The notes beneath the pieces are model-generated. The model was not told the DNA's origin, did no database searches, and saw only the letters and a list, made by a program, of their open reading frames with translations. A stretch of DNA of 64,000 bases, taken from Chloroflexus aggregans DSM 9485 (lineage in GTDB: Bacteria; Chloroflexota; Chloroflexia; Chloroflexales; Chloroflexaceae). The translations under genes and the position numbers were made by a program. The stretch covers positions 2,803,353 through 2,867,352 of the forward strand of contig NC_011831.1 of the NCBI RefSeq assembly GCF_000021945.1. The letters run 5' to 3'. Positions 1 to 64,000 of the stretch are shown one piece after another. The first letter of the stretch is position 1. Each line of letters opens with the position of its first letter.

Positions 1-80
1 AAAGGGATTTTCGCCTGCTGTCGGCGGACCTCAAGCCGTTTATGGGCCAAAATCTGTTCAAGGATAGATGGTTCACGCAT
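1..80 (-). CDS. trpC: Indole-3-glycerol phosphate synthase, N-terminal fragment (continues beyond window)
   Basis: Only the first 26 codons are inside the window, read leftwards from an ATG at 78-80. The peptide starts MREPSILEQILAHKRLEV and then continues RRQQAKIP. The pattern of a short N-terminal helix (ILEQILAHKRLEV) followed by a basic stretch is typical of the start of TrpC, which closes the indole ring during tryptophan synthesis in the cytoplasm. No clear Shine-Dalgarno sequence precedes the ATG. The assignment rests on this short stretch only; another protein with a similar N-terminal helix is possible. Confidence 0.6.
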   Translation of the reverse strand, partial: MREPSILEQILAHKRLEVRRQQAKIP

Positions 81-152
81 AACGTTGGGTGGGTAGAATG
101 GTGGATGATCGAATTTTCAGAGAGGTCACCATGTTTTTTCGTTTACTAGGGG

Positions 153-734
153 CTACGGTCTGCGAATACGGATCTGACCTAACTCGGTAATTTCACCGTT
201 ACGTACCTCAACGCGAATCGCCGATCCCGGTTCACCATTAGGCGCAGGAATGAGAAAGTTAGTAGCCGGTGTCCAAATTGCCAGTGAATAAATGCCTGCC
301 GGTACATCTCGGATAACAAAATTGCCTTGATTATCAGTAGCACCCTTTTGCGAATCGAGCGAGAAGGAGATAACCGGTCCAGTCGGATTATCGGTAATCG
401 TGGCTAAGAACACAAAAAGTTGGGCAATTGGCTTACCTTCAGTGTCAAGCAACACACCACGGATTGCACCTTTGGTACTATCAACAACAATAGGTGAGGT
501 AGGTTCTGTAGCTGGAGCTGTTGTCTCGAGTACTGGATACGGGCTGGCTGGTATAGGTTCGGTGGTTGGTACAGGATAGGCAGAAGATGAGTCGGGAGCA
601 TTTGGCGTTGTTACTGGATAGCTTTGTGATGATATGTTTGACGTGTCAACAACAGTCGGTGTAGCTTGGGGAGTTGCAGTCGAGCAAGCACTTAACACAA
701 TCAGAATAGCAGTTAGTAATAAACGATACATCAT
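153..734 (-). CDS. Lipoprotein with carboxypeptidase-regulatory-like (Cna-B type) beta domain
   Basis: The 193-residue product starts with a lipoprotein signal peptide (hydrophobic LLLTAILIVLSAC, lipobox Cys about residue 17), so it should be lipid-anchored on the outside of the cytoplasmic membrane. Residues 20-85 are a Pro/Ser/Thr-rich linker with repeated YPV motifs. Residues about 88-190 have the look of a carboxypeptidase regulatory-like beta sandwich (GAIRGVLLDTEGKPIAQLFV, then NQGNFVIRDVPAGIYSLAIW), a fold often found as a spacer or binding module on surface proteins. A GGAGG sits just upstream of tandem ATG codons. It lies alone between the trpC-like gene and a secreted repeat protein on the same strand. 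Its ligand is unknown. Confidence 0.75.
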   Translation of the reverse strand: MMYRLLLTAILIVLSACSTATPQATPTVVDTSNISSQSYPVTTPNAPDSSSAYPVPTTEPIPASPYPVLETTAPATEPTSPIVVDSTKGAIRGVLLDTEGKPIAQLFVFLATITDNPTGPVISFSLDSQKGATDNQGNFVIRDVPAGIYSLAIWTPATNFLIPAPNGEPGSAIRVEVRNGEITELGQIRIRRP

Positions 735-762
735 TCCGAATCCTCCAGAACAAGCAACTACA

Positions 763-783
763 GGGCTGTAATAAATACAGCCC
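763..783. terminator. Inverted repeat downstream of the secreted repeat protein gene
   Basis: GGGCTGTA (763-770), loop ATAAA, TACAGCCC (776-783) form a perfect 8-bp stem between the lipoprotein start and the end of the 862-2244 gene. There is no long T-tract on either side, so it may be a weak terminator or an mRNA-stabilising hairpin. Confidence 0.4.
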
Positions 784-861
784 TTGTGTAAAGAAGTATA
801 CTACCATGTGCCAATGAGCAAGGATGAAATAGTTTTTTCACCCTTGCTCCGCATTGTCATG

Positions 862-2244
862 CTATGGTTTAATGAGAGCGTCGTAGGCGTAAAGTTGATC
901 CTGTGTTGTCCCAACATTCTGATTGCTTTGATTGACTACGCAGATAATATTCTGATTCGAAGTAATCTCAGCAGAGCCGATAAAACCAGAGGGTAGTGAA
1001 GAGTCAAATTGCTGTAAGATAGCGGCCGACTGGTTCACTCCGAGGTTAGAAACTTTCACTTGTGATGGGATATTTACCGGTCCTCCACTTGCTTCGCCTT
1101 TGAAGGCGACTGAAATATTGGCTGGTGCGTTACCAATATTCTGGCAAGTGATAGAGCTTTGGAAGTTGTAGTAATTCTTCATCACAATAGGTGCAACCCA
1201 GGTCGTCGCACCACTGGAGAAACCTTCATACGTTGTTGCTAGCTTGGAACCCCGGCGAGACTCGTTCACTGTGACGATGATAGGTTGTGCAGGGTTAGGA
1301 TTAATTCCAATACTCTCCACGACTGCACTGTAGGTTGAGTTAGCGGATGGCAGCAGGTTGAAATCGAGAAAGGTATGCGAAGCACCACTGCTCAGGGTGA
1401 CAGTTTGGGTGGTGCCATTTGAGTATGTTATCTTCACCTGTGTTGCGGTTGTACCCACATTCTGGACGCTTGTTGCAGTATCGTAGCCATAGTAGTTACT
1501 CATAGCTAGAGGAACGTAAGCCTTCGTTGCACCTCCGCTAAATGCAGTATATGCATAAAGCTGTTGATCGTATGGACCTTTACCATAAATTTGTACAACA
1601 GCAGCTAACGGTTGACTGCCTTCGATGACCGCCGAATAGATTTTATTGTTCACAAACCCGGTACGATTTTCATGGATTACAGCACGTGAACCATTTGGAC
1701 TGAGAGTGAAAGTGTCTTGCGCACCCGTAATTTCAGTCGCTCCGTCATAGTATTTAATTGTCACGTTGTTGGTACTATTAGATGCATTCATGACACGCAA
1801 CGATGTGTAGTAATTGTAGTAATTATCATACACACCGGGTACGTATAGTTTGGTTGCCGGTGAGGATATACCAACAAATGTGTCGCCAGAATCATTATCC
1901 GAATAATTAACGACTGCTGCTACTGGCTGATCGCAGCTAATAACAGCCGAAAAGACGCCTGACGGGAAGGAAGTTACACTAGGTGTGTACACATATGCAC
2001 TCGTTCCGGGATTAATGGATGGTAAAGGGCTATTGAAACTTTGAGTCCCTGAAGCATTATAGACGGAGTACGTACATGTAGCATTGCTACTACCAAGGTT
2101 TTGAACGCGGAATGCAGTGGAAAAGGGCCCACCGGGCACACCACTATCTGAATTTGGTTGTGCCAGTACTAGATTGTTTGGCGCGATTGCCAAGCTGGCT
2201 ACTAAAGCTAGTAGCGCTAGCATGATCCACCGTGATTGTAACAT
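862..2244 (-). CDS. Secreted repeat protein, about 460 aa, probable cell-surface protein
   Basis: Start chosen at the ATG at 2242-2244 because AGGAGG (complement of 2251-2256) stands 6-7 bases upstream; an in-frame extension exists but adds a non-signal leader. The N-terminus is a Sec signal (MLALLALVASLAIA, cleavage likely near LVLA-QP). The mature part consists of several modules of roughly 90-110 residues, each with an aromatic NYY motif followed by a conserved 'sxxVqNxG' strand: NYYNYYTSLRVMNAS, NYYGYDTATSVQNVG and NYYNFQSSITCQNIG, preceded by YVP or VAP. It is rich in Ser, Thr, Asn and Tyr and nearly free of Lys, as in extracellular beta-sandwich proteins. No enzyme motif is visible. The family is not recognised; a surface or sheath/adhesion role is inference. 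Confidence 0.75.
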   Translation of the reverse strand: MLQSRWIMLALLALVASLAIAPNNLVLAQPNSDSGVPGGPFSTAFRVQNLGSSNATCTYSVYNASGTQSFNSPLPSINPGTSAYVYTPSVTSFPSGVFSAVISCDQPVAAVVNYSDNDSGDTFVGISSPATKLYVPGVYDNYYNYYTSLRVMNASNSTNNVTIKYYDGATEITGAQDTFTLSPNGSRAVIHENRTGFVNNKIYSAVIEGSQPLAAVVQIYGKGPYDQQLYAYTAFSGGATKAYVPLAMSNYYGYDTATSVQNVGTTATQVKITYSNGTTQTVTLSSGASHTFLDFNLLPSANSTYSAVVESIGINPNPAQPIIVTVNESRRGSKLATTYEGFSSGATTWVAPIVMKNYYNFQSSITCQNIGNAPANISVAFKGEASGGPVNIPSQVKVSNLGVNQSAAILQQFDSSLPSGFIGSAEITSNQNIICVVNQSNQNVGTTQDQLYAYDALIKP

Positions 2245-2291
2245 CCGAAACCTCCTACATAGATTGATAAACGGCACGCTTGTAGACACAT

Positions 2292-2320
2292 TGTATAGGG
2301 TACCGATAGAAAAATGTCTA
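2292..2320 (-). promoter_or_regulatory. Sigma-70 type promoter of the secreted repeat protein gene
   Basis: Read on the minus strand: TAGACA (2315-2320), 17-bp spacer, TATACA (2292-2297), about 50 bases before the ATG at 2244. The -35 matches consensus at five of six positions and the -10 at four. Confidence 0.55.
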
Positions 2321-2449
2321 TACCAACTTTGGGTGTCGGTAGTGTAAGTCAAGTAGTATCGCGTCGTAATGCCGGTGAAGTTGAAGTTCAGCCAACGAAT
2401 ACTCCAAATGGGTTATTGACGATATATAAGTCATTTTGCTGCGGTGTTT

Positions 2450-3418
2450 CTATTCAGCAGTGTAAGGTGTGTCTGAACGAGGTTTATTTGTCAGACGATG
2501 CCGCATTAAGAGCAGTATGATAGAGGTAATCCAGCTCGAAGCCATATCACCTAGACTGTAGATGATTCTGATCATAAACACAACCATCACAATCTGGGGA
2601 AGATCCATAAAGCGGTTGAGGAGTGCTCCGAGAGCAATATCTCTAAGCAAAGCACTTATTGGCAGGAATTGCACGACTATGCCGGCCAAACCGCTCATCG
2701 TGCTTATCAGCACGGTATCTTTCAGGGAAAGAGGTGTCACACTCAGCGGAGCTGCCAATAGATACAAAATAGTTGCACCTAGTAACCAGGCTACTGAATA
2801 ACCACACCAATACCAGATTAATTGCCAAGGTGAGCCTAGGTGATGACATTCCGGCCTACGAACTATGAACAGCCTGAAAAAGAGCCAAGCAAGGATAAGA
2901 CTAAGGAACACCGTCAAGCTCTGCCATATCGGTGAAGATAGACTTACAACGATAATGATACTCGCACCTGATATCGTTAGTAGGGCTAATTCAGCAACGC
3001 TGACCCATAACACAGTAGTTTTAGAAAGATGAAGCGCACGATATACGGTGATACGTCCCAACCATTTCCACCAACCGCCTGGCAATCGCCCCATTAAATA
3101 AGTCTGGATGAAGTCATCGAAGCCTTGATACCAGTGCTGCTGGCGATATCCTATCATGCTGATCCAGATCGTTGCTTGAATAACTAGCGATATTATATAC
3201 AAGAGCAAACAAGTAACGAACTTCTGTATTGATAATGAATTCCAAACTACAGGAATTATCTGTTGGTTTTGGTAAAAAATAATTCCTATCAATCCTAAGA
3301 AAAACAAATTGACAGCAATCCTAACTATTATATTCATTGATGATTTTTTTAGAATTGTAGAGATATAATCGATAATGTTATGAATATTTATTGATGTCAT
3401 GTTTTTTGTAATGCCCAA
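2450..3418 (-). CDS. Flippase-like integral membrane protein (LPG synthase transmembrane / UPF0104 type)
   Basis: The 322-residue protein has about eight hydrophobic segments (for example NLFFLGLIGIIFYQ, FVTCLLLYIISLVIQATIWI, WLLGATILYLLAAPL) and the family-like stretch QTYLMGRLPGGWWKWLGRITVY, which resembles the conserved region of lysylphosphatidylglycerol-synthase transmembrane (UPF0104) proteins often found beside polysaccharide genes. It probably helps move or modify lipid-linked glycans in the cytoplasmic membrane; this role is inferred from neighbours. The first ATG at 3418 overlaps the end of the methyltransferase gene by 22 bases; a second ATG at 3400 gives almost no overlap difference. 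The gene is AT-rich compared with most of the window. Confidence 0.65.
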   Translation of the reverse strand: MGITKNMTSINIHNIIDYISTILKKSSMNIIVRIAVNLFFLGLIGIIFYQNQQIIPVVWNSLSIQKFVTCLLLYIISLVIQATIWISMIGYRQQHWYQGFDDFIQTYLMGRLPGGWWKWLGRITVYRALHLSKTTVLWVSVAELALLTISGASIIIVVSLSSPIWQSLTVFLSLILAWLFFRLFIVRRPECHHLGSPWQLIWYWCGYSVAWLLGATILYLLAAPLSVTPLSLKDTVLISTMSGLAGIVVQFLPISALLRDIALGALLNRFMDLPQIVMVVFMIRIIYSLGDMASSWITSIILLLMRHRLTNKPRSDTPYTAE

Positions 3419-4365
3419 ACTTTAATACTTGCCAGCCCAGTCTGCTCTGTCATATACTGAAGAGGGTAGAATAGTAGCCTTCCAATTGGTGAAATGTATA
3501 TTTTTTGAAGTATGGATAAGGCTGTTTGTTTGCTTCCGGTCAGATCTTGTTGTAAAAATGATAGCGAATGGCCAAGCAATGCGTAAGTGCCGATAAAGCA
3601 TTTATGCTGGCGCACAGTAAAACCAGTTCGTTTAACCAATTCAAGAAGAGTAGTACTCGGTAAGATAAATAAATGTCGTGGCAAGTCCCAACCACACCAA
3701 TATTTGCCAAATATTACTCTACTCAGGCTCTCATAGTTTGGTACTGCAATGATTGCAATTCCATTAGGTTTGAGTGAATGATAGACCTTTTGGATGACTA
3801 ATTTGGGATCGGATAAATGTTCAAACACATTCCACATTGTAACTACATCAAATGTACAGTCGGGTAGCGAAACTTGCTCTACTAATGAATTAATTACCGG
3901 TATCCCAAATCGCTGTCTGACATAATTTGCGGCAGTTGTTGTTGGTTCTATGCCGTGCAATTGCCATCGGCCACTCATCTGCATTTCTTCTAGAAACACA
4001 CCTGTGCCACAGCCAATGTCAAGCAATACTCCATTTTGGGCAAATTGTTCAACGAACCGACGCATTTTCAAAGTGTATCGCCGTCGAAGCCAACGGCGGA
4101 TGCGTGATGGTTCATCAGCTAATGCGGAAATGTAGGAATCATAATCTCCTTGATAATACTTTTGTAATTCATCCCAAGGCAATTTCGGCCATTGATAGAA
4201 TGTACCACAGTAGGAGCAACGCACAAATTGAAATACACCGGGCAAACACATTAGACGGTCAGGTCCACTGAATACCGGAGTTGCACCGGTGTGGTTGCAG
4301 ATTTTGCAGATAGCCTCTGGTATGAAGGATGTAGAGTAGAGGATTGTCATGGTAATTACATCCAA
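3397..4365 (-). CDS. Class I SAM-dependent methyltransferase with N-terminal Cys-rich domain
   Basis: The 322-aa product begins with CKICNHTGATPVF and RCSYCGTFYQWP, two CxxC pairs forming a zinc-ribbon-like head about residues 20-65. Residues about 110-215 are a Methyltransf_11/23 type domain: motif I LLDIGCGTGVFLEEM, then VTMWNVFEHLSDP (motif IV-like) and LKPNGIAIIAVPNY. This architecture is common in methyltransferases of O-antigen or exopolysaccharide clusters. It is co-directional with the oxidoreductase-glycosyltransferase fusion upstream (12-base gap) and overlaps the flippase-like gene downstream, so the three are probably one operon. The substrate is unknown. A nearby ATG six codons in (MTILYS) is an alternative start. 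Confidence 0.8.
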   Translation of the reverse strand: MDVITMTILYSTSFIPEAICKICNHTGATPVFSGPDRLMCLPGVFQFVRCSYCGTFYQWPKLPWDELQKYYQGDYDSYISALADEPSRIRRWLRRRYTLKMRRFVEQFAQNGVLLDIGCGTGVFLEEMQMSGRWQLHGIEPTTTAANYVRQRFGIPVINSLVEQVSLPDCTFDVVTMWNVFEHLSDPKLVIQKVYHSLKPNGIAIIAVPNYESLSRVIFGKYWCGWDLPRHLFILPSTTLLELVKRTGFTVRQHKCFIGTYALLGHSLSFLQQDLTGSKQTALSILQKIYISPIGRLLFYPLQYMTEQTGLASIKVWALQKT

Positions 4366-4376
4366 ATATATAACAT

Positions 4377-6545
4377 CTATGGATATGACATCCGATCCTT
4401 GGGTAGAGGTACATCTACTAGTTGTTTTGTTTGACCACTACGTATACCTTGTAAGAATGAAGGTAACGATTTCAAACGACGTTTGAAGATAAATTCGCGT
4501 AAGGCAAAGTAACCTAGATAAAATATTGGTGGAAGCGGAAATGACTGCCTATGTCTGCGGAAGAAAATCACACTACTTTCTCCATGAGTTCGCCAAAATT
4601 GCTCAGAAGCAGGGTTTGTTGTTTGTGAGACCTTATGCCACATCTTAGCTTGTGGAACTTGTAGAATGCGTAGTCCAGCTCTGCGTACTCGTTGTGAAAA
4701 ATCTAGATCATCCCAGAGAAAGCGAAAGCTTTCATCAAACAAACCGGCTTTTTCAAGAGCATGTCGAGTTATTAGGAAACCACAACTAATCGCAAACTGA
4801 AGATCATGGTATGTGTTATAAATTTTACGCTCCATTACAATGGCTGGTGGAAAAGCACGATAACGTGCCCCTGCCGACCAGACTTGTTGTGGATTGTGAT
4901 AATAGTAAACGATAGGCATTAGAATTCCGGCATTTGGTTCGTGGGCGGCTTGTACGAGATGTGTTATGATAAGAGGATCGACCGTTGTGTCGTTGTTGAG
5001 GATAAAGATATATTCTGCACCATTATCAAGTGCATAGTGAATTCCGACGTTGTACCCCGCCGCTACACCGAGGTTGTAGTGGTTTTCTATTACTTTTACG
5101 TTGGGAAACTGTTTTCTTACCAGATTTGGTGTGTTATCGCTCGATCCGTTATCAACCAGTACAATATTGTATGAAGGGTAGTCTAACGATTGTAGTGAAC
5201 GTAAGCACTCCTCGGTGTCATGATAATTGTTTAGGGTTAAAATTACAATCCAAACAGGCGGTTCTTTATTGGTGGATTGGATTGTAATAGGCTGTGTTTG
5301 TGTTATTTGCTGTGCCATTTGATATGCCTGATCTAGTAGATCATCGACCTCATAATGAGTGAATTGTGCCGATCTACCTAAAATGTGTATATTCGGGTAA
5401 TGTTGCAATACTTGTTGGAACCTTTGTACCTCATTAATATAGCCCCGAGTATATCGTGGATATGCAAATGGTTCGCGTATCACACGTGTGTCAATTACCT
5501 CATGTGGTTGGATCAACTTGCTCTGTACTAAATCATTTACTACTCGTTCAACGATGTTTGGTACTTCAATAGTTACCTCTGCACATACTACTGTTGTATT
5601 TGGTGGTGTTTGATGGTTACTCATATTTTTAAATTCAACAAGACGATTGATAGTTGATGAACTATCCATGAAGTATAACCAGTGGTTGTTGCTCATTAAA
5701 GGTTTGTTAAGTAATAAATAGACTGCGTCAACCTTTTGGTAGCTTATTTTGATCTCTTCTCCTAATAATTGAGCTGTGACTGTTAGTGGTAATGTAGATA
5801 TAATGTGTTGTGCGTGTAATTCGTACTCTTGATTGCCACGACGGTACGTTACACCTTGTACTTGCCCGTTTTGATTACGGATAAAACTAGTAACTTGTGC
5901 GTTTAGAATTACTTGTTCTTGTATTTTTTGGTATAATCCATTAACAATTGCGCCATAACCGCCACTTATTGGATAGTAAAATCGGCGGAACTTTGTCCTA
6001 GTTGAGTTCTTTAGTCGATCAAGTGGTGAAGATAGTCTAACTTTCCAAATGGCCCATTCAACTGCAATGTCGTGACCAGAGAGTGAGAAGAGTCGTTCGG
6101 TGTAACAGCGAAAGAAAATATCGTATAGTGCATGACCATACCGCTTCACCACATATTGTTCGAATGAATGGTCTGGTAATGTTTTGTCTCGTCTGAGGTA
6201 ATCTTGTAAGATGTGCCATCTTTCATGCATTGATAGGTGTGAGAATAACTCGATGATATCTATCGGATCGCGTAACCAGCGTTGCTTAAAAAAAATACGA
6301 CTACGCCGGTAGTGTTCAATCATTGGAGTGATAGATCGTACACGATCAAGCACTTCTTGATCATGTGCATAAAAACGGTGTGCAGCAAAGTCACACCAGA
6401 AATCGTTCCAGCGGAAGCTTCGGGCAAGTCCGCCGTAATATGGATTTTTTTCTAAGACTATCGATGGAATACCACGCTGTGCTAAGAAATAGGATATACT
6501 TAATCCTGCTATACCAGCACCTAAAATAACGACAGGTTTTCGCAT
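4377..6545 (-). CDS. Fusion protein: FAD-dependent amine-oxidase-like domain + GT2 glycosyltransferase
   Basis: One 722-residue reading frame contains two enzymes. Residues 1 to about 425 are a flavin oxidoreductase of the protoporphyrinogen-oxidase / UDP-galactopyranose-mutase-like type: ILGAGIAGLSISYFLA (FAD dinucleotide motif), FWCDFAAHRF, and a C-terminal NIHILGRSAQFTHYEVDDLL. Residues from about 428 form a family 2 glycosyltransferase: VWIVILTLNNYHDTEECLRS, VDNGSSDNTP, the NND metal/nucleotide motif in IFILNNDTTVDP (about 516) and WDDLDFSQRVRRAG (about 613). The oxidoreductase probably makes or isomerises a sugar that the transferase then adds to a lipid-linked or surface glycan. It heads the probable operon with the methyltransferase and flippase-like gene. 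The start MRKPVVILGAG leaves the FAD motif in its usual place. Confidence 0.85.
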   Translation of the reverse strand: MRKPVVILGAGIAGLSISYFLAQRGIPSIVLEKNPYYGGLARSFRWNDFWCDFAAHRFYAHDQEVLDRVRSITPMIEHYRRSRIFFKQRWLRDPIDIIELFSHLSMHERWHILQDYLRRDKTLPDHSFEQYVVKRYGHALYDIFFRCYTERLFSLSGHDIAVEWAIWKVRLSSPLDRLKNSTRTKFRRFYYPISGGYGAIVNGLYQKIQEQVILNAQVTSFIRNQNGQVQGVTYRRGNQEYELHAQHIISTLPLTVTAQLLGEEIKISYQKVDAVYLLLNKPLMSNNHWLYFMDSSSTINRLVEFKNMSNHQTPPNTTVVCAEVTIEVPNIVERVVNDLVQSKLIQPHEVIDTRVIREPFAYPRYTRGYINEVQRFQQVLQHYPNIHILGRSAQFTHYEVDDLLDQAYQMAQQITQTQPITIQSTNKEPPVWIVILTLNNYHDTEECLRSLQSLDYPSYNIVLVDNGSSDNTPNLVRKQFPNVKVIENHYNLGVAAGYNVGIHYALDNGAEYIFILNNDTTVDPLIITHLVQAAHEPNAGILMPIVYYYHNPQQVWSAGARYRAFPPAIVMERKIYNTYHDLQFAISCGFLITRHALEKAGLFDESFRFLWDDLDFSQRVRRAGLRILQVPQAKMWHKVSQTTNPASEQFWRTHGESSVIFFRRHRQSFPLPPIFYLGYFALREFIFKRRLKSLPSFLQGIRSGQTKQLVDVPLPKDRMSYP

Positions 6546-6735
6546 GTATCACCTTATTAACAGATTTTTTGTATAAGTTGTTGCCGTTTTTGATTGTATC
6601 CAATCGTTAAGCAGCATGGATTTGTCTGGAGTTACTACTGCCGATCCTGAGTATAGCAGAATGAGCGATGTTCGGCAAATTCTGATCCTCATGACTGTTC
6701 CTGTCAGCATTCTTGGTTAGTTATTGTTGGCATAT

Positions 6736-8253
6736 TCACTCCCCCTGCCGTGGTCGGTATTGAATTGCTTCGGCAACGTGAACGGCAGCGATCTGGTTGG
6801 CGCCGGCCAGATCGGCGATGGTGCGGGCGAGTCGCAAAATGCGGTGGTAACTGCGCGCAGAAAGATTAAGACGCTGGACCGCCGATTTGAGTAGGGATTG
6901 GCCGGCGTTGTCTAGGGCGCAAAAGGCGCGAATTTCGGCCGGGCCGAGGTCGGCATTACTGCGGCAGTGCGGGTGTTGGCGGAGTCGTTCGGTCTGGCGG
7001 TTGCGAGCAAAGATGACCCGTTCACGCACGGCGGCTGAGGTTTCACCGGCTGCGAGGCTGCTGAGTTTGTCGTATTTGATCCGCGGGGCCTCGATGTGGA
7101 GGTCGATGCGATCGAGGAGTGGCCCGCTGACCCGCCGTTGATAGCGGTTGACGAGGGTTGGTGAGCAGGTGCAGGTTCGCTCGGGGTCACCGTGCCAACC
7201 GCACGGACATGGGTTTTGGGCCGCAACGAGCATGAAGGCTGCCGGGTAGGTGATACTGCCTTGTGCCCGACTCAGCGTGACGATGCGGTCTTCGAGCGGT
7301 TGACGTAATACTTCTAACCGATGACCAAATTCGGGTAGCTCGTCGAGAAACAAGATGCCGCGGTGAGCGAGGGTGATCATTCCGGGTTTGACCCGCGTGC
7401 CGCCACCAACGAGTCCTGCGGTTGAAACGGTGTGATGCGGTGCGCAGAAAGGGCGTTCTCGAATGAGCGGTGTGTCGCGTGGGAGTTGCCCGGCGACACT
7501 GTAGATTTTGGTGACTTCGAGTGCCTCCGCAAAGCTGAGCGGCGGTAAGATGGCGTGGAGCGCACGCGCGAGCATTGTCTTGCCTGCCCCCGGCGGACCA
7601 CTCATCAGAACGTTGTGGCCTCCAGCGGCGGCAATTTCTAACGCCCGTTTCACGTGCTCTTGCCCACGCACATCGGCAAAATCGACGTGTGGCGTTGGAA
7701 CGATAGGGGTAAACCCCATCTGCCCTTGATAGGGTCGTATTGGATGATCACCATTGAGATGGTCGATTAATGCACGGAGAGAGGTTAGCGGGATAATGTG
7801 GAGACCGTCAATTAGCGCCGCTTCAGCCGCGTCTTCGGCGGGGAGATACATTGTCGTGATGCCGTGGGCACGGGCCACTGCCGCCATTGGGAGAATGCCG
7901 TCGGTGTGACGGAGGCTACCGTCAAGGCTGAGTTCACCGACAAACACCGCATCGGCAAGGTTGGCATCGAGTTGACCGGTAGCGATCAGCAAGCCGAGCG
8001 CGATCGGTAGATCATACGCCGGTCCGGCCTTGCGTAGGTCGGCAGGGGCGAGATTGACGGTAATGCGCTGCATCGGAAAGCGCATACCACTATTTCGTAC
8101 TGCGGAACGTACTCGTTCGCGGCTTTCGTGTACCGCAGCGTCGCCTAGCCCGACAACACTGAAAGCGGGCATGCCACCGGCGACATCAACCTCTACGTCA
8201 ACCAGCACGCCGTCTAGTCCGATAACGGCACAACTCAACACCTTGGCCAGCAT
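6736..8253 (-). CDS. comM: YifB/ComM family Mg-chelatase-like AAA+ ATPase
   Basis: The 505-aa protein is full length for the YifB/ComM family. An N-terminal Lon-protease-like ChlI domain (MLAKVLSCAVIGLDGVLVDV) is followed by an AAA+ core with Walker A SGPPGAGKTMLARAL, Walker B ILFLDELPEF, sensor-type PAAFMLVAAQNPCPCG, and the C-terminal ARSYHRILRLARTIADLAG helices. In naturally competent bacteria ComM is a hexameric helicase that drives branch migration during integration of transformed DNA; many non-competent bacteria also keep it. The family is firm; the competence role here is inference. It faces away from the membrane-protein gene at 8472. Confidence 0.93.
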   Translation of the reverse strand: MLAKVLSCAVIGLDGVLVDVEVDVAGGMPAFSVVGLGDAAVHESRERVRSAVRNSGMRFPMQRITVNLAPADLRKAGPAYDLPIALGLLIATGQLDANLADAVFVGELSLDGSLRHTDGILPMAAVARAHGITTMYLPAEDAAEAALIDGLHIIPLTSLRALIDHLNGDHPIRPYQGQMGFTPIVPTPHVDFADVRGQEHVKRALEIAAAGGHNVLMSGPPGAGKTMLARALHAILPPLSFAEALEVTKIYSVAGQLPRDTPLIRERPFCAPHHTVSTAGLVGGGTRVKPGMITLAHRGILFLDELPEFGHRLEVLRQPLEDRIVTLSRAQGSITYPAAFMLVAAQNPCPCGWHGDPERTCTCSPTLVNRYQRRVSGPLLDRIDLHIEAPRIKYDKLSSLAAGETSAAVRERVIFARNRQTERLRQHPHCRSNADLGPAEIRAFCALDNAGQSLLKSAVQRLNLSARSYHRILRLARTIADLAGANQIAAVHVAEAIQYRPRQGE

Positions 8254-8401
8254 GATAGCTCCTTCTGCGATGACTTGTCAGTACGTTACTAAGAGCTGAA
8301 CACCACTATGCGCTCCTATCTGACAGTTCTCCATAGTTATACCGTTTGAGATCGATAAAAGACGCGCGTAAGTTTTAACTCCCGAGTTTTGAACCTGTAC
8401 C

Positions 8402-8430
8402 TTGTCAGAATGTATGATATGCAATATAAT
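8402..8430 (+). promoter_or_regulatory. Sigma-70 type promoter for the 8472 membrane protein gene
   Basis: TTGTCA (8402-8407), 17-bp spacer, TATAAT (8425-8430); five of six and six of six consensus matches, with the start codon 42 bases further on. Confidence 0.7.
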
Positions 8431-8471
8431 GAACCCATGTGACAAGAAAAGGCAAATGCGGGAGGCTTGCG

Positions 8472-9176
8472 ATGGAGATGGAATATTCGCTGGCACTGGC
8501 GCTGGAGGATTACCTCCCGGTGATCTTTTCGCTGATCGGGGTATGGTTTCTTGCCCGCACCGTATACCAACTCGATCGTGGATTGGGGATGATGGTGTTT
8601 ACCGGTCTTGGTCTTCTGGCAGTCGGTGGTTTGCTCAAGGCGACGTGGAAACTGTTGATGGCGCTCAATGGCACCGATGTTCCTTTGTTCAGCCAAGCAC
8701 TCTTCCCCATGATTGCTCCCGGTTTTACCCTGATTGCCACGGCCGTATATAGTTATACGCGACAGTTGCGTGGTCAATCTGCTTTCCGTTGGCCATGGCT
8801 CGCTCCGCTTATCATCATTGCATTGTTTGGGGGTGGTTCGGCGATCATCGCGGCCAATGGTGGGCCATGGCGGGTACCGCTCATTATGCTGGCAACTATT
8901 GGCAACGTAGCCCTCTTGCTGATGCTTGCAATTGGTGCGTGGCGACGTAATATGCGTGGGTTGGCAGTCGGATTTGTGGTGGTGTTACTGGTTATTATCG
9001 GGATGTCGCAGATGGCGAGTAATATTCCACAAACGATTGCCGTTCAGTGGTTTGAGCAGATTGCGCAGACGTTGGCGCAACTTGCCTTTTGCCTAGGGAC
9101 ATGGCAGTTGACGCAGCGGATGGCGCAAGAGGCACCGGTGCGGCGGTTGGCGGTGAGTGTTGGTCAGGCTGGTTGA
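8472..9176 (+). CDS. Unrecognised integral membrane protein, 234 aa
   Basis: Start set at ATG 8472 (MEMEYSLALA) because GGAGG at 8461-8465 lies seven bases upstream; the longer frame starts before it without a ribosome site. Six to seven hydrophobic segments are visible: YLPVIFSLIGVWFLA, MMVFTGLGLLAVGGLL, MIAPGFTLIATAVYSY, WLAPLIIIALFGGGSAIIAA, IMLATIGNVALLLMLAIGAW, LAVGFVVVLLVIIGM and a final LAQLAFCLGTW. There is no conserved motif that I recognise. It is a monocistronic gene with a good promoter and a strong hairpin 55 bases downstream. The function is unknown. Confidence 0.8.
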   Translation: MEMEYSLALALEDYLPVIFSLIGVWFLARTVYQLDRGLGMMVFTGLGLLAVGGLLKATWKLLMALNGTDVPLFSQALFPMIAPGFTLIATAVYSYTRQLRGQSAFRWPWLAPLIIIALFGGGSAIIAANGGPWRVPLIMLATIGNVALLLMLAIGAWRRNMRGLAVGFVVVLLVIIGMSQMASNIPQTIAVQWFEQIAQTLAQLAFCLGTWQLTQRMAQEAPVRRLAVSVGQAG

Positions 9177-9229
9177 TCGGCCCGGTATTCAAAACGCAGC
9201 AAGTCAATACGTCAATCTCTGACATGGAA

Positions 9230-9259
9230 ACAAGAGGCGCGGTAGACCGCGTCTCTTGT
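9230..9259 (+). terminator. Long hairpin after the membrane protein gene
   Basis: ACAAGAG then CGCGGT (9230-9243) pair with ACCGCG then CTCTTGT (9246-9259), giving a nearly perfect 14-bp stem with a G-T pair in the middle. No T-run follows, so intrinsic termination may be inefficient. Confidence 0.5.
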
Positions 9260-9460
9260 ACGTTGTTACGCCATTGGGGTTGGGCCATTACTTTGACAGC
9301 GAAACAACAGTGAAGAACACCCAAACCATTACATAGTCTAGGTTAACATGTCGAACTAATGTACTATTTTTATCATTTTACATTTGAGAACGAGTCTTTT
9401 TGCGATGTTGCACGGTATTATAGATGACAGTTTCTTCATTGAAATGATCAGGAGACGATT

Positions 9461-9649
9461 ATGTCATTGCTTCAATCACTCATCCGTCTCATCCCTCGAC
9501 CTCCGGCACCAGCTCCGCCTCCACCACCGCCGGATCAACCACCATACTCCGATCACCCAAATACCGATGCTAACGAATCGCTAGACCCAACAAACCCTTG
9601 CTGGCACCCGAATGCAGTGCGTCGCCCAATCCGCGTGCGCAGCGCCTAA
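9461..9649 (+). CDS. Small proline-rich ORF, 62 aa
   Basis: A GGAGA at 9451-9455 stands six bases before the ATG. The product starts with an amphipathic stretch (MSLLQSLIRLIP), then a run of Pro-rich sequence (PRPPAPAPPPPPPDQPPY), then a polar tail ending in RRPIRVRSA. It has no recognisable domain and no signal peptide. It lies directly before the sigma-factor array, about 160 bases upstream of the first cassette start. It could be a genuine small protein or a chance frame; the ribosome site is the best argument for it. Confidence 0.4.
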   Translation: MSLLQSLIRLIPRPPAPAPPPPPPDQPPYSDHPNTDANESLDPTNPCWHPNAVRRPIRVRSA

Positions 9650-9810
9650 GTGTCAAATAGTCAAATAGATGTTGTTCAGACTCCAAGCCGGGGTGAATCT
9701 TCCACCCCGCCACCATCAACGTTTTGCAAAAATCGTACCGTTTTGGCCTCCCGGCCCCCCTATACTACGGAGTATCGGTGCTATCGTTTATCGTACTCTT
9801 GGAGACACGG

Positions 9811-10395
9811 ATGCAGCCCCCTACTCATCACACCATCGTGACCGGACTTCACCAGCGCGACCCGCAGATCATCGGCTGGCTCTACACGACCTACGCCCCG
9901 CGCCTTATTGGCTATTTCACCCGTCGTCTGCGTGACCCCGACCTCGCCCGCGACCTGTACCACGAATTGTTCCTGCGTCTGCTCGAGCGCGCCCCCACCT
10001 TCACCGACCGGGGCGTGCCCATCGAGGCGTGGCTTTTTCGTCTCGCCCACGACCTCGTCGTTGATACGCATCGGCGTGCCGGGCGGAGCGTCCCCCTGAC
10101 CGACGCGGCGCACTCCGCCGCTGACGATGCTGTTACCCTCACCTGCCTCCACGCTGCCGACCAGGCTGCGCTCTACCAGGCCATCACCACGCTGCCCTTG
10201 ACTTACCGGCGTGTGCTCACCTTGCGCTTTCGTGACAACTGCTCGCTCGCCGATACCGCGCTTCAGCTCGGTCTCTCCCTCTCGGCCACTAAGGCCCTCC
10301 AACGTCGCGCCATCGCTTGCCTCCGCGCTCTCCTCGTCACTGCCCCCGACGATGTTCCTCCATCCCTCCCCCCGTACTCCCCGCCGATGGCGTGA
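9811..10395 (+). CDS. ECF-family RNA polymerase sigma factor, array copy 1 (194 aa)
   Basis: Residues about 20-91 match sigma region 2: WLYTTYAPRLIGYFTRRL, DPDLARDLYHELFLRLLER, then IEAWLFRLAHDLVVDTHRRA, the core-binding and -10-recognition helices. Residues about 120-175 match region 4: AITTLPLTYRRVLTLRF, then CSLADTALQLGLSLSATKAL, a helix-turn-helix for -35 recognition, then LQRRAIACLRALL. It should direct core polymerase to a specific promoter set. The ATG has GGAG at 9801-9804; an in-frame TTG 87 bases upstream would translate the leader and is less likely. N-terminal variant A (MQPPTHHTIV) and the long tail (VTAPDDVPPSLPPYSPPMA) are present. No anti-sigma or sensor gene is adjacent, so the signal is unknown. 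Confidence 0.85.
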   Translation: MQPPTHHTIVTGLHQRDPQIIGWLYTTYAPRLIGYFTRRLRDPDLARDLYHELFLRLLERAPTFTDRGVPIEAWLFRLAHDLVVDTHRRAGRSVPLTDAAHSAADDAVTLTCLHAADQAALYQAITTLPLTYRRVLTLRFRDNCSLADTALQLGLSLSATKALQRRAIACLRALLVTAPDDVPPSLPPYSPPMA

Positions 10396-10404
10396 CACCA
10401 CGAT

Positions 10405-10427
10405 GCGGGTGGGTTTCGCCCACCCGC
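10405..10427 (+). terminator. Cassette hairpin, copy 1 (repeated after other copies)
   Basis: GCGGGTGGG, loop TTTCG, CCCACCCGC: a perfect 9-bp GC-rich stem about ten bases after the stop, followed by CTCAAAAGTTTT. Identical hairpins occur at 11119-11141, 13311-13333, 15303-15325 and 15942-15964; an imperfect version (GCGGGTGGG with CCCACTCGC) follows copies 6 and 7. It probably ends each cassette's transcript. Confidence 0.6.
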
Positions 10428-10433
10428 CTCAAA

Positions 10434-10524
10434 AGTTTTGCAGAAATCGTACCGTTTTAGCCGGCCTGCCCCCCTATACTACGGAGTATCGGTGCTATCG
10501 TTTATCGTACTCTTGGAGACACGG
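10434..10524 (+). promoter_or_regulatory. Conserved cassette leader / putative promoter (example: copy 2)
   Basis: Every full cassette is preceded by TTTTGCA(G/A)AAATCGTACCGTTT, a C-rich spacer, CCCTATACT and TTGGAGACAC before the ATG. The block begins at or near 9722, 10436, 11150, 12096, 13342, 14014, 14653 and 15334. Copies 1-4 and 6 have a 33-bp insert after TATACT that includes the small palindrome ATACT-ACGG-AGTAT; copies 7-9 lack it. The invariant AAATCGTACCGTTT element could be an ECF promoter or regulator site, possibly autoregulatory; no standard -35/-10 spacing fits well. Confidence 0.5.
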
Positions 10525-11109
10525 ATGCAGCCCCCTACTCATCACACCATCGTGACCGGACTTCACCAGCGCGACCCGCAGATTATCGGCTGGCTCTACA
10601 CGACCTACGCCCCGCGCCTTATTGGCTATTTCACCCGTCGTCTGCGTGACCCCGACCTCGCCCGCGACCTGTACCACGAATTGTTCCTGCGTCTGCTCGA
10701 GCGCGCCCCCACCTTCACCGACCGGGGCGTGCCCATCGAGGCGTGGCTTTTTCGTCTCGCCCACGACCTCGTCGTTGATACGCATCGGCGTGCCGGGCGG
10801 AGCGTCCCCCTGACCGACGCGGCGCACTCCGCCGCTGACGATGCTGTTACCCTTACCTGCCTCCACGCTGCCGACCAGGCTGCGCTCCACCAGGCCCTCA
10901 CCACGCTGCCCCTGACCTACCGGCGTGTGCTCACCTTGCGCTTTCGTGACAACTGCTCGCTCGCCGATACCGCGCTTCAGCTCGGTCTCTCCCTCTCGGC
11001 CACTAAGGCCCTCCAACGTCGCGCCATCGCTTGCCTCCGCGCTCTCCTCGTCACTGCCCCCGACGATGTTCCTCCATCCCTCCCCCCGTACTCCCCGCCG
11101 ATGGCGTGA
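10525..11109 (+). CDS. ECF-family sigma factor, array copy 2 (194 aa)
   Basis: Nearly identical to copy 1 over the whole 714-base cassette, including leader and terminator hairpin. The only protein differences I see are in the start of region 4: LHQALTTLPLT here against LYQAITTLPLT in copy 1. N-terminal variant A and the long Pro-rich tail are kept. Regions 2 and 4 are intact, so the product should be functional. Ribosome site GGAG is at 10515-10518. The identity of leader, gene and trailer points to a recent whole-cassette duplication. Confidence 0.85.
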   Translation: MQPPTHHTIVTGLHQRDPQIIGWLYTTYAPRLIGYFTRRLRDPDLARDLYHELFLRLLERAPTFTDRGVPIEAWLFRLAHDLVVDTHRRAGRSVPLTDAAHSAADDAVTLTCLHAADQAALHQALTTLPLTYRRVLTLRFRDNCSLADTALQLGLSLSATKALQRRAIACLRALLVTAPDDVPPSLPPYSPPMA

Positions 11110-11238
11110 CACCACGATGCGGGTGGGTTTCGCCCACCCGCCTCAAAAGTTTTGCAGAAATCGTACCGTTTTAGCCGGCCTGCCCCCCTATACTACGGAG
11201 TATCAGTGCTATCGTGTATCGTACTCTTGGAGACACCT

Positions 11239-11781
11239 ATGCATTCCCCTACTCATTCCACCATCGTGACCGGGCTTCGACAGCGCGACCCGCAGATTAT
11301 CGGCTGGCTCTACACGACCTACGCCCCGCGCCTCATTGGCTACTTCAGCCGTCGCCTGCGCGACCCCGACCTCGCCCGCGACCTGCACCACGAATTGTTC
11401 CTGCGGCTGCTCGAACGCGCCCCCACCTTCACCGACCGGGGCGTGCCCATCGAGGCGTGGCTTTTTCGCCTCGCCCACGACCTCGTCGTTGATACACATC
11501 GGCGTGCCGGGCGGAGCGTCCCCCTGACCGACGCGGCGCACTCCGCCGCTGACGATGCTGTTACCCTTACCTGCCTCCACGCTGCCGACCAGGCTGCGCT
11601 CTACCAGGCCATCACCACGCTGCCCCTGACCTACCGGCGTGTGCTCACCTTGCGCTTTCGTGACAACTGCTCGCTCGCCGATACCGCGCTTCAGCTCGGT
11701 CTCTCCCTCTCGGCCACTAAGGCCCTCCAACGTCGCGCCATCGCTTGCCTCCGCGCTCTCCTCTCCCCGCCGATGGCGTGA
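11239..11781 (+). CDS. ECF-family sigma factor, array copy 3 (180 aa)
   Basis: This copy has N-terminal variant B (MHSPTHSTIVTGLRQRDP) and YFSRRL with DLHHEL in region 2, but keeps the copy-1/2 linker GRSVPLTDAAHSAADDAV. The tail is short: ALLSPPMA, an in-frame 42-base deletion relative to copies 1 and 2. Regions 2 and 4 are complete. It is therefore a mosaic between the A-type and B-type cassettes. It is followed by a 300-base spacer rather than by the usual hairpin and leader. Confidence 0.82.
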   Translation: MHSPTHSTIVTGLRQRDPQIIGWLYTTYAPRLIGYFSRRLRDPDLARDLHHELFLRLLERAPTFTDRGVPIEAWLFRLAHDLVVDTHRRAGRSVPLTDAAHSAADDAVTLTCLHAADQAALYQAITTLPLTYRRVLTLRFRDNCSLADTALQLGLSLSATKALQRRAIACLRALLSPPMA

Positions 11782-12083
11782 CACCACGACGCGGGTGGGT
11801 TCACCCCCACCCGCTCTGTGTATCGCAACGATGGTCTGACACCGAGATGGGGGGTGGTTTCACGCCCTACCCGCCCCGCTTGTCTCGACCGAGAGGTTTA
11901 TCCGGGGTCAGCCGCCGTACCGCAATGTGGGATGGTGGTTTCACGCCCTATCCGCCCTGCTCATCGCGACGCTGACCTACCTCCAAACCGAGATTGGCGT
12001 CACTCTCACGCTTCCTGCACTCGTTGTCACAGAGCAAGTGCGCTGGTTTTCAGTCCCAAAGACGAGATGGGGTTGCTCCCCAC
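11782..12083 (+). repeat. Spacer repeat, first copy (about 300 bp)
   Basis: The segment after copy 3 is repeated almost base for base after copy 4 (12728-13026; one difference seen, TATCGCAACG against TATCACAACG). It contains several short GGTGGTTTCACGCCCTA-like repeats. No coding sequence is supported in it; open frames across it lack ribosome sites and differ from any known family. Confidence 0.75.
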
Positions 12084-12184
12084 CCGCCTCAAAAGTTTTG
12101 CAGAAATCGTACCGTTTTAGCCGGCCTGCCCCCCTATACTACGGAGTATCAGTGCTATCGTGTATCGTACTCTTGGAGACACCT

Positions 12185-12727
12185 ATGCATTCCCCTACTC
12201 ATTCCACCATCGTGACCGGGCTTCGACAGCGCGACCCGCAGATTATCGGCTGGCTCTACACGACCTACGCCCCGCGCCTCATTGGCTACTTCAGCCGTCG
12301 CCTGCGCGACCCCGACCTCGCCCGCGACCTGCACCACGAATTGTTCCTGCGGCTGCTCGAACGCGCCCCCACCTTCACCGACCGGGGCGTGCCCATCGAG
12401 GCGTGGCTTTTTCGCCTCGCCCACGACCTCGTCGTCGATACCCACCGGCGTGCCGGGCGGACCGTCCCGCTGACCGAGGCCGCGCATCCTGCCGCCGACG
12501 ACGATGTCACCATCACCTGCCTCCACGCCGCCGACCAGGCTGCGCTCCACCAGGCCCTCACCACACTGCCCCTGACCTATCGGCGCGTGCTTACCTTGCG
12601 CTTTTGCGACAACTGCTCGCTCGCCGATACCGCGCTTCAGCTCGGTCTCTCCCTCTCGGCCACTAAGGCCCTCCAACGTCGCGCCATCGCTTGCCTCCGC
12701 GCTCTCCTCTCCCCGCCGATGGCGTGA
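12185..12727 (+). CDS. ECF-family sigma factor, array copy 4 (180 aa)
   Basis: Variant B N-terminus, as copy 3, but with the other linker (GRTVPLTEAAHPAADDDVTITC) and RFCDNC in region 4 instead of RFRDNC. Short tail ALLSPPMA. Start set at ATG 12185 with GGAG 6-9 bases upstream; a longer open frame reaches back into the spacer but has no ribosome site. Copy 3 plus spacer and copy 4 plus spacer are related by a 946-base tandem duplication, with the linker region replaced afterwards or before. Confidence 0.82.
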   Translation: MHSPTHSTIVTGLRQRDPQIIGWLYTTYAPRLIGYFSRRLRDPDLARDLHHELFLRLLERAPTFTDRGVPIEAWLFRLAHDLVVDTHRRAGRTVPLTEAAHPAADDDVTITCLHAADQAALHQALTTLPLTYRRVLTLRFCDNCSLADTALQLGLSLSATKALQRRAIACLRALLSPPMA

Positions 12728-13026
12728 CACCACGACGCGGGTGGGTTCACCCCCACCCGCTCTGTGTATCACAACGATGGTCTGACACCGAGATGGGGGG
12801 TGGTTTCACGCCCTACCCGCCCCGCTTGTCTCGACCGAGAGGTTTATCCGGGGTCAGCCGCCGTACCGCAATGTGGGATGGTGGTTTCACGCCCTATCCG
12901 CCCTGCTCATCGCGACGCTGACCTACCTCCAAACCGAGATTGGCGTCACTCTCACGCTTCCTGCACTCGTTGTCACAGAGCAAGTGCGCTGGTTTTCAGT
13001 CCCAAAGACGAGATGGGGTTGCTCCC
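12728..13026 (+). repeat. Spacer repeat, second copy
   Basis: Near-identical to 11782-12080. Its right end stops abruptly at GGGGTTGCTCCC and joins directly to the middle of a sigma gene (13029), marking a recombination junction; in the first copy the same sequence continues into a normal cassette leader. Confidence 0.75.
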
Positions 13027-13028
13027 CC

Positions 13029-13301
13029 GACGACGATGTCATCATCACCTGCCTCCACGCCGCCGACCAGGTCGCGCTCCACCAGGCCATTACCACGCTG
13101 CCCCTGACCTACCGGCGTGTGCTCACCTTGCGCTTTCGCGACCACTGCTCGCTTGCCGATACCGCGCTTCAGCTCGGTCGCTCTCTCTCAGCCACTAAGG
13201 CCCTCCAACGTCGCGCCATCGCTCGCCTCCGGGCTCTCCTCGTCACTGCCCCCGACGATGTTCCTCCATCCCTCCCCCCGTACTCCCCGCCGATGGCGTG
13301 A
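13029..13301 (+). pseudogene. Truncated sigma factor gene (region 4 half only)
   Basis: Begins at the codons for DDDVIITC, equivalent to about residue 105 of the full genes, and runs through a complete region 4 helix-turn-helix (FRDHCSLADTALQLGRSLSA) and the long tail. It lacks region 2, the leader and the ribosome site. The frame stays open back into the spacer, so a spacer-fused product is possible but unlikely. Its sequence matches the second half of copy 6 except for the tail, so it is probably a leftover from unequal recombination. Confidence 0.75.
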
Positions 13302-13430
13302 CACCACGATGCGGGTGGGTTTCGCCCACCCGCCTCAAAAGTTTTGCAGAAATCGTACCGTTTTAGCCGGCCTGCCCCCCTATACTACGGAGTATCGGTG
13401 CTATCGTGTATCGTACTCTTGGAGACACCT

Positions 13431-13973
13431 ATGCATTCCCCTACTCATTCCACCATCGTGACCGGACTTCACCAGCGCGACCCGCAGATCATCGGCTGGC
13501 TCTACACGACCTACGCCCCGCGCCTTATTGGCTACTTCAGCCGTCGTCTGCGTGACCCCGACCTCGCCCGCGACCTGTACCACGAATTGTTCCTGCGTCT
13601 GCTCGAGCGCGCCCCCACCTTCACCGACCGGGGCGTGCCCATCGAGGCGTGGCTTTTTCGTCTCGTCCACGACCTCGTCGTTGATACGCATCGGCGTGCC
13701 GGGCGGAGCGTCCCCCTGACCGAGGCCGCGCATCCTGCCGCCGACGACGATGTCATCATCACCTGCCTCCACGCCGCCGACCAGGTCGCGCTCCACCAGG
13801 CCATTACCACGCTGCCCCTGACCTACCGGCGTGTGCTCACCTTGCGCTTTCGCGACCACTGCTCGCTTGCCGATACCGCGCTTCAGCTCGGTCGCTCTCT
13901 CTCAGCCACTAAGGCCCTCCAACGTCGCGCCATCGCGCGCCTTCGCGCAATCCTCTCCCCGCCGATGGCGTGA
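13431..13973 (+). CDS. ECF-family sigma factor, array copy 6 (180 aa)
   Basis: Variant B start (MHSPTHST) but GLHQRDP and DLYHEL as in variant A; LFRLVHDLVVD has Val where most copies have Ala. The linker GRSVPLTEAAHPAADDDVIITC is a hybrid of both linker types, and region 4 has RFRDHC and LQLGRSLSA, which change helix-turn-helix residues relative to copies 1-4 (Asn to His, Leu to Arg). The tail is AILSPPMA. The regions are intact. These region 4 changes are the best candidates for altered -35 recognition within the array. Confidence 0.82.
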   Translation: MHSPTHSTIVTGLHQRDPQIIGWLYTTYAPRLIGYFSRRLRDPDLARDLYHELFLRLLERAPTFTDRGVPIEAWLFRLVHDLVVDTHRRAGRSVPLTEAAHPAADDDVIITCLHAADQVALHQAITTLPLTYRRVLTLRFRDHCSLADTALQLGRSLSATKALQRRAIARLRAILSPPMA

Positions 13974-14069
13974 CACTGAGACGCGGGTGGGTTCACCCCA
14001 CTCGCCCCAAACGTTTTGCAAAAATCGTACCGTTTCGCACCACCCAAATCCCTATACTTGGAGACACGG

Positions 14070-14612
14070 ATGCAGCCCCCTACTCATCACACCATCGTGA
14101 CCGGACTTCATCAGCGCGACCCGCAGATCATCGGCTGGCTCTACACGACCTACGCCCCGCGCCTTATTGGCTATTTCACCCGTCGTCTGCGTGACCCCGA
14201 CCTCGCCCGCGACCTGTACCACGAATTGTTTCTGCGTCTGCTCGAGCGCGCCCCCACCTTCACCGACCGGGGCGTGCCCATCGAGGCGTGGCTTTTTCGC
14301 CTCGTCCACGACCTCGTCGTTGATACGCATCGGCGTGCCGGGCGGAGCGTCCCCCTGACCGACGCGGCGCACTCCGCCGCTGACGATGCTGTTACCCTTA
14401 CCTGCCTCCACGCTGCCGACCGCGCCGCCCTGCACCAGGCCATCACCACGCTGCCCTTTGCCTACCAGCACGTTCTCACCTTGCGCTTTCGCGACCACTG
14501 TTCGCTTGCCGATACCGCGCTTCAGCTCGGTCGCTCTCTCTCAGCCACTAAGGCCCTCCAACGTCGCGCCATCGCGCGCCTTCGCGCAATCCTCTCCCCG
14601 CCGATGGCGTGA
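14070..14612 (+). CDS. ECF-family sigma factor, array copy 7 (180 aa)
   Basis: Variant A N-terminus (MQPPTHHTIV) joined to LVHDLVVD and the linker GRSVPLTDAAHSAADDAV. Region 4 is the most divergent: CLHAADRAALHQAITTLPFAYQHVLTLRFRDHC, then LQLGRSLSA. Tail AILSPPMA as copy 6. The leader is the short form: TATACT is followed directly by TGGAGACACGG and the ATG, so the cassette is 639 bases. It may be the least recently homogenised full copy. Confidence 0.82.
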   Translation: MQPPTHHTIVTGLHQRDPQIIGWLYTTYAPRLIGYFTRRLRDPDLARDLYHELFLRLLERAPTFTDRGVPIEAWLFRLVHDLVVDTHRRAGRSVPLTDAAHSAADDAVTLTCLHAADRAALHQAITTLPFAYQHVLTLRFRDHCSLADTALQLGRSLSATKALQRRAIARLRAILSPPMA

Positions 14613-14708
14613 CACTGAGACGCGGGTGGGTTCACCCCACTCGCCCCAAACGTTTTGCAAAAATCGTACCGTTTCGCACCACCCAAATCCCTATACTTGG
14701 AGACACCT

Positions 14709-15293
14709 ATGCATTCCCCTACTCATTCCACCATCGTGACCGGACTTCACCAGCGCGACCCGCAGATCATCGGCTGGCTCTACACGACCTACGCCCCGCG
14801 CCTTATTGGCTACTTCAGCCGTCGCCTGCGCGACCCCGACCTTGCCCGCGACCTGCACCACGAATTGTTCTTGCGGCTGCTCGAACGCGCCCCCACCTTC
14901 GCCGACCGGGGCGTTCCCATCGAGGCGTGGCTTTTTCGCCTTGCCCACGACCTCGTGGTCGATACCCACCGGCGTGCCGGGCGGACCGTCCCGCTGACCG
15001 AGGCCGCGCATCCTGCCGCCGACGACGATGTCACCATCACCTGCCTCCACGCCGCCGACCAGGCTGCGCTCTACCAGGCCATCACCACGCTGCCCCTGAC
15101 CTACCGGCGTGTGCTCACCTTGCGCTTTTGCGACAACTGCTCGCTCGCCGATACCGCGCTTCAGCTTGGTCTCTCCCTCTCGGCCACTAAGGCCCTCCAA
15201 CGTCGCGCCATCGCTCGCCTCCGGGCTCTCCTCGTCACTGCCCCCGACGATGTTCCTCCATCCCTCCCCCCGTACTCCCCGCCGATGGCGTGA
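14709..15293 (+). CDS. ECF-family sigma factor, array copy 8 (194 aa)
   Basis: Variant B N-terminus with the short leader. Distinct from earlier copies by APTFADRG (Ala for Thr) before the second helix of region 2; linker GRTVPLTEAAHPAADDDVTITC and RFCDNC as copy 4, yet it carries the long tail VTAPDDVPPSLPPYSPPMA as copies 1 and 2. It is thus another mosaic. The perfect GCGGGTGGG hairpin follows at 15303-15325. Confidence 0.82.
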   Translation: MHSPTHSTIVTGLHQRDPQIIGWLYTTYAPRLIGYFSRRLRDPDLARDLHHELFLRLLERAPTFADRGVPIEAWLFRLAHDLVVDTHRRAGRTVPLTEAAHPAADDDVTITCLHAADQAALYQAITTLPLTYRRVLTLRFCDNCSLADTALQLGLSLSATKALQRRAIARLRALLVTAPDDVPPSLPPYSPPMA

Positions 15294-15389
15294 CACCACG
15301 ATGCGGGTGGGTTTCGCCCACCCGCCTCAAAAGTTTTGCAAAAATCGTACCGTTTCGCACCACTCAAATCCCTATACTTGGAGACACCT

Positions 15390-15932
15390 ATGCATTCCCC
15401 TACTCATTCCACCATCGTGACCGGGCTTCACCGGCGCGACCCGCAGATTATCGGCTGGCTCTACACGACCTACGCCCCGCGCCTCATTGGCTACTTCAGC
15501 CGTCGCCTGCGCGACCCCGACCTTGCCCGCGACCTGCACCACGAATTGTTCTTGCGGCTGCTCGAACGCGCCCCCACCTTCGCCGACCGGGGCGTTCCCA
15601 TCGAGGCGTGGCTTTTTCGCCTTGCCCACGACCTCGTGGTCGATACCCACCGGCGTGCCGGGCGGACCGTCCCGCTGACCGAGGCCGCGTATCCTGCCGC
15701 CGACGACGATGTCACCATCACCTGCCTCCACGCCGCCGACCAGGCTGCGCTCCACCAGGCCCTCACCACGCTGCCCCTGACCTACCGGCGTGTGCTCACC
15801 TTGCGCTTTTGCGACAACTGCTCGCTCGCCGATACCGCGCTTCAGCTCGGTCTCTCCCTCTCGGCCACTAAGGCCCTCCAACGTCGCGCCATCGCTCGCC
15901 TCCGGGCTCTCCTCTCCCCGCCGATGGCGTGA
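15390..15932 (+). CDS. ECF-family sigma factor, array copy 9 (180 aa)
   Basis: Last full copy. Like copy 8 in region 2 (APTFADRG) but with GLHRRDP near the start and AAYPAADDDV in the linker; short tail ALLSPPMA. Short leader form, GGAG ribosome site immediately upstream. A perfect hairpin (15942-15964) follows, after which the array breaks up into fragments. Regions 2 and 4 are complete. Confidence 0.82.
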   Translation: MHSPTHSTIVTGLHRRDPQIIGWLYTTYAPRLIGYFSRRLRDPDLARDLHHELFLRLLERAPTFADRGVPIEAWLFRLAHDLVVDTHRRAGRTVPLTEAAYPAADDDVTITCLHAADQAALHQALTTLPLTYRRVLTLRFCDNCSLADTALQLGLSLSATKALQRRAIARLRALLSPPMA

Positions 15933-15965
15933 CACCACGATGCGGGTGGGTTTCGCCCACCCGCT

Positions 15966-16005
15966 ACGCCGCCGACCAGGTCGCGCTCCACCAGGCCATC
16001 ACCAC
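15966..16005 (+). pseudogene. Sigma gene fragment (about 40 bp)
   Basis: Matches the CLHAADQVALHQAITT stretch of copy 6 (ACGCCGCCGACCAGGTCGCG onward) and ends abruptly at ACTGATAACC. It is cut off on both sides and cannot encode a product; remnant of recombination at the array's end. Confidence 0.65.
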
Positions 16006-16043
16006 TGATAACCCAACGGCCATTGGTGTTTACCGTATTGCTC

Positions 16044-16160
16044 CGCCGACCAGGCTGCGCTCCACCAGGCCCTCACCACGCTGCCCCTGACCTACCGGCG
16101 TGTGCTCACCTTGCGCTTTTGCGACAACTGCTCGCTCGCCGATACCGCGCTTCAGTTCGG
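16044..16160 (+). pseudogene. Sigma gene fragment (about 117 bp of region 4)
   Basis: Matches the start of region 4 of copies 4, 8 and 9 (ADQAALHQALTTLP through RFCDNCSLADTALQ) and stops at TTCAGTTCGG. No start codon or ribosome site belongs to it. It marks the right border of the array, about 140 bases before the next gene. Confidence 0.7.
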
Positions 16161-16302
16161 CCCTTCCTCCTGCTCTCCACCACCAGAGCAAATATTCGAT
16201 GTCTGAATTGCGATAGTGTGGAATATCAGTCCTTCCCCAGAACTCTATGCTATAATCAACTAGACTGCTCGTTATCTGCTGGCCCGTGTGTGAGCAACTT
16301 AT

Positions 16303-17331
16303 ATGACGATCGATCGCGAACAACTGCGCGAACTCATCTTGCAAGAACTACCGGCGCTCTTCGAGCGTGATCCGGAGTTGCAGCGCTTAATTTTGCGGCT
16401 GTCGCAACAATATTTTGCTGACCGCCGTGAAACAGAGAGTCGATTTGATCAAATTCTCGAAGAGCTACGCCGTGATCGCGAAGAGCAGTCACGACGTTGG
16501 GCAGAACAAATGCGGTTATGGGAAGGGCAAGATCGGCGATGGGAAGAGCAAGATCGGCGGTGGGAAGAGCAAAGTCGCCGTTGGGCAGAACAAATGCGGT
16601 TATGGGAAGGGCAAGATCGGCGATGGGAAGAGCAAGATCGGTGGTGGGAAGAGCAAAGTCGCCGCTGGGCAGAACAAATGCGGTTATGGGAAGAGCAAGA
16701 TCGGCGGTGGGAAGAGCAAAGTCGCCGCTGGGCAGAACAAATGCGGTTATGGGAAGAGCAAGATCGGCGGTGGGAAGAGCAAAGTCGCCGCTGGGCAGAA
16801 CAAATGCGGTTATGGGAAGAGCAAAGTCGGCGGTGGGAAGAGCAAAATCGCCGGTGGGAAGAAAATCAGAGTGTGATCCGCGAACTTATCAAGAGAGTAG
16901 ATGTACTTGATCGTCGGTTCGATTCGACCATAGGTGCATTAGGCGCACGCTGGGGGTTATCTTCCGAACAATCTTTTCGGAGTGCGCTTCGAGGTATTTT
17001 GACCGATTTCTTCCCGCTTGAGGTAATTCACATCAATGAGTATGATGATAGCGGTGAGGTGTTCGGTCGTCCTGAACACATTGAACTAGATCTAATAATT
17101 AAAAATGGTGTTTTGCTTATTTGTGAGATTAAATCTTCAATGAGCAAAGCTGACATGTATTTGTTTGAACGCAAAGCGCGTTGGTATCAACAACGCTATG
17201 GCCGAACAGCGCAACAACTTATTGTGATTTCGCCGATGGTCGACCCAGCAGCGCATAAAGTGGCCGAACGTTTAGGGATTGTCGTGTATAGTTTTCCTGA
17301 AGATGTAGGTAAAGCTATTACAGAATCGTAA
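16303..17331 (+). CDS. Coiled-coil protein with C-terminal PD-(D/E)XK nuclease-like domain (DUF3782-like)
   Basis: The 342-residue protein has an N-terminal helical part (about 1-60), a long charged coiled coil (about 63-190) made of near-identical SRRWAEQMRLWEEQDRRWEEQ units, and a C-terminal domain (about 195-335) with IELDLIIKNGVLLICEIKSSM: an acidic residue, a spacer and E-x-K as in PD-(D/E)XK nucleases. Proteins of this build (DUF3782 type) are numerous in Chloroflexota and cyanobacteria; their role is not established, and nuclease activity is only suggested by the fold motif. A possible -10 TATAAT is at 16251-16256 without a good -35. It stands alone, facing the ChlI-like operon. Confidence 0.75.
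   Translation: MTIDREQLRELILQELPALFERDPELQRLILRLSQQYFADRRETESRFDQILEELRRDREEQSRRWAEQMRLWEGQDRRWEEQDRRWEEQSRRWAEQMRLWEGQDRRWEEQDRWWEEQSRRWAEQMRLWEEQDRRWEEQSRRWAEQMRLWEEQDRRWEEQSRRWAEQMRLWEEQSRRWEEQNRRWEENQSVIRELIKRVDVLDRRFDSTIGALGARWGLSSEQSFRSALRGILTDFFPLEVIHINEYDDSGEVFGRPEHIELDLIIKNGVLLICEIKSSMSKADMYLFERKARWYQQRYGRTAQQLIVISPMVDPAAHKVAERLGIVVYSFPEDVGKAITES
16492..16857 (+). repeat. In-frame tandem repeats (63/84 bp) encoding the coiled coil
   Basis: Five units starting at (S)RRWAEQMRLWE. The first two are 84 bp (extra DRRWEEQ heptad) and the others 63 bp, all multiples of 21 bp, so changes in copy number lengthen or shorten the coiled coil by whole heptads without a frameshift. Confidence 0.85.
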
Positions 17332-17358
17332 TTAATACCCGGTTTTCATGCTGTGTTT

Positions 17359-18411
17359 CTAGTGGTTATCCATCGCCGAATCTTCTATCTGACGCATCGT
17401 GCTGCGTCGCCCCCGCCGACGTGGTGTCTCACTCACCGGAAATAGTTCATCAAGGGCTGCATTGATCGTAGCCTGCTCGGTGTGTACATTGGCAGTGTGC
17501 CGTTCAAACCAGTCACTATGCCGCCACGTAAGCGCCAACGGTGCAATCCGCCGAATATCTTCGGCATTAACGGTATTGCGAAAATCGGCGGCAGCACGTG
17601 CTCTTGCTCCCTCGAGCAGTGCGATTTCGGCGCGGTGTGATGGAATTTGTAAACGCTGTACTAATGCCAGCGCCTGTTCCTCCAATTCTGGCGGAATCGT
17701 CACATGGGGGAGTATCTCACGGGCAATCATAATCTCTTCAGCGAGAGCCGTGGTCTGGGCAGCATAGACTTGTCGGAATCCCGCCGGATCGTTCCGAAAA
17801 TCGCGTGCCCGCCGGTAGATTTCTAGCCGAGCACGATGATCGGCAACCGGGGCAACCCATACTCGTAAACCAAAGCGATCGAGGATTTGCGGGCGTAATG
17901 CACCCTCTTCTGGGTTCATAGACCCGATCAATATAAACTGACTGGGAAAGAGTCGGATCATCGCGCCACGGCGTACAAAGGTACGACCCTGTGCTGCAGC
18001 GTCGAGGATGGCATCTACCACGGCCTGATCAAGCAGGTTAATCTCATCGACGTAGAGAACATTACCGTGCGCACGGGCGAGAATTCCCTCTTCAAGACGA
18101 ACGATCCGCTGTTCAAGTGCGATCCGCTCGTTGATCCCCCCGACAACATCTTCAAGTCGAGCATTGAGCGGTAATTCGATCAACCGCATCCGTTCTATAA
18201 GGGGCTTACCATTGCTTGTGGTTGCGTCGCGCGTGACAAATGGCATAAGATCGAGGAGGCTGCGGACCGCGGTCGTCTTACCGACACCGTAGGGACCGCT
18301 TATCAGAATGCCACCGATTTGGGGGTTGATCAATCCAAGGATGAGCGCCGTCTTTAGTTCGGTCTGACCGACCATCGCCAACAGCGGAAAGGGATAGATC
18401 TCGTCTGTCAT
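17359..18411 (-). CDS. ChlI/BchI-family AAA+ ATPase
   Basis: The 350-aa protein has the AAA+ fold of magnesium-chelatase subunit I: Walker A GPYGVGKTTAVRSL (about 39-50), Walker B NVLYVDEINLL (about 117-126), SQFILIGSMNPEEGALRPQI and a sensor-like RPQILDRFGLRV, followed by a helical lid (SHRAEIALLEGARARAAADF). Length fits BchI, which with BchD powers Mg insertion into protoporphyrin IX in bacteriochlorophyll synthesis. The Walker A sequence departs from the usual GDRGTGKST of pigment BchI, and no chlD/bchD or bchH is nearby, so it may be a paralogue with a different von Willebrand-type partner. It is the last gene of the probable rlmI-argJ-lon-DUF503 operon. Confidence 0.8.
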   Translation of the reverse strand: MTDEIYPFPLLAMVGQTELKTALILGLINPQIGGILISGPYGVGKTTAVRSLLDLMPFVTRDATTSNGKPLIERMRLIELPLNARLEDVVGGINERIALEQRIVRLEEGILARAHGNVLYVDEINLLDQAVVDAILDAAAQGRTFVRRGAMIRLFPSQFILIGSMNPEEGALRPQILDRFGLRVWVAPVADHRARLEIYRRARDFRNDPAGFRQVYAAQTTALAEEIMIAREILPHVTIPPELEEQALALVQRLQIPSHRAEIALLEGARARAAADFRNTVNAEDIRRIAPLALTWRHSDWFERHTANVHTEQATINAALDELFPVSETPRRRGRRSTMRQIEDSAMDNH

Positions 18412-18454
18412 AGTGTGTCTATTTGTTCGGCGATGAGCACGGTAGCTACTATCG

Positions 18455-18739
18455 TTATAGCATTTCGATTGCGTAATTCAGGAGTGGGCAATCGGGACGC
18501 TGCCGTTCAATGAAACTGACCACTGCTTCAAGCTGACGCTGCGCGTGGACCTGATCGGTAGCAACTACCGCTACACCGAGGATCGCACTCTGCCATCGAT
18601 CCTGATCATCAACTTCGGCAACCGACACGTTAAACTCGTTGCGGATACGCGAAATGAGCGAGCGCAACACCTGACGTTTCTCTTTCAGCGATTGAGCAGT
18701 AGCGATGTGCAGGTGGATAGTACAAGAACCGATAATCAT
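18455..18739 (-). CDS. DUF503 (YlxP-like) protein
   Basis: A 94-aa protein starting MIIGSCTIHLHIATAQSLKEKRQVLRSL, with the family's LKxKR motif and RIRNEFNVSVAEVDDQDRWQ, then a hydrophobic strand ILGVAVVATD. YlxP/DUF503 proteins form a small alpha-beta fold and are often next to translation genes; a ribosome-related role has been suggested but not settled. The gene is 11 bases after the Lon-N gene, consistent with co-transcription. Confidence 0.85.
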   Translation of the reverse strand: MIIGSCTIHLHIATAQSLKEKRQVLRSLISRIRNEFNVSVAEVDDQDRWQSAILGVAVVATDQVHAQRQLEAVVSFIERQRPDCPLLNYAIEML

Positions 18740-18749
18740 ACGTGTTACA

Positions 18750-19418
18750 CTAATTCAGACTATTCCAACTCCCGAACATATTGCGCGGATCAAACCGCTG
18801 TGGTCCGCGTGGCAAGATCGCTAATTCAGTGCGGAGAGCTTTGTTCAGACTGCGTAAACGCTCGGTGACATTTGCTTCGAGCCAACGTTGCTTCTGGACC
18901 GGATCGATTTGTAGACGGTCGGCGAGGAGATAACTTAACTTTACCGGTTCGAGTGGCAATGGTTCAACATCGATCTCGGCACCGGTAATGGTCGCGACTC
19001 GTTCCCAGTAACGTTGGTAGGTAGTGCGTAACTCATTGGCTGCAGCGAGTGTCTGCCCATCAACGTGATCCGATAGCAGTTTAACCTGTGCCACAAGATA
19101 AGGCGTTTGTTCAACAATTTGTACGATCCGGAAGCGCTGCTGACCGATAACTTGGAGCAAGTAACGCCCATCTTCAAGGCGGAGATGCTCTTGAATCACG
19201 GCAACCGTTCCGACGTCATACGGTTCGGGGGCAATTGCCATTCGGCGACCTTCGATGACCTCGTGCCCACGCCGCAGTAACACAATACCAAACGGCTGCT
19301 GGGTCGCCAAACACCGTCCGATCATCAGTCGGTAACGCTCTTCAAAAATATGCAGACTCAACAAGCTACCGGGGAAGAGGAGCGTGCCGAGGGGAAATAA
19401 CGGTAAAGTCTGTTCCAT
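18750..19418 (-). CDS. Lon N-terminal (LON substrate-binding) domain protein
   Basis: The 222 residues cover only a LON domain: LPLFPLGTLLFPGSLLSLHIFEERYR at the N-terminus, FGIVLLRRG, DVGTVAVIQEHLRLEDGRYLL and GQQRFRIVQIVEQTPYLVAQV, then a helical C-terminus. There is no AAA+ or Ser-Lys protease part, so it is a stand-alone PUA-like domain, probably binding peptides or RNA. Six bases separate it from argJ upstream. The exact role of such proteins is not known. Confidence 0.87.
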   Translation of the reverse strand: MEQTLPLFPLGTLLFPGSLLSLHIFEERYRLMIGRCLATQQPFGIVLLRRGHEVIEGRRMAIAPEPYDVGTVAVIQEHLRLEDGRYLLQVIGQQRFRIVQIVEQTPYLVAQVKLLSDHVDGQTLAAANELRTTYQRYWERVATITGAEIDVEPLPLEPVKLSYLLADRLQIDPVQKQRWLEANVTERLRSLNKALRTELAILPRGPQRFDPRNMFGSWNSLN

Positions 19419-19424
19419 AACGGT

Positions 19425-20621
19425 TCATCCATCCGTCCACGTACAGGTCCAGACGGTCGTTTCCGCCGGCCCGAGGTTGAGGTCGATTATCAACTCAACT
19501 TCTGGACCAGACATTGCTTGTACTAGTGTCGTTGGGTCGAAAGGTACCGGCGTACCGCGTGTCATCACCGGCACCGTCCCGATTTGCAAATCGAGCAAAT
19601 CGGGTCGTAATTCGACAGCGCTTGCACCAATTGCCGCCAATAACGCACCCCAATCGGAGGAATTACGCCGGCAAGCAGCGCGCACCGAACCAGAACGTGC
19701 GACGGCGTTGGCAATGGTCTGAGCCATTGCTCCGTCCGGTGCGCCCTGTACAACTACCTTTATTACTTTACCAGAACCGGCGGCATCACGCACGATCTGT
19801 CCGGCGAGATCGGCGCAGAGATAATCGAGTGCTTCTTGAAAAACGCCATATTCCCACGTACTCGAGTCGGTGATCGGTGGATGATCGATAGCACCGTTGG
19901 CCAACATTATCACGCTATCATTGGGGCTACGATCCCCGTCGATATTCAGTCGGTTGAACGAACGCTCAACACTGTGATGGAGGGCACGTTGCAAGAGGGG
20001 CTGACTGATAGCGAGATCGGTCGTGATCAGGACCAGCACCGTTGCCAGGCGAGGGTGGATCATACGGGTGCCCTTCGCCATACCGGCGAGCGTAAAACGG
20101 GGGCCGTTCCGCAATGACACACGCAAGACCCGTTCTTTCGGACGAGTATCGGTCGTTAGAATAGCGAGGGCTGCACGCCGACCACCGTTACTATCGAGTT
20201 CGCTCACCGCCCGCCGAATCCCGTTGCGCATCCGCTGCATCGGCAACGGCACACCTATCAATCCTGTTGACATAAGTAAAACAGAGTCGCGTGGTATCTC
20301 CAGTTCATCAGCCGTGATTTTGGCGCACTCGATAGCATCATTCAGACCGGCCTGACCGGTACCAGCATTAGCCTGCCCGGCGTTAATCAACACAGCACGG
20401 ATAGCATCGTGGTTACGCAACAAAATCGCTTGGCTGAGAAAAACGGGAGCCGCTTTGAAGACACTGGTTGTGAAGAGGGCTGCTGCACGACACGGATACT
20501 GTGAATAGATGAGAGCCAGATCGCGCGCCTTGCTCCCCTCTTTCAGCCCAGCCGAGATACCGGTTGCACGAAAACCGGTCGGGCTAGCGATGTGTCCATC
20601 TTCAAAGATTGTGAAATTCAT
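19425..20621 (-). CDS. argJ: Bifunctional ornithine acetyltransferase / N-acetylglutamate synthase
   Basis: The protein (398 aa from ATG 20619-20621, MNFTIFEDG) matches ArgJ along its length: SPTGFRATGISAGLK at the start, NAGQANAGTGQAGL, and the self-cleavage region MAKGTRMIHPRLATVLV, where the Thr of LATV (about residue 193) becomes the N-terminal nucleophile of the beta chain. ArgJ moves the acetyl group from N-acetylornithine to glutamate in the cyclic arginine pathway. The usual KGSGMI is KGTRMI here. A TTG seven codons upstream is a possible alternative start. It complements argF at 42.2 kb, but lies in a different operon. Confidence 0.92.
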   Translation of the reverse strand: MNFTIFEDGHIASPTGFRATGISAGLKEGSKARDLALIYSQYPCRAAALFTTSVFKAAPVFLSQAILLRNHDAIRAVLINAGQANAGTGQAGLNDAIECAKITADELEIPRDSVLLMSTGLIGVPLPMQRMRNGIRRAVSELDSNGGRRAALAILTTDTRPKERVLRVSLRNGPRFTLAGMAKGTRMIHPRLATVLVLITTDLAISQPLLQRALHHSVERSFNRLNIDGDRSPNDSVIMLANGAIDHPPITDSSTWEYGVFQEALDYLCADLAGQIVRDAAGSGKVIKVVVQGAPDGAMAQTIANAVARSGSVRAACRRNSSDWGALLAAIGASAVELRPDLLDLQIGTVPVMTRGTPVPFDPTTLVQAMSGPEVELIIDLNLGPAETTVWTCTWTDG

Positions 20622-20654
20622 ATTCACTCTGTGTTCAGCCAAAGCGACATTAGT

Positions 20655-21857
20655 TTACCACACTCGACAGATAAAACCTTTGAGATATTCAGCTTCAGGA
20701 AAGCTAAGTAAGACCGGATGATCGGGAGCCTGGGTAAGCCGCTCAAGAATTTGGACATCGCGTCCGGCATCAACAGCCGCGCCAAAGACGACCTTCTGAA
20801 AAAGATCGGCAGAGACAAGCCCCGAGCAGCTAAACGTCGCCAGAATGCCACCCGGTCGAATCAGATGTAATGCTTGTAAGTTAATATCTTTGTAACCGCG
20901 GGTAGCCCGTTGCAGATGTGTTTGTTGATAAGCGAACTTCGGCGGATCGAGGATCACCACATCAAATTGACGCTGTTCATTGCGATACTGGCGTAGTATG
21001 TGAAAAGCATCGCCGACGACAAACTCTGCCGAAGTAGTGAGTTTATTGAGACGCAGATTTTCGCCGGCGAGTGCCAGCGCATCAGCACTAGCATCAACGA
21101 GGGTTAGCCGACACGCCCCGGCACGGGCAGCGGCTAGGGCAAAGCCGCCAGCGTAAGAAAAGCAGTCGAGCACTTCAGCTCCATTACAGTAGGCACCAAC
21201 CCGCGCGTGGTTAATTGCTTGATCGAGATAAATCCCGGTCTTTTGGCCGGTTGTCACATCAGCAAACATGCGGAGACCGGTTGCCATCTGACCAAGGGCA
21301 CTAATTGGACGTACCGGCATGCGCGGTGGTTGTTCGCCCCAACGCAACCCGGCGACTATTGGTAAATCTTCCTTTTCGCGCACATCCGCATCGCTACGTT
21401 CGTAAATCCCGCGGGGGGCTAACAGATCAATGAGTGCGGCCACCACCTGCTCAGCACGTACTGCCATAGCTTGGGTAAGCAATTGAATGACCAGATAGCA
21501 ACCATACCGGTCAACAATCAGGCCGGGCAACCCATCCGACTCACTAAAGACGAGGCGGCAAGCGATCGCCGGATCGATTAACCAGCGCTCCCGGCCACTC
21601 ACGGCGCGGGCAATCGTGTCACGCAGCCACGTCTCATCGAGAGGCTGGGTAGCGTCCCAGGTTGCGAGACGCACTCGCAACTGCGAGCTACTGCTCCAAA
21701 ACCCCCGCGCCAACCAACTGCCGTCTTGACTGTACACCTCGACCACCTCGCCGGGGGCGGGATTACCGCGCACAGCAGCGATAGCGCCGGAAAATACCCA
21801 AGGATGTCGTTGAATGATCGGTCGTTCACGACCTGAATGAACTGTAACAGTTACCAT
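20655..21857 (-). CDS. rlmI: RlmI-like class I rRNA (cytosine) methyltransferase
   Basis: The 400-aa protein has an N-terminal PUA-like domain (RHPWVFSGAI, then AAPGEVVEVYSQDGSWLARGFW-like pattern) and a C-terminal Rossmann methyltransferase: GAEVLDCFSYAGGFALAAARAGA (motif I), LVDASADALALAGENLRLN, and VVILDPPKFAY (catalytic motif). YccW/RlmI methylates C1962 of E. coli 23S rRNA; the exact target here is inferred. It probably heads the operon with argJ (33 bases downstream). Its 5' end faces the 19-bp repeat block. Confidence 0.85.
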   Translation of the reverse strand: MVTVTVHSGRERPIIQRHPWVFSGAIAAVRGNPAPGEVVEVYSQDGSWLARGFWSSSSQLRVRLATWDATQPLDETWLRDTIARAVSGRERWLIDPAIACRLVFSESDGLPGLIVDRYGCYLVIQLLTQAMAVRAEQVVAALIDLLAPRGIYERSDADVREKEDLPIVAGLRWGEQPPRMPVRPISALGQMATGLRMFADVTTGQKTGIYLDQAINHARVGAYCNGAEVLDCFSYAGGFALAAARAGACRLTLVDASADALALAGENLRLNKLTTSAEFVVGDAFHILRQYRNEQRQFDVVILDPPKFAYQQTHLQRATRGYKDINLQALHLIRPGGILATFSCSGLVSADLFQKVVFGAAVDAGRDVQILERLTQAPDHPVLLSFPEAEYLKGFICRVW

Positions 21858-21906
21858 AGTACGTTGACTCTATCACGCGCCTACCATACGGTCAAGTAGC
21901 GCCGCA

Positions 21907-22101
21907 CGGCAGTGCGGCGCCCATCCGGCAGTGCGGCGCCCATCCGGCAGTGCGGCGCCCATCCGGCAGTGCGGCGCCCATCCGGCAGTGCGGCGCCCAT
22001 CCGGCAGTGCGGCGCCCATCCGGCAGTGCGGCGCCCATCCGGCAGTGCGGCGCCCATCCGGCAGTGCGGCGCCCATCCGGCAGTGCGGCGCCTATCCGGC
22101 A
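21907..22101. repeat. Tandem 19-bp repeats (10 units) between divergent genes
   Basis: The unit CGGCAGTGCGGCGCCCATC is repeated without spacers at 21907 and every 19 bases to 22096; the tenth unit has one change (CCTATC) and five bases of an eleventh follow. Each unit contains the palindrome GGCGCC. It occupies most of the 320-base gap between the divergent rlmI-like and aldo/keto reductase genes. Open frames through it are by-products of the repeat (19 is not a multiple of three, so all frames cycle). Confidence 0.95.
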
Positions 22102-22179
22102 GGTTACATAACGCAACACCGGATTCGTCAATGTTTGCTATGATAGATATATCACCGAACATTGCCAACAGGAGGAACT

Positions 22180-23160
22180 ATGCAATACACCCGCTTCGGC
22201 ACAACCGGTATGCACGTCTCGCGGATTTGTCTCGGCTGTATGAGCTATGGTTCGCCGACATGGCGCGAATGGGTACTCGATGAAGCCGCTAGTCGTCCAT
22301 TTATCTTTCGCGCCTTAGAATTGGGCATCAACTTTTTCGATACTGCCGATATGTACTCGCTGGGGATGAGTGAAGAAATTCTCGGCCGCGCCATCCGCGA
22401 TTCTGGGGTACGTCGCGATGAGTTGGTTATCGCAACCAAAGTTTATCAGCCGATGAGCGATCGCCCGAACGATCGCGGTCTTTCCCGCAAACATATTATG
22501 CAGGCAATTGACGCCTCTCTGCGCCGGTTAGGGATGGATTATGTCGACTTGTACCAGATTCATCGCTGGGATTACGAAACACCCATTGAAGAGACGCTGG
22601 AAGCGCTGAACGATGTCGTGCGCGCCGGAAAAGCTCTCTATATCGGTGCATCGAGTATGTTTGCGTGGCAATTAGCCAAGGCCTTATGTATCCAAGAACG
22701 ACGCGGTTGGGCACGGTTCGTTTCGATGCAAAACCATCTCAACCTCGTCTACCGTGAAGAAGAGCGTGAGATGCTCCCGCTATGCCGTGATGCGGGACTA
22801 GCAGTGATTCCATGGAGTCCACTGGCACGTGGTTTCTTAGCCGGTAATCGGCCACAAGGTACCGGCGCTGCGACGGTGCGAGGTCGCTCAGATACCATCT
22901 CGCACGCGATGTACGATGCCAGCGATTATGTAATTGTCGAGCGGGTGAGTGAGATTGCTCGGGAGCGTGGGGTGAGCAATGCCCAGATCGCGCTGGCATG
23001 GCTGTTCCACAAACCCGAAGTGACGGCACCGATTATCGGGGCAACTAAGATGTATCAGCTCGAAGAGGCAGTCGCAGCCCTCGAAATCCAGCTCACACCG
23101 GAAGAAATTCAGCGATTAGAAGAGCCGTATCGGCCTAAACCGATCCGGGGGCATGCGTAA
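22180..23160 (+). CDS. Aldo/keto reductase
   Basis: A 326-aa NAD(P)H-dependent oxidoreductase of the AKR superfamily, similar to general stress / YajO-type members. Visible features: GTTGMHVSRICLGCMSYG, catalytic Asp-Tyr-Lys-His set in FFDTADMYS (D, Y), VIATKVY (K) and DLYQIHRWD (H), and the cofactor-binding IGATKMYQLEEAVAAL near the end. ATG 22180 is preceded by GGAGG at 22171-22175. A TATGAT at 22139-22144 may be its -10. The threonine dehydratase gene follows after 12 bases, so they are probably co-transcribed. Substrate not predictable. Confidence 0.9.
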   Translation: MQYTRFGTTGMHVSRICLGCMSYGSPTWREWVLDEAASRPFIFRALELGINFFDTADMYSLGMSEEILGRAIRDSGVRRDELVIATKVYQPMSDRPNDRGLSRKHIMQAIDASLRRLGMDYVDLYQIHRWDYETPIEETLEALNDVVRAGKALYIGASSMFAWQLAKALCIQERRGWARFVSMQNHLNLVYREEEREMLPLCRDAGLAVIPWSPLARGFLAGNRPQGTGAATVRGRSDTISHAMYDASDYVIVERVSEIARERGVSNAQIALAWLFHKPEVTAPIIGATKMYQLEEAVAALEIQLTPEEIQRLEEPYRPKPIRGHA

Positions 23161-23172
23161 GCAGAGTAATCT

Positions 23173-24174
23173 ATGACAGCTCGCATTGATGTGAATCCGG
23201 CAGCCATCTTGACAGCTCGTCAACACATCGCCGGTATTGTCCAACCGACGCCACTCGAGTTGAGTCGGCCACTGAGTGTGTTGTTAGGCGCTGAAGCGTG
23301 GCTCAAACTTGAATTAGCGCAGGTGACCGGTAGCTTTAAGCTACGTGGTGCCGCGAATGTACTGCGCCGGTTACCGCCCAATGTGCATGTGGTTGCGTGT
23401 TCTGCCGGGAACCATGCTCTTGGCGTCGCCCACGCATCAGCACTGACCGGCCATGCCGCTACACTGGTTGTGCCGGCGACAGCTTCACCGGCCAAGATCG
23501 CTGCGTTGCGTCGTTATCCGGTAGATTTACGCTTGCACGGCCAAAGCTACGATGAAGCCGAAGCTGAAGCATTACGGCTGGCCAAAGTGCATGGTTGGTA
23601 TTTTATCTCACCCTACAACGATCCGATGGTCATTGCCGGGCAAGGTACATTAGCGGTAGAAGTGTGGGAAGCTTTACCCAACGTTGAAGTGTTGGTCGTC
23701 GCCGTCGGTGGTGGTGGGCTGGCGAGCGGTGTTGGTCTGTGGGCAAAAGCTATCAATCCACAGGTGCGCATTATTGGAGTCCAGGCGGCAGCGTCCGCGG
23801 CAATGGCGGCAGCTTTACGGGCCGGACGTGTTGTCCCGGTACCTGATGGACCAACCTTGGCCGATGGGTTGGCCGGTGGGTTAGAAGCTGATACGATCAC
23901 GTTGCCGATATTACAGCAAGTGCTCGATGAGGTAGTGTGCGTTGATGAAGCGGCAATTATGCAGGCAATGCATTGGTTGTTCGTCGAGCATCACCTCATT
24001 GTCGAGGGGAGTGGAGCTGTGCCGTTGGCAGCGTTACTCTCCGGCCAAATCGGCGATTTGCGAGGACGGCGAGTCGTGGTGTTGCTCTGCGGGCGAAACG
24101 TTGCCGCCGAGACGTGGCAGCGCGTGATAGCAACGGTATCAGGTGAAGCAGAAAGGCCACGTGCGGCAACGTGA
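23173..24174 (+). CDS. Pyridoxal-phosphate threonine/serine dehydratase (short form)
   Basis: The 333 residues are a fold-type II PLP enzyme: the PLP lysine is in GSFKLRGAANVL (K56), substrate loop SAGNHALGVA, and the phosphate-binding glycine loop VAVGGGGLASG near residue 177. It lacks the C-terminal ACT-type regulatory domain of biosynthetic IlvA, so it looks like the catabolic (TdcB-like) or serine-racemase-like group. It deaminates Thr/Ser to 2-oxo acids, possibly supplying 2-oxobutyrate for isoleucine. An isoleucine/valine-rich leader-like ORF lies 160 bases downstream, outside the gene. Confidence 0.88.
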   Translation: MTARIDVNPAAILTARQHIAGIVQPTPLELSRPLSVLLGAEAWLKLELAQVTGSFKLRGAANVLRRLPPNVHVVACSAGNHALGVAHASALTGHAATLVVPATASPAKIAALRRYPVDLRLHGQSYDEAEAEALRLAKVHGWYFISPYNDPMVIAGQGTLAVEVWEALPNVEVLVVAVGGGGLASGVGLWAKAINPQVRIIGVQAAASAAMAAALRAGRVVPVPDGPTLADGLAGGLEADTITLPILQQVLDEVVCVDEAAIMQAMHWLFVEHHLIVEGSGAVPLAALLSGQIGDLRGRRVVVLLCGRNVAAETWQRVIATVSGEAERPRAAT

Positions 24175-24263
24175 ACGGCCAAAACACCATTTCTGTACCG
24201 ACGAGATCATTGTTCGTGGCGACACGTGGCTCATGATCCGCCCAAAGACTGAGGAAACCCACA

Positions 24264-24292
24264 TTGACAATCGTGAAACTGCGTGTTATGTT
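24264..24292 (+). promoter_or_regulatory. Sigma-70 type promoter before the 30-aa ORF
   Basis: TTGACA (24264-24269), 17-bp spacer, TATGTT (24287-24292); six of six and four of six matches. Start of transcription would be near 24299, about 38 bases before the ATG of the short ORF. Confidence 0.65.
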
Positions 24293-24336
24293 GCACGAGC
24301 AAGCATTAACGTCTATTCTGGTCAAAGGAGGAGCGC

Positions 24337-24429
24337 ATGCCACTCATCAGCGATAGAACCCCAACGATTGTTGTGATGGTATTGTGCGACTCCATTGATG
24401 CAGGAGGGGCTTCACACAGCGCAGGCTAA
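24337..24429 (+). CDS. 30-codon leader-peptide-like ORF
   Basis: ATG 24337 has the near-perfect ribosome site AAAGGAGG at 24324-24331. The peptide reads MPLISDRTPTIVVMVL, then CDSIDAGGASHSAG and a TAA. The TIVVMVL run of Thr/Ile/Val/Leu codons resembles the regulatory codons of ilv-type leader peptides. It follows a good promoter and precedes a set of alternative hairpins ending in a terminator. It could be a transcription-attenuation leader or an independent small protein. Coding is supported by promoter, ribosome site and placement, not by homology. Confidence 0.55.
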   Translation: MPLISDRTPTIVVMVLCDSIDAGGASHSAG

Positions 24430-24451
24430 ACAGGCTAACCTGTGATACCGG

Positions 24452-24526
24452 CGGGCTGTGGGAAGCTGCTGAGCGCCTACAGCCCGTTACTTATTTGGGC
24501 TGTGGTGTCAGCAACCACAGCCTTTT
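24452..24526 (+). terminator. Alternative hairpins ending in an intrinsic terminator (attenuator-like)
   Basis: Segment 1 CGGGCTGT (24452-24459) can pair with segment 2 ACAGCCCG (24479-24486); segment 3 GGCTGTGGT (24498-24506) pairs with segment 4 ACCACAGCC (24514-24522), which is followed by TTTTC: a good intrinsic terminator. Segments 2 and 3 can also pair (ACAGCCC with GGGCTGT), which would undo the terminator. A 5-bp hairpin ACAGG-CTAA-CCTGT directly follows the short ORF's stop. Confidence 0.6.
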
Positions 24527-24595
24527 CATTCCCTCCGCACAATGAGGTCGAATGGCACTGAGGCAGACGGATACTGAGAACGAGGATTGCTAACG

Positions 24596-24859
24596 ATGAC
24601 AGATCATCAGGCTATCACTACCGCCGCCCATCAAACGCGACCAATTGTTGCGGAGGGAACCATCATGATTATTCTAGAGCGTGACGGCTCGTTAACGTAT
24701 CATCCGCCCAAAATAGGGCAACCGCGAACAGCACAAACGACACTGAAGGAGGCTACTGCCGCAGAGCTGCCGTCATCGTCGTTGATCGAGCGGATTATTA
24801 GTGTGGCATTCGATCTCTTGGGAGTACATCGGCTGGAGGTGCGCATTGATGAGTCGTAA
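24596..24859 (+). CDS. Small hypothetical protein upstream of rsgA (87 aa)
   Basis: Starts at ATG 24596 (MTDHQAITTA) with GAGGA about nine bases upstream, and overlaps rsgA by 11 bases, a typical translational-coupling arrangement. The product contains GTIMIILERDGSLTYHPPKIG, a beta-hairpin-like stretch, and an acidic C-terminus (LGVHRLEVRIDES). No family recognised. If the upstream attenuator works, this gene and rsgA are its targets. Confidence 0.6.
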   Translation: MTDHQAITTAAHQTRPIVAEGTIMIILERDGSLTYHPPKIGQPRTAQTTLKEATAAELPSSSLIERIISVAFDLLGVHRLEVRIDES

Positions 24860-25829
24860 AGCAGCCGCTATGGAGATCGGGCAAACCGTATCGGCGCCGG
24901 AGACCAAAACTGGCCGTCTGATCGGAACGGTATTGCGGGCGCAGAGTGGCTTTTTCTGGGTACTGACCGAGCAAGGTTTGCTCGAATGCCGCTTGCGTGG
25001 TCGCTTGAAAAAGGAGCGGCAGGCAACCGACCTGGTCGTGATCGGTGATCAGGTTGAAGTGGTTTTGGTCGGTTATGGGCAAGGTGCTATCGAGGCGGTT
25101 TTGCCGCGGCGCAGTCAGTTGGCTCGGCGGGCTGCCGGTTCACGCGGCGCGTACAAAGAGGACGTCATCGTTGCCAACGTCGATCAAGTGTTGTTGGTCT
25201 TTGCGTGCGCTAAACCGGAGTTTACCCCGCGTATGCTCGACCGCTATCTGGTCATCTGTGAACACAGCGAACTACCGGCAATTATTGTTGCGACCAAAAT
25301 CGATCTCGTCGGGCGTGAAGTCGCTGAGTCGCTGTTCAGACCGTATGAACAGATCGGCTACCCGGTCGTGTATACGAGCATTATCAGCGGCGAAGGGATT
25401 GCCGACCTGCGCGATCGGCTCATCGGCAAGATTAGCGTTGTCACCGGAAAGTCAGGCGTTGGCAAAAGCAGCTTGCTCAACGCGATCCAGCCCGGTCTCA
25501 ATTTGCGCACCGGTGAGGTGAGTGAGCGCCTCACCAAAGGGCGCCATACGACGACTGTCGCCGAACTCATTCCCCTTACCATGCCGGGGGGCGGCTATGT
25601 CGCCGATACGCCGGGCATTCGCGAGATCGGGTTATGGAAATTGCCGGCGCGCGATCTGGCATGGTGTTTTCGCGAATTTCGTCCCTTCCTCCGCGATTGC
25701 TACTTTGCCGGTTGTACCCATTTGCATGAACCTGACTGTGCGGTACGCGCTGCGGTCGAGCGGGGAGAAATCACGCCTGAGCGCTACGATAGTTATGTTC
25801 GGTTGATGAATAGTGATGAGGAAGGATAG
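24849..25829 (+). CDS. rsgA: Ribosome small-subunit-dependent GTPase RsgA
   Basis: The 326-aa protein has the three RsgA domains: an N-terminal OB fold (GTVLRAQSGFFWVLTEQG), a circularly permuted GTPase with motifs in the order G4 TKIDLV, G1 GKSGVGKSSLL, G3 DTPGI, and a C-terminal zinc motif CYFAGCTHLHEPDC. RsgA assists late maturation of the 30S subunit. Start at ATG 24849 is supported by GGAGG at 24835-24839; longer frames are less likely because they run into the preceding gene. Confidence 0.95.
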   Translation: MSRKAAAMEIGQTVSAPETKTGRLIGTVLRAQSGFFWVLTEQGLLECRLRGRLKKERQATDLVVIGDQVEVVLVGYGQGAIEAVLPRRSQLARRAAGSRGAYKEDVIVANVDQVLLVFACAKPEFTPRMLDRYLVICEHSELPAIIVATKIDLVGREVAESLFRPYEQIGYPVVYTSIISGEGIADLRDRLIGKISVVTGKSGVGKSSLLNAIQPGLNLRTGEVSERLTKGRHTTTVAELIPLTMPGGGYVADTPGIREIGLWKLPARDLAWCFREFRPFLRDCYFAGCTHLHEPDCAVRAAVERGEITPERYDSYVRLMNSDEEG

Positions 25830-25853
25830 TTCGATACCAGGGAAGGGTCGGCG

Positions 25854-26420
25854 ATGAACGCCCAACCACAAACGCGACCGGTCGTTGTAGCCGGTGAGCG
25901 GGTCTTTCTGAGCCATATCTTCGCCGATGATGCACCACTGCTGGCACAGTGGTTTGCCGATCTGGAATTCACTGCTCTGTTAGGCCAACAGGGGTACAGT
26001 TACACTCTCGAACAAGAACGGCAGTGGATTAATGCAAACGCCATAGCCAAAGACGATCGGCGTACTTTTGCGATAATACTGCGTGACGGTGAGCGGCTGA
26101 TCGGCACATGTAGTTTGTTTGGTATCAACCTACTCCACGGTGTTGCCGAACTGGGTATCGCTATCGGCGATAAAACGGTGTGGGGGCAAGGTTATGGACG
26201 GGAAGCGGTACGCTTGTTAGTTGATTACGGGTTTCGCTATCTCAATCTCTATAACATTTCATTGTGGCTGCATGAGTTCAACGAGCGGGCGTACCGGGCC
26301 TATGTGCGGGCCGGCTTTCGGGAAGTAGGCCGATTACATGGAGCTACTATGCTGGACGGGCGTCGTTACGATCGTATTCTGATGGAAATAACACGCGATG
26401 ATCGCATACGTGTTGGATAA
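25854..26420 (+). CDS. GNAT-family N-acetyltransferase (RimJ/RimL type)
   Basis: The 188-residue protein has the GNAT core: ERVFLSHIFADDAPLLAQWF at the N-terminus, FAIILRDGERLIGTCSLFGI, the acetyl-CoA loop AIGDKTVWGQGYGREAVRLL and the NERAYRAYVRAGFREVGRL motif. RimJ/RimL-like enzymes acetylate protein N-termini or small amines; the target is unknown. It begins 24 bases after rsgA and is probably co-transcribed. A longer non-coding stretch follows it. Confidence 0.88.
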   Translation: MNAQPQTRPVVVAGERVFLSHIFADDAPLLAQWFADLEFTALLGQQGYSYTLEQERQWINANAIAKDDRRTFAIILRDGERLIGTCSLFGINLLHGVAELGIAIGDKTVWGQGYGREAVRLLVDYGFRYLNLYNISLWLHEFNERAYRAYVRAGFREVGRLHGATMLDGRRYDRILMEITRDDRIRVG

Positions 26421-27080
26421 ACACAGCGGTATGACATATCCTGTTGAACTACTTGTTTCACGGCCTCAATCAGTTCTTGGTGGTCTTTGCGGTTTGATCG
26501 CAAATGTTGCGCCCATCTACGACCGGGATGGAGTGGGTTCCATAGGGAACGCTGTTGATTGTACCGTATCTCCTCACCGTTCAAAAATGTATGAACAACG
26601 GATACGGTACGACGATGCGCTTCAACCGCCGACGTTTGTGTTGCCGCTGCTACACGAGCCAGATCAACATAAGCGTTACACTTTGTTTTTGCCGCGAGGG
26701 CAGTACAGGGGTTAATGCCAAACTCGATACCATTGAAGCTGTGCCGTAATCCTTCAACGAGGGTTGTTCCAACACCGGCAAATATCAAGTATCGTTGCGT
26801 GGTAGTTGCTATTAGTTGAGATATGGTATTGTAACCTGTCGGTCACGAAGCCGGTAGAGCATCCGGCGATCCAGGGTACCCAACGGAGGATCGCATTATC
26901 TTTGTTCTGGGCAAAAGTTGAGACGTGGAACAGGGACGTGCGTGGTGTGGGGTGGAAGGTAGATCGAACGAAAGTTGGGTCACCACGGTGGTATTTTCTC
27001 ACCAGAGTGGGAGTAGGACAGCTTGCATTCATTCCTATCACGCTCTGGAATTGATTGAGTTACGATTTTTCCTCGCCACT
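26421..27080. other. 660-base region without a supported gene
   Basis: Open frames of 60-140 codons exist on both strands but have no ribosome site or recognisable domain. The minus frame at 26366-26788 overlaps the acetyltransferase end. It may be decayed coding DNA; no inverted repeats or transposase motifs were seen. Confidence 0.5.
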
Positions 27081-28340
27081 TCACCCAAGCTCGCCATATA
27101 GCGGGCGGATTCGTTGGTAAACGGCATCCCACGTCAGTTCACGCCAAACACGTGCTCGTCCGGCAGCGCCCATTGCTCGTGCCAATGCTCGATCACGCAG
27201 GAGACGGTCGATGGCCTCAGCAATCGCCGGTACATTCCCAAATGGCACCAACCAGCCATCAACCCCGTGCCGGATTACTGCCGGTACACCACCGGCCCGC
27301 GCTCCGATCACCGGCACACCGTTGCACCACGCTTCGAGATAGGTGATACCAAAGCTGTCGGTGCGCGATGGCTGTACATACACGTCGGCAGCGGCGAGTG
27401 CGTCGCGGCGGGTATCGTCATCAACGTAGCCAAGAATCCGCACGCGCGTTCGTTCGGACGGTGTCAGGGCCGCTACTGCTTCGGCAAAACCACCAAACGC
27501 CGGTCCACATTGCACCCATACTGCGTCACTTCCTTGTGCCCATAACCGTCGCATCGCCGCTAACGTATGGATCGCGCCTTTGTCGAACGCAGCCACACCC
27601 AAACTCAGCACCATCGGCCCACTAATCTGCTGGGTGGCCCGAAAACGCCGTCCGTCGCCACCGGTAACTTCGACGGGCGTTACCCCTGCACCGACGGTGA
27701 CGATCTGAGCAGCGGGAACACCACGCCGCATCAGGTACGCTCGTTCAATCTCGGTCATGGTCGCTACATACGTTGCCCGTCGGAGTAGATCGATCTGGTG
27801 TGGCATCGCGTAGTAGCGAACAGTTTGCTCACTCCCCGGTTCACCGACATGCACGAATGGTGTGCAGATGTGGCGTAGGCCGCGCTGTTGGGTCCAGCGT
27901 GCCACCGGAATCAGGGCAAAGTCGAGGGTGATGTTGGTGGTGTGGACAACGGCGACATCGGACAGTGCCGGATCGGCGAGGGTCGTGATGAGATCGGGGA
28001 TCTGCGGTGTGAGCATGGCGAACCGGCGCAAGATTGGCACGCTTGGTCGGCCCAAGCGGCCCACTTCGACCATCAGCCGACGGATGATCGGGTAGAGAAG
28101 CGCCGGACCGGGTAGTCGTCGGATCGCTAGCCGTCTGATCTGCACCCCATCGTGTTCACCGAATGGCTCGGCGATCCGTCGTTTGCCGGGCATCCAAAGG
28201 TGTTCAAGGTCAAAGGCATCGGTCGTCAGTACCGTTACCCGATGACCTTCGGCGACGAGGCGGGCGCCGATCTCTTGAAAGTAGCGGGCTGCCCCACTAG
28301 GAGCAGGCCAGTAGAGTTGGACAACGTGCAGGATATGCAT
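27081..28340 (-). CDS. GT4-family glycosyltransferase
   Basis: About 419 residues from ATG 28338-28340 (MHILHVVQLYWPAPSGAARY); the five codons before it start with TTG. GT-B fold: an N-terminal acceptor domain with GAARYFQEIGARLVAEGHRVTVL, and a C-terminal nucleotide-sugar domain with GPMVLSLGVAAFDKGAIHTL, VQPSRTDSFGITYLEAWCNGVPVIG (the EX7E region) and GVPAVIRHGVDGWLVP. It transfers a sugar to a glycan or lipid; donor and acceptor are unknown. It follows the YyaL-type gene on the same strand after about 100 bases. Confidence 0.9.
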   Translation of the reverse strand: MHILHVVQLYWPAPSGAARYFQEIGARLVAEGHRVTVLTTDAFDLEHLWMPGKRRIAEPFGEHDGVQIRRLAIRRLPGPALLYPIIRRLMVEVGRLGRPSVPILRRFAMLTPQIPDLITTLADPALSDVAVVHTTNITLDFALIPVARWTQQRGLRHICTPFVHVGEPGSEQTVRYYAMPHQIDLLRRATYVATMTEIERAYLMRRGVPAAQIVTVGAGVTPVEVTGGDGRRFRATQQISGPMVLSLGVAAFDKGAIHTLAAMRRLWAQGSDAVWVQCGPAFGGFAEAVAALTPSERTRVRILGYVDDDTRRDALAAADVYVQPSRTDSFGITYLEAWCNGVPVIGARAGGVPAVIRHGVDGWLVPFGNVPAIAEAIDRLLRDRALARAMGAAGRARVWRELTWDAVYQRIRPLYGELG

Positions 28341-28444
28341 ATCGCCGGTGTACAACAGAGACGCAACTATACCTGCAAATCATACCAAGGTTTCGCCGAT
28401 CCGTGGTGTTCGTTGGCAACATTGCGTCTCTGCATCCTGTCACG

Positions 28445-30526
28445 TCACCCTAACTGTTCCAGCAACGCTTCGGGTGTCGTGACCGGCAACCGGCAAGCAA
28501 ACCGTTCACAGAGATAGGCTGTTGGTTGACCATCGATCAACGTGCGTCCGGCGAGTAATGCCACCTGTTCAGCGATCGGATCGCCGGGTTCGGCGTGGGC
28601 GATCACCAGTCGGGGCCGATAGGCAGAGCGGGCCACCGCCAATAGGGCTTGAGTCGCCGGATGGCCGGAGGGGCCGATAATGGCCAATTCGCGAATCGGC
28701 CCGATCATCAGATCGGCCGCGCACAACATGCGACCGAAGCCAAGCGGAAAACGGATCAACATCGGTGCTACTTGTTGCAACACCTGCTCGGCCCGCGTAG
28801 CGAACAGATCATTGCCGGTCAGTGCATACAATCGCAACAATGCCATCGTTGCTGCCGACGTACCCGACGGTGTGGCATTATCGCTGAGATCGCGCGGACG
28901 AGTCACCAATGCCGGCTGATCGCGCCCGGTATCAAAAAACATCCACGACTGTGCATCCCAGAATAGATCAAGCATCGCCTCGGCCAACTCGATGGCTGTT
29001 GCCAAATAGTACGTCTCACCACCAGCAGCGTGCAATTCGAGCAGTGCATCGCAGAGTAGCGCATAATCATCGAGAAAACCGGCCGGGCCGGGCCGACCAT
29101 CCTTCCAACTGCGCAACAACCGACCATCGGCGCGACGCAGGTTTGCCAGCAGAAAATCGGCGCACTGGCGGGCAGCGGACAAATATTCTGGCACCCGCGC
29201 GCTCGCCGTCGCCAATGCCCTGATCGCCAATGCATTCCATGCGGTAATAATCTTTTCATCACGGAAGGGGCGTGGACGCTGCTCACGGAATGTACGCAGG
29301 ATCGGTCGCGCACGTTCAACTGTCTCGGTAACGCGCTCAACCGGCACTCCGAGCCTTGCCGCGACTGCCGACGCCGAACGTGGCACATACAAAATCGACT
29401 TACCCTCAAAGTTGCCCTGCCGCGTTACCCCATAGTACGCACCGACGATTGTTGCATCGTCGCCTAGCGCCAACCGCAATTCGTCCGGTGTCCAGACATA
29501 AAACGCACCCTCTTCGGCGTGGGCGGCGCCGGGTACCGGTAAGCTATCGGCATCTTCGCTGCTAAAAAAAGCACCTTCGGGATGGCGTAGATCGCGCAGC
29601 AGATAGGCAAACGTCTCGTCGGCGATCTGGGCAAGGAACGGATCACCGGTGACGAGGGCGGCCAGATGATACACTTCGGCCAACAGCGCGTTATCGTAGA
29701 GCATCTTCTCGAAGTGGGGTACTAACCAGCGCGTATCAACACTATAGCGGTGGAAGCCGCCCCCAACCTGATCGTACATCCCACCGTGAGCCATCTGTTC
29801 GAGTGTTTGGTGGAGCATCGGCAAAGCCTGCACGTGACCTCGCAGGTGGGTTCGTAAGAGAAATTCAAGCACGAGCGGCTGCGGAAACTTCGGCGCATCA
29901 CCAAACCCGCCGTACTGAGGGTCAAATTCACGCTCAAGCTTGGCCGCAGCCTCCAGCAGCAGTGCCTCGTCAACGGTTGCCGTTTCGGGCAGTGGCTGAG
30001 CCAACAGTTTGATATGATTGAGTAACTCTTGGGCTGAAGCGGTCAGATCGTCGCGTCGAGTACGATAGGCTTCGGCGATCGAGAGTAACACCTGGCGCCA
30101 ACTCGGCATCCGATACCGGTTCGCCTTCGCATCAGGTGGAAAATAAGTACCGGCGAAGAATGGTGTCCCGTCGGGAAGACAAAAGACGTTGAGCGGCCAC
30201 CCGCCCCGCCCGGTGAGCGCCTGGGCCGCTGCCATGTAGATGCTGTCGAGGTCGGGCCGCTCTTCGCGGTCAACTTTGATATTGATGAAATATTCGTTTT
30301 GGATAGCTGCAATCTCAGGATCGGCAAAACTCTCGTGAGCCATCACGTGGCACCAATGGCAGGCTGCGTAGCCAATACTCACCAACAGTGGCTTATCTTC
30401 ACGTCGCGCACGTTCGAGTGCTTCTTCCCCCCACGGATACCAATCGACCGGATTATCGGCGTGCTGTTGTAAATATGGGCTGGCTTCGCTGGCGAGCCGG
30501 TTGAGTGGGCGGGCACCGGTGCTCAT
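28445..30526 (-). CDS. YyaL/SSP411-type thioredoxin-domain protein (DUF255)
   Basis: Start at ATG 30524-30526 ([12 protein letters not shown]) because AGGAGG lies just upstream (complement of about 30530-30537); the frame extends further without support. The 693-aa product has the N-terminal DUF255 thioredoxin-like domain with [21 protein letters not shown] and the CxxC of [15 protein letters not shown], and a C-terminal (alpha/alpha)6-barrel resembling glycosidase or epimerase folds ([30 protein letters not shown]). The family is widespread but of unknown biochemical role; redox or sugar-related functions have been proposed. Confidence 0.92.
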
Positions 30527-30601
30527 GCTCCCTCCTTTCGATAGTAGGTACTGTTTGAATTGTAGCATAGCTGCTGCTATAGAACATGTTTTCAACAGTA
30601 T

Positions 30602-30630
30602 TCGACAAAACCACTCGGATAGGGTATAAT
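30602..30630 (+). promoter_or_regulatory. gyrA promoter
   Basis: TCGACA (30602-30607), 17-bp spacer, TATAAT (30625-30630): five of six and six of six matches, 56 bases before the gyrA ATG. Confidence 0.8.
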
Positions 30631-30685
30631 ACCAGATGGCAAACATCGCATTATGATGCGCTAAAACCCGATAATGGAGTAACCA

Positions 30686-33160
30686 ATGGAAATCGGTATC
30701 GTCCGTCCCGTCAGCATCACCAACGAGATGCGGACGGCTTATCTGAGCTACGCGATGAGCGTGATCGTCTCACGTGCCCTCCCCGATGCACGTGACGGGC
30801 TCAAACCGGTGCAGCGACGCATTCTCTACGGTATGTGGGACATGGGTTTTCGCAGCAACCAGCCCTACAAAAAGAGTGCCCGCATCGTAGGCGATGTGCT
30901 GGGTAAGATGCACCCGCACGGCGACAGCGCCGTCTACGATGCGCTGGCCCGCATGGCGCAGCCGTGGAGCATGCGCTACCCGCTCATTGATGGGCAAGGT
31001 AACTTTGGTTCAATTGACGGCGATCCACCGGCAGCAATGCGGTATACCGAAGCGCGTCTCGCCCCAATTGCTGAAGAATTGCTGAGTGAAATTGATAAAG
31101 ATACGGTCGACTTTCGGGATAATTTCGACGGCAGTTATCGCGAGCCGGTGGTATTGCCTGCCATTCTACCCAATCTGCTGCTCAACGGTGCGTCCGGTAT
31201 CGCCGTTGGCATGGCAACCAATATTCCGCCCCACAACCTCGGCGAGTTGTGTGATGCCATTAGCTATCTGATCGATCATCCAGAGGCTACCGTCGAAGAG
31301 CTGATGGAAATTATTCCCGGCCCCGATTTTCCCACCGCCGGGCTGATTTTGGGCACGGAGGGTATTTTGGCTGCTTACAGCACCGGGCGCGGCCAGATCA
31401 CTCTACGAGCCAAGACCCACATCGAGGAAGCCGGGCGGGGTGCGTATATGATCGTCGTCACCGAGCTGCCCTATCAGGTCAACAAGGCCCGCCTGCAAGA
31501 GCGCATCGCCGAGCTGGTCAAAGATCGCAAGATCGAAGGCATCCGCGATGTGCGCGACGAGAGTGATCGTAACGGGATGCGGCTAGTGATCCTGCTTAAG
31601 CAAGACGCCCAACCCAAGAAGGTGCTCAACGCGCTCTACAAGCATACCCAGATGCAGACCACCTTTGGCATCAATATGCTGGCGCTGGTCGAGCATGGCC
31701 GCCAGCCGCGCGTTTTGACCCTCAAGCGGTTGTTGCAAGAGTACATCAACCATCGCCAAGAAGTTATTCGTCGCCGCACCGAGTTCGATTTGGCCCGCGC
31801 CCGCGAACGTGCCCATATCCTTGAAGGTCTAAAGATCGCGCTCGATAATCTCGATGCGGTGATCCAGACCATCCGCGATTCGCGCACTGCCGAGAGCGCA
31901 CGCAATAACTTGATGCGCAATTTTTCGCTCACCGAACGGCAAGCGCAGGCAATTCTCGAACTCCAACTGCGCCGATTGGCTGCTCTCGAACGGCAGAAGA
32001 TCGAGGAAGAATATCGCGAGGTTATTAAGCTGATCGCCGAACTCGAAGATATTCTGGCTAATCCGCGCAAGGTGCTGCATCTGATCAAAGAAGACTTGAG
32101 CCGTCTGAAGGAAAAGTACGGCGACCCGCGCCGCACCCGCATTATTCCCGATGTCACCGGCGAGGTCAGCGACGAGGATCTGATCCCTGATGTGCGGGTG
32201 ATGATTACCCTCACCGACCGCGGCTACATCAAGCGCCAATTGCCCGACGCCTACCGTACTCAGCGCCGCGGCGGGCGTGGCATTAAGGGCATGCTCACTC
32301 GCGAGCAGGATATTGTCCGCCACTTGCTGACCTGCAATTCGCTCGATAATCTGCTCTTCTTCACCGACCGCGGCAAGGTCTACCAGATCAAAGCCCATGA
32401 AGTGCCCGACAGCTCGCGCACCGCCAAAGGCTTGCCGTTGGTTAACCTTGTGTCGCTTGAACCCGGTGAACAAGTGACCTCGATGCTGGCCGTGCGCGAA
32501 TTCGACGCCGAGTATCTGGTGATGGCGACGGTGCGCGGTAAGATCAAGCGCACCCAACTGCGCGAGTATAGCCAGGTGCGCTCGAACGGCTTGATTGCTA
32601 TCGGGTTGGAAGAGGGTGATGTGCTCGGTTGGGTGCGGGTCAGCCACGGCCACGAAGACATCTTGCTCACTACCGCGCGCGGGCAGACGCTGCGCTTTGA
32701 GCAGAGCGAGGTGCGCCCGATGGGCCGCCCGGCCACCGGCGTGATCGGGATCAATCTTGCCGAGGGCGACCGGGTGGTGAGTATGGATTTAGCCGAAGAA
32801 GGGGCCGATCTGCTCGTCGTCACCGCCCGCGGCATCGGCAAGCGCACCGCGCTCAGTGAGTACCCGCTGAAAGGTCGGGCAACCGGCGGTGTGATCACGA
32901 TCAAGCTGCGCAACGAAACCGATGAAGTCGCTGCCGCCGCGGTTGTGCGTGAGCATTCGCTGCTCACCTTCATCACCACCGGCGGGATGGTGATGCGTAC
33001 CAGCGCCAGCGAGATTTCGCGGTTGGGTCGGGCGACTCAAGGCGTGACGGTGGTGAACGTCGCTTCCGGTGATCGCGTCGCTGCCCTCTCAGTCGAAGAT
33101 CCCGACGAGAACGGCAATGGCAACGGCGCCGCGCCAACGCTCATTGATCCGATGGGGTGA
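30686..33160 (+). CDS. gyrA: DNA gyrase subunit A
   Basis: The 824-aa protein is the DNA-cleaving subunit of gyrase. Visible: N-terminal [20 protein letters not shown], the quinolone-region helix [17 protein letters not shown] with Ser81 and Asp85 (positions equivalent to E. coli 83 and 87, both wild-type residues), catalytic Tyr120 in [10 protein letters not shown], the coiled coil around 370-480, and a C-terminal beta-pinwheel with the GyrA box QRRGGRG at about 530, which marks gyrase rather than topoisomerase IV ParC. Transcribed from a near-consensus promoter, divergent from the YyaL gene. gyrB is not in the window. Confidence 0.96.
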
Positions 33161-33204
33161 TGAACCGATTGGTTGCCGGAGAAGATTCGTCTGAACACGG
33201 TGGC

Positions 33205-33230
33205 AGGGCGAGTTGCGACCCGCCCTTTGC
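33205..33230 (+). terminator. gyrA terminator hairpin
   Basis: AGGGCG (33205-33210), ten-base loop, CGCCCT (33221-33226), followed by a few T residues, 45 bases after the gyrA stop. Confidence 0.5.
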
Positions 33231-33269
33231 TCGTTCTAAGGCACTCGTCACTGCGGCAACATTGGTTGT

Positions 33270-33298
33270 TTGACACGTCGGAAAACGCATAGTAGGAT
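33270..33298 (+). promoter_or_regulatory. Promoter upstream of the R-M locus
   Basis: TTGACA (33270-33275), 17-bp spacer, TAGGAT (33293-33298). It is about 190 bases upstream of the first R-M fragment and may drive the whole locus. Confidence 0.5.
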
Positions 33299-33489
33299 AA
33301 AGCATACCCGTTTGTGAAGCGGACTACCGTTCTATCACCGACCACACACGATGACAGACCTTATCCGGTGCCCAAAAGGGTAGGATGTCACTGTAATCAC
33401 AGGGGACACAGACCGGTGCTCCTGAATCGTTATGCGCTCCGAGGTTTGTTTGACAGGAACGTTAGTCGAGTCGCCAGTCGAGGTGCATC

Positions 33490-33945
33490 ATGCCGAATTC
33501 ACTCACATCCTATCTTCAGCAGATCACCGCCTTGACGCAACGCGGCGATGCTCGCGAGGAGAGCTACTACCCGGCGCTCAAGACGTTGCTCGAAGAGATT
33601 GGCACGGCTCAGGGGCGGACCATCCAGGTCACCGTCCTCCCCAAGCCGACCGAAGCCGGCAACCCCGATTTCCGCGTCTGGGACGGCTCGTATCAGGTTA
33701 TCGGCTATATCGAAGCCAAAGCGCCGGGGGCAAAACTCGATCAGGTTGAGACTTCCGAACAGCTCCAGCGCTATCTGCATACCTTCCCCAACCTGATTCT
33801 GACCGATTTCTACGAGTTTCGCCTGTATCGGCACGGGGAGTTGCTGGAGAGCGCTCTGCTGGCCTGCGACCTTGACGACGCTCGCCTTGGCCGCGCCATC
33901 CGTGACCGGCTGCGACGGGCAGCAGCAAGGGTGGTGGAGGTTTGA
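33490..33945 (+). pseudogene. N-terminal nuclease domain of a type IIG/ISP-like R-M enzyme, truncated
   Basis: The 151-residue frame (ribosome site GAGGTG just upstream) corresponds to the N-terminal PD-(D/E)XK domain of large single-chain R-M enzymes: REESYYPALKTLL-like start (REESYYPALKTLLEEI), NPDFRVWDG with the acidic residue, and GYIEAKAPG with E-x-K. Such proteins normally continue for about 800 more residues with helicase-like or adenine-methyltransferase and target-recognition parts. Here the frame stops at 33945; the matching C-terminal part is found at 35674-36606, behind two inserted genes. It could still be expressed as a lone nuclease domain, but is more likely a remnant. Confidence 0.7.
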
Positions 33946-34013
33946 CGAGGGTCGAGCAATAAGCTAAAATCTGAAAAGATGTTCTACCTTTGCAAAAAGA
34001 TGTCTTGACCACT

Positions 34014-34844
34014 ATGGATGCACCAAACGCTGTGCAACTTTTCCTTGGCGATTGCCGAGATGTCTTAAAAACGTTGCCATCCGATTCGGTTGACCTTATT
34101 TTCACCTCGCCGCCGTATGCCGATCGGCGGAAACACACGTATGGCGGTATTGCTCCTGAAGCATATGTGGAGTGGTTTCTGCCAATTGGTCAAGAATTGT
34201 TGCGTGTTCTCAAACCAGACGGTACATTCATTCTCAATATCAAAGAGAAAGCTGAACATGGTGAACGCCACACCTATGTGATTGAGCTTATTTTAGCGTT
34301 ACGCCAACAAGGCTGGTTATGGACGGAAGAATTTATTTGGCATAAGAAAAATTGCTATCCCGGTAAGTGGCCGAATCGCTTTCGTGATGCGTGGGAACGC
34401 TTGATTCAGTTTAACAAAACCAAGCACTTCAAGATGTTTCAAGAAGCGGTTATGGTGCCGATGGGCGACTGGGCTGATAAACGGCTCAAACACCTGAGCC
34501 AAACCGATCTCATCAGAGACAACTCACGGGTTGGCAGCGGTTTTGGGAAACGAGTGGCAAATTGGGTGAGTCGCGATAACGTGTATCCGACGAATGTCCT
34601 GCATCTCGCCACGGAAACCAAAAATCGTCGCCATAGCGCCGTTTTCCCTGAGGCGTTGCCTGAGTGGTTTATTAAACTGTTTACCCAAGAAGGCGATACG
34701 GTACTCGATCCATTTATGGGATCGGGAACAGCTATCAAAGTGGCTCGCCGGATGAACCGGCGTGGAATCGGGATTGAGATTCTGCCGGAGTATTTTGCGC
34801 TGGCCGAAGAAGAAATTGCCAAAGAGGCGCCGAGATTATTATGA
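34014..34844 (+). CDS. Type II DNA methyltransferase, probably N4-cytosine/N6-adenine (beta class)
   Basis: The 276-aa protein (ATG 34014; a TTG eight codons upstream is an alternative) has the amino-methyltransferase motifs in the beta order: catalytic motif IV FTSPPYADRR near the N-terminus and SAM-binding motif I DPFMGSGTAIKVARR near the C-terminus. SPPY is usual in N4-cytosine enzymes, though not exclusive. It methylates the recognition site of the adjacent endonuclease to protect host DNA. Its stop overlaps the endonuclease start (ATGA). The pair is more AT-rich than the sequences on both sides, in keeping with recent acquisition. Confidence 0.88.
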   Translation: MDAPNAVQLFLGDCRDVLKTLPSDSVDLIFTSPPYADRRKHTYGGIAPEAYVEWFLPIGQELLRVLKPDGTFILNIKEKAEHGERHTYVIELILALRQQGWLWTEEFIWHKKNCYPGKWPNRFRDAWERLIQFNKTKHFKMFQEAVMVPMGDWADKRLKHLSQTDLIRDNSRVGSGFGKRVANWVSRDNVYPTNVLHLATETKNRRHSAVFPEALPEWFIKLFTQEGDTVLDPFMGSGTAIKVARRMNRRGIGIEILPEYFALAEEEIAKEAPRLL

Positions 34845-35614
34845 GCAGTCATGATCTTGTTGACGAGGCTCGGCAGTACGTCCAAGCGCATATTGGCGCA
34901 TTTCATGAAAAGCGGCTCAATAGTTTACGTAATCTCGAGCTCAAGCAGATTCTCAAGCGTAAAAACCCTTACCTCTTCCGCGCTAAGAATATTCTCGTTG
35001 CTTCCGATCTCATTCGTCTCTTGCTGGAAGCACACGTATCTTTGCAAGAAGAGACTCTATTTGGTGAATTTCTAGAAGGTCTGGCAATACACGTATGCAA
35101 TCAAACATTCGCCGGCAAAAAATCTGCTTTTCCCAGCATTGATCTTGAATTCAGCAAGGAAAGCGTTTATTACATCGTTTCGATCAAGTCAGGTCCCAAT
35201 TGGGGCAATGCCGATCAAATTCGTAAGATGCGTGAAAACTTTCGTGAGGCAGCCGATAAAATCCGGCAACAACAATCCGGTATCGAGGTAGTTGCTATTA
35301 ATGGCTGTTGCTATGGTCAAGATGCCAATCCAGATAAGGGCGACTATTGGAAACTCTGTGGTCAAGCCTTCTGGTCGTTTATCTCAAACGGTGAAGAGGA
35401 ACTGTACAAGCACATTATCGAGCCGCTCGGCTTTGAAGCGCGTGAACGCAATGAAGCATTTCAGCAAGCGTATGCTGAGATTATTAATGCATTCACTGCG
35501 GATTTTATTTCTGATTTCTGTGATGGACGAGGTGCAATTAATTGGGATAAGTTGATAGAGTTCAACTCATCGCAATTGACAATACGCGAACGGAAGAAAA
35601 AATATCACGTATAA
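34841..35614 (+). CDS. Type II restriction endonuclease (PmeII-like family)
   Basis: The 257-aa product follows the methyltransferase with a four-base overlap. The central part has a PD-(D/E)XK-like core: SIDLEFSKESVYYIVSIKSG followed by PNWGNADQIRKM, which matches my recollection of the conserved GPxWGN region of PmeII-type endonucleases. The N-terminus is helical (LVDEARQYVQAHI). It should cut unmethylated DNA at the site protected by the partner; specificity cannot be read from sequence. The assignment is strong from pairing and moderately strong from motif. Confidence 0.78.
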   Translation: MSSHDLVDEARQYVQAHIGAFHEKRLNSLRNLELKQILKRKNPYLFRAKNILVASDLIRLLLEAHVSLQEETLFGEFLEGLAIHVCNQTFAGKKSAFPSIDLEFSKESVYYIVSIKSGPNWGNADQIRKMRENFREAADKIRQQQSGIEVVAINGCCYGQDANPDKGDYWKLCGQAFWSFISNGEEELYKHIIEPLGFEARERNEAFQQAYAEIINAFTADFISDFCDGRGAINWDKLIEFNSSQLTIRERKKKYHV

Positions 35615-35673
35615 ATAGCATTAACGTTGATTCTCTATATAGCCGAACTGCAAAACCGCATCTTGCAATTTCA

Positions 35674-36606
35674 GTGCTGGCGCAGGCCTATGGCCTCAAA
35701 GACAAGGCCGGCTGGTCGCTTGCCACAGCACGCAAACAGGTGCAGGCCGATAGGAATCCGCAAAGCAAGATTCACTCCATCCTGTACCGCCCTTTCGATG
35801 TTCGCTTCATCTTTTACCACGAAGCCGTCATCGAACGGCCCCGCCCCGAAGTCATGCGCCACATACTGGCGGGGGAGAATGTGGGGTTGGTTTTGCCGCG
35901 TCGGGTGGAACATACGGGCCCATGGCAACATGTCTTTGTCACCAATGCTCTAGTTGAGCATGTAGCCGTCTCGCTCAAGACAATTGACTACTGCTTCCCC
36001 CTTTACCTCTCCCCCTCCACCACCGCGCCGGACATGTTTCAGCAGACCAAAAGGCCCAACCTGGCGGAGTGGCTATTGCCGAAACTCACTGCCGCTTACG
36101 GGTTCACCCCCACGCCGGAGCAGATGCTGGCCTACATCTACGCCGTGCTCTCCAGCCCACCGTACCGCGCAAGATACGTCGAAGAACTGCGCATTGACTT
36201 CCCGCGCATCCCCTTTACCGCCGACCCCAACATCTTCTGCCGGATGGCGGCGCTGGGGCAGGAACTGATCGAGCTGCACCTGTTGCGCAAAAAGGTACGG
36301 GTGGCCGGGGTGCGCTACCAAGGGCAAGGGAGCGATACCATTGAGCGGGTGCGCTATGAGGCCGCCACCGGGCGGGTGTGGATCAACAACGACAAATACT
36401 TCGAGAACATCACGCCTGAGATGTGGGAATATCAAATCGGTGGCTATCAGGTGCTGGAAAAGTACCTGAAAGACCGCAAAGGCCGGGCGCTCACCGATCC
36501 CATCCGCTACATTCACATCGCCGAAGCGATTGCCCAGACCATTGCTTACCAAGTCCAGCTCAATAATCTGTATGTGGCCGTGGAAATGGCGGTCATTGTG
36601 CCGTAG
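35674..36606 (+). pseudogene. C-terminal target-recognition part of a type IIG/ISP-like R-M enzyme
   Basis: The 310-residue frame has no proper start; it stays open upstream through the end of the endonuclease gene and the first usable codon is a GTG inside a conserved stretch (SVLAQAYGLKDKAG). It contains YRPFDVRFIFYHEAVIERPR, LPRRVEHTGPWQHVFVTNALVEHVAV, FPLYLSPST and a C-terminal IRYIHIAEAIAQTIAYQ, typical of the last third of single-chain R-M/adenine methyltransferase proteins after the catalytic NPPY domain. That middle domain is missing from the locus. Together with 33490-33945 it forms the two ends of one original gene. Confidence 0.72.
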
Positions 36607-36784
36607 AGCAACCGCGATTCACCGGTACCGACTCTCTGGCTTGAGGGTGGTGACGCAGCATAGTACACGCGATCGGTATTGTCGCCTGTATCGTAGTGAC
36701 GGCCATCAGCATTGGTCAATCCCGTTCTCAGCTCACAGCGTCGACCATACCAACAGGACACGAGCCTGGCGAGATGCCTCGGTT

Positions 36785-38116
36785 TTATGGTTCAGGAGTT
36801 GGCGTTTCGGTTGGTGTGGTTTCAGGGACCGGTGATGAATCCGGTTCAGGTGTGGGGGTTGGAGTTGGGATGGCGACAATCGTCACCGTTACCTCAGGTG
36901 GTTCACCGACGATACTCACACCGCTGGGAAGCAACGGTTGCACGGCAAATTGGTACGTACCGGGACCAAGGTTGGTAAGATCGAGCTGTACCACGAGGGG
37001 CGTTGCTGCTAATGCCGTCAATTGATCGGTCGTTCCGGCGAAGATCATCTCAACCACGTTCGGTTGGACTGATGCTTGGAGATCGCCGCCCAGACCACTC
37101 AACGTCACTTCAACCGGTAGCCGCGCCTGAAACGGCATAGGAATCGGCATAATGTTGATCGTCACCTGTACTGCACTCGGCTCACCTTGGGCAGGTGACG
37201 TGCCGATTGGAATGATCAAGGGGACAATCCGCACAACCGTCTCACGTGCATCACTGATATCAATCGCTTCGGTCTGCAACAGACTAATCGCATCGAGCGG
37301 CCCAGAACTACCGGTCAGCGTGATCAGTGGTGGTTCAACAACAACATTACTGACAAGGTAGCCCGGTGCCGGCGAGCCGATGATAATCGGCGATACCGGC
37401 ACCAACCGCAGACCGACCACCGGATTGATCGGAATGATCACGGTAATGGACGCCGGTTTCACCTGCACCCCCTCGACCGGCAGGTTATTCGCATCAATTG
37501 GTGTCAGGGTGAGCGGTGCATTATACGTGGCTCGAAGCTGATTAATATTGGCTACCGTTCGTGCTGCACTCACCCGGATCACGCGGCTCTGCGGGCCACT
37601 GACCGACACATTGCTGATCAGCTCGCCATTTGATCGCAATTCCGGTGTCCCACGTTCAAAGCTAAATGGTGGGGAGCCAACTATCTCGAGCTTAATCGGT
37701 ACCGTTAACGTCACGAGCGGTTCTAGCCGAATATCAATCGTCGGTGGTTCAACCCCATTGGCCGGCACACTAAAGGAGAGATTGCTGCGCGTCGGTTGTA
37801 CATTCAGTGGTACGACATGATCGCCGGGGCCAAGCCCACTCAGATCGGCCACGACTCGAATATCAACCGGGCGTAGTTCCGAGCGTTGACGACGGTCGGT
37901 GCGCAGGGTTACATCAACATTGGGGAAGGTAGTGGTCGGCATACCGTTAGCATCCACGATGATCAAATCATCGCGTAACCCCACAACCTGTAGGGTCAGA
38001 TCTTCAAACCGTGCCGTCTCTTCTGGGTTCTCACTAAACGAAACAAATGACCAGAGGGCAAAACTCAAGCCAAACGCCAATACAGCGCGCAAGACAATCG
38101 AGCGCACGCCATTCAT
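36785..38116 (-). CDS. cdaR: YbbR-domain protein, regulator of diadenylate cyclase (CdaR)
   Basis: The 443-aa protein has one N-terminal membrane anchor (VLRAVLAFGLSFALWSFVSF) and an extracytoplasmic part of four or so YbbR repeats (for example LTVPIKLEIVGSPPFSF, VSVSGPQSRVIRVSAA), ending in a Thr/Pro-rich tail (PTPTPEPDSSPVPETTPTET). In Firmicutes CdaR binds and tunes the membrane diadenylate cyclase CdaA. The gene overlaps cdaA by four bases, which supports the pairing. It is the last gene of the dnaD-dnaC-argF-TPR-cdaA-cdaR string. No terminator was seen after it. Confidence 0.9.
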   Translation of the reverse strand: MNGVRSIVLRAVLAFGLSFALWSFVSFSENPEETARFEDLTLQVVGLRDDLIIVDANGMPTTTFPNVDVTLRTDRRQRSELRPVDIRVVADLSGLGPGDHVVPLNVQPTRSNLSFSVPANGVEPPTIDIRLEPLVTLTVPIKLEIVGSPPFSFERGTPELRSNGELISNVSVSGPQSRVIRVSAARTVANINQLRATYNAPLTLTPIDANNLPVEGVQVKPASITVIIPINPVVGLRLVPVSPIIIGSPAPGYLVSNVVVEPPLITLTGSSGPLDAISLLQTEAIDISDARETVVRIVPLIIPIGTSPAQGEPSAVQVTINIMPIPMPFQARLPVEVTLSGLGGDLQASVQPNVVEMIFAGTTDQLTALAATPLVVQLDLTNLGPGTYQFAVQPLLPSGVSIVGEPPEVTVTIVAIPTPTPTPEPDSSPVPETTPTETPTPEP

Positions 38117-38949
38117 ACTGCCCTCTTCGTGTTCGACTCAAGCGGTATCTGCATCAGATCGGCCAGCATCGTCCGCAGACGTGACTCGGTCAGGTAACTC
38201 ACCATCCGGCCATCACTGACCAGCGAGATAGCGCCGGTTTCCTCTGACACTACTACTGCAATAGCATCAGTCTGCTCGGTAATGCCTTTTGCTGCACGAT
38301 GACGAGTACCGTACCGTCGTGGCCCGGAAATATCTTCACTCAATGGGAGTACAACATTAGCGGCCAAAATGCGGTTGCCGCGAATAATCACGGCCATGTC
38401 ATGCAGCGGTGAGTTAGGGTAAAAAATATTGAGCAGGAGCGGGGTCGAAATCCGCGAATCAAGGATCACGCCACGGTCGGCGAACTCCTGTAACTGTGTT
38501 CGTCGCTCGATCACCATCAATGCGCCCACCCCTTGCTGCGAGAGCTGAGCAGCAGCACGACTGATAACGGTGATCGTTTCGAGCAATTCTGAGCGGTTCG
38601 CGCCCCCAAATGGCCGGCCAAACAGATCACTCGAACGGCCAAGACTTTCTAATGCCCGACGTAATTCGGGTTGGAAGAGGACCGGTATGGCGACGATCAA
38701 GGCTGGTGAAATGATATTGACAACTAACCAGTTGAGCAGGGTTAATCGATCACTCGCGATCGAGGGCATCACAAACGCAATCACGAGTAAAATCCCAACC
38801 CCACGCAGCAATTGGACGGCGCGTGTTCCGCGCACAATGCCCAACAGCCAATAGAAAAATCCTGCGACCAGCAGAATGTCAATCAGCGTAAAGGGCGAGG
38901 TGAGCGGATTCAGCCGCGCCCAGAGACGCTCGATCTCTATCATTGTCAA
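38113..38949 (-). CDS. cdaA: Diadenylate cyclase CdaA (DisA_N domain)
   Basis: The 278-aa protein has three N-terminal membrane segments (TLIDILLVAGFFYWLLGIV, LLRGVGILLVIAFVM, WLVVNIISPALIVAIPVLF) and a cytoplasmic DAC domain that makes c-di-AMP from two ATP. The GTRHRAAKGITEQTDAIAVV segment (RHR at 216-218) and VSEETGAISLV are conserved. The other signature, normally LHDGAV, reads LHDMAV (Asp184-Met185-Ala186): the Gly of DGA is Met, confirmed from the bases GACATGGCC on the coding strand. Whether activity is kept is unknown. It overlaps both neighbours (TPR gene and cdaR) by four bases. Confidence 0.92.
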   Translation of the reverse strand: MTMIEIERLWARLNPLTSPFTLIDILLVAGFFYWLLGIVRGTRAVQLLRGVGILLVIAFVMPSIASDRLTLLNWLVVNIISPALIVAIPVLFQPELRRALESLGRSSDLFGRPFGGANRSELLETITVISRAAAQLSQQGVGALMVIERRTQLQEFADRGVILDSRISTPLLLNIFYPNSPLHDMAVIIRGNRILAANVVLPLSEDISGPRRYGTRHRAAKGITEQTDAIAVVVSEETGAISLVSDGRMVSYLTESRLRTMLADLMQIPLESNTKRAV

Positions 38950-41900
38950 CTCTGTGGCGGCGCCGGCTTGCGTTGCTCAAGCATACGATTGGCGGCGCTC
39001 AACATCGCTTCCACCCGTTCCGTTTCAATTCCCGGCATCTTCAACATGCGCCGACACAGTTGGCTGGCCTGTCCGTATTCCTCGCGTCGCATGAGCATGT
39101 CGTAGAGCATGAAGTAGGCTTCTAAATCGTTCTGATCGAGGCCAATAATCTGGTGCAGCTCGGCAATCGCATTGTCATAATCGCGTTGTTGGGCAAAAAT
39201 GCGCGCGATCTGCTTCTTTTCGCTGATCGCTTCTTTGGTGCGACGCGAGAGAGTGTGCATAAGGGCCAACCATTGACGCGCATCAACATCGTTCGGTGCT
39301 ATCTGTACAATTCGGTCGTACATCTCGCGCGCACGTTCATGATCACTCAACATCCAATACGTTTGCGCGACTTCCTGTAACGACGCAACGGCATCTTTCA
39401 ATTGACCGGCACGTTTTTGTAGTTCACTGACCCGCACCAGCCCGGCTAAACCCTGGTCGAGTTTCCCAACCCGCAGTTGTAAGCGCGCCAACCGGTTACT
39501 CATGCCGATATGGTTAGGAGCAAGCTGTACTGCGAATTCGAGAAGCTCGATGGCTAAATCCAATTGTTGGCGTTCTTCGTAATACGTTGCCAGCTCATCG
39601 AGTTGGGCCAATGCCTCGGCGAGCTTACCCTGCCGAAAATAAACGTTCGCCAGCTTGGTGTAGATCGCCCGGTCATATGGCAATAACTTTTTCGCTTCCA
39701 GTAACGCTTGCTCTGCCCCGACTAAATCATCACTGACCGCATACGCTTCGGCCATGCGACGCACCATATCGCCACGCGACGGTGGAATGGCGAATGGATG
39801 GCGGATCGATGAGTTGGGCGTTGTCTGCTCGGCAACGGCTTGCCCTTTGCGTAACTGTTCGAGTGCCTGCTCGGCTTGTCCTAACGCAATATAACTGTCG
39901 GCGGTTGCGCGATACATGAGGGCTGGCGGGAGCATCGGGTCGGGTTCGCTGTTGAGCAAGATTTGAGCTTGTTCAAGCTCAAGGAGCGCCAAATGGTGTT
40001 GCTCGTGCTGTTGTTGGATGATCGCCAGCATATAATGGAGCAACGCGCGGTCGTCGATCAACAGGGCAGCCCGGTATTCCGCTTGAACGGCAGCAAATTC
40101 AGTGGGATGCTTGCGTAATTGCTCTAGAACGGTGGCCAGTGAGTCCCAAATGACATTTGGTTGTTCGCCCATCAGGGCGAGCGTGATGTTGAGCCGTGCT
40201 AGCGCGACCGGATCGTCCGGTGAGCCGAGTTCGAGTGCCTGCCGAAATTCATCGAGTGCGGCTTCAAATCGCTCCAGTTTGAGCAAGGCCAATCCATATT
40301 GAGCGTGTCCCTCGCGATGTTTGGGTGCCCATTGTAACAAACGGCGAAACTCTTCGAGCGCTTTATTCGTTTGACCCAATCGAAAATAGGTATTGGCAAC
40401 CTGTAACGACTGGTCGACAGCTTCATCGATACGGCCGGTCTGCCGTAGTATCTCGGCCAACTTCGAGCGTGCATTTATGGAATCGGGTGACAGCTCGATA
40501 AAGCGAAAATAGACATCAATCGCCTTCTCGGCTTCGCCTCGCACCTGATACGTCTCGATCAGTAACTGATATTTTGCCAATGCCTCTTCAGGACGCCCCT
40601 GCCGTTCGTAGATCTCGCCCATCCGTAAGTGGATGGGCAGATATTCGACATTATGATGAATCACCTCCATACAAGCGTCGAGAGCGGCATCGAGCAGACC
40701 CTGTTCGAGATAGGTACCACTAAGTTCGAGCCAGCCGGCCGTCACCTCATCAAGACCAGACGGATCGAGCGGCGTCGGTGGTGGAAACGCCGGCGTGGGT
40801 AGGCTGGTCGGTACGCTCATTCGCTCGATAATCGGCAATTGTTCGAGCGTTGCCGGTGTGACCTCCGGTGTTACGTCTTCTTCAGAACGCCCACCTGACC
40901 GCAAGACATCGGTAATCGGGCGCAGCTTACCCCATCGCTCACTTCCGGGGTCAATTATCGGTGGAGATGATGGTGGTGGTGTGGCAGGTGTTGGCTGGAG
41001 AACACCGGTACCGATCGTGCGTAGCTTCGCGAACATATTGCGATCGGCCAGTTCCTTGGCCCGATTTTTGAACTCGGCAGCACGATCGCGTCCCCATCGC
41101 TTGCTGGTCAGAAACTCGGCAAGGGTACCATAGAGCAGTGAGGCACGAGCCAGATCGCCCAGTTGCTCATAAATCGTTGCCGCGCTCTCGTACATTGCAA
41201 TCAGGTCATCAACCTCGGCCTTGCCGATCGTTTCGAGATCAACCAATCCGATGGTCGTCTCAAATTCTTGCGCTGCTTGCGGTAATTGACCGAGGTCACG
41301 ATAGACTTGCCCAAGCGCAAAGTGGGCCGACAGGGCGTACTCGGGGTCACCGGCCGCGCGCGTGAGAACGCTGACAGCCGCTTTAAGATTACCTTGACTC
41401 TGGTACAGTAGCCCGAGTGAATAGAGGACATCAGCCCGTTCGATCCCGGCTTGCACCGCCTGTTCGTACAAAGCGATAGCCCGCTCTTCATCACCCGCTT
41501 GCTGACAGGCCATCGCTTCAGCGATCAACTGCTCAGGTTGCGTTTGCGAACCGCGAAGGGCGCTGGTAGGGTAAGCTGCCCGTAAGCTACTGGTGCCACG
41601 AAGGGGTGGATTCGGCGACCCGCCCAGTTGTTCGCGTAGGCGCGTCGCCAATTCACGGGCGACGCGGTGATTGGCATCGAGGCGCAAAACCCACTCGACC
41701 TCAGACAACGCTTCAGCCGTTTCTCCCCGTGCGATAAAGCGTTGGGCCAGTTCAAGATGAGTCTCGGCTGATTCGGCGATTGCGCCAAGGTCTTCGTAGA
41801 GCTGGGCCAAGCGCCGACGCTGATCGTCTCGTTCAGGCTGTAACGTCAGTAATTCACGCAACGCTTCAGTAGCTTGCAGCGCGCGCTGCTGGGCGCTATG

Positions 41901-42215
41901 CAGATCGGCCAGGGCACTGTAGGCCTCGACGGCGGCAGGAATGTTTCCTTGACGGCGATAGCACTGAGCGATGTAATTGAGATAGAACGCATTGTTTGGG
42001 TCGGCCTCGTACAGATCGCTAAACGCCTGCAATGCTTTATCCAACCGATTCGTTTGGAACAAGGCAACGGCTGCCGCAGTGCGCGCTTCAATATCTTGGG
42101 GAAACTCTTGTAAGGCGCGCACTGCAGCGCGTAACGAGTCTTCCCAGCGTCCTTTTGCGGATGCCTCGCGGCACTGTTCCATCGCCCGATCAAAGATTGC
42201 CCGGTTGCCTGCCAT
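38946..42215 (-). CDS. Giant TPR-repeat protein (1089 aa)
   Basis: Almost the whole protein consists of tetratricopeptide repeats (for example AVEAYSALADLHSAQQRALQ, AIALYEQAVQAGIERADVLYSLGLLYQSQG, ALAQLDELATYYEERQQLDLAIELLEFAVQLAPN), with a Pro-rich low-complexity break about residues 400-480 (PTPATPPPSSPPIIDPG). It has no signal peptide or membrane segment, so it is probably a cytoplasmic scaffold. It sits between argF (25-base gap) and cdaA (4-base overlap). Partner proteins are unknown; translational coupling to cdaA hints at a link with c-di-AMP control. Confidence 0.9.
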   Translation of the reverse strand: MAGNRAIFDRAMEQCREASAKGRWEDSLRAAVRALQEFPQDIEARTAAAVALFQTNRLDKALQAFSDLYEADPNNAFYLNYIAQCYRRQGNIPAAVEAYSALADLHSAQQRALQATEALRELLTLQPERDDQRRRLAQLYEDLGAIAESAETHLELAQRFIARGETAEALSEVEWVLRLDANHRVARELATRLREQLGGSPNPPLRGTSSLRAAYPTSALRGSQTQPEQLIAEAMACQQAGDEERAIALYEQAVQAGIERADVLYSLGLLYQSQGNLKAAVSVLTRAAGDPEYALSAHFALGQVYRDLGQLPQAAQEFETTIGLVDLETIGKAEVDDLIAMYESAATIYEQLGDLARASLLYGTLAEFLTSKRWGRDRAAEFKNRAKELADRNMFAKLRTIGTGVLQPTPATPPPSSPPIIDPGSERWGKLRPITDVLRSGGRSEEDVTPEVTPATLEQLPIIERMSVPTSLPTPAFPPPTPLDPSGLDEVTAGWLELSGTYLEQGLLDAALDACMEVIHHNVEYLPIHLRMGEIYERQGRPEEALAKYQLLIETYQVRGEAEKAIDVYFRFIELSPDSINARSKLAEILRQTGRIDEAVDQSLQVANTYFRLGQTNKALEEFRRLLQWAPKHREGHAQYGLALLKLERFEAALDEFRQALELGSPDDPVALARLNITLALMGEQPNVIWDSLATVLEQLRKHPTEFAAVQAEYRAALLIDDRALLHYMLAIIQQQHEQHHLALLELEQAQILLNSEPDPMLPPALMYRATADSYIALGQAEQALEQLRKGQAVAEQTTPNSSIRHPFAIPPSRGDMVRRMAEAYAVSDDLVGAEQALLEAKKLLPYDRAIYTKLANVYFRQGKLAEALAQLDELATYYEERQQLDLAIELLEFAVQLAPNHIGMSNRLARLQLRVGKLDQGLAGLVRVSELQKRAGQLKDAVASLQEVAQTYWMLSDHERAREMYDRIVQIAPNDVDARQWLALMHTLSRRTKEAISEKKQIARIFAQQRDYDNAIAELHQIIGLDQNDLEAYFMLYDMLMRREEYGQASQLCRRMLKMPGIETERVEAMLSAANRMLEQRKPAPPQS

Positions 42216-42240
42216 AACGCTCTTTCCGCTACTACCGGTG

Positions 42241-43170
42241 CTACTTTCCTAGCAAAAATAAGATTAGCGCCTTCTGAACATGCAAGCGGTTCTCCGCTTG
42301 CTCAAACACAACCGATTGCGGCCCATCGATCACATCTGCCGTTACCTCTTCACCACGATGCGCCGGTAGACAGTGCATTGCCAGTGCGTGCGGTGCAGCA
42401 TGGGCCATCAGCGCTGCATTCACCTGATACGGCGTAAAGACGGGGCGACGACGAGCTGCTTCATGTTCTTGGCCCATCGAAGCCCATACATCAGTATACA
42501 CGGCATCCGCACCACTCACCGCCTCAACCGGCGAAGTAGTGATCGTGAGAGTTGCATCGTGTTGGTTGGCTAACTGCTCGGTCAGCTCGGTAATGTCAGG
42601 AGCAGGACGATAATCCACCGGACACCCAACCCGCACATTAACGCCTAATGTCGCTCCTAACAACATCAACGAGTGACACACGTTATTTCCGTCACCAACG
42701 TAGGCCAGCGTTAAACCTTGCAACCGGCCAAACCGTTCGCGGAGGGTTAGCATATCGGCCAGTGCCTGACACGGATGCTCTCGATCGGACAGCGCATTGA
42801 TTACCGGTACCGTTGCATAGCGCGCGAGCGTTTCAACCGTTGCATGTTTGAAGACCCGTGCAGCGATAATCGCTACCCAACGGCTCAGGTTCCGTGCCAC
42901 ATCAGGCACACTCTCGCGTCCGCCCATATCGATGTCATTGGCGGAAAGGTACGACGGATGACCACCAAGTTGGGTCATCCCGGCCTCGAACGCCACCCGC
43001 GTTCGCAGGGAAGGCTTCTCGAAGACCAATGCAAGCGTCTGGCCCAACAACGGTCGGTCGTTGGTCACACCGGCACGCCACGCAGCTTTCAACTCTGCTG
43101 CCCGGTCGAGCAACGCTTCGGCTTCAGCACGGCTCAAATCGGCTGCCGAGAGAAAATGTCGCAACGTCAT
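42241..43170 (-). CDS. argF: Ornithine carbamoyltransferase
   Basis: The 309-aa protein matches OTC: carbamoyl-phosphate motif FEKPSLRTRVAFE (SxRTR about residue 54, Leu instead of the usual Thr), HPCQALADMLT, the ornithine-side motif MHCLPAHRGEEV, and YTDVWASMG. It makes citrulline from ornithine and carbamoyl phosphate. The length is standard. It lies between the dnaC-like gene and the TPR gene on the same strand. Confidence 0.96.
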   Translation of the reverse strand: MTLRHFLSAADLSRAEAEALLDRAAELKAAWRAGVTNDRPLLGQTLALVFEKPSLRTRVAFEAGMTQLGGHPSYLSANDIDMGGRESVPDVARNLSRWVAIIAARVFKHATVETLARYATVPVINALSDREHPCQALADMLTLRERFGRLQGLTLAYVGDGNNVCHSLMLLGATLGVNVRVGCPVDYRPAPDITELTEQLANQHDATLTITTSPVEAVSGADAVYTDVWASMGQEHEAARRRPVFTPYQVNAALMAHAAPHALAMHCLPAHRGEEVTADVIDGPQSVVFEQAENRLHVQKALILFLLGK

Positions 43171-43220
43171 AAGGCTATACTTTCTGTACTCACGCTGCCA
43201 TCGACCGGTTCCAGGTAGCG

Positions 43221-44063
43221 CTACGGTTGCGACCGAGATTGGTCGCTGCGTCGCCGGCGTGGATGGTACCGCTGTTCAAGGCTTAACCGGCGGTAGTCAC
43301 CCGCCTCAATAATAATGCGTTCCCGGCAGATGGCGGCATCAAACATCCGGGAAAGGATGCGCGGATCGATATCCTTCGGGTCACGATTACTGGTGATCAC
43401 CGTCGGCAGAGCATAATTATACCGATGGTTCATGATCTGGTAAAGTTTTTCGCGCGCCCACGGTGTGGTGTTTTCGGTGCCGAGATCGTCGAGGATCAAG
43501 AGGGCAACGTCCCGAACGAGTTCAAAGCGTTCGTCGTAGGCCGTCTCCGAATTCGGCCCAAAGGTCGACCGGAGATGATCGAGTAAGTCGGGCACAACGG
43601 TGAATAGCACCGGCATATGCCGTTCGAGTGCCTCGTTGGCAATCGCCGCTGCCAGATGAGTCTTCCCACAGCCATAGCCGCCGAATAAGATCAGCCAACC
43701 TTGAGGGTTTTGCGCATATTCAAAAGCACGGGCAAAGGCCCGTTGCACGCCGGGGACAGTACGGTCAAAGTTGGCGAAGGTCTTATCACGGAGTGGTGCG
43801 AGGTTCGAGAGCCGTTCCAGTTCTTCATAACGGCGACGCTCTTTTTCCGCCTGCTTGCAGCGACAAGTGATCAATACGCCGAAGTTCGGATCTCCGTATC
43901 GCACATCGAGCGTGTAATAGCCCGCTCCCCGACAAATCGGACACACCGACTCAGAGGTCGCTTTCGTCGCTTCCTCGGCGGAAGAGGTGTCCGAGTTGTC
44001 CGCCGGTATATTTTTCAATATCGATAGGTCGTCCGGCCTGATACGGCGTAGTTTCTCGTCCAT
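43221..44063 (-). CDS. DnaC/DnaI-like helicase-loader ATPase
   Basis: Start at ATG 44061-44063 (MDEKLRRIRPDDL) with GGAGAGGTGG upstream; a longer frame would overlap the preceding gene much further. The 280-aa protein has an N-terminal zinc-binding-like head (CPICRGAGYY ... ITCRCKQAE) and an AAA+ core with Walker A GGYGCGKTHLAAAIA, Walker B ALLILDDLGTE, sensor VITSNRDP and R-finger-like RILSRMFD. Such proteins load the replicative helicase DnaB. Its 113-base overlap with the DnaD-like gene and their order match primosome pairs in Firmicutes. Confidence 0.85.
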   Translation of the reverse strand: MDEKLRRIRPDDLSILKNIPADNSDTSSAEEATKATSESVCPICRGAGYYTLDVRYGDPNFGVLITCRCKQAEKERRRYEELERLSNLAPLRDKTFANFDRTVPGVQRAFARAFEYAQNPQGWLILFGGYGCGKTHLAAAIANEALERHMPVLFTVVPDLLDHLRSTFGPNSETAYDERFELVRDVALLILDDLGTENTTPWAREKLYQIMNHRYNYALPTVITSNRDPKDIDPRILSRMFDAAICRERIIIEAGDYRRLSLEQRYHPRRRRSDQSRSQP

Positions 44064-44658
44064 TGGCGGCCCACCTCTCCAGCATGCGCTGAATATAACG
44101 CCACGAACGTACATTCGCTCGCACAGCTTCGCGGATGGCGTCTTCAAGCCATTCCGTAGGGTAACGGTCGCTGGCGGTACGTAATTCTTCAAGCAGCAGC
44201 GGCGTGACTAGTCCGATATTTTGTTCGTACAACTCGATGATGCCCGGCCGTTCCGCCGGTTCCTCGAATGGTGGAACGATCCCACTTGTCCCCATGCGCT
44301 CGATCCATTGTCGATTGGCCGGGGTATTGATCAGGTACCAGTTGCGTGCCCGCCCGTCGAGTGGTTCGACAAAATGCAGGACGGTGCCACGCCGGACTGC
44401 TGCGGCTAAACCTTCCTCGAGCAGCTCCTCGAATGAACGGAGCGAACTGAGTGCCTGTAATGAACGACGGAGCAGTTCGTCACGGTACAGATCATCCCAA
44501 CTGATCCGACGGGGCCGGCTACGCTGCCGACTGAGCCGGTAGAACAGGTGGAGCGTCACTTTGAGTTCGCTCGGCTTAGTGATCGCCGGTAAGACGTCGG
44601 TGAAAAATTCCGGCGGTATACCGATGAGTCGTTCGGTTGTGAAGCCATGAAAAGGCAT
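43951..44658 (-). CDS. DnaD-like primosome protein
   Basis: Start at ATG 44656-44658 (MPFHGFTTERLIGIPPEFF), with AGGAG about five bases upstream. The 235-aa protein has an N-terminal winged-helix-like part (ITKPSELKVTLHLFYRLSRQ) and a C-terminal DnaD-type segment: LYEQNIGLVTPLLLEELRTA, then PTEWLEDAIREAVRANVRSW and RYIQRMLERW. DnaD proteins help DnaA/DnaB-dependent replication start-up. It overlaps the helicase-loader gene, and is probably the first gene of the operon running to cdaR. Confidence 0.8.
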   Translation of the reverse strand: MPFHGFTTERLIGIPPEFFTDVLPAITKPSELKVTLHLFYRLSRQRSRPRRISWDDLYRDELLRRSLQALSSLRSFEELLEEGLAAAVRRGTVLHFVEPLDGRARNWYLINTPANRQWIERMGTSGIVPPFEEPAERPGIIELYEQNIGLVTPLLLEELRTASDRYPTEWLEDAIREAVRANVRSWRYIQRMLERWAANGRETTPYQAGRPIDIEKYTGGQLGHLFRRGSDESDL

Positions 44659-44738
44659 ACTGCTCCTGTGTTCGGCAGGTGCCGGTCTCACACCCTCATG
44701 ATACCTTGCTTTAGCTATTCATGCTACCATATTTCGCT

Positions 44739-44800
44739 GCTGTGCAAATTCTGTGCAAGATATTGACAAAATCTGTGATCTGCCATATAATTTGCACAGC
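44739..44800. promoter_or_regulatory. Consensus promoter flanked by a 12-bp inverted repeat (operator candidate)
   Basis: TTGACA (44763-44768), 17-bp spacer, TATAAT (44786-44791): a perfect sigma-70 consensus promoter. GCTGTGCAAATT (44739-44750) and its exact complement AATTTGCACAGC (44789-44800) bracket it, the second arm overlapping the -10, and a further CTGTGCAA lies at 44751-44758. This is the layout of a repressor site controlling the downstream exporter. No adjacent regulator gene is seen. Confidence 0.8.
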
Positions 44801-44845
44801 AAACCTTTTTGGTTGCAATCTGATTACACTACAAGGCACTCGGAT

Positions 44846-46129
44846 ATGAAACGCAATTCTCCACTCTTGTTCATCTTCCTCACGATCTTCATCGACCTTC
44901 TCGGCATCGGCATTGTGTTGCCGTTGCTGCCGGAATATGTCAAAATTATCGAACGCTCAAGCTGGCCGTGGTTGGCCGATAACCGTGCTTTGGTGGTCGG
45001 CGCGCTCACTGCTTCGTATGCGTTGATGCAGTTTCTCTTCGCGCCTATCCTTGGTGCGTTAAGCGATCGTTTCGGGCGCCGACCGATATTGTTGCTGAGT
45101 CTGTTTGGGGTCGGTCTGAGTTATCTCGTTTTTGCCGTCGCCGAAAACCTGACGTTCCTCGGTGTCGAGACGGTTATCGGGTTGCTGTTCCTTGCCCGTA
45201 TTACGGCCGGTATCACCGGCGCCAGCATCAGCACAGCGCAGGCATACATTGCCGATGTCACACCTCCCAGTGAGCGCGCGCGTGGTCTGGGGATGATCGG
45301 CGCTGCCTTTGGACTCGGTTTTATGCTTGGTCCGGCTATCGGTGGCCTCCTTTCTAACATTAGCTTGCAGGCACCGGCGCTGTTCGCTGCTGCACTCAGC
45401 TTTGCTAACGTTATGTTTGGCTTCTTCCGCTTGCCCGAATCGTTGCCACCAGAGAAGCGGATGCGGTCGGTGTCACGCAATCTGAATCCAGTTACTCGTC
45501 TAACGGCCGTCGCGCGCGATCCTCGAGTTCAACCTTTTATCTTCGGTAGTGTGTTATTTAATCTTGCCTTTGCCGGCCTGCAAAGCAATTTTCCGGTCTA
45601 CAGCGACGTGCGCTTCGGGTTTAGCCCACAGCAGAATGCGCTCGTTTTTGCCTTCATCGGGTTGATTGCGGTGTTGGTGCAGGGCTTTCTTATCCGCAAA
45701 TTGGTGGCACGCTTCGGCGAGGCTCGCCTGGCTTTGGCCGGTCTGACTCTGATGGCTCTTGGCTTTGCTGCGACCGGTCTCGCGCCTGCGAGTTGGATGC
45801 TCTTCCCGGCAATCGGGATCGTGGCGCTGGGTAGTGGTATGCTTACTCCATCGCTGACCAGCCTGATTTCGCAGTCGGTGTCGGCTACCGAGCAAGGCGC
45901 GATCCTCGGTGGAGTGCAGTCGTTTAATAGCCTCACGATGGTGCTAGGGCCGCTGTTGGCCGGTACCCTGTTTGACCTGATTGCATCAAATGCGCCATAC
46001 CTGTTTGGGGCGGTCTTGCTCACCGGTGCGCTTACCGTTCTGCTCTCTACCCTGCGTCGGCGCTTTGTTACGATACTGCAGCCCGATACCGCAGTGGTTA
46101 CCATTGATACACCGGTTCGCGTTGAGTAG
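44846..46129 (+). CDS. MFS transporter, TetA-like efflux type
   Basis: Start at ATG 44846 (MKRNSPLLFIFLTIFIDLLG); an in-frame upstream frame overlaps the promoter. The 427-aa protein has 12 predicted membrane segments and the MFS motif A GALSDRFGRRPILL after segment 2, with ITGASISTAQAYIADVTPP (motif C region) typical of TetA/drug-proton antiporters. It should export a drug or metabolite across the cytoplasmic membrane. The strong promoter with flanking inverted repeat suggests it is normally repressed and induced by its substrate. Confidence 0.9.
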   Translation: MKRNSPLLFIFLTIFIDLLGIGIVLPLLPEYVKIIERSSWPWLADNRALVVGALTASYALMQFLFAPILGALSDRFGRRPILLLSLFGVGLSYLVFAVAENLTFLGVETVIGLLFLARITAGITGASISTAQAYIADVTPPSERARGLGMIGAAFGLGFMLGPAIGGLLSNISLQAPALFAAALSFANVMFGFFRLPESLPPEKRMRSVSRNLNPVTRLTAVARDPRVQPFIFGSVLFNLAFAGLQSNFPVYSDVRFGFSPQQNALVFAFIGLIAVLVQGFLIRKLVARFGEARLALAGLTLMALGFAATGLAPASWMLFPAIGIVALGSGMLTPSLTSLISQSVSATEQGAILGGVQSFNSLTMVLGPLLAGTLFDLIASNAPYLFGAVLLTGALTVLLSTLRRRFVTILQPDTAVVTIDTPVRVE

Positions 46130-46187
46130 TCTGTTTGTTCTAGCCGAACGTGGTATACGTGGTATACTAAGAATGGATCGTGACAGT

Positions 46188-46208
46188 GAGCCGCACTCGG
46201 TGCGGCTC
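46188..46208 (+). other. Hairpin in the uvrA leader
   Basis: GAGCCGCAC, loop TCG, GTGCGGCTC: a 9-bp perfect stem between the MFS gene and uvrA, without a T-tract. Just upstream is a 9-bp direct repeat GTGGTATAC (46150-46158 and 46159-46167) that includes a TATACT (46163-46168), a possible -10 of uvrA. Confidence 0.45.
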
Positions 46209-46275
46209 GCAATATGATACGGCGTCGCCGGTGGGGCGGCGCTTTCGCTTCTACGGCATCAGCGTGGAGACGGTC

Positions 46276-49200
46276 GTGGCTAAGTCGACAATCGTGATTA
46301 AAGGTGCGCGGGAACATAATCTCAAGGGGATCGATCTTGAGATTCCCCGTGATCGGTTGGTGGTATTGACCGGAGTGAGCGGTTCGGGCAAGAGTTCGCT
46401 GGCGTTTGATACCCTCTACGCCGAAGGCCAGCGGCGCTACGTTGAGAGCCTGTCGGCCTATGCGCGCCAATTCCTTGGGCAAATGGAGAAGCCACAGGTC
46501 GATCTGATCGAGGGTTTGTCACCCGCTATCGCCATTGAACAGAAGAGCGCCAGCAAGAATCCCCGTTCGACGGTTGGCACCGTTACCGAGATTTACGACT
46601 ATCTGCGGTTGTTGTTTGCCCGTGTCGGTCAGCAGTATTGTCACCGCTGTGGGCAACCGGTGGCGGCTCAATCGGCCCAGCAGATGGTGGATCGGATCTT
46701 GACCTTGCCGCCGGGGACACGCTTTGTAATACTCGCACCGGTTGTATCGCAGCGTAAGGGTGAGTATAAAGATATTTTCGCCGAAGCTAAGGCCGAAGGT
46801 TTTATCCGTGTGCGTGTTGATGGCGAAATTCGCTCTCTTGATGAAGAAATTAAGCTGAATAAGAAGGTAAAACACTCCATCGAGATTGTTGTCGATCGTT
46901 TAGCCATACCCTCAACCACCGATAACGGTGACCGCGACGGGTTCACGACGCGCCTCACCGATAGTATTGAGACGGCATTGCGGGTTGGTGAAGGCAAAGT
47001 TCTGATCAGCCTCGCCGATCAACCGTCTGATCCCGATCAGCCACGCGAATGGATGATGAGTGAGAGCAATACCTGTCTCGCGTGTGGCATTTCTTTCCCC
47101 GAACTGACGCCTCAGATGTTCTCGTTTAACTCGCCGCAAGGCGCGTGTCCGACCTGTACCGGGCTTGGCTTCCGGCTTGAGGTCGATCCCGCCCTGCTCG
47201 TCCCCAATGGTGAACTGTCCATTCACGATGGTGCGGTGACGTATTGGGGAGAGATGCGTAAAAAACAGGACACGTGGGCCTACAAGGCGTTACAGGCCAT
47301 AGCCGCCCATTACCGCATTGATCTCGATGCACCGTGGGATTCCCTTAGCCAGGCTCAGCGCGATGTGATTATCTACGGTAGTGGCACCGAACGGATCCGC
47401 TTTACATGGGTACACGAGGGCGGTTCGCGTGGTGAGTACTACCGCCCATGGGAAGGATTGGCCGGCGAGATTCGGCGGCGCTATATGCAGAGCGGTTCGG
47501 ATGCGATGCAAGAGCACTATGCTCAGTACATGAGTGAGCAGCCGTGTCCTGATTGTCAGGGTGCTCGGCTGCGTCCAGAAAGTCTGGCTGTGCGCGTGGC
47601 CGGTCGCTCGATCCGTGATGTGACGCGCATGAATATTTCCCAGGCCCTTGATTGGGCGCGAGAGTTGCCAAATTGTCTCAGCGAGACTCAACGGCACATC
47701 GTTGATGATGTGTTGAAGGAGATCCGTGAACGACTCGGCTTTTTGCACAATGTTGGCTTGCACTATCTCACCCTCGACCGTGCTGCACCAACCTTGTCCG
47801 GCGGTGAAGCGCAACGCATCCGCCTCGCTTCGCAGATCGGCTCAGGGTTGGTCGGTGTGATGTACATCCTCGATGAGCCGAGCATTGGTCTTCACCAGCG
47901 TGATAACCGTAAACTCCTCGACTCACTGCTGCGTCTGCGCGATCTAGGTAATACCTTGATCGTCGTTGAACATGACCTTGAAACGATGCAGGCCGCCGAT
48001 TGGATTATTGACTTTGGTCCCGGTGCCGGTGTGAAGGGTGGCCAAGTCGTGACGGCCGGTACGCCAGAGCAGGTGGCGCAACATCCGACATCGCTCACCG
48101 GGCAGTATTTGTCGGGACGCCTCACTATTCCGGTACCGACGACCCGTCGCCGTCCTGATAACGGCTGGTTGACGATTGAAGGAGCTACGCTCAATAATTT
48201 GCGCGATGTGACGGTAAGTTTTCCACTCGGCTGTTTTATTGCCGTGACCGGTGTTTCCGGTTCGGGTAAATCGTCGCTGATCACCGAGACGCTCTATCCG
48301 GCATTGGCCAATCGGCTTAACCGTGCTCAACTTAAGCCCGGCCCCTTCCGTGCGCTCCACGGTCTCGAACGACTCGATAAGGTGATCAATATCGATCAGC
48401 AGCCCATCGGGCGTACACCTCGTTCCAATCCGGCTACTTACGTGAAGCTGTTCGATCTGCTCCGTGAGCTGTTTGCCGAAACACCCGAAGCGAAGCTGCG
48501 TGGCTACGGTCCCGGACGGTTCAGTTTTAACTTGCGTGGTGGACGGTGCGAGGCCTGTGAAGGGAACGGTGAAATTAAGATCGACATGCAGTTCCTCGCC
48601 GATGTGTGGGTGCGGTGTGCTGAATGTAAGGGAAAGCGCTATAATCGCGAGACGTTACAGGTTAAGTATAAGGGTAAGACGATTGCCGACGTGCTTGAGA
48701 TGGATGTGCAAACCGCTCTTGAGTTTTTTGCCAATGTCCCACGAGTACGTCGTATCTTGCAGACCTTACACGATGTTGGTCTCGATTATATCAAACTCGG
48801 TCAGCCGGCCACTACCCTGTCTGGCGGTGAGGCGCAGCGGGTAAAGTTAGCAAAGGAATTGGCCCGCGTTGCCACCGGTCGAACCATTTACATTCTTGAT
48901 GAGCCAACGACCGGTTTGCACTTCGCCGATATTCAACATTTGTTGCGCGTTTTGCATCGCTTGGTTGATGCCGGCAATACGGTGATTGTGATCGAGCATA
49001 ACCTTGATGTGATTAAGACGGCTGACTATGTGATCGATATGGGGCCAGAGGGTGGTGATGGTGGTGGTGAGGTGGTGGCGCTTGGCACACCAGAAGAGGT
49101 TGCACGTCATCCGTCTTCGCACACGGGGCGATTCTTGCGTGAGATCCTCGAAGCGGTCGGTTTGGTGGGTGTTGGCGATAGCCAAACGTATGTGGATTAA
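46276..49200 (+). CDS. uvrA: UvrABC system protein A
   Basis: Start taken at GTG 46276 ([20 protein letters not shown]) with GGAGA upstream; this gives the normal UvrA N-terminus and 974 aa. Two ABC ATPase modules: Walker [18 protein letters not shown] (N) and [17 protein letters not shown] (C), signatures [12 protein letters not shown] and [12 protein letters not shown], and zinc-binding CxxC pairs [16 protein letters not shown] and [18 protein letters not shown]. UvrA is the damage-recognition dimer of nucleotide excision repair. uvrB and uvrC are not in the window. No clear LexA box was recognised upstream. Confidence 0.96.
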
Positions 49201-49323
49201 TGGTTGGTATGACCGAAAGATGTTGATGTTACGGTAGCGACCAGAATATATTTTCGGTGAGGGGGCCGGTGACGACGCACTGCGCCCCTTCTACACCCAC
49301 ATCTGCTCCCGTCGCTGCCGCTT

Positions 49324-50259
49324 CTATCGTAACCCCTTCGCACCGCTCAGATCACAATCGGTTAAGTCGGCGTCGGTCAAGTCGGCGTCGGTCAAATCGG
49401 CATCGGCCAAACTCGCCTCACGGAGATTCACCCCACGAAGATTCGCACCACGTAAATTGGCACCGCTCAAGTTAGCCCGCGACAAATTCGCGCGCGTGAA
49501 GATAGCGTTACGTAAATGTGCCCCACTGAGATAAATCCCACTCAGGTTAGCATCACTAAAATCGGCATTGCACAAACTTGCCTCACTAAGGTTTGTCTCA
49601 CTCAAATTTGCCCCGATACAATTCACCTCATCGAGCGTCGCCTCACGTAGATTAGCGTGCATCAAGTTAGCCCCGGCCAAATTCGCGCCGTTGAGGTTTG
49701 CTCCGTTTAAACTGACGCGAAGCAAGATCGCCCCACTCAAGTTCGCTCCACTCAGGTTAACCAATTGCGCTTCACGTAGTTGGGCTTCGCTCAGATTGGC
49801 ACCGATCATCACCGTATCACGCAGATCGGCCCCACTTAAGTTACAGAGGCTTAAATTTGCGCCATACAGATTCGCACCACTGAAATCAGCCGCACTCAGA
49901 TTGGCGCCACGTAGGTTGGCCCCAATCAGCGTTGCAAACTCAAGATTGGCCCAGCTCAGGTCGGCTTTGCGTAAATCGGCATCGCTCAAATCGGCCCGCA
50001 CTAACTGCGCCCAATTGAGTTTCGCTTCACGGAGATTTGCCCAGCTCAGATTTGCTTCACCCAACTCACAAATACTCAGATCGGCTCGGTAGAGATTGGC
50101 GTCGGTCAGCCGCGCACGACTCAATTTGGCTTCACTGAGATTCGCCCCGCTGAGGTTTGCGGCACTCAGGTTCGCCCCACTGAGATTTGCCCCCACTAAC
50201 CACAGTGGGCCAGGCCGGTTGAGTAAATCGTAGATCTGATCAGGTGTCAAATCGGCCAT
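49324..50259 (-). CDS. Pentapeptide-repeat protein
   Basis: Of 311 residues, all but the first 20 and the last few are pentapeptide repeats of the form A(N/D)L(S/R)(G/E), about 55 in a row, e.g. ANLSGANLSAANLSGANLSE. These fold into a right-handed quadrilateral beta-helix. Some (Qnr, MfpA) mimic DNA and protect gyrase, but most have no known role. The N-terminal MADLTPDQIYDLLNRPGP may be a short cap. There are no membrane segments. It ends facing uvrA and follows the V4R-like gene by about 20 bases. Confidence 0.9.
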   Translation of the reverse strand: MADLTPDQIYDLLNRPGPLWLVGANLSGANLSAANLSGANLSEAKLSRARLTDANLYRADLSICELGEANLSWANLREAKLNWAQLVRADLSDADLRKADLSWANLEFATLIGANLRGANLSAADFSGANLYGANLSLCNLSGADLRDTVMIGANLSEAQLREAQLVNLSGANLSGAILLRVSLNGANLNGANLAGANLMHANLREATLDEVNCIGANLSETNLSEASLCNADFSDANLSGIYLSGAHLRNAIFTRANLSRANLSGANLRGANLRGVNLREASLADADLTDADLTDADLTDCDLSGAKGLR

Positions 50260-50277
50260 ACGGCCCTCCTTTACCCA

Positions 50278-50955
50278 TTAACGCCCCGGCAAGGCCGGCA
50301 TTTTGGCCACCAGCCAGATTGATGCCGGTGCTCCCATTGACCGACAGGCAATCTGCTCGACGGCAAACTCATACCCGGTTTGCCAGTGCAATGCCTCTTG
50401 CAAGATTCCGCACTGGATGTAACCGATCGGTTCATCCGCTTGCTTACCGGCTGACATCGAACACGTGTAGTCGATGTATGCCCACGCCTCACCACGATCC
50501 TCAATCGCCAGGCGCCGGTCTTGGGTCACTGCCTGACTAAGCCGACGTAAACCGGCTTGCATCGCCGATAAGCCGAGTTTGACCTGGGTAGCGAACGGCA
50601 AGACTTTCGAGGCGATTAACGCCGCAGTTCCGAACAACGCACTCTGCTGCTCGATAGCCAATCGAGCGGTCTGGCGTCCAATCCGTAGTGCCATACTCCT
50701 TGCCGAACGGCCAAAGAAGTTGAGTAGACCGGCGTTGAGCGAGGCGTAATGGTAAAAGGTGAGGCCACTCGTCGCCTTCAGATGTTCGGGCGGATAGTTA
50801 CCGATGAGCTGGCTAAGACCGGCTTGGCGCAAGACCACGGCTAACCCGTTGCGCCCGATCACTTCTTCCGCCGCCAGTAAGGCCCAACGCATATACGCAT
50901 CGACCAACAGCATATCGGCAACCGGATCGTGGTCGGGGCGGTCGCGGATCTCCAT
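50278..50955 (-). CDS. V4R (4-vinyl reductase)-like domain protein
   Basis: The 225-residue protein has an N-terminal helical part (ADMLLVDAYMRWALLAAEEVIG) and a C-terminal region YIQCGILQEALHWQTGYEFAVEQIACRSMGAPASIWLVAK, whose spacing of Gly, Glu and Cys resembles V4R domains as in BchJ and phenol-regulator sensor domains. V4R domains bind small hydrophobic or tetrapyrrole ligands. A role in bacteriochlorophyll synthesis is possible for this organism but not shown. It is co-directional with the pentapeptide protein gene downstream. Confidence 0.55.
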   Translation of the reverse strand: MEIRDRPDHDPVADMLLVDAYMRWALLAAEEVIGRNGLAVVLRQAGLSQLIGNYPPEHLKATSGLTFYHYASLNAGLLNFFGRSARSMALRIGRQTARLAIEQQSALFGTAALIASKVLPFATQVKLGLSAMQAGLRRLSQAVTQDRRLAIEDRGEAWAYIDYTCSMSAGKQADEPIGYIQCGILQEALHWQTGYEFAVEQIACRSMGAPASIWLVAKMPALPGR

Positions 50956-51049
50956 GCTCTCCTCCTCTGCGCGCCCTCAGTATGTGGATACGCATAGGAT
51001 ACCACAAACCGGTAAGCAGATTTGATTGCTACTCAAATAAACGCAAACA

Positions 51050-51088
51050 GTGCAAAAAATAACGAGGACGACGCCTGGCGTCGTCCTC
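51050..51088 (-). terminator. Intrinsic terminator of the pot operon
   Basis: Read on the minus strand: an 11-bp stem GAGGACGACGC / GCGTCGTCCTC (51064-51088) with a three-base loop, followed by GTTATTTTTTGC. It lies about 27 bases after the potD stop. Classic strong terminator. Confidence 0.85.
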
Positions 51089-51114
51089 ATGACAAGATCG
51101 TAATCGTCGTGTTC

Positions 51115-52263
51115 CTACTGACCTTTAACCTCTGTCCATAGATCGTCGAAAACCGTCGTACCTTCGTTACGCACAATCCACTCTAGCCGCTTATACATCT
51201 CTTCATTTGGCGCAAAACCTTGTGCGTAGAGCGTGCGCAACTCCTCCGACAGCAACTCGAGGGCATCCTTGTTTGGCGATAGATAACCGATGTATTCGGT
51301 ATTCTGGGCCGCGATCTCCGGACGCAGGAGGTAGTTGATGAACACGTGCGCAGTGTAGGCATGTGGTGAGTCTTTCAAGATGACAAAATTGTCCATCCAA
51401 ATAGTGCCACCCTCTTTCGGTATGATAAAGGCAATATTCGGATTACCGCTAAACTCTTCACCCAACCCATTGCGGGCTTGAATGGCTGTGCCACTCCACG
51501 CATGCGCCAGTACATATTCTTCACTGGCGAGTTTGCGGTTGACATCCGAGCTGTTGTATGCTGCTAAGTACTGCTTTTGAGCCAGTAAAATCTCCTTCAC
51601 CCGCGCTAATGCTGTCGGATCGGTCGAATTGAGTGATTGACCAATGTAACGCAGTACTGCACCCGGTGTCTCCCGCGCATCGTCAAGCATGCTGAATTTA
51701 CCGGCAAATGCAGCAACTTGATCTGGTTCAAGGATGGCTGCCCAACTATCAATTCCATTGGGAAAGAACTTCGTGTTGTATGCAATGCCGGTCAGACCGT
51801 ACATGTACGGGAGCGAATAGACATTCCCCTTATCGAAATACTGATCGAGCAAGTTTGGATCAAGATGAACGATGTTGGGGACGAGCGACTTATCAATCGG
51901 CAGCGCCATTCCTTCGGCAATCATGATCTGCACGGCGTAATCCGATGGCACGACGAGATCGTAGCCCGAATTACCGGCACGGATCTTTGCCAACATGTCT
52001 TCGTTACTATCGTAGGTGTCGATGATCACCTTCACGCCGTACTCAGCCTCGAATTGATCGAGGATGGCAGGGTCAATATAATCTGACCAATTGTAGAAGT
52101 AGAGTTCCTTTGCCAGCTTGCTGCGATCCACACCATCGGTGGTGGTTGTGGTGTCACCACCGCTCGCCCCGTACTCATTACCCGGCCCAGTTGCGGTACT
52201 GCCACCGCCACAGGCTGTTAGCGCCAGCAACAGCGCTACGAGCATTACACGGATCATCTGCAT
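51115..52263 (-). CDS. potD: Spermidine/putrescine ABC transporter, substrate-binding lipoprotein
   Basis: The 382-aa protein starts with a lipoprotein signal (MLVALLLALTAC, lipobox Cys about residue 18) and a Gly/Ser/Thr-rich linker. The mature part is a PotD/PotF-type binding protein: LYFYNWSDYIDPAILDQFEAEYGVKV, TYDSNEDMLAKIRAGNSGYDLVVPSDY, and PKEGGTIWMDNFVILKDSPH. It captures polyamines and delivers them to PotBC. Fourth gene of potABCD, 31 bases after potC and followed by a strong terminator. Confidence 0.95.
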   Translation of the reverse strand: MQMIRVMLVALLLALTACGGGSTATGPGNEYGASGGDTTTTTDGVDRSKLAKELYFYNWSDYIDPAILDQFEAEYGVKVIIDTYDSNEDMLAKIRAGNSGYDLVVPSDYAVQIMIAEGMALPIDKSLVPNIVHLDPNLLDQYFDKGNVYSLPYMYGLTGIAYNTKFFPNGIDSWAAILEPDQVAAFAGKFSMLDDARETPGAVLRYIGQSLNSTDPTALARVKEILLAQKQYLAAYNSSDVNRKLASEEYVLAHAWSGTAIQARNGLGEEFSGNPNIAFIIPKEGGTIWMDNFVILKDSPHAYTAHVFINYLLRPEIAAQNTEYIGYLSPNKDALELLSEELRTLYAQGFAPNEEMYKRLEWIVRNEGTTVFDDLWTEVKGQ

Positions 52264-52294
52264 AATTTTCCTCCCTTCCTACCGTAAACCTATC

Positions 52295-53161
52295 TCAGCG
52301 CCGTCGCTGTAATAGTTGCGAGAGCGCAACCAGTGTCATCGACAAGAGAAGCATTAGCGTTGAAATGGCGTTTATTTCAGGGGTTACTGCTCGGCGCACA
52401 CGATTGTATACTTCGACCGGTAGTAAAGAGGTGCCGGGACCGGACAAAAACAGTGAAATGATGAAATCATCGAGCGAAAGGGTAAACGCGAGCAATGCCC
52501 CACCGACAATACCGGGTAAGATCAGTGGAAAGGTGATCCGCCAGAAGATATTCCAGCTATTTGCACCGAGATCGGCAGCGGCTTCTTCAAGACGGCGGTC
52601 GAAGTTTTTCAGACTGGTGCGAACAACGACGACCACGAACGAGATGCTGAACGCAATATGACCGATAGTAACGGTGGTAAGATTACGGCGTAGTGTCTCA
52701 CCGGTCAGCCATTTGATCGCATCGAACACAATTGCCGAAAAGGCGAGCAGAGCTACCGCCATTACGATTTCAGGCACAACGATTGGGAGATAGATCAGTC
52801 CTTCCATCGCATTACGCCCGCGAAAGCGATAGCGCTCCATCGCTATCGCCAGAAGCGTGCCGATAACCGTTGACACAAGGGTAGAGACACTCGCCACCAC
52901 GAGCGTATTCCAGGCCGCCCCCATCATACGGGGGTTATTGAAGAGGCGGATGTACCAATCGAGAGTAAACCCGGTCCAACGCACCCCAAACTCGTCGCGC
53001 GTAAACGAGAAGAGCACGAGAATGGCGATCGGTGCGTAGAGAAACAGGTACACGAGTACCGAAAAGAGAGCTAATCCCAACCCGCTCCACGTCAACTGCC
53101 CGGCAACAAAGACCTTGCGGCTCCGCGTTGCCGTTGTCGTAGCAGGCGCTGTTTTGATCAT
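52295..53161 (-). CDS. potC: Spermidine/putrescine ABC transporter permease C
   Basis: A 288-residue inner-membrane permease with six hydrophobic segments and the EAA loop EEAAADLGANSWNIFWRITFPLILPG that docks onto PotA. The N-terminal YLFLYAPIAILVLFSFTRDEFG is typical of PotC. It overlaps potB by four bases, so the two are translationally coupled. Confidence 0.93.
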   Translation of the reverse strand: MIKTAPATTTATRSRKVFVAGQLTWSGLGLALFSVLVYLFLYAPIAILVLFSFTRDEFGVRWTGFTLDWYIRLFNNPRMMGAAWNTLVVASVSTLVSTVIGTLLAIAMERYRFRGRNAMEGLIYLPIVVPEIVMAVALLAFSAIVFDAIKWLTGETLRRNLTTVTIGHIAFSISFVVVVVRTSLKNFDRRLEEAAADLGANSWNIFWRITFPLILPGIVGGALLAFTLSLDDFIISLFLSGPGTSLLPVEVYNRVRRAVTPEINAISTLMLLLSMTLVALSQLLQRRR

Positions 53162-54027
53162 CGCTCTTCCTCCGTCGTTACGCGGAAGTACATCATGATC
53201 AGCACCAGCAAGACTAACATCATCAGTACCGCCAGCGCTGAACCAAGTGGCCAGTTGATCGGATTCGCGCGCAAGAAGAAGCGTTGAATCAGGTTGCCGA
53301 GATAGTCGACTTTCGCCCCTCCTAATAGTTCGGAGACGACAAACTGGCCCAGCGTCGGAATGAACACCAACACTGAACCGGCCACGACTCCCGGCATTGT
53401 CATCGGTAACATCACGCGGAGAAACGCTTGTACCCTATTCGCGCCTAGATCGGCCGCTGCTTCCATTAACGTGAAGTCGAACCGATCAATGGCTGCATAC
53501 AGCGGCAGGACCATAAACGGTAACTCACCATAAATCAGACCGATCAACGTAGCCCCTTCCGTATTGAGGAGAGGCAGCCGGCCTACCCCGATCAGTTCGA
53601 GTATACTATTAATAATGCCGTTGTTCGATAGAATGATCTGCCAGGCGTAAATGCGCACCAAAAAGTTTGTCCAAAACGGGATCAAGATCAGCATTAACAG
53701 CGGCATGCGCCACTGTTGTGGGCTACGGGCAATGAAGACGGCAAGCGGATAGCCGATCAGGAGACAGATCACCGTTGTCAGCACACTCGTCCAGATCGAA
53801 CGCCAATAAGCGTTGATGTACAAACTCTGGGTGAAGATGGTAATGTAGTTGTCGAGCGTTGGTTGGTAAACGACTCGCCCCAGCGCATCGTTGGTCATAA
53901 AGCTGTAGACAACGATGATCACCAACGGTAAGGCAAAAAAGAGCAACAGCCAAAGAAAACCGGGGCTGAGGAGCAATGCTAACCGCAGACGATCACGGCG
54001 CTGTTGTTGTTGTTGCAGTGTTGCCAT
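53158..54027 (-). CDS. potB: Spermidine/putrescine ABC transporter permease B
   Basis: A 289-residue permease, partner of PotC. Starts with a Gln/Arg-rich segment (MATLQQQQQRRDRLRL) and has six membrane segments; EAA loop MEAAADLGANRVQAFLRVMLP. FWTNFLVRIYAWQIILSNNG is characteristic of PotB. Located ten bases after potA. Confidence 0.93.
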   Translation of the reverse strand: MATLQQQQQRRDRLRLALLLSPGFLWLLLFFALPLVIIVVYSFMTNDALGRVVYQPTLDNYITIFTQSLYINAYWRSIWTSVLTTVICLLIGYPLAVFIARSPQQWRMPLLMLILIPFWTNFLVRIYAWQIILSNNGIINSILELIGVGRLPLLNTEGATLIGLIYGELPFMVLPLYAAIDRFDFTLMEAAADLGANRVQAFLRVMLPMTMPGVVAGSVLVFIPTLGQFVVSELLGGAKVDYLGNLIQRFFLRANPINWPLGSALAVLMMLVLLVLIMMYFRVTTEEER

Positions 54028-54036
54028 TGACCCTCC

Positions 54037-55134
54037 TCAGTCACTGAGGACTAGCGCATTATCAGGTGGACAGACAATCACCGCTGCTTCACCGGGTTGC
54101 CAATACTCATTGCGGTCGAGGGTGGAGCGGGTATTCTGCTCCCATACGTCAATGGTGCGTCGGTCGTTAAGACGCACGGTGATGCGGGTATCGCTCCCGA
54201 TGTAGTTGACCGTCAACACCGTTCCTGCTAAACCATCAGGTGGTAATTCGCCGTTAGGCGCTATGAGTCGGATCTTTTCGGGCCTGATGGAGTAGGTTAC
54301 CGTTGTACCGTTACTCAGGGGGGTGATGGCTACACCGCGAAACCGTAATCCATCTGGTGTCTCGAGCACGGTATATGCACCGTCCCGCCCGATGACTACG
54401 CCATCGATAAAGTTCGTCTCACCAATAAAATCGGCGACAAAGCGGCAGTTGGGCCGTTCGTAGATTTCGGTTGGTGTTCCTACTTGTAAAATCTTCCCCT
54501 TATTCATGACCGCAATCCGATCAGACATGATCAAGGCCTCTTCTTGATCGTGGGTCACGAACACGAACGTAATCCCAACGCGGGCTTGGAGACTTTTCAA
54601 TTCATACTGCATCTCTTTCCGCAGTTTTTGGTCGAGCGCACCGAGTGGCTCATCGAGCAAGAGCACTTCAGGATGGTTGACCAGCGCACGGGCTAACGCT
54701 ACCCGCTGCTGTTGCCCGCCGGAGAGTTGCCGTGGCCGACGATGTTCAAGACCGCTGAGTCGCACCAATTCGAGCGCTTCCTTTACTCGTGCTGCAATCT
54801 CGGCCTTGGGCGTCTTTCGCATCTCAAGACCGAAGGCAATATTTTGGGCGACGGTTAGATGGGGAAAGAGAGCGTATGATTGAAAAACTGTGTTCACCGG
54901 GCGAAGATGAGGTGGGGTTAATCCCATCTCGCGCCCGTGGATCACAATGCTGCCGGAAGTTGGCAGTTCAAACCCTGCAATCATGCGCAGGGTTGATGTT
55001 TTGCCACATCCGCTTGGTCCTAACAACGAAAAGAACTCGCCGTCACGGATCTGTAGATTCACGTGATCGACCGCAACCACGTCTCCAAATCGCTTGACGA
55101 CATCGCGGAGTTCAATTGCGATCGAGTCGCTCAC
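54037..55134 (-). CDS. potA: Spermidine/putrescine ABC transporter ATPase
   Basis: The 365-aa ATPase starts at GTG (55132-55134) with GGGAGG about nine bases upstream. Walker [21 protein letters not shown]-loop [14 protein letters not shown], signature [19 protein letters not shown], Walker [13 protein letters not shown], switch His in [10 protein letters not shown], and a C-terminal TOBE domain (from about residue 280) that senses regulators. It powers polyamine uptake with PotBCD. First gene of the operon. Confidence 0.95.
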
Positions 55135-55182
55135 CTGAACACACCTCCCAACTATGTTGATGAACAGTGATGAGTGACAAAG

Positions 55183-55300
55183 AGCGAGGTGTTATCTACA
55201 ATTTTCACCTCGCTGCACAGTGCTGTCCCGCTATAACAAAGGTGTCGGCATCGTGGCCCGCTAGCATCACGCTGTGCGTTGGTATAGCAGTAGTATACCA
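55183..55300. promoter_or_regulatory. Two inverted repeats upstream of potA
   Basis: Perfect inverted repeats AGCGAGGTG (55183-55191) / CACCTCGCT (55206-55214), and TGGTATA (55280-55286) / TATACCA (55294-55300). The second contains, on the minus strand, TATACT, which could be the potA -10 within an operator; the first lies in the leader of the potA mRNA about 50 bases before the GTG and could form a hairpin. No good -35 is seen. Confidence 0.45.
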
Positions 55301-55824
55301 TAATCTATCGGCGTAATCTTGTGGTATGTCGCACAAACAATGTGATGTCGTCACCTTATTGCTACAACGTACCGGCCTCGTGTCGCACCGGGATCTCACC
55401 GATCACCGTTTGCAAACACTGTGTGTCATTCGCCGATCTAAAGGGGTTTGTAGATGTTACCGGCGTACCAAAACTATAACAAGGATGTAATGTTCGTTGA
55501 GGTGTGGTGGCGCAATCGAGTGAGGTGAGCGGCATCGGCATGTAACGAGAAACAGTCCCGCAGTGAGCAGGTCTGTTTCACTCGCTTAGTATGGCCGGTA
55601 TGAAATGGTAGCGCCGCCATGAATGTGTATCTCAATCTCCGATAACCATTCATCCCTGCCGGCTCTCTGTGCTCAGAGCCGGCAAGGATGCTATCACCAT
55701 CTGGTGAATAAGGTCAGATCACATGCGCGAAAGGTCACGTTCCCTGTCAGTCTGGTCCGTCCGTACCTTGCAAGGCATAAGCGACCTGCTCTCGGCAATG
55801 TCATCGTTGACCCGACTACACACC
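55301..55824. other. Intergenic region without a supported gene
   Basis: About 520 bases between the pot leader and the end of the M24 peptidase gene. Short open frames on both strands have no ribosome sites or domains. No strong terminator for the peptidase gene was found. Confidence 0.5.
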
Positions 55825-57006
55825 TCACCGGATCAACCACAATTCCTCTTGTGGCGGACCGATCCACTCGCAACCGTCCGGTGTCACCAGAATCTCTTCT
55901 TCGAGTGAAATATAGCCGTAGCGTGTGCGCACACCAAGCTCGAGCGTCAAGATCATCCCTGCATCAATGGTGCCATACGGCTTATCACCGTAGCGCTCCC
56001 AGCGTGGGTAGAAGCCCACACCGCCGTCATGCACAGCTCGTCCAACCTGATGACCGAGGGCGTGAGGGTATTCCGGGTAGCCGGCAGCCGTAATCGTTTG
56101 GCGCGCAATAGCATCGATCTCCCAACCAATAACACCAGGTCGGATGGCTGCTGCCGCCGCTCGAATGGATGCCTTCACCGCATTGAATGCATGCTGGGCT
56201 TCCGCCGGTGGTTCGTCCTCACCGGGGCGTAAGCAATACCAGACCCGCTGATGGTCTGAGCAGTAGCCGTCGAGCTGCACGCCAAAATCCATGTGGAAGA
56301 CTTCACCGGGGCGCACGATTTCGTCGGATGGACCGGTATGACCCCACGGCGAATTGGGACCGGCGTTCAGACCAGGGCAGTGAGTGGGATCCCACGCTGT
56401 AGTCGCACCGGCAGCCGCAGTTTGCGCATGCACAAAGGCGGCTACCTCACGTTCACTCACCCCAGGGCGCAGAAAATCACCTACCGCGGTAAAAATGCGC
56501 ATGCTCAACTCGGCGGCGGCTCGCATCCGCGCTACCTCTTGGGGCGTTTTACGGCTGCGCAGCGCCGCCACAAAATGCTCCGCCGAAACGAGACGGTCAC
56601 GGTACGGTGTACCGTCAAGGTAATCGCATAGGTTAAGGTACATACCGTAGGTCAATCCGTCGGCACTGACATCACTTCGGCTAATATTGATCCCGATCCG
56701 TTTTGGGTCGAGACGTTGTAACAATCTGACCAGCTCAGGGCCAATACTCTGCGTGTATGGCTGCACTTCATCGAATAGGCCGGTACGGCGCACCGCGTCA
56801 TCATCGCCCAGACCGGTCAGGGCAAAGGCGTGCCCATCACGTGTCACGGCAATGGCCGTCGGCCACGTCAAGGAAAAATGACCAAGCAGCTTTAACGCCG
56901 GGTCGGTGTGTTCTGATGTTTCCCGGACGAGGATCAACCAGAGGTCAAGGTCGTGTGCGGCGAGCAAGTCGCCGGCTTGGTGCAGTTTTTCGCGAAAGAG
57001 ATCCAT
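55825..57006 (-). CDS. M24-family metallopeptidase (Xaa-Pro aminopeptidase-like)
   Basis: The 393-aa protein has a creatinase-like N-terminal domain (1 to about 160) and a C-terminal pita-bread catalytic domain. Expected metal ligands are visible: Asp in FHMDFGVQLDG, Asp in YCSDHQRVW, His in HALGHQVGRAVHDG, Glu in LTLELGVRTR and Glu in ISLEEEILV. It probably removes N-terminal residues before proline; some family members have other roles, such as dehalogenation or lyase reactions. It starts MDLFREKLHQ and is followed upstream by a small helical protein gene on the same strand. Confidence 0.9.
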   Translation of the reverse strand: MDLFREKLHQAGDLLAAHDLDLWLILVRETSEHTDPALKLLGHFSLTWPTAIAVTRDGHAFALTGLGDDDAVRRTGLFDEVQPYTQSIGPELVRLLQRLDPKRIGINISRSDVSADGLTYGMYLNLCDYLDGTPYRDRLVSAEHFVAALRSRKTPQEVARMRAAAELSMRIFTAVGDFLRPGVSEREVAAFVHAQTAAAGATTAWDPTHCPGLNAGPNSPWGHTGPSDEIVRPGEVFHMDFGVQLDGYCSDHQRVWYCLRPGEDEPPAEAQHAFNAVKASIRAAAAAIRPGVIGWEIDAIARQTITAAGYPEYPHALGHQVGRAVHDGGVGFYPRWERYGDKPYGTIDAGMILTLELGVRTRYGYISLEEEILVTPDGCEWIGPPQEELWLIR

Positions 57007-57053
57007 TGCGGTGCTCCGTATCGATGTTCTGATGAATCAACGCTGGATGACGG

Positions 57054-57323
57054 TTATCGCCACAAGCTATTCCATAGGTCTTGTAGCGTCGTTTGCACAC
57101 CGGCGATTGTCTGTCGGATCGGGTCGGGCGAGAGGCGCGCATCGAGACGGGTGCGGGCATCTTCGATCACCTCATGGAGCATCCGATGGGCCTCTTCGGC
57201 GTGGAGTCGGGTGAGCAATTCGGCGTAAGCATCAAGCAATTGCTCGCGATCGGCTTTAGGTGTCTCGGCCAGCAGATTCGCCAATATTTGGCGCGCACGG
57301 GTATAAAAATCTTCGATCGCCAT
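57054..57323 (-). CDS. Small helical hypothetical protein (89 aa)
   Basis: Start at ATG 57321-57323 (MAIEDFYTRARQILANLL), with AGGAGG about nine bases upstream. The whole chain is predicted helical with heptad-like spacing (REQLLDAYAELLTRLHAEEAHRMLHEVIED). No signal peptide or motif recognised. It sits between ftsK and the M24 peptidase on the same strand. Confidence 0.7.
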   Translation of the reverse strand: MAIEDFYTRARQILANLLAETPKADREQLLDAYAELLTRLHAEEAHRMLHEVIEDARTRLDARLSPDPIRQTIAGVQTTLQDLWNSLWR

Positions 57324-57482
57324 CGCCGCTTCCTCCTGGTGGTGTTGGTGTGTGGTGAGATGGTATCCTGTGTTGCCGATGATCATCGATCAGACGCCAC
57401 AGCTCACCGAATCGTTGCGCTTTGCGCCACAGAAACGAGGGAAGCGCAACCTACTGATACCGACGACCTGCGTACATACGGC

Positions 57483-59831
57483 TCATCCGTTCTCTTTTAT
57501 CGAGGAGTGACCGTCGTGGCGCAAAACCTCTCGTGAACGACTCCCATCGGCAGGACCAACATACCCCTGCTGTTCAAGCAGATCGATCAACTGTTGCGCT
57601 TTGGAATACCCAATGCGTAAGCGTCGTTGCAGAAGCGAAGCCGAAGCACGCTGGTGTTGTGAGACCAACGCAATCGCTTGTGGTAATAGTTCATCTTGTT
57701 CGGCTGGTGAGAGGAACTCTGCCGGAGGTTGGAAGCCCTCGCTCCCGGCCGTTGGCTGGCTTGTGCTACCGGTATGCTGCTCACCGGGTGTCGATTCGGT
57801 CGGTGGTGATGCGTTACGCCAGAACTCAACGATCCGTTCGACCTCACGATCGGCCACATAGGTGCCCTGAATGCGGATCAGCTTTGCCGAATCGGCGGCC
57901 ATATACAGCATATCACCCCGCCCTAACAGATGTTCGGCGCCGGGTACGTCGAGAATCACGCGACTATCAACTTGTGATGTGACGGCAAAAGCGATACGTG
58001 AGGGGAAGTTGGCCTTGATCAGACCGGTTATGACATCCACCGAGGGGCGTTGCGTGGCGATGATCAGATGGATTCCGGTGGCACGGGCCATCTGCGCCAA
58101 GCGGCAGATGTAGGTCTCGACTTCATCGGCGGCCATCATCATCAAATCGGCCAGCTCATCAATGACTATCACGATATAAGGCATCGGCTCAAGATCGGCC
58201 CGTTTGCGCATTAGTTGCCGGTAGCTGTCGATATTGCGACACCCATTGCGTGCAAACACTTTATAGCGCCGTTCCATCTCACGGGTTGCCCATTTGAGGG
58301 TTGGTACAACTCGCTCGACCTCGGTGACCACCGGCGAAAGGAGGTGGGGAATGTGATTGTAGACAATCATCTCGACCATCTTCGGGTCGATCAAGATCAG
58401 CTTCAGCTCGTCAGGAGTGTGTTTCAGGAGTAGCCCGCAGAGGAAGGCATTAATTGCTACCGATTTACCCGAACCGGTTGCGCCGGCCACCAGCAAGTGC
58501 GGCATTTTGGTCAGATCGGCGATGATCGGGGTGCCACTCACATCCTTGCCGAGCGGTAACTTGAGCCGCCCGCGATGGAGTTCGTACTCTTCACTGTCGA
58601 GTACTTCGCGCAGCGTTACCATCGCAATGGCGCTATTGGGAATCTCGATCCCGACTACATTCTTCCCTGGGATCGGTGCCTCGATCCGGATCGATTGCGC
58701 AGCGAGTGCCAGCGCCAAGTCGCGTTCGAGGGTCATGATTTTGGCTACTTTCACCCCAACTGCCGGCTGCAATTCAAACTGCGTTACTGCCGGTCCGGTA
58801 TTGACCCCGACGACCCGTGCCTCGACTTTAAAGCTTGCCAGTGTCTCTTCGATCACGCGCGCTTTCAACCGACGTTCTTCATCGGTGATCCCCCCCTCTA
58901 TCGTTCGCTCAAGGAGCAGATCAAGCGATGGCAGGGGCCATGCCCGGCGTACCGGCGAAATCTCAAAGCCGTCGAGTGGTTCTTGTACGATTTCTTGGGT
59001 CGGTTCGGGCTTCGTTGGTGTGAGGGGTTTGACCGGTTCGGGCGGTTTGGTTGATGGTGGTGGTAACTCGGGCGTAGGCCGTTGGAAAAGACTGGCCCGG
59101 GTTGGGCGAGCGGCGATGGGGGTTGGGACAATATCATCAATTTCCCCTTGCGGCGGTGGGGCAAACACGAGATCGGAGATCGAGCGTCGGGCTGAAGTTG
59201 TCGGTGGTGGTTTGCGACGTGGTGTATTCCACAGGAACTGCCAGAGCGCTATTGTCCGCTCAACCATGCCCACGGTCAGCTCGCGCACGGTGAGGTTGAA
59301 GGTGAGCAATACGCCAACAAAACCCAGTGCCAGGATCACAACCACCGCTGCGATCTGACCGATGGCCAATTGGAGCACCGTGAACAGCCAATAGCCGATC
59401 CAGCCGCCACCCTCGTTGAATCGGTCAGCGATGGCAATGTCATGTACCGGTACTTCAAGCAAACCGAGCATGGCCAGCAGCACCAGCATGGTGCCAAGGA
59501 CGTTTGCCCCACTCAGACTGGCATCGCTCAACTGCTCTTGCCAGAGAATAGCGATCCCGATCAGCACGAGGGTGAGCGGTACAAAGAAGATCCCTGCGCC
59601 AAACAGCGAGCGAACACCATTAACATAGAGATCGCCGATCCGACCTGACTCGCCGGTCACGACGAAGATGATCGTAATCGCAGCGATCAGTATCAACCCC
59701 AGCGCAAATATCTCACGCTGATGTTCGGGCCGCAACGAGATAGTCCAGCTCGTCTTCGCGCTCCTCTTGCGGCTGCGACTGCTGTTGGATTGTCGCTTGC
59801 TTGCTGATTTATTCCCGCTGCGTGAGGCCAT
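57483..59831 (-). CDS. ftsK: DNA translocase FtsK/SpoIIIE
   Basis: The 782-aa protein has a basic N-terminus (KSASKRQSNSSRSRKRSAK), four membrane segments to about residue 190 that tether it to the septum, a short Pro-rich linker, and a RecA-like motor with Walker A GATGSGKSVAINAF, Walker B YIVIVIDELADLMMM and ATQRPSVDVITGLIKANFPSRIAF. The C-terminal winged-helix gamma domain (HQRASASLLQRRLRIGYSKAQQLIDLLEQQG) reads DNA polarity sequences. It pumps the terminus region across the division septum. The linker is short, as in SpoIIIE. Confidence 0.95.
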   Translation of the reverse strand: MASRSGNKSASKRQSNSSRSRKRSAKTSWTISLRPEHQREIFALGLILIAAITIIFVVTGESGRIGDLYVNGVRSLFGAGIFFVPLTLVLIGIAILWQEQLSDASLSGANVLGTMLVLLAMLGLLEVPVHDIAIADRFNEGGGWIGYWLFTVLQLAIGQIAAVVVILALGFVGVLLTFNLTVRELTVGMVERTIALWQFLWNTPRRKPPPTTSARRSISDLVFAPPPQGEIDDIVPTPIAARPTRASLFQRPTPELPPPSTKPPEPVKPLTPTKPEPTQEIVQEPLDGFEISPVRRAWPLPSLDLLLERTIEGGITDEERRLKARVIEETLASFKVEARVVGVNTGPAVTQFELQPAVGVKVAKIMTLERDLALALAAQSIRIEAPIPGKNVVGIEIPNSAIAMVTLREVLDSEEYELHRGRLKLPLGKDVSGTPIIADLTKMPHLLVAGATGSGKSVAINAFLCGLLLKHTPDELKLILIDPKMVEMIVYNHIPHLLSPVVTEVERVVPTLKWATREMERRYKVFARNGCRNIDSYRQLMRKRADLEPMPYIVIVIDELADLMMMAADEVETYICRLAQMARATGIHLIIATQRPSVDVITGLIKANFPSRIAFAVTSQVDSRVILDVPGAEHLLGRGDMLYMAADSAKLIRIQGTYVADREVERIVEFWRNASPPTESTPGEQHTGSTSQPTAGSEGFQPPAEFLSPAEQDELLPQAIALVSQHQRASASLLQRRLRIGYSKAQQLIDLLEQQGYVGPADGSRSREVLRHDGHSSIKENG

Positions 59832-59842
59832 AGTTCACCGGC

Positions 59843-59876
59843 TATCTACCAGTAGATATGTGGCATGATTATAGCA
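59843..59876 (-). promoter_or_regulatory. ftsK promoter with adjacent 16-bp palindrome
   Basis: On the minus strand an extended -10 TGCTATAAT is at 59868-59876. Downstream of the expected start point is the perfect palindrome TATCTACCAGTAGATA (59843-59858), 12 bases before the ftsK ATG, a possible regulator site. Confidence 0.55.
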
Positions 59877-59914
59877 TATTTGTGCGAGCAAGGGCGGTCG
59901 CAGCTATCACCATC

Positions 59915-59943
59915 TTTACAAATTGCCTTCGAGCCCATATAAT
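59915..59943 (+). promoter_or_regulatory. greA promoter
   Basis: TTTACA (59915-59920), 17-bp spacer, TATAAT (59938-59943): five of six and six of six matches; start of transcription would be near 59950, giving a 130-base leader before greA. Confidence 0.8.
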
Positions 59944-59988
59944 TATGACCAGGAGCGGTATAGTCGTCACGACGCAGCTCCTTACTCT

Positions 59989-60022
59989 AACTGAGAGAAT
60001 CGCTCTCAGTTATTCTTTTTAT
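59989..60022 (+). terminator. Intrinsic terminator inside the greA leader
   Basis: AACTGAGAG, loop AATCG, CTCTCAGTT (59989-60011), followed directly by ATTCTTTTTAT. A second hairpin precedes it (AGGAGC 59951-59956 with GCTCCT 59977-59982, inner CGTC-AC-GACG). It sits between the greA promoter and the greA start, so it would release a short leader RNA of about 70 bases. Confidence 0.8.
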
Positions 60023-60078
60023 ATTGAGACATTCCCAGCCGCTCGTTTGCGCGGCATGGGCAGCGTAGAGGCAGTAGG

Positions 60079-60552
60079 ATGACAGAGAAGCCGACATACC
60101 TGACTCGTGAAGGCCGCGCCCGCCTTGAAGCCGAGCTTGAGCACCTTATGACGGTGGAGCGCAAGCAAATCGCCGAGCGGATCGCTGCGGCGAAAGAATT
60201 GGGCGACATTTCTGAGAGCGGTGAATACGAAGATGCCAAGAAGGCCCAGGCGTTGCTCGAAGGCCGAATCCGTGAGCTGAAGCACCTGCTCTCACGCGCT
60301 GAAATTATTGATGAAGATCAGGCAAGTACCGGCGAAGTACGCATCGGCTCTTCGGTAACGGTGCGCTTTGAAGATGATGGTTCAGAAGAGACGTGGACAA
60401 TCGTCGGCAGCGCCGAAGCTAATCCCCGTCAAGGTCGTATCTCAAATGAATCGCCGATTGGCGCTGCTCTGCTGGGCAAACGGGTCCGCAATAAGGTCAC
60501 GGTGCATACCCCCTCTGGGGTGATGAAGTTGACAATCCTTAAAGTGCGTTAG
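60079..60552 (+). CDS. greA: Transcription elongation factor GreA
   Basis: The 157-aa protein is full-length GreA: an N-terminal coiled coil (about 10-75) with the acidic tip [13 protein letters not shown] that reaches into the polymerase channel to stimulate RNA cleavage (Asp and Glu tip residues kept; Asn of the usual SENAEY is Ser here), and a C-terminal FKBP-like domain ([36 protein letters not shown]). It rescues backtracked RNA polymerase. Transcribed from a good promoter through a leader with an intrinsic terminator. Confidence 0.96.
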
Positions 60553-60585
60553 TGCTCGTGTGCGCAACGTCATCGAGGTAAACCA

Positions 60586-60604
60586 GGGGCGGTCGCTCCG
60601 CCCC
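60586..60604 (+). terminator. Hairpin after greA
   Basis: GGGGCGG, loop TCGCT, CCGCCCC, followed by TTGCTGTTTGG. Likely ends the greA transcript, about 34 bases after the stop. Confidence 0.55.
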
Positions 60605-60630
60605 TTGCTGTTTGGTTGTGCTCCCTTTTT

Positions 60631-60658
60631 TCGGCAGCGTTGCTTTTTCCGTTATAAT
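60631..60658 (+). promoter_or_regulatory. lysS promoter candidate
   Basis: TCGGCA (60631-60636), 16-bp spacer, TATAAT (60653-60658): four of six and six of six matches, about 60 bases before lysS. Confidence 0.45.
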
Positions 60659-60718
60659 GAAAGCAACTACACCGGTACGATAGGAATATGCCGGTACAAG
60701 CGATGTAAGATGTTGGTT

Positions 60719-62200
60719 ATGGAATTAAACGACCTACAAGCCCAACGCGCTGCCAAACTCGAACAATTGCGCGCTGCCGGTCTCGATCCATACCCCCCAC
60801 GTTGCCGGCGTAGCCATACGATCGGTCAAGTACTCGCTGCGTTTGATGAACTTGCCGCCGGTGAAGCCGTCGTAACCCTCGCCGGGCGAATTATCGGGGC
60901 GCGCCGCGTGATGGGCAAGATTGCGTTTGCCCATATTGAAGACGGTACCGGTGAAATTCAGCTCTGGCTGAGCCGAGCCGATCTCGGTGATGAGTGGTTT
61001 GAGCGCTTTCGCGACCAGATCGATACGTTCGATATTGTCCAGGCAACCGGTACCCTCCGTCGCACTAAGACCGGTGAGCGGTCGTTATTCGTGCGCGAGA
61101 TGGCCGTATTGGCTAAGGCGATTAATCCGCCACCGGAAAAGTGGGCCGGTCTGCAAGATGTCGAAGAGCGCCATCGTCAACGTTACCTCGACCTGATCGT
61201 CAATCGCGAGCGACGCGATATTTTTCGTGCCCGTGCGCAGGTGATGAGCACGATGCGGCGCGTGCTTGACGATCGCGGCTTTCTTGAGGTCGAGACACCG
61301 GTTTTGCAACCGATCTACGGTGGTGCGGCTGCGCGTCCGTTTGTTACGTACCACAATGCACTTGGTCAGAATCTCTATCTCCGGATCGCCACAGAACTCT
61401 ACCTCAAGCGGTTAATCGTCGGTGGTTTTCCCGGCGTGTATGAGATCGGTAAAAACTTTCGCAACGAAGGTGTTGATCGATCCCACAACCCTGAGTTTAC
61501 GATGATGGAGTGTTATCAGGCGTATGCCGATTATCACGCCATGATGACCCTCGTCGAAGAGATGTTGGGTGAGATTTGTCTCGCCGTTCACGGCACGACA
61601 ACGATTAGCTACCAGGGGCGCGAACTCGATCTTCGCCCGCCATGGCCGCGGATCGCAATGGCTGATGCGATTGTTGAGCGTACCGGTATCGATATTACCC
61701 GGCATACCGATCTGGATTCGTTGCACGCCGCGATTGCCGATCGTGGTCTGCGGGTTGATCGGAAAACGTCATGGGCCAAACAGGTTGATGAACTCTTCTC
61801 GGAGTTTGTTCAGCCCCATCTTTTTCAGCCTACGTTTATCATCGATTATCCGGTGGCGATGTCGCCGCTGGCTAAGCGGATTCCCGGTCGGCCCGATTTC
61901 ACCGAACGCTTTGAGGCGTTTATCGCCGGGATGGAGATCGGGAATGCGTTTACCGAGCTGAACGATCCCTTTGATCAGGAAGAGCGTTTCCGCGAACAGT
62001 TACGGGCGTTTGCGGCCGGTGATGAAGAAGCCCATCAGATGGACGAAGATTTTATCAACGCCCTCCGCTATGGGATGCCGCCAACCGGTGGTCTTGGTAT
62101 CGGGATCGATCGGTTGGTGATGGTTCTCACCGACCAGGCATCGATCCGTGAAGTGATCCTCTTCCCGCATCTACGGGAACGGTTGGAAGGACGGGGATGA
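60719..62200 (+). CDS. lysS: Lysyl-tRNA synthetase, class II
   Basis: From ATG 60719 ([14 protein letters not shown]; an ATG three codons upstream is equally possible) the 493-aa enzyme has the N-terminal anticodon-binding OB fold ([20 protein letters not shown]) and the class II catalytic core: motif 1 [21 protein letters not shown], motif 2 [21 protein letters not shown] and motif 3 [14 protein letters not shown]. It charges tRNA-Lys. The frame extends upstream over the promoter and is not used there. Confidence 0.96.
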
Positions 62201-62260
62201 CCCCACGCTGGTTTGCAATCTATGCGGTGCTGGCAAACCATACCCAGAAAGGAGGCGTCT

Positions 62261-62476
62261 ATGCCCCGCTCGTTTACAGTCGAGCGTGAGAGTTTGCCGG
62301 CGGTCGTGCAACGCTGGATCGAGGCAATTGGTCTTGGCAATGAAGAGGTGATCGAGTTGGTTTTTACCGAGCGTGAATTGTTGATCCGCCGGCCGATGAG
62401 TCCTCATCTGCGCGCATGGGCCGAAACAATGTGCGATCAGTACGACCGGGCGTTTCGTCAGATAATTGGGATTTGA
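62261..62476 (+). CDS. AbrB-like antitoxin candidate (71 aa)
   Basis: ATG 62261 follows AAGGAGG at about 62248-62254. The 71-residue protein has LPAVVQRWIEAIGLGNEEVIEL, then VFTERELLIRRP, similar to the swapped-hairpin AbrB/MazE fold used by many antitoxins, and a helical tail that could bind a toxin. It is followed after four bases by a Doc-like gene, the usual antitoxin-toxin order. Confidence 0.6.
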   Translation: MPRSFTVERESLPAVVQRWIEAIGLGNEEVIELVFTERELLIRRPMSPHLRAWAETMCDQYDRAFRQIIGI

Positions 62477-62480
62477 CCCT

Positions 62481-62921
62481 ATGGTTCCGGTAGAGTGCTG
62501 GCGTATGTTGGACGAAGATGCAACTCCGATCTCCTACCTTTCGCCTGATGATCTGCTCGATTTGCACACATTCGTGATCGAGCGCTACGGTGGTTTGTTC
62601 GGTATCAAAAGCCAAGATCGCTTGCAAATGGCACTGCAGGCCCCACGCCAGATTCTCTTCGGTTCAGAACTGTATCCCGATCTGTGCAGTAAGGCGGCTG
62701 TGCTTACCTTCATGATTGTCAAGCACCATCCGTTTAATTTTGCCAATGAGGCAACGGCGTTTTTCGCGTTGTTACGGTTCCTCGCTATTAATGGCGCCGG
62801 TTTACGGCCTGAAGTTGGCCCAGATGAAATTGAGTGGGTCTTTCGCGCCTTAAGCCATGGTGATATGGATCGAGAAGAGCTTGAGCGCTGGCTGCGCGAG
62901 AATGTGGAAATGGTGTCATGA
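62481..62921 (+). CDS. Doc/Fic-family toxin-like protein, degenerate motif
   Basis: The 146-aa protein resembles death-on-curing (Doc) proteins: LSPDDLLDLHTFVIERYGG at the N-terminus, KSQDRLQMALQAPRQILFG, then KAAVLTFMIVKHHPFNFANEATAFFALLRFLAINGAG. The Fic/Doc motif, normally HxFxDxNKR, reads HPFNFANEA here: His, Phe and Asn remain but the Asp, Lys and Arg are replaced. Doc phosphorylates EF-Tu; loss of these residues suggests a changed or lost activity. The ATG at 62481 lies four bases after the antitoxin stop. Confidence 0.65.
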   Translation: MVPVECWRMLDEDATPISYLSPDDLLDLHTFVIERYGGLFGIKSQDRLQMALQAPRQILFGSELYPDLCSKAAVLTFMIVKHHPFNFANEATAFFALLRFLAINGAGLRPEVGPDEIEWVFRALSHGDMDREELERWLRENVEMVS

Positions 62922-63883
62922 CACGGGTGTTGATTAACGGGGCGACCGGGGCGTTGAGTGTGCGGTCGGCCCAGTTGCTAAGCCAAACCCACGAGGTGAT
63001 CGTACTCGGTACACAACCTCCGCCTGGGCCGATTGGCCGTGCCGATTGGCTGGTTGCGCAACTTGATCGCCAGCAGTGGCTTGAATTGTTGCGCGCCGAA
63101 CAGATCGAAACGGTGATCCATTTCGATCTGCTCGGTTTTGATGGACCGTTGCTCGATCACGAGACGACCGTCCAGCACAATGTCATCGGAACGATGCAGT
63201 TGCTCGGTGCCTGCCGAGCGGCCGGCGTTCGCCATATTGTTGTGCGTAGTCATGGCTGGATCTACGGGGCGAGTCCGCTGAATCCGTTGTTCATTACCGA
63301 AGATCGTCCGATCACGATCCAGCATCGTCACGGCGTGTTGCGCACGTTGGGCGAAATAGAGCAAGTTGTTGCCGATTTTGCTGCGCATCATCCCCACATA
63401 ACGGTGACATTGCTGCGTTATGTGCCATTACTCCTGCACGACACGCCCCTCATGCGGTATCTCAATGCACCTTCACCGCCAATGCTGTTTGGATTTGACC
63501 CAATGATCCAGTTGCTGCACGTTGATGATGCTGCTCGTGCTGTGCTTGCGGTAGTTGATCAACCGACCGGCGGTGCGTTTAATATTGCTCCTGAACAGCC
63601 GATGCCGCTCAGTCAAGTTATTCGTCGGCTCGGTAAGCAGCCGTCATCGGTGGTCGGGCCGTTGTTTGACAACCAACCGCCGGCCGGATGGCCGTTCGAT
63701 ACCGATTTCTTGCGTTACCGCTGTACAATCGACCCCCAACGCGCCTGTCGCTTGTTAGGCTGGTCGGCGCAGTACGAGATGGCTACTGCCCTCGATTCGC
63801 TTCTGCCGCGCTCACCAGAAGCGGAGCGGGTAGCCGCTGCGCAGGCACTGAAGGAGTTTTTACAGCGTAGGAGGGGTGCGTAA
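62918..63883 (+). CDS. NAD(P)-dependent epimerase/dehydratase-like protein
   Basis: The 321-aa protein has a Rossmann start (VLINGATGALSVRSAQLL), a family-like AGVRHIVVRSHGWIYGASPLNPLF, and late motifs LHVDDAARAVLAVVDQPTGGAFNIAPEQPMPL typical of NDP-sugar epimerases. The catalytic YxxxK pair of extended short-chain dehydrogenases is not evident, so it may bind NAD(P) without the classical chemistry. It overlaps the Doc-like gene by four bases (ATGA), an odd operon partner. Confidence 0.82.
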   Translation: MTRVLINGATGALSVRSAQLLSQTHEVIVLGTQPPPGPIGRADWLVAQLDRQQWLELLRAEQIETVIHFDLLGFDGPLLDHETTVQHNVIGTMQLLGACRAAGVRHIVVRSHGWIYGASPLNPLFITEDRPITIQHRHGVLRTLGEIEQVVADFAAHHPHITVTLLRYVPLLLHDTPLMRYLNAPSPPMLFGFDPMIQLLHVDDAARAVLAVVDQPTGGAFNIAPEQPMPLSQVIRRLGKQPSSVVGPLFDNQPPAGWPFDTDFLRYRCTIDPQRACRLLGWSAQYEMATALDSLLPRSPEAERVAAAQALKEFLQRRRGA

Positions 63884-64000
63884 TGAATGAAGAGCAACAG
63901 GATTCGGCTTTCGAAGAATCCGCGGTAGGTCGCCCGCACCGGCGTGGGCGAACCAAAGCGGTTGCAGTAGCGATTGAATCGGGCGCACCTGCATCTGCGG
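63883..64000 (+). CDS. Unrecognised protein, N-terminal part (continues beyond window)
   Basis: ATG 63883 shares its A with the stop of the previous gene and has GGAGGGG about ten bases upstream. The visible 39 residues (MNEEQQDSAFEESAVGRPHR, then RGRTKAVAVAIESGAPASA) are polar and then basic, a disordered N-terminal tail. No identification is possible from this part. Confidence 0.6.
   Translation, partial: MNEEQQDSAFEESAVGRPHRRGRTKAVAVAIESGAPASA

Follow-up and report, generated by a model that had tools for sequence, protein, structure and literature searches.

Why would a bacterium keep eight copies of one ECF sigma gene side by side? Such regulators usually occur as single genes. An adjoining anti-sigma or sensor gene is usual for ECF sigma factors, though not obligatory. 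Because sigma factors compete for RNA polymerase, the number of gene copies directly offers a means of control. We analyzed such an array in the photosynthetic hot-spring bacterium Chloroflexus aggregans DSM 9485 (contig NC_011831.1); coordinates refer to the window, the whole 64,000-nt stretch of DNA that was analyzed.

Eight Intact Sigma Genes in Tandem

Positions 9811-15932 of the window contain eight intact ECF-type sigma genes of 180 or 194 aa, each running from ATG to stop and all arranged head to tail. Three fragments, each a piece of the gene's second half, accompany them. The located ORFs and fragments agree with the initial annotation, which had described eight full-length genes and at least three truncated ones.

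9811..10395, +, sigma copy 1 (194 aa), ORF with Pfam region 2 and region 4 matches
10405..10427, +, G+C-rich hairpin directly 3′ of copy 1
10525..11109, +, sigma copy 2 (194 aa), ORF
11239..11781, +, sigma copy 3 (180 aa), ORF
11782..12085, +, spacer 3′ of copy 3, duplicated 3′ of copy 4 at 12728-13027 (99.7%)
12185..12727, +, sigma copy 4 (180 aa), ORF
13024..13301, +, long fragment, second half of the sigma gene through to its end, 3′ of the duplicated 300-bp spacer
13431..13973, +, sigma copy 5 (180 aa), ORF
14070..14612, +, sigma copy 6 (180 aa), ORF with Pfam region 2 and region 4 matches (scan frame began at 14058, four codons 5′ of 14070)
14709..15293, +, sigma copy 7 (194 aa), ORF
15390..15932, +, sigma copy 8 (180 aa), ORF with Pfam region 2 and region 4 matches
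15966..16005, +, 40-bp sigma fragment
16043..16169, +, 127-bp sigma fragment

The hairpin of copy 1 is repeated exactly 3′ of copy 2 (11119), the long fragment (13311), copy 7 (15303), and copy 8 (15942); variants of it lie 3′ of copies 3-6. These post-gene hairpins have no T-run, and any terminator role for them is putative. A terminator scanner reported six terminator-like sites, all inside sigma genes, and 8000-18000 contained no match to an Rfam family.

An HMM scan of three of the eight proteins placed each in the sigma-70 family, ECF type, as had been proposed. Sigma70_r2 (PF04542) was matched above its cut-off in all three (E = 4.7e-14 to 5.7e-13), region 4 was matched by PF08281 and PF04545 above their gathering cut-offs, and TIGR02937 scored above its own cut-off. 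No further Pfam domain appeared at E 0.01 in the scanned copies, regions 1.1 and 3 being absent. Judged by regions 2 and 4, the array proteins are ECF (group 4) sigma factors; they also share a conserved -PPMA tail. The best NCBIfam model was TIGR02952 (BldN type), with 80.5, 80.2, and 78.7 bits, all short of its equivalog cut-off of 206.45. The top PDB sequence match for copy 1 was chain 6dxo_A, an ECF sigma factor that we take to be BldN.

The Copies Recombine and Are under Purifying Selection

Identity among the eight copies is 87.6-99.0% for DNA and 86.7-99.0% for protein. The copies are thus alike, but the earlier wording "near-identical" is slightly strong. Of the 3570 pairings of informative sites, 1771 failed the four-gamete test, with a minimum recombination count (Rm) of 14: the copies are mosaics of one another, and recombination between them is real. 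Values of dN/dS (NG86) lie between 0.13 and 0.36 for copy pairs and amount to 0.20 when summed over the 28 pairs, which are non-independent. DNA differences of up to 12%, the mosaicism, and dN/dS near 0.2 together argue that these are not eight decaying copies.

A highly repetitive region invites the suspicion that the array arose during assembly. We give this idea next to no credence, as no two of the eight copies are identical, unit lengths and mosaics differ, and the genome was assembled as one contig; the lack of identical copies and the four-gamete failures by themselves make assembly duplication very unlikely.

Genomic Context of the Array and Its Relatives

Four syntenic Chloroflexus genomes have no array at this site. 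The earlier impression of an unusual copy number is upheld. Next to the array are genes for a 234-aa protein that matches no Pfam family and for a DUF3782/PDDEXK_10 protein; G006, a relative without the array, has homologues of the two at this site. As initially annotated, no adjoining anti-sigma or sensor gene is recognizable; an anti-sigma of an unfamiliar kind may still be present. Family members in relatives sit at other sites, sometimes multiplied or decayed, and the three single-contig genomes of the genus hold one (G006), three (G003), and nine (G000) open family genes. A search of a phage collection for a mobile-element origin gave no match, plasmid records gave 20 matches, the best 10 of the 20 at 28–36% identity, and a genome-contig scan found two distant relatives.

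Elsewhere in the same genome, at C1:1311795, a decayed sigma copy that retains its promoter adjoins a single divergent homologue. That homologue also adjoins RAMP genes. A link of the array to type III CRISPR was rejected, since the array sits elsewhere and in G001 only short matches to those RAMP genes are nearby.

These remnants raise the alternative of a birth-and-death family, in which a transient array produced by unequal crossing-over is now eroding and its multiplicity serves no present function. The three fragments within the array, the decayed copy at C1:1311795, and stop-bearing family copies in G006 (two) and G001 (two) are all consistent with this account. Nevertheless, we regard it as improbable, because all eight full-length copies are open, show the low dN/dS given above, and have intact promoters.

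Each Copy Carries Its Own Promoter

Upstream of every copy (8/8) lies a predicted promoter of a single architecture, comprising a TTTTGCA box, a TACC box, 21 bp, and TATACT.

9722..9766, +, long-type promoter, copy 1
10436..10480, +, long-type promoter, copy 2
11150..11194, +, long-type promoter, copy 3
12096..12140, +, long-type promoter, copy 4
13342..13386, +, long-type promoter, copy 5
14014..14058, +, short-type promoter, copy 6
14653..14697, +, short-type promoter, copy 7
15334..15378, +, short-type promoter, copy 8

Long and short types are equal in boxes and spacing, with mostly different spacer letters. Canonical sigma-70 promoters number one in 9300-16400, against 1.3 expected, and the one found is not at a sigma copy. 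The array promoters read TACC-N21-TATACT, with a sigma-A-like -10 (TATNNT), and do not bear the ECF signature of AAC at -35 and CGT at -10 described in PMC3426412.

The initial annotation had offered three roles for the array, namely dosage, promoter-choice diversification, and switching through the replacement of one copy by another. In a recombination cassette system of this last kind, a single site is expressed and the donor copies are silent and have no promoter. Mosaic copies (Rm 14) and the few region-4 differences among them (R/C, N/H, L/R) could be read as traces of such replacement varying promoter choice. However, all eight full-length copies possess a promoter, start, and stop, amino-acid diversity is low, and neither a single expression site nor full-length promoterless donors are evident; cassette switching is consequently disfavored, and we hold it to be highly unlikely. 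The same region-4 differences lend weak support to diversification of promoter choice. Dosage fits best, because the copies are intact, under purifying selection, and each equipped with a conserved promoter and a post-gene hairpin.

The Same Promoter Elsewhere in Chloroflexus

Identical or similar promoters lie 5′ of the divergent homologue, of sigma genes in other Chloroflexus, and of three orthologous sets (A, B, and C) encoding apparently secreted or membrane proteins. The pattern TTTTGCAA-N3-9-TACCGTTT gave 18 matches, against 0 in the reversed control, in five of the eight Chloroflexus genomes searched; a looser form gave 28 matches (1 in the control), of which four were judged chance. 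The promoter was found at gene A in 8/8 genomes (seven by pattern, C. aggregans by eye), at gene B in five genomes, and at gene C in 5/7. In 30 of 32 promoters, 21 bp separate TACC from the -10 hexamer; the 32 were hand-picked and typed from pattern output, most having been found with patterns permitting only nearby spacings. By sequence, this promoter type marks a candidate genus-wide regulon that includes the genes for apparently secreted or membrane proteins. The initial annotation mentions neither the shared promoter, nor this regulon, nor the arrayless site in relatives.

Within C. aggregans, 10 of 11 pattern matches are at sigma genes themselves; the match at C1:1375974 has no TTTTGCA box and was taken as chance. 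The array promoters carry the box variant TCGTACC in place of TGTTACC. Outside the array, the exact 14-mer of its box, AAATCGTACCGTTT, occurs once in the genome, within coding sequence at C1:3920159, so that on the self-amplifying reading considered below the array may be partly insulated from the remaining regulon; this site and a one-mismatch match at C1:4174893, both inside long ORFs, were rejected as regulon sites. Allowing two mismatches gave 56 matches in all, of which the exact and one-mismatch ones were inspected, against 11 in the reversed control.

Activation from Outside or by the Sigma Factor Itself

A promoter shared by sigma genes is compatible with either autoregulation or a common activator. 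Our favored reading, to which we assign a probability of about 0.5, is that an ECF sigma gene with no recognizable anti-sigma partner was amplified in tandem specifically in this lineage, acts by dosage, and is switched on by an upstream activator. The activator, perhaps an OmpR/PhoB-type response regulator, would bind the TTTTGCA / TTACC pair, whose boxes lie about one helical turn apart, and activate, in parallel, the eight sigma-A-like -10 elements of the array as well as the envelope genes. The ensuing burst of sigma protein would send RNA polymerase to further promoters, and unequal crossing-over and gene conversion would hold copy number high and the copies similar.

OmpR/PhoB-type target promoters have direct half-sites 11 bp apart at a fixed distance from a sigma-A -10. 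In the sequences compared, 11-bp pairs occur at 5/12 same-family homologues from other genera and at none of the 11 homologues from other families, and Chloroflexus has a weak upstream half-box. Among the 12 same-family homologues, xT[TGC]AC[CT] units stand 11 bp apart six times, in five genomes (mean of 0.1 and largest count of 2 in 400 shuffles, which preserve base composition alone, for a pattern picked after viewing the sequences), and 22 bp apart four times. In several related genera these repeats keep a nearly equal distance to a sigma-A-like -10. Twenty-four homologues outside Chloroflexus were compared, one of the 24 having almost no upstream DNA. The Chloroflexus geometry, TTAC-N22-TATNNT, recurs at three of them (mean in shuffles, 0.06), and TTAC-N21-TATNNT recurs at three different ones; other gaps from 14 to 29 do not occur at the 24, save one at 17. 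A stricter search for two TTACC boxes in 10 genomes gave one match, not at that genome's sigma homologue.

Several observations count against an activator. No response-regulator or two-component genes lie beside the array; the promoter is missing at gene C in C. aggregans and G004 and at gene B in G004; G003 and G006 do not have the TTTTGCAA form; the bases after TACC vary in G003 and G004; in Chloroflexus, the half-box on the upstream side has a degenerate sequence and shifts by one base in its distance; and the 11-bp pair is absent from 7 of the 12 same-family homologues and from all 11 homologues that belong to other families within the order.

Alternatively, the conserved promoter could be the ECF sigma factor's own (-35 around TTACC, -10 TATNNT), each copy driving all eight together with the secreted-protein genes as a steep or bistable switch. 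Autoregulation is general among ECF sigma factors according to PMC3426412 and PMC8103513, the promoter type is borne by the sigma genes themselves, spacing is near-constant, and G003 deviates jointly in its promoter (TTTTTTACCAAA) and region-4 helix. Yet the -10 is sigma-A-like in place of the AAC/CGT signature, a -35 element would not be expected to show the tandem 11-bp repeats found in some of the other genera, and paralogues at 45% identity have one promoter core in common. The persistence of the TACC core and spacing while sigma protein identity drops to 45–52% is fitted somewhat better by an outside activator than by self-recognition, and the box repeats in related genera lead us to rank autoregulation second, as a tentative possibility. 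Somewhat more doubtful is its extension to a closed positive loop of eight sigma genes, in which copy number would determine the gain and recombination would adjust it.

Comparison with Known Systems

Searches of an open-access literature library turned up no report of an ECF sigma gene naturally amplified in tandem. The genus offers a natural copy-number series, a defined promoter, and a conserved set of putatively co-regulated genes, so that the effects of sigma dosage, feedback of the positive kind, and fast evolution of sigma factors are testable together in Chloroflexus. BldN-type ECF factors (TIGR02952, 6dxo_A) resemble the array proteins in regions 2 and 4 and are their best model and PDB match, whereas the array proteins fall far below the TIGR02952 cut-off, are multi-copy, end in -PPMA, and have no recognizable adjoining anti-sigma. 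SigE of Streptomyces coelicolor, which PMC8999054 presents as controlled transcriptionally by CseBC with no anti-sigma, is alike in having no recognizable adjoining anti-sigma gene, and the regulator-like box repeats before array homologues in several related genera recall that arrangement; unlike SigE, the array has eight copies and no two-component genes alongside. The EcfG paralogues of Alphaproteobacteria differ in that the consulted portion of PMC8103513 describes no tandem array, and in being governed by the NepR/PhyR partner switch (PMC8999054), of which we noticed no sign. They number up to six in M. extorquens and contribute additively (PMC8103513), and the likeness is that several paralogous ECF sigma factors may act additively here as well.

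Organization of the sigma array

The window was placed within a single contig of 4,684,931 bases (G000:C1:2803353-2867352, G000 being the C. aggregans DSM 9485 genome). The array (9811-15932 of the window) consists of eight head-to-tail ORFs of 180 or 194 codons each, whose successive starts are 639, 681, 714, 946 or 1246 bases apart. The largest inter-copy gap contains one sigma fragment together with a duplicated 300-bp spacer (99.7% identity), and two further fragments lie 3' of copy 8. All three copies that we scanned matched Pfam region 2 and region 4 and exceeded the cut-off of the general ECF model TIGR02937; their top NCBIfam model was TIGR02952 (BldN), with a score far under its cut-off. 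Hairpins 3' of copies 1, 3, 5 and 7 fold with z values of -3.5, -4.1, -1.9 and -4.6, and one 5' of copy 1 with z -0.8; because these hairpins lack T-runs, a role as terminators is a guess.

A 14-codon stretch ahead of the common end SPPMA accounts for the difference between 180 and 194 codons. PPMA ends all 16 Chloroflexus sigma genes in our tree that have an intact 3' end (e.g., 10381-10395 of the window). All 24 homologues sampled outside the genus, each from a different genome, lack this motif. It abuts the stop codon, and the linker ahead of it is variable among Chloroflexus members. Since the codons for PPMA and the stop vary, the motif is kept at the protein level, and could be a degron or a docking tail.

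Summed over the 28 copy pairs, which are non-independent, dN/dS is 0.20 (range 0.13-0.36). The unit alignment has 85 informative sites; 1771 of the 3570 site pairs fail the four-gamete test, and at least 14 recombination events are required by the Hudson-Kaplan bound. Types of promoter, N-terminus, middle and tail occur in shuffled combinations across the array. On this evidence the copies resemble genes that are being maintained while trading sequence with one another.

Genomic context in Chloroflexus

A 234-aa gene flanks the array on one side and a DUF3782/PDDEXK_10 gene on the other. Among the seven same-genus genomes returned by our search (G001-G007), the 234-aa gene is followed by an AAA (MoxR-like) ATPase gene in G004 (where it has an internal stop), G005 and G007, the same ATPase being found at 17359-18411 of the window, while G006 has the order 234-aa gene, DUF3782-type gene, ATPase. 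The array is missing from the corresponding site in all four. In G003 the neighbours of the 234-aa gene differ from those at the array site, and the gene had no match in G001 or G002.

Repeats occur elsewhere in the window. The gene at 16303-17331, encoding a DUF3782 and PDDEXK_10 protein, is unusually repetitive and nuclease-like, with a 21-bp repeat array of 16 units that encodes a charged repeat. An apparently intergenic 19-bp tandem repeat (10.3 copies, 99% match) lies at 21907-22102, and intragenic 15-bp repeats lie at 49358-50193, in a gene with a pentapeptide-repeat-like relative in G006.

The nearest C. aggregans relative outside the array, at C1:1312950, shares 45% identity. Its upstream neighbour is common to G001 and G005 and its downstream neighbours to G007, and directly upstream lies a decayed copy whose promoter is still readable. 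This divergent homologue adjoins genes of the RAMP family resembling a type III CRISPR locus (locus L011:7948-16213; C1:1312947-1321212), and the G007 sigma gene (locus L051) has similar neighbours.

Three family copies lie inside ~17 kb of G003, a stretch that also holds several transposase-like ORFs (read by eye from translations). In G001 the family is represented by a tandem pair whose second member has an internal stop, plus a partial third copy that also contains one; of the three G006 copies one is intact and the others contain stops; and G002 (82% complete) gave no close family member. Contigs terminate just past a sigma-type promoter in G005 and within a sigma gene in G007, which could stem from an unresolved repeat. 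In the sigma tree, copies cluster by genome with support 100/99 (the eight; G003's three; the G006 pair), and the deeper order is unsure because long branches meet.

A promoter shared with other genes

Upstream of each array copy stands TTTTGCA(A/G)AAATCGTACCGTTT, followed by 17 bases and TATACT, in two variants whose boxes and spacing are alike and whose spacer letters are mostly unlike. The pattern TACCGTTT-N16-18-TATA matched 11 times in C. aggregans versus once for the reversed control. Eight of the 11 fall in the array, two at the non-array sigma gene and the decayed copy beside it, and one elsewhere. Searching eight genomes, we found 18 matches to TTTTGCAA-N3-9-TACCGTTT in five genomes versus 0 in the control, while a looser two-box pattern gave 28 versus 1. 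Four looser-pattern matches (G006:C1:3855670, G002:C83, G004:C133 and G004:C136) were judged to be chance. Of 32 typed promoters, 30 have 21 bp between TACC and the -10 and the remaining two have 20 and 22, a sharpness that is partly imposed because we chose the -10 hexamers and the search patterns were narrow, most admitting just neighbouring spacings. GC stands 10 or 11 bp ahead of TACC in 16 of 19 typed Chloroflexus promoters, in a count where the script took the nearer GC in two of the three exceptions. With two or fewer mismatches allowed, the 14-mer AAATCGTACCGTTT matched C. aggregans 56 times versus 11 for the reversed control, mostly distant from the array; codon usage may explain this excess.

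Besides sigma genes, such sites stand 5' of three orthologous gene sets:

Gene A: 891-aa protein; signal-like N-terminus (by eye); glycosyl-hydrolase-core match
Gene B: 277-aa protein; signal-like N-terminus; sub-threshold 3-keto-disaccharide hydrolase match
Gene C: 1201-aa protein; many hydrophobic stretches; no Pfam match

Gene A has the site in all eight genomes, in seven by pattern, and the C. aggregans copy has TACACT as its -10. Gene B, 3' of which lies a gene for a 782-aa protein without Pfam match, has the site in C. aggregans, G003, G005, G006 and G007; none was found at the other B copy of these genomes or at either G004 copy, and B itself is just a contig-end fragment in G001 and has no match in G002. 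The C. aggregans B gene pair is tandemly duplicated (locus L100, C1:4085000-4095000), with the promoter on the second pair only. Gene C has the site in five of seven genomes, lacking it in C. aggregans and G004, and is itself without a match in G002. Judged by sequence, the promoter is common to the array and putative envelope-type genes.

Promoter geometry in other genera

For each of the 24 non-Chloroflexus homologues we inspected the DNA 5' of the gene, which amounts to just 7 bases in one case. TTAC-N22-TATNNT, the Chloroflexus geometry, occurs in three genomes (G008, G011 and G019; shuffles mean 0.06, largest 1 in 500 runs; reversed control 0), and TTAC-N21-TATNNT in three others (G013, G018 and G033); all other gaps from 14 to 29 gave one match, at 17. 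In the 12 same-family homologues tested, an 11-bp separation between xT[TGC]AC[CT] units, which were defined post hoc from these sequences, was counted six times (G009, G013 twice, G017, G018 and G019), compared with a mean of 0.1 and a largest value of 2 in 400 shuffles preserving base composition only, and a 22-bp separation four times. The 11-bp pair is absent from 7 of these 12 and from all 11 homologues of other families. OmpR/PhoB-family regulators typically bind repeats of this kind.

In G018 (locus L039), GGTAAC repeats ~10-11 bp apart, then GTTACC repeats, then TATACT precede the sigma homologue, a run resembling an iteron array. An M50 (site-2-protease-like) membrane peptidase gene is often near the homologue in other genera (L019:494-1243 was scanned; similar ORFs were seen by eye in L018, L022, L023, L025 and L040), an odd neighbour for an ECF without an anti-sigma.

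Regulation of the array and relation to known systems

The TACC core and its spacing are retained even where the sigma proteins, compared between species or paralogues, have fallen to 45-52% identity, although the bases next to TACC vary in G003 and G004. With moderate confidence, we propose that a common activator acts on sigma-A-type promoters, because the -10 is TATNNT, the geometry and 11-bp repeats recur in other genera, and TACC is kept despite sigma divergence. The main alternative is autoregulation, in which the sigma would read the shared promoter itself; however, ECF promoters, as described in PMC3426412, have AAC at -35 and CGT at -10, in contrast to TATNNT here. The array copies, as far as their sequences indicate, are intact, under selection, individually promoted and recombining. 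Under a common activator, all of them would be induced simultaneously, yielding a high sigma dose that would act on downstream targets.

Our searches of an open-access library listed no report of a natural tandem array of eight ECF sigma genes, and the word 'sigma' does not appear in the main text of a C. aggregans metatranscriptome paper (PMC8004040). Elements of the proposed arrangement have precedents: ECF paralogues acting additively are known from the EcfG set (PMC8103513), and ECFs controlled at transcription are already known (PMC8999054).
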